Below are positions 1-21,343 of a stretch of 21,343 nucleotides of DNA, one piece after another. The notes under the pieces were generated by a model. The model did not search any database, was not told where the DNA came from, and saw only the letters and a list, made by a program, of their open reading frames with translations. Position numbers and translations under genes: made by a program. Position 1 is the first letter of the stretch, and every line of letters begins with the position of its first letter. This DNA comes from a virus. The stretch lies in the IMG/VR virus record IMGVR_UViG_3300035222_000011, positions 1 through 21,343 of that record; one strand, 5' to 3'.

Positions 1-305
1 TTTTTGATGGTGCAAGTGTACCAAAATTTCTTGCTTCGTTTTTATCTCCAGTAGGTGTATTACTTATTGGTGGTCTAGTACATGATTATGCTTATAAGTT
101 TTCAGCTTTAAGAAAAGTTGGTGCTAAAAAAGGTGAAATACTATTATTAGACAAATCAGAGGCAGACAGAATTTTCAGAGACATAAACATTGAGGTTAAT
201 GGTTTCCATCTATTAAACTATTTAACGTACTGGACATTAAGGGCGTTTGGTTTTTTAGCTTGGAGAAAACACCGAAAGGTGAACGCTAAAATGAAAGCAT
301 TGTAA
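1..305 (+). CDS. DUF1353 family protein (5' end outside window)
   Basis: This reading frame is open from base 3 and stops at 303-305, leaving about 100 C-terminal residues. The visible part begins with FDGASVP, followed about 20 residues later by GGLVHDYAY, and then by an acidic ADRIF segment. The DGAS-P and HD-Y pair is the signature of the DUF1353 family, common in tailed phages and often found beside lysis genes. The end is hydrophobic and then basic. The biochemical role of the family is not established; the conserved His/Asp could suggest metal binding or catalysis, but that is inference. It sits directly upstream of the holin-like and spanin genes, which fits a lysis or late cluster. 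Family confidence is good, function unknown. Confidence 0.72.
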   Translation, partial: FDGASVPKFLASFLSPVGVLLIGGLVHDYAYKFSALRKVGAKKGEILLLDKSEADRIFRDINIEVNGFHLLNYLTYWTLRAFGFLAWRKHRKVNAKMKAL

Positions 306-340
306 TTTCATTTAATACTATAAAAAAAAGGAGAAAACAT

Positions 341-502
341 ATGTTAAGTTTTATCACAGGAAGAGTTAAAGAATTAACATCTTTACACGGTGGAGTATTA
401 ATCGGTTTAGGTGTTGTGGTTTTATTTTTTAGTCCACTTGCTAAGATAGCTGCTTGGGCAGCAATAGCTTATGGAGCTTGGGCGATTTTGAAGAAAGATT
501 AA
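341..502 (+). CDS. small holin-like membrane protein (53 aa)
   Basis: A 53-residue protein starts with MLSFITGRVKEL and has a continuous hydrophobic stretch from about residue 17 to 50, broken by a short SPLAK turn, so one long or two short membrane segments are possible. It ends in the basic tail KKD. A strong Shine-Dalgarno (AAGGAGA, about 327-335) sits just upstream of the ATG. Just 6 nt separate its stop from the i-spanin start. Size, topology and position next to spanins are compatible with a holin or other lysis accessory, but no family motif proves it. A box one mismatch from the T4 late promoter (TATAAAAA, 319-326) lies upstream. Confidence 0.6.
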   Translation: MLSFITGRVKELTSLHGGVLIGLGVVVLFFSPLAKIAAWAAIAYGAWAILKKD

Positions 503-508
503 TAAATC

Positions 509-973
509 ATGGGTTTTAGATTATTTTTTATAGGCATTATACTAAGCGCCCTTTTGGGCGCTGGTGCCTACGTAATGAAGTTGCAAAAAGACAACGTTAT
601 ATTAAAAGAGAACGCAGTAAAATTAGAGTCAGCAATTGCTGACCAACAAAGTTTAATTGAGAATCAAAAGAAAGATTTTCAAGAAATATTACAAGCCAAC
701 CAAAAGATGAATGAGTTGGTTACTAATTTAAAAAAAGACCTAGACGAGTTAGACAAAAGATTTAACAAAAAGAATAGAGACATAGGTAAATTGGCCATTG
801 ATAAGACGAAGGTCATTGAACGAATTATAAACAAGGCAGGTGCCAAAGCTACACGATGTATTGAGATCGCAAGTGGGTCACCTCTAACAGAGGAAGAAAA
901 GAATGCCACAAAGAAGTCAGAGATTAATTCTGAATGTCCTAGTATCGCTAATCCTAATTACATTCCTTACTAA
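509..973 (+). CDS. i-spanin (Rz-like inner-membrane spanin)
   Basis: Inner-membrane spanins work with an outer-membrane lipoprotein to fuse the two membranes in the last step of lysis of Gram-negative hosts. The 154-aa product has a short N-terminus, one transmembrane helix (about residues 4-23), then a long charged, Gln/Lys/Glu-rich coiled-coil region (about 24-90), the expected Rz layout. The C-terminal part carries Cys117 in a TRCIEIASG context and Cys143, plausible for disulfide-linked dimers. The strongest support is genetic: its 3' end overlaps, in another frame, a lipoprotein gene starting at 903. I assigned it from architecture rather than from a family motif. A perfect GC-rich inverted repeat lies inside the gene at 545-562. 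Confidence 0.75.
   Translation: MGFRLFFIGIILSALLGAGAYVMKLQKDNVILKENAVKLESAIADQQSLIENQKKDFQEILQANQKMNELVTNLKKDLDELDKRFNKKNRDIGKLAIDKTKVIERIINKAGAKATRCIEIASGSPLTEEEKNATKKSEINSECPSIANPNYIPY
545..562 (+). other. GC-rich hairpin inside the i-spanin gene
   Basis: AGCGCCC (545-551), a TTTT loop (552-555) and GGGCGCT (556-562) form a perfect 7-bp stem about 36 nt after the i-spanin start. No T-run follows, so it does not look like a terminator. It could slow early elongation or be a by-product of coding for a Ser-Ala-Leu-Leu-Gly-Ala membrane helix. Confidence 0.45.
881..893 (+). promoter_or_regulatory. hairpin covering the o-spanin ribosome-binding site
   Basis: CCTCT (881-885), AAC (886-888) and AGAGG (889-893) form a perfect 5-bp inverted repeat with a 3-nt loop. 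AGAGGA is the Shine-Dalgarno of the o-spanin ATG at 903, so the stem would hide the ribosome-binding site unless ribosomes translating the i-spanin open it. This predicts translational coupling of the two spanins. The stem is short, so its effect is inferred. Confidence 0.45.
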
Positions 974-1292
974 TTGTTCTTCTATAAAGAAGTTACAAAT
1001 ATTTAAGGAAGAAGTACCTAGACAAGAATTAAACCTAGCCAAACCAACACCTCTACAGTTAGAACAAATCCATTGGATCATAATCACGTCTTCAAATGCT
1101 GAGGAAGTATTTAAAAAGATGGAAGAACAAGGGTTGGATCCAGTACTTTTTGGCCTTAATGATAAAGATTACCAATTAATCGCAAAAAATTTCGCACAGA
1201 TAAGAAACCAACTAAAAATCACAAATGATTTGTTGGATAAATACAAAGAGTATTACGAAGGTAATCCAGATAAGGAAGAGGAGAAAAAATAA
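903..1292 (+). CDS. o-spanin (Rz1-like lipoprotein)
   Basis: The 129-aa product begins with a basic N-terminus and a hydrophobic signal (about residues 8-22) ending in L22-T23-N24-C25, a lipobox predicting lipid attachment at Cys25 and export to the outer membrane. The mature chain contains a Pro-containing segment and a charged C-terminus rich in Glu and Lys. Its first 71 bases overlap the end of the i-spanin gene in a different frame, the classic Rz/Rz1 arrangement, and the ATG is preceded by AGAGGA about 8 nt upstream. It is longer than lambda Rz1. Asn at -1 of the lipobox is less common than Gly or Ala. Role as outer-membrane partner in lysis is inferred from architecture and overlap. Confidence 0.75.
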   Translation: MPQRSQRLILNVLVSLILITFLTNCSSIKKLQIFKEEVPRQELNLAKPTPLQLEQIHWIIITSSNAEEVFKKMEEQGLDPVLFGLNDKDYQLIAKNFAQIRNQLKITNDLLDKYKEYYEGNPDKEEEKK

Positions 1293-1525
1293 TGGCATGG
1301 GTAGATGTACCAAATTCAAATAGTATTTGGCAATATGAGAATACTGCTACGGCAGCTAATACATATTCAGATTCAGGTGCTGGAGCTAATTCTGTTTTCT
1401 CTGGTGGAATAAGAACTTATACTAAACCAGGTGGTGGTACAGTAAAAGTTTATGCTAGAACTAGAAAAAAAGGAACGATAGTTGAGCGTGGAGAACTTTC
1501 TAAAACTTATTATGACGCACAATAA
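1292..1525 (+). CDS. small hypothetical phage protein, Gly/Thr/Tyr-rich
   Basis: A 77-residue protein beginning MAWVDVPNSNSIWQYEN, rich in Ser, Thr, Gly and Tyr, with a C-terminal basic segment (RTRKKG). The composition suggests a small beta-rich domain, with no signal peptide and no membrane segment. Its ATG overlaps the last base of the o-spanin stop (TAATG), so it is probably translationally coupled to that gene, and GAGGAGA lies upstream. I recall similar short proteins in other T4-like marine phages but can assign no function. A minor virion component is possible because it lies among late genes. Confidence 0.65.
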   Translation: MAWVDVPNSNSIWQYENTATAANTYSDSGAGANSVFSGGIRTYTKPGGGTVKVYARTRKKGTIVERGELSKTYYDAQ

Positions 1526-1535
1526 AGGATAGTAT

Positions 1536-1991
1536 ATGAGAAAAGATGAGATAAGAGTATCAAGTGAATCGGCAGTAAGCATGCCAATGAAAAATCTAAT
1601 TGCCATAATCGGAGCCGTGGCCCTTGGAGTATGGTCCTATTTTGGTGTAGTTGAGCGGATAAATAAATTGGAAACCAATACAACTTTATTAGAAAAAGAT
1701 TTAACACAATCAGAAGAAGCTTTAGGTGCTGATATAGAAAAGAATAACGAATTTAGGATCAAGTGGCCAAGGGGAGATTTAGGTTCTCCGCCGGCGGATT
1801 CCGAGCAATTTATGTTGATTGAATTTTTGAGCGGACAAGTAGAGTCTATACAGAAAGATTTACAAAAAATGATGAACAATGCAGTTAACATTGAGAGGTT
1901 GCAGAAGGATATGGAGAAGGTTCTAGCAGACGTAGAGAAATTAAAGGACAAAATAAGAAGTGTCAAAAATGGACACAACACAGGAGAATAA
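1536..1991 (+). CDS. membrane-anchored coiled-coil protein (151 aa)
   Basis: The product has a polar N-terminus with the segment SSESAVSMPMKNLI, one transmembrane helix at about residues 19-38 including WSYFG, then two coiled-coil-like stretches (about 41-70 and 105-145) separated by a conserved-looking motif, FRIKWPRGDLGSPPADSEQF. N-in topology with the coiled coil in the periplasm is likely. I recall proteins of this layout in T4-like marine phages, but none has a function I can name. It lies 10 nt after the previous gene and 3 nt before the next one. The GC-rich palindrome at 1787-1798 encodes the SPPAD part of the central motif. Confidence 0.7.
   Translation: MRKDEIRVSSESAVSMPMKNLIAIIGAVALGVWSYFGVVERINKLETNTTLLEKDLTQSEEALGADIEKNNEFRIKWPRGDLGSPPADSEQFMLIEFLSGQVESIQKDLQKMMNNAVNIERLQKDMEKVLADVEKLKDKIRSVKNGHNTGE
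1787..1798 (+). repeat. 12-bp GC-rich palindrome
   Basis: TCCGCCGGCGGA is a perfect 12-bp palindrome, unusually GC-rich for this AT-rich sequence, lying within the coding region for the SPPAD motif of the 1536-1991 product. It may simply reflect conserved protein sequence. Confidence 0.35.
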
Positions 1992-1994
1992 GAT

Positions 1995-2294
1995 ATGGAC
2001 GCAACAACTTTAGTAACTATCATCACAATGTTTATTGTGACTAATACTTCAAGCGAATTTGTTAAGTATGATGGATTAATGGACTGTTTGAAAGACAAAA
2101 GAAAAATAGAAAAAATAAAAGATGGTCGTAGAGTTATTTGTGGTCCGTCTATGGCAGAGATAGATAAAGATGGCAATATTGTTAGTATTAAAAACAAAAT
2201 GCCAGACCAATCAGGTAGTTTGAAATTGGGTGGTACTGCTAAGTCATTAACAGAAAAGAAAAAGAAAAAGAAGACAGAAGTATTAACTCAATAG
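1995..2294 (+). CDS. hypothetical protein with a DCLK-type motif
   Basis: A 99-aa protein with a mildly hydrophobic N-terminus (TTLVTIITMFIVTNTSS, residues 4-20) that may be a weak signal or anchor. The core segment MDCLKDKRKIEKI spans about residues 29-41, and the C-terminus carries seven consecutive lysines. It has two cysteines, Cys31 and Cys49. The core closely resembles SDCLKTKREVEKK in the secreted protein at 3350-3787, and in both a second Cys follows a stretch ending in a basic or acidic loop. The two genes flank the amino-acid-binding lipoprotein. They may share a small disulfide-bonded domain. Function is unknown. Confidence 0.6.
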   Translation: MDATTLVTIITMFIVTNTSSEFVKYDGLMDCLKDKRKIEKIKDGRRVICGPSMAEIDKDGNIVSIKNKMPDQSGSLKLGGTAKSLTEKKKKKKTEVLTQ

Positions 2295-2304
2295 GATGAA
2301 TTAT

Positions 2305-3339
2305 ATGAAAAAATTATTATTATTATTAATTGCAACTTTATTTTTAGTAGGTTGTAATACAACAAAGAATTTTAAGAACGAAACAGAAACAGGTTTACTT
2401 AAACAAGTACAAGCAAGAGGTTATTTAATATGTGGAGTTAATGCAGGCTTACCTGGTTTCTCTGCTCAAGATGACGCAGGAAATTGGAGTGGTTTAGATG
2501 TAGATTTCTGTAAGGCAGTTGCAGCTGGTATATTTGGTGACGCAAGTAAAGTAGAATTTGTAGGTTTAAATGCAGCTCAAAGATTTCCAACATTAGCTTC
2601 TGGTAATATTGATTTACTTGCAAGAAATACCACTTGGACAATTAGTCGTGATGTTAACTTGATGTTTGAATTTGCAGGTGTTAATTATTATGACGGTCAA
2701 GGATTTTTAATACCAACTGATTTAGATATTAAGAGTGCAACAGAATTAGATGGTGCGTTTGTATGTATTACAGCAGAAACAACAAGTGAATTAAATTTAA
2801 ATGATTACTTTGCTGAAAATAATATGGCATATAAACCAATATATGTTGAAAATAACAAAGACGCAAAAGCAAAATTATTTGGTGGTGATTGTGATGTATT
2901 CACAACAGACGCCTCTGGTTTAGCAAGTGCTAGAGCAGGTGCAGACGACCCTAGTAAATGGATGGTGTTACCTGAAATTATATCAAAAGAACCATTAGGT
3001 CCACTTGTAAGACAAGGTGACCAAGAGTGGGAAGATGTAGTTAGATGGACACACTTCATTATGGTTAATGCTGAAGAAGCAGGTATCACAATGTATAATG
3101 TGGATATGATGTTAACTGCTAAGTCAAAAGAAATTAAAAGAATATTAGGTGTTGAAGGTTATATCGGTCCAATGTTAGGACTTGGTATGAAATTTGGTTA
3201 TAATATTATAAAACAAGTTGGTAATTACGGAGAATCATTTGATAGAAATGTAGGACCTAATACACCACTTAAATTAGAACGAGGATTAAATAATCTTTGG
3301 AAAAACGGTGGCGTTATGTATGTACCGCCAATAAGATAG
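2305..3339 (+). CDS. amino-acid ABC transporter solute-binding lipoprotein (AapJ/BztA-like)
   Basis: This is a family 3 periplasmic solute-binding protein (SBP_bac_3), the part of an ABC importer that captures amino acids. The 344-aa chain has a lipoprotein signal MKKLLLLLIATLFLVGC with lipobox cysteine 17. Motifs typical of general L-amino-acid binding proteins follow: CGVNAGLPGFS, GLDVDFCKAVAAGIFGD, SGNIDLLARNTTW, and C-terminal IIKQVGNYGESF and a PPIR end. Length matches a complete bacterial protein. I chose ATG 2305 over 2296 because AGGATG lies 6 nt before it. No permease or ATPase genes are present, so it would have to use host transporters or act alone. Acquisition from a host is the likely origin. 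Confidence 0.9.
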   Translation: MKKLLLLLIATLFLVGCNTTKNFKNETETGLLKQVQARGYLICGVNAGLPGFSAQDDAGNWSGLDVDFCKAVAAGIFGDASKVEFVGLNAAQRFPTLASGNIDLLARNTTWTISRDVNLMFEFAGVNYYDGQGFLIPTDLDIKSATELDGAFVCITAETTSELNLNDYFAENNMAYKPIYVENNKDAKAKLFGGDCDVFTTDASGLASARAGADDPSKWMVLPEIISKEPLGPLVRQGDQEWEDVVRWTHFIMVNAEEAGITMYNVDMMLTAKSKEIKRILGVEGYIGPMLGLGMKFGYNIIKQVGNYGESFDRNVGPNTPLKLERGLNNLWKNGGVMYVPPIR

Positions 3340-3349
3340 GGAGAAAAAC

Positions 3350-3787
3350 ATGAAATTATTTCATAACGTTTGGGAGAAATGGGCAACAGCAATAGTAGTT
3401 GTTTTTTTATTATCAATTGGTTTCAGTACTGCTAAAGCAGATTGTACCGGTTGTGGAGATGATGGACACCAAGTTTGTCCAGTAGAAGGAGACGCACAAA
3501 AACCAGAAGTAGTATTTGCTGTTTGTGTATTTGCAGATGGCTCATTGATAGACCATAAAGGTGCTAACTCAATGTCCGATTGCTTAAAGACTAAAAGAGA
3601 AGTAGAGAAAAAGTGGAGAAACAAATCAGAAGAAACAGATAGTGTAGAAATAAATGGTATAACTTATAAAATAGATGGTGAATCATTAGCATTTATGTGT
3701 GATTTAGTTGACGCAAGAGTACATCATTATAATGATGGTACTTGGGAAATAGTAGAGATATTAGGAAAACATAAAAAAGAGGAATAA
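3350..3787 (+). CDS. secreted cysteine-rich hypothetical protein
   Basis: The 145-aa product has an N-terminal signal or anchor (about residues 12-30) with the likely cleavage site STAKA|D. The mature part starts DCTGCGDDG and contains six cysteines (32, 35, 43, 59, 78, 117), consistent with disulfides in the periplasm. The CxxC at 32-35 could alternatively bind a metal or a redox centre. Residues about 77-87 (SDCLKTKREVEKK) match the motif in the 1995-2294 product. An acidic and basic linker is followed by a compact domain ending in a charged tail. GGGAGAAAA upstream of the ATG is a good ribosome-binding site, 10 nt after the binding-protein gene, so the two are probably co-transcribed. Confidence 0.65.
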   Translation: MKLFHNVWEKWATAIVVVFLLSIGFSTAKADCTGCGDDGHQVCPVEGDAQKPEVVFAVCVFADGSLIDHKGANSMSDCLKTKREVEKKWRNKSEETDSVEINGITYKIDGESLAFMCDLVDARVHHYNDGTWEIVEILGKHKKEE

Positions 3788-3810
3788 AAAATAAAAGGAA
3801 AATATGAATA

Positions 3811-3918
3811 ATGTTATACATTTTAGGTTACATTATTTTTATCATATATTTGATTTATAAAATTAATAAGTTTGCTGATGAGGTCAACCCTTATAATTGG
3901 GACCAAAGGCATAAATAA
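3811..3918 (+). CDS. small membrane protein (35 aa)
   Basis: ATG at 3811 opens a 35-codon frame beginning MLYILGYIIFIIYLIYKINK, with one transmembrane helix followed by a polar tail (FADEVNPYNWDQRHK). AAAGGAAA lies about 10 nt upstream. A competing ATG at 3804 gives only an 18-residue frame, so 3811 is preferred. It fills the gap between two clear genes. The function is unknown; it could be a lysis or envelope accessory. Confidence 0.5.
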   Translation: MLYILGYIIFIIYLIYKINKFADEVNPYNWDQRHK

Positions 3919-3934
3919 AATTGAAAGGTATATT

Positions 3935-4357
3935 ATGGCTAAATTAGGTGATAAAACTGATTACAATTACAGAGTTAAAAGAGTAACAAAAATCGTAGAC
4001 GGTGATACAATAGATGTAATACTGGATATGGGTTTTAATATTCTATTTGCACAAAGAGTTAGATTGTTTGGTATAGATACACCAGAATCTAGAACAAGAG
4101 ATTTAGTTGAGAAGAAATACGGACTAAAATCTAAAAAATTCTTACAAGAACAAATCAAAAAAGCAACAAAGATTTCAATCAAAACATACAGAGATTCCGA
4201 AACAGGTAAGTTTGGAAGAATACTTGGTGATGTATGGCTTGATGGTAAATCTGTTAATAAATTAATGTGTAAAGTAGGACATGCTGTAACATATTATGGT
4301 CAAAATAAAAAATTAGTTGAGAAGGCACATATAAATAATAGAAAAAGAGTGAGGTAA
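3935..4357 (+). CDS. thermonuclease-like nuclease (SNase family)
   Basis: The 140-aa product is a staphylococcal-nuclease fold enzyme, a calcium-dependent DNA/RNA phosphodiesterase family. It has VDGDTIDV (about residues 21-28), RVRLFGIDTPE (41-51) and KFGRILGDVWLDG (92-104). Residues matching the catalytic Arg35, Glu43 and Arg87 of the model enzyme are Arg43, Glu51 and Arg95, with the usual 8-residue spacing of the first two, so it is probably active. The ATG at 3935 is preferred over an in-frame ATG at 3872 because the domain begins here and GAAAGG lies upstream. No signal peptide is seen, suggesting a cytoplasmic role such as host DNA breakdown or DNA processing. Confidence 0.88.
   Translation: MAKLGDKTDYNYRVKRVTKIVDGDTIDVILDMGFNILFAQRVRLFGIDTPESRTRDLVEKKYGLKSKKFLQEQIKKATKISIKTYRDSETGKFGRILGDVWLDGKSVNKLMCKVGHAVTYYGQNKKLVEKAHINNRKRVR
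4330..4337 (+). promoter_or_regulatory. T4-type late promoter box (candidate)
   Basis: An exact TATAAATA lies inside the end of the nuclease gene, 24 nt before the ATG of the next gene. T4-like late promoters consist of this single box. The AT-rich background makes chance matches possible. Confidence 0.45.
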
Positions 4358-4360
4358 ATT

Positions 4361-4648
4361 ATGGCACATATAACAGACGAACAACAAAGAAGTTTAGACG
4401 CAAGTTTTGAAGATGAGATAACTTCTCAAAGAACTGTCACAATTCCATTAAAAGAATATGATAAGTTAAGAGAAAAAAACCATTATATCACAGACAAATC
4501 TTTAATTGCTATCATAGATAAAATTGAAGAACTAGTTAGAGCAATGATAAAAATGAGAATACAAGATAAAGGTTTAAATGCTGTTGTAGATAAGACCGAA
4601 GAACTAGTAAGGGCATTAAGAAAGCATATTGTCAGAGAAGATATATAA
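4361..4648 (+). CDS. hypothetical protein with duplicated DK-x-EELVRA segment
   Basis: A 95-aa, charged, probably helical protein with no signal peptide. Its C-terminal half contains a repeat: IIDKIEELVRA (about residues 51-61) and VVDKTEELVRA (about 75-85), 24 residues apart, each followed by a basic stretch. The N-terminal half includes TVTIPLKEYDKLRE. The duplicated helix could form a coiled coil or helical hairpin for self-association. The gene lies 3 nt after the nuclease gene and behind a late-promoter box at 4330-4337, with GAGG upstream of the ATG. I do not recognise a family. Confidence 0.6.
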   Translation: MAHITDEQQRSLDASFEDEITSQRTVTIPLKEYDKLREKNHYITDKSLIAIIDKIEELVRAMIKMRIQDKGLNAVVDKTEELVRALRKHIVREDI

Positions 4649-4651
4649 ATA
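4644..4651 (+). promoter_or_regulatory. T4-type late promoter box
   Basis: An exact TATAAATA lies across the stop codon of the 4361-4648 gene and 29 nt before the ATG at 4681, a suitable distance for a late promoter of the two small membrane genes that follow. Confidence 0.5.
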
Positions 4652-4680
4652 GATGTATAATAATATGAGGATAAAAAACT

Positions 4681-4770
4681 ATGGAGAACGCCAGGATGAA
4701 TTACTATTTTACAGGAATATTAATTATTCTAATGATTCTACTTGCCCTTTTGGGAGGACCTCCAAGTTAA
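4681..4770 (+). CDS. tiny membrane protein (29 aa)
   Basis: ATG at 4681 opens a 29-codon frame, MENARMNYYFTGILIILMIL and onward, with a single hydrophobic helix ending in GGPPS. ATGAGGA lies upstream, and an in-frame ATG six codons in could be an alternative start. A late-promoter box precedes it. It resembles small phage membrane peptides in layout only; no function is known. Confidence 0.45.
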   Translation: MENARMNYYFTGILIILMILLALLGGPPS

Positions 4771-4780
4771 TTAAATAATT

Positions 4781-4942
4781 ATGGATTCAGAAGCAATAAT
4801 ATTGCTAACAAAGTTATGGCCAATATTCTTGGCGTTTATACTTTTAATAGTTACATTAGCACAAGCACATTATAGAATTAAGGTACTGGAAGAGAAGATA
4901 AAAGTAGCCTTTGAACTGATTAATAAGTTGACAAGTAAATAA
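4781..4942 (+). CDS. small membrane protein with amphipathic tail (53 aa)
   Basis: ATG at 4781 gives 53 residues: a short polar start (MDSEA), a transmembrane helix from about residue 6 to 28, and a charged helical tail (YRIKVLEEKIKVAFELINKL). It resembles a tail-facing-cytoplasm membrane peptide or a minimal coiled-coil anchor. The nearest Shine-Dalgarno-like GGAGG (4753-4757) is too far for direct use, so translation may depend on the upstream gene 10 nt away. It is the last gene before the curli-like operon. Function is unknown. Confidence 0.5.
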   Translation: MDSEAIILLTKLWPIFLAFILLIVTLAQAHYRIKVLEEKIKVAFELINKLTSK

Positions 4943-4998
4943 CCATCATTTCCTATACGATTCCCACAAAGAAATTTGATAATTTAACACACTGTTAT

Positions 4999-5006
4999 TA
5001 TAAATA
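4999..5006 (+). promoter_or_regulatory. T4-type late promoter before the curli-like operon
   Basis: An exact TATAAATA sits in the 85-nt gap 4943-5027, the clearest intergenic space in the first half of the window, with the first ATG 22 nt downstream. It would place the csgF-to-cyclase run under late, sliding-clamp-dependent transcription as in T4. No sigma70 -35/-10 pair was seen in the gap. Confidence 0.65.
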
Positions 5007-5027
5007 TTGGTGTAAAATAGAGGGAAT

Positions 5028-5492
5028 ATGAAAAAATTATCAATCATTTTAATAACATTATTGTTCTGTTCTAGTACCTATGCAAGTGAATTAGGTTTTA
5101 AATTTCACAGTCCATCATTTAGTGGAGTGGGAAAATCATCACACTATCTAACGATAGAGAACATAGAGAAGACTAGAAAAGACGCAATCAAAGCAGCTAA
5201 CAAAGCGGCAGCTGATAAACTAATAGCTGACGCAAAGGCAACTGCTGTTGCAAAATTCAAAGCAAATGTTGAAGCAAGATTTTATACAGCATTAGCAAAA
5301 CAACTTACAGATAACGTTTTTGGTACAGATGGTCTACAACAAGACTCTGGTACATTTACATCACCAGTTGGTGGTGAAGTGGTAACTTGGGCAACAACAA
5401 CTACAGGAACAAATGATACTGTAAGCGTAACTGTAACTGAATCAGATGGCACTGTAACAACATTTACTATGCCGAAGGAAGACAATTCGTAA
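5028..5492 (+). CDS. csgF: CsgF-like curli assembly factor
   Basis: CsgF is exported and plugs into the CsgG pore, where it helps present curli subunits at the surface. The 154-aa product has a signal peptide (about residues 1-20, cleavage near STYAS|E). The mature start LGFKFHSPSFSG matches the conserved CsgF N-terminus (F-x-F-x-x-P-x-F-x-G) that binds inside CsgG. The middle is unusually Ala/Lys-rich (about 50-85). The C-terminus, VSVTVTESDGTVTTFTMP, matches the CsgF beta end. AGAGGG precedes the ATG, and the stop overlaps the next start by one base. The Ala/Lys helix is longer than in E. coli CsgF. Identity is well supported by motif and by the neighbouring csgG. Confidence 0.85.
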   Translation: MKKLSIILITLLFCSSTYASELGFKFHSPSFSGVGKSSHYLTIENIEKTRKDAIKAANKAAADKLIADAKATAVAKFKANVEARFYTALAKQLTDNVFGTDGLQQDSGTFTSPVGGEVVTWATTTTGTNDTVSVTVTESDGTVTTFTMPKEDNS

Positions 5493-6478
5493 TGATAAGA
5501 ATATTATCAGTAATATTACTAACATTTTTGTTAGTTGGTTGTGCTGGTTCAAACAAAGTAAATTTTGATATAAGAACACAAAAGGTTGCTTATAAAGATT
5601 TAACAGAAATTAAGGCACCTAGTGGTGACCCTATTATAATTGCTGTCTATGACTTTGTTGATATGACTGGTCAAAAGAAACCAGGTGGTAACTTTGCCTC
5701 AATGAGTACAGCGGTTACTCAAGGATCATATCAGTTATTAATTAAAGCTTTACAAGACGCAGGTGATGGCAAATGGTTTAGAGTTGTAGAGAGAACAAGT
5801 TTACCAAGTCTATTACAAGAAAGAAAACTAATTAGGTCTACAAGACAACAAATTAATGGAGAAGGTGCAGAACCATTACCACCATTGTTATTCGCAGGTG
5901 CATATATCACAGGTGGTATAGTAGGTTATGATAGTGATATTAAATCTGGTGGATTAGGTGCAAGAGTATTAGGTATTCAAGCTAATAAACAATACAGACA
6001 AGATATTGTTACAGTTATATTAAGATTGGTTAATGTACAAACAGGTGAGGTAGTTATAGTAACTACTATTGAAAAGACTATAGTTTCTACAGCTTTTGGA
6101 TCAGATGTATTTAAATATTTTGATACAGATACAATGTTAGTAGAGATTGAAGCTGGTTATGCTAGAAACGAACCAGTGACCTTTGCAATAAGAAAAGCAA
6201 TTGAAAAAGGTGTAGTAGATTTAATACACAAAGGTATTATAAAAGATTTATGGGCATATAAAATAGAAGAAGTAACAATACCAGAGATTAAAGATTATAT
6301 AGATCATACAAATGATGTTGAAATAGGTGTACATGTGGATATAGGTGAGAAGAAAAAAGAGAAAACCTATGAAGATTATCTTAAACAAAAAGAAGAATTA
6401 AAAAAATTAGAACAAGAGGAGAATACAGATGAGAAAAATAATGATGTCAATAGTGATTCTTCTAGCGACACTAACTAA
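5492..6478 (+). CDS. csgG: CsgG-like curli secretion channel lipoprotein
   Basis: CsgG forms a nonameric outer-membrane pore that exports unfolded curli subunits. The 328-aa product has a lipobox ending in Cys17 (LLVGC). Family-typical blocks follow: YKDLT (34-38), AVYDFVDMTGQKKP (51-64), WFRVVERTSLPSLLQERKLIR (about 95-115), GYDSDIKSGGLGAR (145-158), RLVNVQTGEV (178-187) and NEPVTFAIRKAIEKG (226-240). The constriction loop keeps Asn67-Phe68, matching E. coli Asn55-Phe56, but is shorter and lacks the Tyr51 equivalent. About 60 extra acidic/lysine-rich residues (266-328) extend beyond the usual end. AAGGAAG lies about 10 nt before the ATG. The 3' end overlaps the next gene by 50 nt. Confidence 0.93.
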   Translation: MIRILSVILLTFLLVGCAGSNKVNFDIRTQKVAYKDLTEIKAPSGDPIIIAVYDFVDMTGQKKPGGNFASMSTAVTQGSYQLLIKALQDAGDGKWFRVVERTSLPSLLQERKLIRSTRQQINGEGAEPLPPLLFAGAYITGGIVGYDSDIKSGGLGARVLGIQANKQYRQDIVTVILRLVNVQTGEVVIVTTIEKTIVSTAFGSDVFKYFDTDTMLVEIEAGYARNEPVTFAIRKAIEKGVVDLIHKGIIKDLWAYKIEEVTIPEIKDYIDHTNDVEIGVHVDIGEKKKEKTYEDYLKQKEELKKLEQEENTDEKNNDVNSDSSSDTN

Positions 6479-7520
6479 CAGTTTCGCAGGCAATTCCGTT
6501 TGGATTCAACAAGACAACCAAGATAGCGACGGATCAATTTTTATCAAACAAGATGGTACTGGTAATACAGTAGGGTATTCTACATCTTATCCATTTAAAG
6601 TAGATGGAGAGAACATCACAATCATTATTAAACAAATAGGTAATAATAACGTAACAGATTATTCAAATCACGTGAGTTTTAAAGGTGAGAATATGACTTT
6701 AGATTATACAGCAACTGGTGATGGTAATAAATTAAGAATAGATAGTGATGATACGGATGCTACTGGACATTATTTAGACCACGATATTACAGGTAACTTA
6801 AACGTAGTAGATTATGATACTTGGGCAAATGATACAGCAAATTTCAATGTTGATTTAGATATTACAGGTGACTCAAATACTTTTTGGGTAAGAAATAAAG
6901 GTGATAATCACTTCTTATATGTTCTTATGTCAGGTGATTCAAATGATGTACAATTTTATGGTACAACTGATTCAGTAGGATTTAATACAAACTCTAACAA
7001 GGCTATTGGTCCACAAACAACATCACATGGACAATTTGCAGATAGTTCAGGTAGTGAAGGCGCTACAGCAGACATTTATATTATTGGGAATTCCAATAGA
7101 TTACATACTTCATCATACGGTACAGGTAACTATCAACTCCACGATATTATAGGTAGTTCAAATATTTTAGATATTCACTCTAGTTATACTAGTGCCGATA
7201 CTGATCCATATGGAGATACAATGTTGATATTAGGTGACGGTAACTATTTAAGAACATACATATCTGGAGATAGTAATACAATAAGATTACATATGGCAGG
7301 TGGAAATAATACTGCCAAGATTTATCTTTATACAGATGGTTCGGTAATAAATTTTGACCAAACAGGTGGTGGTAACACAGGTCAAGTTACCATATCAGGT
7401 GATTCAATTTACGATTACACATTAAACTTTGCACAAAACGGTTCAGATTCTTGTACCTATTCATTTAATAGAAACACACAATCAGCTGATGTTACGGCTA
7501 CGGTTTCCAATGGATGTTAA
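6429..7520 (+). CDS. secreted curlin-like repeat protein (candidate CsgG cargo)
   Basis: A 363-aa protein with a signal peptide cleaved near NSFA20|G. The mature chain is almost wholly built of curlin-like repeats: about 12 G-x-x-N turns starting at Gly43, 71, 97, 122, 147, 169, 220, 242, 269, 280, 291 and 313, spaced mostly 22-28 residues apart. The repeats at 39-46, 69-74 and 311-316 keep the Gln of the curlin Q-x-G-x-x-N motif; most others have Ile or another hydrophobic there. This predicts a beta-solenoid or amyloid-forming fibre subunit. Two C-terminal cysteines (342, 363) could close the last turn. AGAGGAG inside csgG gives the start. It is longer and more degenerate than CsgA. Cargo status is inferred from adjacency. 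Confidence 0.8.
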   Translation: MRKIMMSIVILLATLTNSFAGNSVWIQQDNQDSDGSIFIKQDGTGNTVGYSTSYPFKVDGENITIIIKQIGNNNVTDYSNHVSFKGENMTLDYTATGDGNKLRIDSDDTDATGHYLDHDITGNLNVVDYDTWANDTANFNVDLDITGDSNTFWVRNKGDNHFLYVLMSGDSNDVQFYGTTDSVGFNTNSNKAIGPQTTSHGQFADSSGSEGATADIYIIGNSNRLHTSSYGTGNYQLHDIIGSSNILDIHSSYTSADTDPYGDTMLILGDGNYLRTYISGDSNTIRLHMAGGNNTAKIYLYTDGSVINFDQTGGGNTGQVTISGDSIYDYTLNFAQNGSDSCTYSFNRNTQSADVTATVSNGC

Positions 7521-9673
7521 AAATGAAAAGAATTTTATTTTTTATTACCTTTCTGGTACTTTTCTGTACTAGTATTTCATCATCACAAATAACAAGTCCT
7601 AAAGTTGGCGAAGTCATAGGCCAAATGGGTACTACTTGGAACGAAAGAGAAGGAGAAACTCAAAATACAGCAATGGGTTATGAGTTGCAGATGAACGATT
7701 TCCTCCAAACTGGTGAAGATGGTGGTATGATTATTCATTACCTTGATAATACTAAATTTACAATGGGACCAAATACAGAATTAATAATTGATGAGTTTGC
7801 TTTTGATACATCGGTTGTACCAATTGAATTGGCAATGAACATATCAGTTAACGTTGGTACATTTACATATGAATCAGGACAGGTATCTAATTTAGGTGGT
7901 GAAGTTAACATCAATGCTGGATTTGCCTCAATTACAGTACAAGGTACTGCCTTTTCAGGAACAGTTGACACTAGTGGTGAGGTTACAATTACCTTACTAC
8001 CAGATAGTGATGGTGCAGTAGGGTCGGTAACGGTCTCCAATGACGCAGGTTCTCAAACAATAACTAACGCTTACAATTCAGTGACAGTTGTATCAAACGA
8101 CTTAACACCAACTCCTCCAAAGATAGAGACTAATAAGTCAGACATTATTGAGTTAGATGAATTTGAAGATGAAATTAAAGAAGATACAGCAAAACATTTT
8201 GGTGATATAGATTCAAAATCTGAAATGTCTAAAGACGAACAAGAAGCACAAGAAATGGAAGAGGCTTTAATTAATGAAGAAGCAAGTATAGTAGAAGATA
8301 GTAATACAATTGTTGGTACAGATTTATCTTCTAGTGAAGCAGATACAATGATTGAAACAAAATCAGCAGAAGAAAATACTTTAGTTGAAGTAGAAGAAGT
8401 TGATACATCTTATTATGATTCTTGGGAAGATGATTTAAAAGATTGGGGTTATATAGATGAAGACAACCAGATTTCAGTTTGGGATGCCGAAGGTGAGCAA
8501 ACTATGGATTGGGATGACGCAAAGAAAATGTATGCAGAAATGGATCAAGCATACTTTGACGCTATTGGTTGTTCAGATTGTACCTGGGATACTATTGATT
8601 GGGATACTATTGATTGGGACGCTGTAGATTGGGACGAATATTCGGACAAGTATAATGATCTATTAGAAGACTATGGTTTAACTTCTTGGAATGTTGATGT
8701 AGATGAACAAGATGTTGTTGAAGATACAAAAGATGAAACAGAAGCAACTACAGTTGAAGGATATACTTGGGAAGATTTTGCTTTAGATGATGACTACTAT
8801 AACAATGCAGAATACAAAAACCAAGGTGGACCTCCAACATTAACTGTACAAAACTATTGTGAGTACAATGGTTACGAAGACTATTGGTGTAACCAAGATT
8901 ATGTTGATTATCTAAATGACTGGTACAAAGATGATTGGACTTTAAAAGTAACTAACGATAGTTGGACTAAAGAATCAAAAGAGATATGGGGTAAATTATA
9001 TGGTTGGTGTGGATCGTGGCCAAACTATAAGATGTGTGATAACCAACCTAAACCTTGGAAGATGAAAGACTTAAAGAAGACTTACATAACTGATTGGGAG
9101 TGGGCAGATTGGGACATATATTGGGACGCCGTGTATGATTGGTGGTATACAGGTTACGATTACAATAATGAAGATGATGAGTCTAATTGGGAAGATGAGT
9201 ATGATTTTGAAGATAACTATGACATAGACGCAGAATTAGAATTGTTATTAGCAAGTTATGATAAAGAAGATTGTTTAAATTATGGATACTATTGGGACAA
9301 TGCTCAATCAAGTTGTGGTACGGAGTGGGTTGATAATAGTGGTTCAGAAACGCAAGTAACTGCTAGTGGTGAAGTTTTAAATTATAGTACTGGAGATGTA
9401 ACTCAAACCTTAACTACAACAAGTGGTGGTGTGTCAACAAGTATTACTTCTACAGGAAGAGTATCAACGTTAGATAACGACTTTAACGCAACTGCCTCAA
9501 CGTCTGGTGATTACACAATATTAAATAGATACAACGACAATCATAGAGCTTATGTAAAAACTGAAACTAGTAAAGAGGCAGACATACAGATTTTACAAGA
9601 TACTGAAGCACAACACCTTGATGTAGGTAGCAGCTCTACTCAAAACAATATCACAATCATTCAAACGGACTAA
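7514..9673 (+). CDS. FecR-domain secreted protein with Asp/Trp/Tyr-rich region (719 aa)
   Basis: A signal peptide (about residues 1-24) is followed by a FecR domain (about 30-105: VGEVIGQMGTTW, ELQMNDFLQTGEDGG, TMGPNTELIIDEF). A beta region includes GFASITVQGTAFSGTVD and a GAVGSVTVSNDAG segment. FecR domains occur in signalling and surface proteins. Residues about 210-290 are Glu-rich and likely disordered. Residues about 300-580 are strikingly rich in Asp, Trp and Tyr, including tandem WDTID units at 358-372. The last 110 residues are Thr/Ser/Gly-rich and beta-like. Start 7514 overlaps the curlin-like gene by 7 nt; 7523 (MKRILFF) is equally plausible. Neither has a clear ribosome-binding site, suggesting coupling. 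It may be a second exported or surface protein. Confidence 0.82.
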   Translation: MLKMKRILFFITFLVLFCTSISSSQITSPKVGEVIGQMGTTWNEREGETQNTAMGYELQMNDFLQTGEDGGMIIHYLDNTKFTMGPNTELIIDEFAFDTSVVPIELAMNISVNVGTFTYESGQVSNLGGEVNINAGFASITVQGTAFSGTVDTSGEVTITLLPDSDGAVGSVTVSNDAGSQTITNAYNSVTVVSNDLTPTPPKIETNKSDIIELDEFEDEIKEDTAKHFGDIDSKSEMSKDEQEAQEMEEALINEEASIVEDSNTIVGTDLSSSEADTMIETKSAEENTLVEVEEVDTSYYDSWEDDLKDWGYIDEDNQISVWDAEGEQTMDWDDAKKMYAEMDQAYFDAIGCSDCTWDTIDWDTIDWDAVDWDEYSDKYNDLLEDYGLTSWNVDVDEQDVVEDTKDETEATTVEGYTWEDFALDDDYYNNAEYKNQGGPPTLTVQNYCEYNGYEDYWCNQDYVDYLNDWYKDDWTLKVTNDSWTKESKEIWGKLYGWCGSWPNYKMCDNQPKPWKMKDLKKTYITDWEWADWDIYWDAVYDWWYTGYDYNNEDDESNWEDEYDFEDNYDIDAELELLLASYDKEDCLNYGYYWDNAQSSCGTEWVDNSGSETQVTASGEVLNYSTGDVTQTLTTTSGGVSTSITSTGRVSTLDNDFNATASTSGDYTILNRYNDNHRAYVKTETSKEADIQILQDTEAQHLDVGSSSTQNNITIIQTD
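8585..8644 (+). repeat. tandem 15-bp repeats in the FecR-domain gene
   Basis: Four consecutive 15-bp units start TGGGA: two identical TGGGATACTATTGAT copies (8585-8599, 8600-8614), then diverged TGGGACGCTGTAGAT (8615-8629) and TGGGACGAATATTCG (8630-8644). They encode W-D-x-x-D type pentapeptides in frame, so the array may expand or contract by slippage without breaking the gene. Confidence 0.85.
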
Positions 9674-9680
9674 ATATGAT

Positions 9681-11315
9681 ATGACTAAATTTACTTCCAT
9701 TTGGGCAGTAATAGTAAGTGTATTAATACTATTAGGATTAAAATTATATAATCCAGTACCTTTACAAACCCTCCAACTAAAGACCTTTGATCTATATCAA
9801 ACACTTGGCGATAACTATGAGTCTAAAAGTCTTGTGTTGTTAGATATATCAAATGAAGCATTAAAGAAACAAGGTCAATGGCCTTGGAAGAGAGACATAT
9901 TAGGTCGTACTATCATCAATGCATATAAAAATGGTGCAGCTCTAGTATTTTTGAACGTAGTATTTGTTCACAAAGATAGGCTAGGTGGTGATGAAATGTT
10001 TTTGAAGATGATCTCAAAGTATCCAGTTATTCTAACTGAAACAAGTACAGCTAAGAACTTAAAGAGTATTGAAAGGAAATCTCTCGCTATCGCTAACGTG
10101 GAAGTGAAAGTGGGCGTTGACTCTGTTATACGAATTTTATCCTTGGATAATTCCGTGCCGGAAAAGATTTTATCCATAATCAAGTTTCCAATACCTGACC
10201 AAGATAGTATATGGATTGATTTCAGACATAGAATACCTAGAATAGATTATACAGATAAAGATTGGTCATCTATGAAAGGTAAGATAGTATTCATAGGTGC
10301 TACATTTGATGGTTCCACTTTTGTACTTACACCTAATGGTTTAAAGAACACACACGAAATAGCGGCCTTGTCAACAGAAACTTTATTATCAGGTGAGTAT
10401 ATAAAAAGACCTGATTGGGCACCTATGGCAGAATGGATTGCTTTATTATTAACATTAGGTTTCTTTTTAATAGTTTTACCTAGAGTTGACTTATTTTGGT
10501 CAGCCGCAATTTTAGTCGGTTTTTATTTTGATTTAGCACTTACAAGTGGTTATCTATGGCAAAAACATATGATACTTACAGATTGGTCATCAATCGCAGT
10601 AATAGGAAGTATAGTATGGGCACACTTGATATACAATAACTTTGCAAGAGAGAATAGATTAAAATTACAAATCAAAAAACAATTTGAACATTACCTAGCA
10701 CCAGATATGGTTAAGAAGTTGCAGAAAAATCCTGAACTTTTAAAATTAGGTGGTGATACAAGAGATATGACTTTTTTATTTTGTGACATAAGAGGATTTA
10801 CTCCTATTTCAGAAAAATTTCAATCTGATCCACAAGGTCTTACAAAAGTTATAAATAAATTTTTAACACCCATGACAAACATTATAATGAAAAATGGTGG
10901 TACTATTGATAAGTACATGGGCGATTGTATTATGGCATTTTGGAATGCTCCAATACAACAACATAATCATAGATCACTTGCAGTTAACTCGGCATGTGAA
11001 ATGATGAACAAATTAAAAGAATTAAATGACAGTGATAGTTTTGGTCCAGATATTAAGATAAACATCGGCATAGGAATAAATTCAGGTCCTGCTGTAGTTG
11101 GTAATATGGGATCAGATCAACGTTTTGATTATTCTGTTTTAGGTGACGCCGTTAATCTTGCAAGTAGATTAGAAGGTGTAAGTAAAAATTATGACGCAAC
11201 ATTAATTGTAGGTTATGATACATACAGAATGCTAAGATCAAAATACGATTGGAAGAAATTAGATATGGTTAAAGTTAAAGGCAAATCTAATATGGTATCT
11301 ATCTACACAATTTAG
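9681..11315 (+). CDS. CHASE2-domain class III adenylate/guanylate cyclase
   Basis: A 544-aa membrane sensor predicted to make a cyclic nucleotide, probably cAMP. It has an N-terminal helix (about 5-22), an extracytoplasmic CHASE2 domain (about 30-240; LLDISNEAL and GQWPWKRD are typical), three helices (about 250-267, 272-290, 302-319) and a class III catalytic domain (about 360-544). Metal aspartates Asp369 (CDIRGFT) and Asp415 (KYMGD), substrate residues Lys411 and Asp483 (RFDYSVLGD), and transition-state Asn492 and Arg496 (NLASRLE) are all present, so activity is likely. Lys plus Asp favours ATP over GTP. The gene lies 7 nt after the FecR gene. Cyclases are rare in phages. The CHASE2 ligand is unknown. 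Confidence 0.93.
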   Translation: MTKFTSIWAVIVSVLILLGLKLYNPVPLQTLQLKTFDLYQTLGDNYESKSLVLLDISNEALKKQGQWPWKRDILGRTIINAYKNGAALVFLNVVFVHKDRLGGDEMFLKMISKYPVILTETSTAKNLKSIERKSLAIANVEVKVGVDSVIRILSLDNSVPEKILSIIKFPIPDQDSIWIDFRHRIPRIDYTDKDWSSMKGKIVFIGATFDGSTFVLTPNGLKNTHEIAALSTETLLSGEYIKRPDWAPMAEWIALLLTLGFFLIVLPRVDLFWSAAILVGFYFDLALTSGYLWQKHMILTDWSSIAVIGSIVWAHLIYNNFARENRLKLQIKKQFEHYLAPDMVKKLQKNPELLKLGGDTRDMTFLFCDIRGFTPISEKFQSDPQGLTKVINKFLTPMTNIIMKNGGTIDKYMGDCIMAFWNAPIQQHNHRSLAVNSACEMMNKLKELNDSDSFGPDIKINIGIGINSGPAVVGNMGSDQRFDYSVLGDAVNLASRLEGVSKNYDATLIVGYDTYRMLRSKYDWKKLDMVKVKGKSNMVSIYTI

Positions 11316-11326
11316 GAGGCTGTCTG

Positions 11327-11476
11327 ATAAGAAAGATATTTTGGACCTTCATAAAGTTTTTTTTATGTTGGTGCGTATTGTGGACCTGCTCACAAAAATT
11401 AACGTATTTAAAAGCATGTGAAACTGAAACTATTATAAATATTGATAAACAAATAAAACACTATGGCAGAAAATAA
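11327..11476 (+). CDS. possible small membrane or secreted protein with non-standard start
   Basis: A perfect AGGAGG (11314-11319), the best ribosome-binding site nearby, is followed 7 nt later not by ATG but by ATA AGA AAG ATA, then an open frame of 49 codons to TAA 11474-11476. The product would begin with basic residues and a hydrophobic run (IFWTFIKFFLCWCVLW) resembling a signal or membrane segment, then a polar tail. CTG at 11324 is another start option. ATA is an unusual initiator; a sequence error from ATG would explain it. The frame overlaps the next gene by 14 nt. If it is not a gene, 11316-11462 holds just the late box at 11434. Confidence 0.35.
   Translation: MRKIFWTFIKFFLCWCVLWTCSQKLTYLKACETETIINIDKQIKHYGRK
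11434..11441 (+). promoter_or_regulatory. T4-type late promoter box
   Basis: An exact TATAAATA, in a sequence context (TTATTATAAATATTG-like) nearly the same as that of the box at 4999, lies 21 nt before the ATG at 11463. The shared flank TTATAAATATTG strengthens both calls. Confidence 0.6.
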
Positions 11477-11906
11477 CCACACAGAAATACACGTACAATT
11501 AGCAGAATTAACTAAAGATGTACAACAGATTAATAATATACAACATAGATTAGATGTAGCTATTGATAAGTTGACAGAGGTATCATCTTCTATTAAATCT
11601 ATGCTGGCTGTACACGAGGAGAAGATTGAACACCAGGAAAAGATAGATGATGTGATATTTTCTAAACTAAAGATAAGAGCCAGTGAGACGATAAGTATAG
11701 AAAAAGAACTTTCTGATAAAATAGAAGAATCTGAAAAACGTATAAAAAATGAACTGATTGAGATAAAAACCGAATTTAGAGGTAGAATTAGTATGTTAGA
11801 AAAGTACAAGTGGATTATTATAGGTGCCTTTATTGCCGTAGAGTCTATAACGGTTTTAATGTTATCCAAAAAAGGTTTTTTCCCTTTGCTTTCATTTTTC
11901 AATTAA
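11463..11906 (+). CDS. coiled-coil protein with C-terminal membrane anchor
   Basis: A 147-aa protein that begins without a signal peptide. Residues about 10-110 are strongly heptad-like and rich in Glu, Lys, Ile and Leu, so a long coiled coil is expected. One transmembrane helix (about 116-134: YKWIIIGAFIAVESITVLML) and a short basic and hydrophobic end follow. This predicts a tail-anchored cytoplasmic coiled coil. No Shine-Dalgarno is evident before the ATG, but a late-promoter box is well placed. I recall similar proteins in T4-like marine phages, without known function; a lysis-control or membrane-organising role is only a guess. Confidence 0.68.
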   Translation: MAENNHTEIHVQLAELTKDVQQINNIQHRLDVAIDKLTEVSSSIKSMLAVHEEKIEHQEKIDDVIFSKLKIRASETISIEKELSDKIEESEKRIKNELIEIKTEFRGRISMLEKYKWIIIGAFIAVESITVLMLSKKGFFPLLSFFN

Positions 11907-11908
11907 GC

Positions 11909-11937
11909 TTGACAATTTCATAGTAATGGTGTATAGT
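11909..11937 (+). promoter_or_regulatory. sigma70-type promoter giving a nearly leaderless primase mRNA
   Basis: TTGACA (11909-11914) and TATAGT (11932-11937) are separated by exactly 17 nt: a consensus -35 and a -10 one base from TATAAT. Transcription would start near 11944, only a few bases before the primase ATG at 11948. No Shine-Dalgarno precedes that ATG. It probably drives early or middle expression of the primase-nrdA-nrdB run by host RNA polymerase. Confidence 0.75.
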
Positions 11938-11947
11938 ATTCTTTACT

Positions 11948-12949
11948 ATGTCATCTTATATTGATCTAAAATTTATCAATCAACTATCGGGAAGGTTGCA
12001 ACAGTTTAAACAGAAAACAGACTATCTGTTTAACTTTCGTTGTCCTCATTGTGGTGATTCTAAAAAATCTAAAAGTAAAGCAAGAGCATATTTTTATAGA
12101 GTAAAAAATGATATGTTCTTTAAATGCCATAATTGTGGCCAAGGACAAAACTTTACTAACTTCTTAAAATTTATAGACCCTAAACTACACAAAGAATATC
12201 TATTAGAAAGATATAAAGGGTCAGCACCATCTACACCTGAACCAAATTGGAAATTTGAAAAACCTGTATTTAAAATTAATATATTAAACGATTGTAAAGT
12301 AATTAAAGATTTAGATGATGAACATGTTGCAAAAAAATATTTAATAGATAGAAAAATACCTGAAGAATTTTTTGATAAGTTATATTATGTAGAAAAATTT
12401 CAACAGCTTGTTAATAAAGTTAAACCAAATACATATAAAACTCAAAAGGATCACAATAGGATCATTATTCCTTTTTACGATACAACTGGTGAGTTATTTG
12501 CTTTTCAAGGTCGTAGTTTAGGACGTGATATTCCTAAATACTTAACAATTAAGCTAAACGAAAACAAACAAAAAGTTTTTGGATTAGAACGTTTAAATTT
12601 TCAAGATCATGTATATATAGTTGAAGGTCCGTTTGATTCATTGTTCATTGGCAATTGTATCGCAGCTGCTGGTGCCGATTTGTCTTTAAATAACAAAGTA
12701 CCGAACAATAGGATAACCTATATATTTGACAACGAACCAAGAAATAAAGAAATTATAAATCGCATGTATAAGATGATTGATTCTGATTTCAACATTGTTA
12801 TATGGCCAGAAGATTTACAATTTAAAGATATTAATGATATGATTCTTGGTGGCTTTACAATTAATAAAATTACAGATATTATAAAGACGAATACTTACTC
12901 ACAATTAAGTGCTCTCACTAAATTAAACCATTGGAAAAAAATAAAATGA
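11948..12949 (+). CDS. DNA primase, T4 gp61-like
   Basis: Primase makes RNA primers for lagging-strand synthesis with the replicative helicase. The 333-aa protein has an N-terminal zinc-binding module with Cys32-x2-Cys35 (CPHC) and Cys60-x2-Cys63 (CHNC), like CHC2-type primases. A linker leads to a Toprim catalytic region: VEGPFD with Glu226 (about 225-230), ITYIFDNE with Asp261 and Glu263, and KDINDMI near 293-299. Size and layout agree with T4 gp61. The ATG at 11948 is the only start that keeps the zinc module, since the next in-frame Met falls inside it. It ends in an ATGA overlap with nrdA. No helicase gene is visible nearby. Confidence 0.88.
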   Translation: MSSYIDLKFINQLSGRLQQFKQKTDYLFNFRCPHCGDSKKSKSKARAYFYRVKNDMFFKCHNCGQGQNFTNFLKFIDPKLHKEYLLERYKGSAPSTPEPNWKFEKPVFKINILNDCKVIKDLDDEHVAKKYLIDRKIPEEFFDKLYYVEKFQQLVNKVKPNTYKTQKDHNRIIIPFYDTTGELFAFQGRSLGRDIPKYLTIKLNENKQKVFGLERLNFQDHVYIVEGPFDSLFIGNCIAAAGADLSLNNKVPNNRITYIFDNEPRNKEIINRMYKMIDSDFNIVIWPEDLQFKDINDMILGGFTINKITDIIKTNTYSQLSALTKLNHWKKIK

Positions 12950-15255
12950 TTGATAAAATAAACGTTGAAAAAAGAAATGGAAGAGGAAGTGAACCTCTTA
13001 ATATTGATAAGATACATGAAATGGTTGAGTATGCTTGTGAAGATATAAAAGGTGTATCAGCCTCACAAGTTGAAATGAATAGTGGCCTCCAATTTTATGA
13101 TGGTATTACCACAAATGATATACAACAAATTTTAATCAAGTCAGCTTCAGATTTAATCTCCCTAGAAAATCCCAACTACCAATACGTGGCTGCTAGACTA
13201 TTATTGTTCAGTTTAAGAAAACAAGTTATTGGTAGATTATGGGATCATCCACACATCTACGATCATGTAGAGAAGTGTATTGAAAAAGGTGTATACGATC
13301 CAGAAATTTTAAAAAAATATGATAAAAAAGATTTTAGTAGAATGCAGAATTGGATTACACATGACAAAGATAATACCTTTACATATGCAGGCTTAAGACA
13401 AGTCATTGACAAGTATCTAGTACAAGATAGATCAAGTGGAGAAGTTTTTGAAACTCCTCAATTTATGTATATGTTAATATCTGCTACACTTTTTCAAAAT
13501 TATTCAAAACAAAGGAGAATGACCTATGTTAAGAAATATTATGACGCTATATCCAATTTTAAAATTAATATTCCAACTCCTGTTATGGCTGGTGTTCGTA
13601 CTCCTATTAAGCAGTATGCTAGTTGTGTACTTGTTGACGTTGACGATACTTTACCTAGCATATTCAGTAGTGACATGGCTATTGGAAATTACGTTGCTCA
13701 AAGAGCCGGTATCGGTATCAACGCAGGTAGAGTACGAGGAATTAATGCAAGAATCCGAGGGGGAGAAGTCCAACATACAGGAGTTATTCCTTTCCTTAAA
13801 AAATTTGAAGCAACGGTTAAGTGTTGTACTCAAAACGGAGTACGTGGAGGTTCGGCAACTGTTCACTTCCCTATTTGGCACCAAGAAATAGAAGATATTA
13901 TAGTTTTAAAAAATAATAAAGGTACGGAAGATAACAGAGTTAGAAAATTAGATTATTCTATACAGTTATCAAAATTATTTTATGAAAGATTTATTAATGA
14001 AGAAGAAATAACACTATTCTCACCACACGAAGTACCAGAACTTTATGATGTATGGGGAACACCAGAATTTGATGATATGTATTTAAAAGCAGAAAGAAAA
14101 ACAAGTGTACATAAAAGAAAAATATCAGCACAAAAATTATTCTTTGACATATTAAAAGAAAGAGCAGAAACAGGCAGAATTTATATAATGAATATAGACC
14201 ATTGCAATACTCACTCATCATTTAAAGATATAGTGACTATGAGTAACCTATGCCAAGAGATCACACTCCCAACCACTCCTATCCAACATATAGATGGTCC
14301 AGGAGAGATTGCACTATGTATTCTATCAGCAATCAATGTAGGTAAGATCAACGATCCAATTGAACTGGAAGAACTATGCGATCTTACAGTAAGAGCATTA
14401 GAAGAAATGATAGATCATCAAAAATATCCAGTAAAGGCCGCTGAAATATCTACCAAACAAAGACGATCATTAGGTGTTGGTTATATTGGCCTTGCACATT
14501 ATCTAGCAAAAACTGGACACAAATATGAAGACAAAGGTGCTTGGAGAGAAGTAGATAAATTAACAGAGGCTTTTCAATTTTACTTATTACAAACAAGTAA
14601 TGAACTTGCAAAAGAAAAAGGTAAGTGTGAATTATTTCATAGAACAAAATACGCAGATGGAATATTACCAATAGATACTTACAAAAAAGAAGTTGATGAA
14701 ATTGTAAATCGTAAACTATCAATGAAATGGGACAAATTACGAGCAGATATTAAAGAATTTGGGCTGCGACATAGTACTCTATCAGCCCAAATGCCTTCCG
14801 AGTCTTCTAGTGTGGTTTCAAATGCTACAAACGGCATTGAACCACCTAGAGACCACTTATCAATTAAGAAGTCTAAAAAAGGTACATTAAAACAAATAGT
14901 ACCTGAATATAATAAATTAAAGAATTTTTATACGTTATTATGGGATATGCCTAGTAACGAAGGATATATAAACGTTGTCGCAGTAATGCAAAAGTACTTT
15001 GACCAAGCTATATCAGGTAACTGGTCTTATAATCCAGATCATTTTGAAGATAATCAAGTACCTGTTTCAGTAATGGTAGAAGATTTATTAAATACATATA
15101 AGTATGGTTGGAAAACATCATACTACCAAAACACATACGATAGTAAAAGAGATATAGAAGAACCTAAACACTCTATAGATTACGATACACCTATCACACC
15201 TGAAGAACCTAAAGAGGAAACCAAAGAGGAAGATTGTGATAGTTGCAATATTTAA
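12946..15255 (+). CDS. nrdA: class Ia ribonucleotide reductase alpha subunit
   Basis: The large subunit reduces ribonucleoside diphosphates to deoxy forms, feeding phage DNA synthesis. The 769-aa chain begins with an ATP-cone-like regulatory domain (about 1-90). Catalytic residues are present: Cys227 in the YASCVLVD segment, Asn434, Cys436 and Glu438 in SNLCQEITLP, the radical-transfer Tyr pair in TSYYQNT near 717, and the C-terminal redox pair Cys764-x2-Cys767 (CDSC). All point to an active class I enzyme. I chose ATG 12946, which overlaps the primase stop as ATGA, over an upstream TTG at 12931. The beta subunit gene follows after 17 nt, and thyX downstream belongs to the same nucleotide pathway. 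Confidence 0.96.
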   Translation: MIDKINVEKRNGRGSEPLNIDKIHEMVEYACEDIKGVSASQVEMNSGLQFYDGITTNDIQQILIKSASDLISLENPNYQYVAARLLLFSLRKQVIGRLWDHPHIYDHVEKCIEKGVYDPEILKKYDKKDFSRMQNWITHDKDNTFTYAGLRQVIDKYLVQDRSSGEVFETPQFMYMLISATLFQNYSKQRRMTYVKKYYDAISNFKINIPTPVMAGVRTPIKQYASCVLVDVDDTLPSIFSSDMAIGNYVAQRAGIGINAGRVRGINARIRGGEVQHTGVIPFLKKFEATVKCCTQNGVRGGSATVHFPIWHQEIEDIIVLKNNKGTEDNRVRKLDYSIQLSKLFYERFINEEEITLFSPHEVPELYDVWGTPEFDDMYLKAERKTSVHKRKISAQKLFFDILKERAETGRIYIMNIDHCNTHSSFKDIVTMSNLCQEITLPTTPIQHIDGPGEIALCILSAINVGKINDPIELEELCDLTVRALEEMIDHQKYPVKAAEISTKQRRSLGVGYIGLAHYLAKTGHKYEDKGAWREVDKLTEAFQFYLLQTSNELAKEKGKCELFHRTKYADGILPIDTYKKEVDEIVNRKLSMKWDKLRADIKEFGLRHSTLSAQMPSESSSVVSNATNGIEPPRDHLSIKKSKKGTLKQIVPEYNKLKNFYTLLWDMPSNEGYINVVAVMQKYFDQAISGNWSYNPDHFEDNQVPVSVMVEDLLNTYKYGWKTSYYQNTYDSKRDIEEPKHSIDYDTPITPEEPKEETKEEDCDSCNI

Positions 15256-15272
15256 TATAATAAATAAATTTT

Positions 15273-16376
15273 ATGAGTAAAACAGTTTTTAATAAAACAA
15301 AAGGAATAGATACAACAAAACAGTTAATGTTTTTTGGACCCGATTTGTCTGTACAAAGATATGATAATATGAAATATCCTATATTTGACAAGTTATGCCA
15401 ACAACAACTTGGTTATTTTTGGAGACCTGAAGAAATATCTTTACAGAAAGATAGAAATGATTACTTGGATTTATCTGAAGGACAAAAGTTTATATTTACA
15501 TCTAATTTAAAGTATCAAACTATGTTAGATAGTGTACAAGGTAGAGGACCTTGTCTAGCATTTTTACCTTTAGTATCAATACCAGAATTAGAAAGTTGTA
15601 TAATTACTTGGGATTTCATGGAAACAATACACTCACGATCTTATACATACATCATTAAAAATTTATATTCAAATCCAAGTGAAGTATTTGATACGATAAT
15701 AGAAGACAAGAAAATAGAAGAACGAGCAGCTAATGTCACTAAAACCTATGATGAATTAATTGATATGGGTCATAGATGGCATTTGAATCCAGATAAAGTT
15801 GATATGTATGAATTAAAGAAAAGATTATATCTGGCTATGATTTCGGTAAACATACTAGAGGGTTTAAGATTTTATGTATCATTTGCTTGCAGTTTTGCAT
15901 TTGGTGAACTTAAAAAATTAGAAGGCTCTGCTAAAATTATATCCTTTATTGCAAGGGATGAAAGTCAACACTTAGCAATGTCACAAAAAATTATTAACAA
16001 TTGGACAGATTACGAAAACGATAAAGAAATGTTAAAAGTAATCAAAGATTGTGATAAAGAAGTTTATAAAATGTACGATGACGCAGTACATGATGAGAAA
16101 CGTTGGGCAACATACCTATTCAGTAAAGGGTCTATGATTGGTTTATCAGAAAAGTTATTACACCAATTTATAGAATACATGGCTAATAGACGTATGAAAG
16201 CTATAGGTTTAACTCCTTCTTACGAACAAAAACAAAACTCACTACCGTGGGTTGAACATTGGTTAAACAGTAGATCAAATCAAAATGCACCACAAGAAAC
16301 TGAAATAGAATCTTATGTAGTTGGTGGAATAAAACAAGACGTTACCAAAAATCAATTTAAAAAATTTAAGCTGTAA
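15273..16376 (+). CDS. nrdB: class Ia ribonucleotide reductase beta subunit
   Basis: The small subunit carries the di-iron centre and tyrosyl radical that NrdA needs. In the 367-aa chain the iron ligands are Asp86 (MLDS), Glu117 and His120 (METIHSRSY), Glu196 (ILEGLRF), and Glu230 and His233 (RDESQHLA). Tyr124 is at the radical position, exactly as E. coli E115-H118-Y122. Because the tyrosine is kept, this is an ordinary class Ia type enzyme. The C-terminus ends FKKFKL, which should bind NrdA. No good Shine-Dalgarno precedes the ATG. Its stop overlaps the next ATG by one base (TAATG). It is of normal length for the family. Confidence 0.96.
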   Translation: MSKTVFNKTKGIDTTKQLMFFGPDLSVQRYDNMKYPIFDKLCQQQLGYFWRPEEISLQKDRNDYLDLSEGQKFIFTSNLKYQTMLDSVQGRGPCLAFLPLVSIPELESCIITWDFMETIHSRSYTYIIKNLYSNPSEVFDTIIEDKKIEERAANVTKTYDELIDMGHRWHLNPDKVDMYELKKRLYLAMISVNILEGLRFYVSFACSFAFGELKKLEGSAKIISFIARDESQHLAMSQKIINNWTDYENDKEMLKVIKDCDKEVYKMYDDAVHDEKRWATYLFSKGSMIGLSEKLLHQFIEYMANRRMKAIGLTPSYEQKQNSLPWVEHWLNSRSNQNAPQETEIESYVVGGIKQDVTKNQFKKFKL

Positions 16377-16543
16377 TGGAAAGAGTTACAAAACATTGTT
16401 CTAATTGTCAGACTAAATATACCGTAGAATGGGATGAGGAGAAAAACGATTTAGAAGCTCTTACTTGTCCTTTCTGTGGATATGAGGTTGAACAGGAAGA
16501 CAATGATATACCAGAAGACGCAGAACACGAAAGTTGGAATTGA
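16376..16543 (+). CDS. small zinc-ribbon protein (55 aa)
   Basis: ATG at 16376, sharing one base with the nrdB stop, opens a 55-codon frame. The product has Cys8-x2-Cys11 and Cys31-x2-Cys34 (CPFC), a classic zinc ribbon, followed by a highly acidic tail (about 38-52). It has no signal or membrane segment. It overlaps the start of the resolvase gene by 41 nt in another frame. Small zinc-ribbon proteins of this kind occur in T4-like phages and may bind nucleic acid or polymerase, but the role is unknown. It is too short for usual ORF cut-offs and easily missed. Confidence 0.72.
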   Translation: MERVTKHCSNCQTKYTVEWDEEKNDLEALTCPFCGYEVEQEDNDIPEDAEHESWN

Positions 16544-17060
16544 TTACTCTTTAACGAGTCCAGCTGTTTGTATAAATGATGGTAAATTAAATTTTTATTA
16601 TCTGACCACCAAAAAGAAATGGCAAGGTCAACAAAGTGAGAATATAATTGGTTATGAACATAAAGCATGGACTGATCCTATTGAAAGATTCAAAAATATA
16701 TCAGATTTTGTATTTGATATACTCACTCCCATACATACTCCTACAGAAATTTATATTGAAGGCTACTCGTTTGGCTCTAAAGGTCAAGGTCTTTTTCAAA
16801 TTGCTGAAAATTGTGGAATCCTCAAATTTAGATTACAAGACAAAGGTTATAGTTACGATACAGTTGTACCGAGCGTTGTTAAGAAAGGCGCAACAGGAAA
16901 GGGAAACGCAGACAAAGATATGATGTATGAATCCTTTCTAAAAGAAACCAAAATAGATTTAAAACAAATATTAGACACTGAAAAGTGTGGTAACCCTTTA
17001 TCTGATATTGTAGATAGTTATTATATACAAAAGGTTGGCCATGAAAATAAAAGTCGTTAG
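16503..17060 (+). CDS. RuvC-like Holliday junction resolvase
   Basis: The 185-aa protein has an RNase H-like fold of the RuvC family, whose members cut branched DNA during phage recombination and packaging. The acidic active site is visible: Asp14 in VGIDYSLTSP, Glu86 in IYIEGYSFG, and Asp168/Asp171 in SDIVDSYYI. Between these, VPSVVKKGATGKGNADK (about 122-138) matches the basic segment of RuvC-like enzymes. I chose ATG 16503 because CAGGAAG lies about 5 nt upstream; an upstream GTG at 16476 and an ATG at 16482 remain possible. It overlaps the zinc-ribbon gene by 41 nt and is followed by the glycosyltransferase cassette. It takes the place of T4 endonuclease VII in this window. Confidence 0.82.
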   Translation: MIYQKTQNTKVGIDYSLTSPAVCINDGKLNFYYLTTKKKWQGQQSENIIGYEHKAWTDPIERFKNISDFVFDILTPIHTPTEIYIEGYSFGSKGQGLFQIAENCGILKFRLQDKGYSYDTVVPSVVKKGATGKGNADKDMMYESFLKETKIDLKQILDTEKCGNPLSDIVDSYYIQKVGHENKSR

Positions 17061-17712
17061 TACATGGAACAATTATCTCTACAAACAATATGCCCGAAGA
17101 TTCAAAAAAACGTATAAGTGGCCATTTGAATTAGAAATATACAATGAAGATATTGATATGTATGATAAAATACCAGAACTTAAAAAATTTGTAGACAGAA
17201 ACAAAGTAAGTATGCCTGTAAGTTTTCTTAAAGACGCAGTAAGATTTTCTTATAAAGTATATGCATATACACAATCAATTTTAGAAAGTAAAGATTACGA
17301 TAGCATTATGTATATAGACGCCGATAGTGTGTTCTATAAAAAGATTGATGTAAATTGGATTAAAAAACATTTACATAGAGACGAGTGTATGTTAACTTAT
17401 CTTAACAGACCAACTTATAGTGAGTGTGGTTTTATATATTTTAATATGAAACATGGTTTTATAAAACAGTTTGCTTCAGATATGAGAAAGATGTATGATA
17501 AAGATTTACTTTTTAAAGAAGAACAACAACATGATTCATGGATATTTGATGTAGTTAGAAAGAGATTTGAGGACAAATACGGTGTAATTAACCACGATAT
17601 TGGCGACGGAAGAGTAGGTCATGTTCAAGCTAGATCAATTTTAGGTAAAGTATATGACCATACTAAAGGAATAAGAAAGATAAAAGGTAAAAGTAAAGAA
17701 TCTAGATTATGA
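17041..17712 (+). CDS. glycosyltransferase-like protein (GT-A fold, DxD)
   Basis: The 223-aa product begins MKIKVVSTWNNYLYKQYARR, has SFLKDAVRFSYKVYAY (about 61-76) and the nucleotide-sugar motif YIDADSVFYKK with DAD at 93-95. It ends with the basic segment KGIRKIKGKSKESRL. The layout, with a DxD after about 90 residues, fits a GT-A fold, metal-dependent glycosyltransferase. The acceptor and donor are unknown. I took the ATG at 17041 (AAGG 6 nt upstream) over an upstream in-frame TTG. It is the first of five linked genes, and its stop overlaps the next start as ATGA. Host cell-surface glycan, virion protein or DNA-base modification are all possible targets. Confidence 0.72.
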   Translation: MKIKVVSTWNNYLYKQYARRFKKTYKWPFELEIYNEDIDMYDKIPELKKFVDRNKVSMPVSFLKDAVRFSYKVYAYTQSILESKDYDSIMYIDADSVFYKKIDVNWIKKHLHRDECMLTYLNRPTYSECGFIYFNMKHGFIKQFASDMRKMYDKDLLFKEEQQHDSWIFDVVRKRFEDKYGVINHDIGDGRVGHVQARSILGKVYDHTKGIRKIKGKSKESRL

Positions 17713-18398
17713 TTAATATTGTACCAACTCCTTGTAATGTTTTTATAGGATATGATTATGGTGAGCCAGTAGCATACCACATACTATCTGAAAGTATTAG
17801 ATCACATGCTAGTGGACCTGTAAGTATAACTCCATTAAGTTTAAATAATTTACGAGAATTTAAAAGAGCAAAAGAATCCAATCAATCAACAGACTTTGCA
17901 TTTAGCAGATTTTTAGTACCTTATCTATCAAAATATAAGGGCTGGTCAGTTTATATGGATTGTGATATGATGTTTAGATCAGATATTTACGATTTATATG
18001 GTCATGCTACATACAAATATTCTGTTATGTGTTGTAAACATGATTATATACCTAAACAAGATGTAAAATTTAGAGCTGCAAAAAATCTAACGTTTCCTAA
18101 AAAGAACTGGTCTAGTGTAATGTTATTTCACAATTCACAATGTACAGCACTAACACCTGAATATGTTAACAAGGCAAGTGGTTTAGACTTACACCAATTT
18201 AAATGGTTAGAAAGAGAACATATGATAGGTGATATACCTTTAGAGTGGAACTGGTTAGTAAATGAATATAATTATAATCCAGACGCAAAAAATGTCCATT
18301 GGACATTAGGTGGTCCTTGGTATAAAGATTATGAGAATCAAGATTATGCAGATGAATGGTTTCATTTATATGATATAACAACAAAGGTTAGATTATGA
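17709..18398 (+). CDS. glycosyltransferase, GT8-like
   Basis: The 229-aa protein shows features of GT8-type enzymes, retaining transferases that use UDP-sugars: NVFIGYDYGEPVAYHILSES (10-29) at the start, DFAFSRFLVPYLS (62-74), and YMDCDMMF with the metal-binding DCD at 84-86. Downstream are NWSSVMLFHN, LEWNWLVNEY and VHWTLGGPWYKDY, the last resembling the HW/HF-x-G nucleotide-binding end of GT8 proteins. It is likely cytoplasmic, with no signal peptide. It overlaps both neighbours by 4 nt (ATGA), so translation is coupled. It may add a second sugar after the preceding enzyme. Acceptor unknown. Confidence 0.8.
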   Translation: MINIVPTPCNVFIGYDYGEPVAYHILSESIRSHASGPVSITPLSLNNLREFKRAKESNQSTDFAFSRFLVPYLSKYKGWSVYMDCDMMFRSDIYDLYGHATYKYSVMCCKHDYIPKQDVKFRAAKNLTFPKKNWSSVMLFHNSQCTALTPEYVNKASGLDLHQFKWLEREHMIGDIPLEWNWLVNEYNYNPDAKNVHWTLGGPWYKDYENQDYADEWFHLYDITTKVRL

Positions 18399-19303
18399 TT
18401 ATAGGTATCAAAGGTGCATTTAACACCAAGGCTGGTTTTGTTTTCCCTACACATGAAGATTTTAAACTTATAGAATATAAAGATAGAGATAAACATAAAG
18501 CAGACGCATATATTCAATCAAATATATTAGGTAGAATGAAGATAATAAACTCTGATATGTACAGATATATTTTAGACCAAAAGAAACCTATATTAGTTGT
18601 AGAACAAGCAACCTTTAGACAGAATTTAAATATAGATAAACCAGATTATTATTATAGAGTAGGTAGAGATTGTTATACTTACAATAAAGGTAATTTTAAT
18701 AATAAAAACTGTAAACCAGGTAGATGGTTGAAGATACAGAAAGAACAAAACATTGAGATAAAACCATGGAAGAAAAATGGTGATTATATTTTATTACTAT
18801 TACAAAATCCTGTAGACACCAGTTTAAATGATCTAGTAAGTAGAAATAGTGACTATGATAATTGGGTAAAAGATATTATAATAAAAATTTCAAAATATAC
18901 TGCTGAAGACATTATGGTTAGATTACACCCTAGATTTCCTTTAAGATATAACTTACGATCTTTATTAAATTTAAAAGTAAGAAACAATATAATTTTTAGT
19001 AAACATGTTGGTGATGATTTTAATAAATCTAGTAGTAAAGACTTATATAAAGACCTAGATCATGCTAGAGTTGCAATATCATATTCAAGTAATGCATTAG
19101 TAGAAACAGTTTGTGCTGGTATACCTACTATCACATTATCAAAAACATCACATGCTTGGCCAGTGTCTTTTCATAATATAGATGTGTTAGAGGAAACAGT
19201 AATGCCAGAGAAAGATAGAACACAATGGTTATATGACATGGCCTATACACAATGGAAAATGAGTGAGATAAATAGTGGCGAGGTACACAAAAGGTTATTA
19301 TGA
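18395..19303 (+). CDS. GT-B-like glycan-synthesis protein, paralogue A
   Basis: A 302-aa cytoplasmic protein beginning MIIGIKGAFNTKAGFVF. A C-terminal region contains MVRLHPRF (about 173-180), then ARVAISYSSNALVETVCAGIPTITL (about 225-249) and HAWPVSFHNID. The S-S-N-A-L-V-E-x-x-x-x-G-I-P pattern is the nucleotide-sugar side of GT-B type transferases and capsule-export/synthesis families. Its last 110 residues align with those of the next gene. The N-terminal half is not recognised. ATGA overlaps join it to both neighbours. Enzymatic role is inferred from the motif and from its setting between glycosyltransferases and an SGNH protein. Confidence 0.62.
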   Translation: MIIGIKGAFNTKAGFVFPTHEDFKLIEYKDRDKHKADAYIQSNILGRMKIINSDMYRYILDQKKPILVVEQATFRQNLNIDKPDYYYRVGRDCYTYNKGNFNNKNCKPGRWLKIQKEQNIEIKPWKKNGDYILLLLQNPVDTSLNDLVSRNSDYDNWVKDIIIKISKYTAEDIMVRLHPRFPLRYNLRSLLNLKVRNNIIFSKHVGDDFNKSSSKDLYKDLDHARVAISYSSNALVETVCAGIPTITLSKTSHAWPVSFHNIDVLEETVMPEKDRTQWLYDMAYTQWKMSEINSGEVHKRLL

Positions 19304-20130
19304 TTTTTACACATAGAATGGATAAAATTGATTGTTTATCCCACGAAATTTGGCCTGCCTTGGAAAAGGGCTGGCCAAAAACAAGTTTAGACCAACATTT
19401 TTTTTGGGGTTTAGGTGGTGATAACGTATCAAAGATTGAACAACTAGAAAAACATGGACAAGAATGGTACTATGTTGATGTTGGTTATTTAACTCAACCA
19501 ATTACAAGATACCCTATCCCTAAAATACACGATTACGATAAAACTTACTTTAGAATTGTAAAAGGTAAGATACACACATTAGAAGGATCAAAAAAAGGTG
19601 GTGATGTTAGATTAAAAGAATTAGCAAAAAAAGGTCTACCATCTAAATTTGAAAATTGGAAAGGTGGTGAAGGAGATCATATACTAATATGTCCTTCCTC
19701 TGAAACGGTAACTTATAAACATAATAATCTGACTCAAGGAGATTGGGTAGATAGAGCAATTTCACAAATAAAAAAATTAACAAATAGAGATATAAGAATT
19801 AGATATAAACCTAGACCAAACAATGAATGGTGGGGTAAAGATATAAAAGAAGATTTAGATGATTGCCATTGTTTAATTACCAATATGAGTTTATCAGCTA
19901 TTGACTCAATATTAGAAGGTGTGCCTGTTGTGTGTGATGGTAGAAACGTTGCATGGCCAGTATCTACAAGATTTATTCAATTTATAAATGATCCATTAAA
20001 ACCTACAAAAGATAATGTAAATGAGTGGATGAAATTATTGGCAAACAACCAATTTACAATAGAAGAAATGAAAAATGGAACTGCCTATAAAGTTTTATCT
20101 AAACAACCAAATAAGGTATTTACAATATGA
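19300..20130 (+). CDS. GT-B-like glycan-synthesis protein, paralogue B
   Basis: A 276-aa protein that resembles the preceding one in its C-terminal half: DDCHCLITNMSLSAIDSIL then EGVPVVCDGRNVAWPVSTRFI, followed by VNEWMKLLANNQFTIEEMKNG, against the WLYDMAYTQWKMSEINSG end of its neighbour. The N-terminal part (MIFTHRMDKIDCLSHEIWPALEKG) is different, with Trp-rich patches. IRYKPRPNNEWWGKD takes the place of the MVRLHPRF block. Similarity suggests an old tandem duplication with divergence. It could transfer a different sugar or form a heterodimer with paralogue A. It overlaps both neighbours as ATGA. The activity is unproven. Confidence 0.6.
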   Translation: MIFTHRMDKIDCLSHEIWPALEKGWPKTSLDQHFFWGLGGDNVSKIEQLEKHGQEWYYVDVGYLTQPITRYPIPKIHDYDKTYFRIVKGKIHTLEGSKKGGDVRLKELAKKGLPSKFENWKGGEGDHILICPSSETVTYKHNNLTQGDWVDRAISQIKKLTNRDIRIRYKPRPNNEWWGKDIKEDLDDCHCLITNMSLSAIDSILEGVPVVCDGRNVAWPVSTRFIQFINDPLKPTKDNVNEWMKLLANNQFTIEEMKNGTAYKVLSKQPNKVFTI

Positions 20131-20900
20131 AAAATATAATGTTAGTAAGTGGTTGTAGTTGGTCAGCTAATGATTTAATTTCTACTTTTCATCCTGAATT
20201 GGAATGTAATTGGCCTAAATGGCCAGAACTAGTTGCTAAGGAATTGAATATGGATTTAGTTAACTTGTCAGCTTCAGGTGCAGGTAATGAAAAAATTTAT
20301 AGTAGTATATCAGATTACTTAACTAATTTTAGTACAAGAGTAGGTTTAGTAGTGGCTGCCTGGTCACAAGGTCATAGACGTGATTGGTCAGAAACCATTC
20401 ACAAGAAACAGGTATGGAGAAATGATTGGTTTGACATAAAAGGTGATCTTGATTATCATGTTTTAAAATCTATAAGATTACAATTTGCATATCAAAATTT
20501 ATGTAGACATCTTAATGTACCGTATGTACAATTTCAAATGATCTCCTTATGGAGATCACACATAAACAAAAAATTTCACGAGCAATATCACAAGGTGTAT
20601 CCAAAAAAAAATAATTTTTTTTCTTTTAGAAGTAAAATTTTAAATGCAAAAGCAGATTACTTTAAAGCTTTAATACAATCAACAGGTTATTATAATAGAA
20701 TGAATAAGAACTTTCTAGGTTGGCCTGGTGATGTAATTACTAACAAGTATTATGACCAAGAAAAATCATGGACATTGAGTTATTGTTTAGATATTAAACA
20801 TAGAATATCTGATTTAGATAGACACCCTAACAAAATAGGTCAAGAGAAATTAGCAGAGGAGTTTTTAAAGAGATATAAAAAATTTAAAGATGAACGTTGA
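20127..20900 (+). CDS. SGNH-hydrolase-like protein
   Basis: A 257-aa protein beginning MKNIMLVSGCSWSANDLIS: the early G-C-S fits block I of SGNH hydrolases, with Ser11 as nucleophile. NLSASGAGNEKIY (46-58) fits block II with Gly and Asn, and VVAAWSQGHRRDW may correspond to block III. Near the end DLDRHPNKIGQEKLAEEF carries Asp231-x-His233-Pro, close to the catalytic block V, though the usual spacing is DxxH. SGNH enzymes cut or transfer acyl groups on glycans, so O-acetyl esterase or acetyltransferase activity is plausible beside glycosyltransferases. No signal peptide is seen. The perfect inverted repeat at 20540-20557 is inside it. Last of the linked cassette. Confidence 0.65.
   Translation: MKNIMLVSGCSWSANDLISTFHPELECNWPKWPELVAKELNMDLVNLSASGAGNEKIYSSISDYLTNFSTRVGLVVAAWSQGHRRDWSETIHKKQVWRNDWFDIKGDLDYHVLKSIRLQFAYQNLCRHLNVPYVQFQMISLWRSHINKKFHEQYHKVYPKKNNFFSFRSKILNAKADYFKALIQSTGYYNRMNKNFLGWPGDVITNKYYDQEKSWTLSYCLDIKHRISDLDRHPNKIGQEKLAEEFLKRYKKFKDER
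20540..20557 (+). other. perfect inverted repeat inside the SGNH gene
   Basis: GATCTCC (20540-20546), TTAT (20547-20550) and GGAGATC (20551-20557) form a perfect 7-bp stem with a 4-nt loop. It is within coding sequence with no following T-run, so a terminator is unlikely. Function unknown; chance is possible. Confidence 0.35.
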
Positions 20901-21343
20901 ACTTATAGATAAAATGGGTAGTGACCTATCAGTAGTGAATGCTGCTAGAGTTTCTTTTGCAAAAACAAAAGATATACTTGATGAAAAAGATGAGAAGTTA
21001 ATCAAGTATTTGGCAGAACACAATCATTGGTCACCATTTGCTCACGCTACAATGTCATTTAGAATTAAGGCACCAGTATTTGTTGCAAGACAATTAGTTA
21101 AACATCAAGTTGGTTTGGCTTGGAACGAAGTCAGTAGAAGATATGTAGATGATAAACCACATTTTTATATTCCATTTATGTGGAGAAAACGTCCTGATAA
21201 GAATATTAAACAAGGTTCAAGTGATGAAGAAGTACCTTATGACATAACTAAAATAATAAATGACGCTGAAGAAATGTATAATGATATGTTAGCAGACGAT
21301 ATAGCACCTGAAATGGCACGTATGATATTACCTCAATGTATGA
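20890..21343 (+). CDS. thyX: flavin-dependent thymidylate synthase ThyX (3' end outside window)
   Basis: ATG at 20890, overlapping the SGNH gene by 11 nt, opens a frame that runs off the window after 151 codons. The visible part has ThyX blocks: VNAARVSFAKT (16-26), HWSPFAHATMSFRIKAP (about 47-63) and the ThyX motif region ARQLVKHQVGLAWNEVSRRY, ending in Asn-Glu-x-Ser-x-Arg-Tyr. The enzyme makes dTMP from dUMP using FAD and folate. The usual RHR start of the motif is KHQ here and the spacing to NE is one longer, a divergent form I recall in phages. It completes the nucleotide set begun by nrdA/nrdB, although the glycan cassette lies between. Confidence 0.9.
   Translation, partial: MNVELIDKMGSDLSVVNAARVSFAKTKDILDEKDEKLIKYLAEHNHWSPFAHATMSFRIKAPVFVARQLVKHQVGLAWNEVSRRYVDDKPHFYIPFMWRKRPDKNIKQGSSDEEVPYDITKIINDAEEMYNDMLADDIAPEMARMILPQCM

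Follow-up and report, generated by a model that had tools for sequence, protein, structure and literature searches.

Genes and late promoter of the curli locus

The window, i.e. the whole stretch of DNA analyzed here, is the 21,343-base IMG/VR virus record IMGVR_UViG_3300035222_000011. Five consecutive + strand genes (csgF, csgG, a curlin-type cargo gene, a FecR-domain gene and an adenylate cyclase gene) occupy positions 5028-11315 and either overlap or are separated by very short gaps. The end of csgF and the start of csgG share 1 nt (position 5492) while the end of csgG (6478) and the start of the cargo gene (6429) overlap by 50 nt. The original prediction, made from the letters alone, had described these reading frames and overlaps as one curli-type export unit, an observation that was confirmed as a whole. 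Two isolates share this gene order, as do those IMG/VR relatives whose loci extend far enough; the cyclase gene is located upstream of csgF on the opposite strand in about half of the relatives.

CsgF (5028..5492, +) has an N-terminal signal sequence, matches PF10614 above the cut-off (E 1.5e-8) and carries the FxFxxPxF motif which lines CsgG in E. coli, where a 27-residue N-terminal stretch of CsgF lines the lumen of CsgG (PMC7304575). Residues P29, F31, G33, S37, H39 and L41 are invariant across the phage and bacterial rows of the alignment. The csgG gene (5492..6478, +) encodes an outer-membrane lipoprotein pore with lipobox LVGC that matches PF03783 (E 1e-50) and E. coli CsgG chains (E 8e-48). 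The original prediction had been made to depend on a CsgG-fold match for this frame, and the match is strong. The window CsgG has an extra charged C-terminal tail of ~70 residues, missing in HTVC008M and Melnitz, and aligns G, S and M to the E. coli eyelet residues Tyr66, Asn70 and Phe71. A widened eyelet as a phage trait was considered and rejected, as the few readable alphaproteobacterial loops likewise differ from E. coli. No PF10627 match indicative of CsgE was obtained in the window, the contigs of eight longer relatives or two complete phage genomes. The CsgE periplasmic gate is not universal in type VIII secretion systems.

A T4-type late promoter, TATAAATA, is located at 4999..5006 (+), 29 nt upstream of csgF. 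Judging it by raw count was dropped because the window contains no more occurrences than chance predicts (5 observed vs 5.4), and positional conservation was used instead. The motif precedes csgF at close range in 31 of 35 IMG/VR relatives, with ~1% expected per locus, and in most of these 31 it is found 26-32 nt ahead of the annotated csgF start. Since Pelagibacter phage Mosig EXVC030M additionally carries an annotated late-transcription sigma factor, late expression of the csg operon is well supported at the sequence level, and the earlier promoter call holds in spite of the chance-level count. We found no mention of a conserved late promoter in the pelagiphage curli papers searched.

Exported cargo and sensory proteins

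The 363 aa cargo (6429..7520, +) consists of a signal sequence followed by beta-repeats. No convincing Pfam match was found for the window protein itself. The NCBIfam CsgA model matches 16/16 cargo homologues (best E 6.7e-8; window E 1.8e-4, at 21.5 bits far under the model cut-off of 160) and Pfam Curlin_rpt matches 8/16 (best E 6.8e-7). Together with the PF10614, PF03783 and E. coli CsgG matches, this bears out the CsgF-like, CsgG-like and curlin-repeat identities originally assigned. The accompanying statement that neither CsgE nor CsgB is seen stood for CsgE, as judged by profile search of the window and relatives, and is less secure for CsgB, as a CsgB model also matches 4 of the 16 cargo homologues. 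Profile comparison of the cargo with HTVC008M-type curlins gave a probability of 99%, and the sole PDB match of the cargo profile is 8enq, a major curlin subunit (E 0.02). Thirteen G..N turns were counted vs 4.1 in shuffles, with a commonest spacing of 22-26 residues. An AF2 model of medium confidence is all-beta (pTM 0.72, pLDDT 68.7), and its top matches in BFVD, which holds predicted viral protein structures, are labeled 'Curlin associated'. The locus thus encodes a curlin-repeat substrate with a signal peptide, as is characteristic of type VIII secretion, although the window member itself is a weak one.

The FecR-domain protein (7514..9673, +; a start at 7523 is possible instead) begins with a signal sequence, followed by a FecR domain (64-160) and an acidic W/D-rich middle, and is ~715 aa long in the window's subclade. 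The PF04773 match is weak in the window protein (0.013) and reaches 3.4e-8 in a homologue. A hydrophobic segment is found at the N-terminus only. Among 16 FecR homologues, no anti-sigma domain was matched, with Pfam returning the FecR domain only plus two stray weak hits, and the combination of cytoplasmic anti-sigma part and transmembrane helix that defines FecI/FecR-type sigma regulators was not found in the protein. Based on the signal sequence, the lack of another hydrophobic segment and the missing anti-sigma match, the published reading as an iron-dependent regulator seems doubtful.

The C-terminal strand of this protein, NNITIIQTD, resembles the ends of short bacterial curlins, e.g. ITITQTAH. 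The motif is present in 25/25 phage copies with an intact C-terminus, many of them closely related, and in 3/612 other phage ORFs; a 26th entry covers only the N-terminal half of its gene. In that locus (L015, 5260-7397), the FecR gene is split by a frameshift that is either real or an assembly error. The curlin-like end also occurs in the diverged lineages HTVC008M, Melnitz, L039, L074, L083 and L097; it is missing in L040, whose sequence holds ambiguous bases, and in all 15 alphaproteobacterial FecR partners of CHASE2 genes, a few of which have uncertain frames. Because hhalign of the FecR tail against curlin profiles gave no support, we treat the likeness to curlins as a motif-level lead. 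The AF2 model of the FecR protein has a pLDDT of 49.5 and a pTM of 0.23. A curlin-ended FecR protein that seems exported and lacks an anti-sigma match was not encountered in the papers searched.

The last gene (9681..11315, +) encodes a CHASE2 sensor (PF05226, E 2.7e-23) with a class III adenylate cyclase (PF00211, E 1.5e-22). Residues D369, K411, D415 and R496 are invariant in the alignment, and D483 and N492 nearly so, with a different residue at D483 in Melnitz. From established knowledge of class III cyclases, we take these to be the metal, transition-state and adenine-specific residues; they are kept in the window's clade, and the window cyclase thus combines a CHASE2 domain with catalytic residues of adenine specificity. 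By parsimony, four changes are needed to explain the position of the gene, two of them forced by the starred branches, and the cyclase has been kept despite at least two relocations, no sufficiently long locus being without it.

In 14 alphaproteobacterial genomes, a FecR gene was found within 5 kb of 16/32 CHASE2 genes vs 0.33 expected. The main csgG of these genomes is never accompanied by a FecR gene within 10 kb; in one of them, a CHASE2 gene lies at a distance of about 10 kb. The FecR-CHASE2 pair has been published for the BiofilmReg operon of Burkholderia (PMC5192318) and for cAMP clusters of Campylobacterota (PMC9239204). FecR-CHASE2 would then be a general alphaproteobacterial pair, which we did not find stated in the papers searched, and the phages can reasonably be read as having combined curli export with a FecR-CHASE2 sensor; we found no mention of CHASE2 in PMC9599517. 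No PF00027 (cAMP receptor) protein was found in the phages, and only 8/81 Pelagibacter-genus genomes have one, in an 870-aa frame. We did not find this lack of a canonical cAMP receptor in the phages and most Pelagibacter genomes reported in the papers searched.

Known systems, phylogeny and genomic site

Curli operons have been published for pelagimyophages (PMC7029224, 2020) and for Melnitz, with a lysis hypothesis (PMC9004378, 2022). Wittmers et al. 2022 (PMC9599517) reported the full pelagiphage module, with CsgA/B, FecR and adenylate cyclase, and described how it is expressed, that it has spread between phage families and that it occurs widely in the surface ocean. Roles proposed in print are uptake, sibling capture and superinfection defence (PMC7029224, PMC9599517). 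The original interpretation therefore survives in part: the evidence supports late curli-type export with a dedicated cargo and a signalling pair, but not the claimed advance over known systems, as PMC9599517 reports both cargo and pair and HTVC008M and Melnitz carry the set. The system is already known, and the window is, by sequence, a distinct subclade relative to HTVC008M and Melnitz, with extra anatomy.

HTVC008M (gp014-gp019) and Melnitz (gp99-gp104) are arranged as csgF-csgG-curlin-fecR-curlin2-cyclase. With this pelagiphage T8SS module (PMC9599517; HTVC008M; Melnitz), the window shares the csgF-csgG-curlin-fecR-cyclase order, the lack of CsgE and an occurrence in marine phages near SAR11 and OM43 isolates. 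In contrast to HTVC008M and Melnitz, where the FecR protein has ~370 residues, that of the window has ~715, and the window's subclade lacks the second curlin gene, has the CsgG C-terminal tail and shows the inverted upstream cyclase in about half of its members. The second curlin protein of HTVC008M (L037, 10638-11963) has a PA14 domain before its curlin repeats. HTVC008M and Melnitz also have two small genes ahead of csgF, where PMC9599517 reports a histidine kinase. Among the 53-127 aa genes that precede csgF in the window, L083, HTVC008M and Melnitz, none matched a Pfam kinase model (HisKA/HATPase); we did not find this noted in the papers searched. The labels 'iron regulator' and 'histidine kinase' given in print thus seem due for re-checking.

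Alphaproteobacterial csg operons (Sphingomonas, Roseovarius, Azospirillum) likewise consist of csgF-csgG followed by curlin-repeat genes, but usually contain several curlin genes with classical repeats, and no FecR or CHASE2 cyclase gene was found directly beside csgG outside phage-like contigs. Bacterial FecR + CHASE2 pairs (PMC5192318, PMC9239204) are similar in that an exported FecR protein adjoins a CHASE2 receptor, whereas curli genes are missing. The E. coli csgBAC/csgDEFG system shares the CsgG pore, the CsgF adaptor and a CsgA-like cargo; it differs in that no CsgE was found in the phage, where the cargo repeat is degenerate.

A 100/98 branch has on one side the CsgG proteins of the phages together with those of phage-like contigs from bacterial bins, and the window's clade (24 rows) forms a tight group on a long branch. 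Of 81 Pelagibacter-genus genomes, just one encodes CsgG, on a 3-kb contig, and this copy groups within the phage clade. Nine loci (L097, L039, L040, L046, L048, L074, L083, L102, L111) stem from bacterial genome bins yet lie inside the phage clade and are probably wrongly binned phage contigs. Bacterial operons combining csg with FecR and cyclase were considered as well and discarded, since both genes are present only in L039, L040, L083 and L097, all in the phage CsgG clade; L046 and L074, which are cut short, also belong there. Based on this placement and the 142-kb contig of L097, these six loci are read as binned phage contigs. OR851715.1, a 1.5-kb record named Salmonella phage, contains csgG and is perhaps host DNA.

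Among annotated phages, the T4-like, 141-kb Mosig is the isolate closest to the window (identity of 81% for nrdA and 63% for primase). We infer a Pelagibacter-like host with caution, as Mosig is only the nearest isolate and is absent from the csgG search matches. At the syntenic site upstream of primase, Mosig encodes two other signal-peptide proteins (L136, 9548-12213), so the site is variable and may serve as a cassette site for exported proteins. No riboswitch, RNA family or tRNA was found in the window. A 53-aa holin-like gene (341-502) and an overlapping i-spanin/lipoprotein o-spanin pair (509-973 and 903-1292) are followed by an amino-acid-binding lipoprotein gene (2296-3339; SBP_bac_3 E 1.3e-13; TIGR01096 E 5e-46, below cut-off), which is confined to a few of the closest relatives. 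An ORF for a 29-aa membrane miniprotein (4682-4771) lies behind another TATAAATA at 4644.

Proposed function and alternatives

The locus probably represents a phage-borne type VIII (curli) secretion module that combines late fibre export with a periplasmic FecR-CHASE2 sensing branch. This pelagiphage-type module would be turned on late in infection, and the cargo would pass unfolded through the pore to form a fibre or coat of beta-repeats at the cell surface or in the lysate, making cells or debris stick together or keeping competing phages off. The FecR protein would be a periplasmic or exported partner rather than a sigma regulator, with its curlin-like end positioned to contact cargo or fibre and its FecR domain positioned to signal to the cyclase through CHASE2. 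We tentatively suggest that it may belong to the fibre system proper, either as a nucleator replacing CsgB or as a sensor of unsecreted or assembled curlin that reports to the CHASE2 cyclase. If the sensor version were true, the virus would possess a feedback circuit measuring its own protein export.

The homology of CsgF, CsgG and cargo, the kept CsgF-CsgG interface motif, the gene order and the late promoter all argue for the export module, as do the retention of the cyclase, the FecR-CHASE2 proximity with its published clusters and the single phage-side CsgG clade (100/98). Counting against it are the lack of clumping in Melnitz cultures (PMC9004378), a cargo without many of the glutamines of classical curlin repeats, the medium-confidence cargo model, the motif-only FecR tail and the scarcity of cAMP receptors (PF00027). 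The late promoter, the curlin-ended FecR protein and the FecR-CHASE2 pairing make timing, exported product and cyclase signal testable parts.

Blocking of superinfection through a changed surface of the infected cell, rather than aggregation, was suggested in PMC9599517 and seems unlikely as the main role; late expression would leave time for late-arriving competitors only, and sequence data do not separate this role from aggregation. A CsgG-CsgF pore that governs lysis or its timing in a pinholin-like or secretin-like manner, with the cargo being secondary, is rather unlikely. Such a role was proposed for Melnitz (PMC9004378) and would fit the late promoter and the spanin pair found near the module in 20 loci of the window's clade, often with a holin-like gene, but the HTVC008M module sits between the single-stranded DNA-binding protein region and tail genes, no lysis genes are annotated in the stretch read around it, and the conserved curlin cargo, FecR and cyclase genes would be left unexplained.

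An ungated pore admitting nutrients or cofactors to the periplasm during infection is quite improbable as well. The lack of a CsgE gatekeeper, the G, S, M eyelet and the amino-acid-binding lipoprotein encoded upstream are consistent with it, whereas CsgF, which adds a second channel constriction, and the cargo are retained in all loci of sufficient length, the eyelet change is not specific to phages and the binding protein has such a narrow distribution. A virion fibre or tail-associated role of the 6429-7520 product, in place of export, is highly improbable; such a role was a condition under which the original prediction had been ready to yield. A tail fibre was considered due to a weak fold resemblance to beta-helix tailspikes and rejected, none of these matches being significant; the N-terminal signal sequence, the curlin family and BFVD matches and the overlap of the cargo gene with csgG within one operon point to an exported curlin relative instead.
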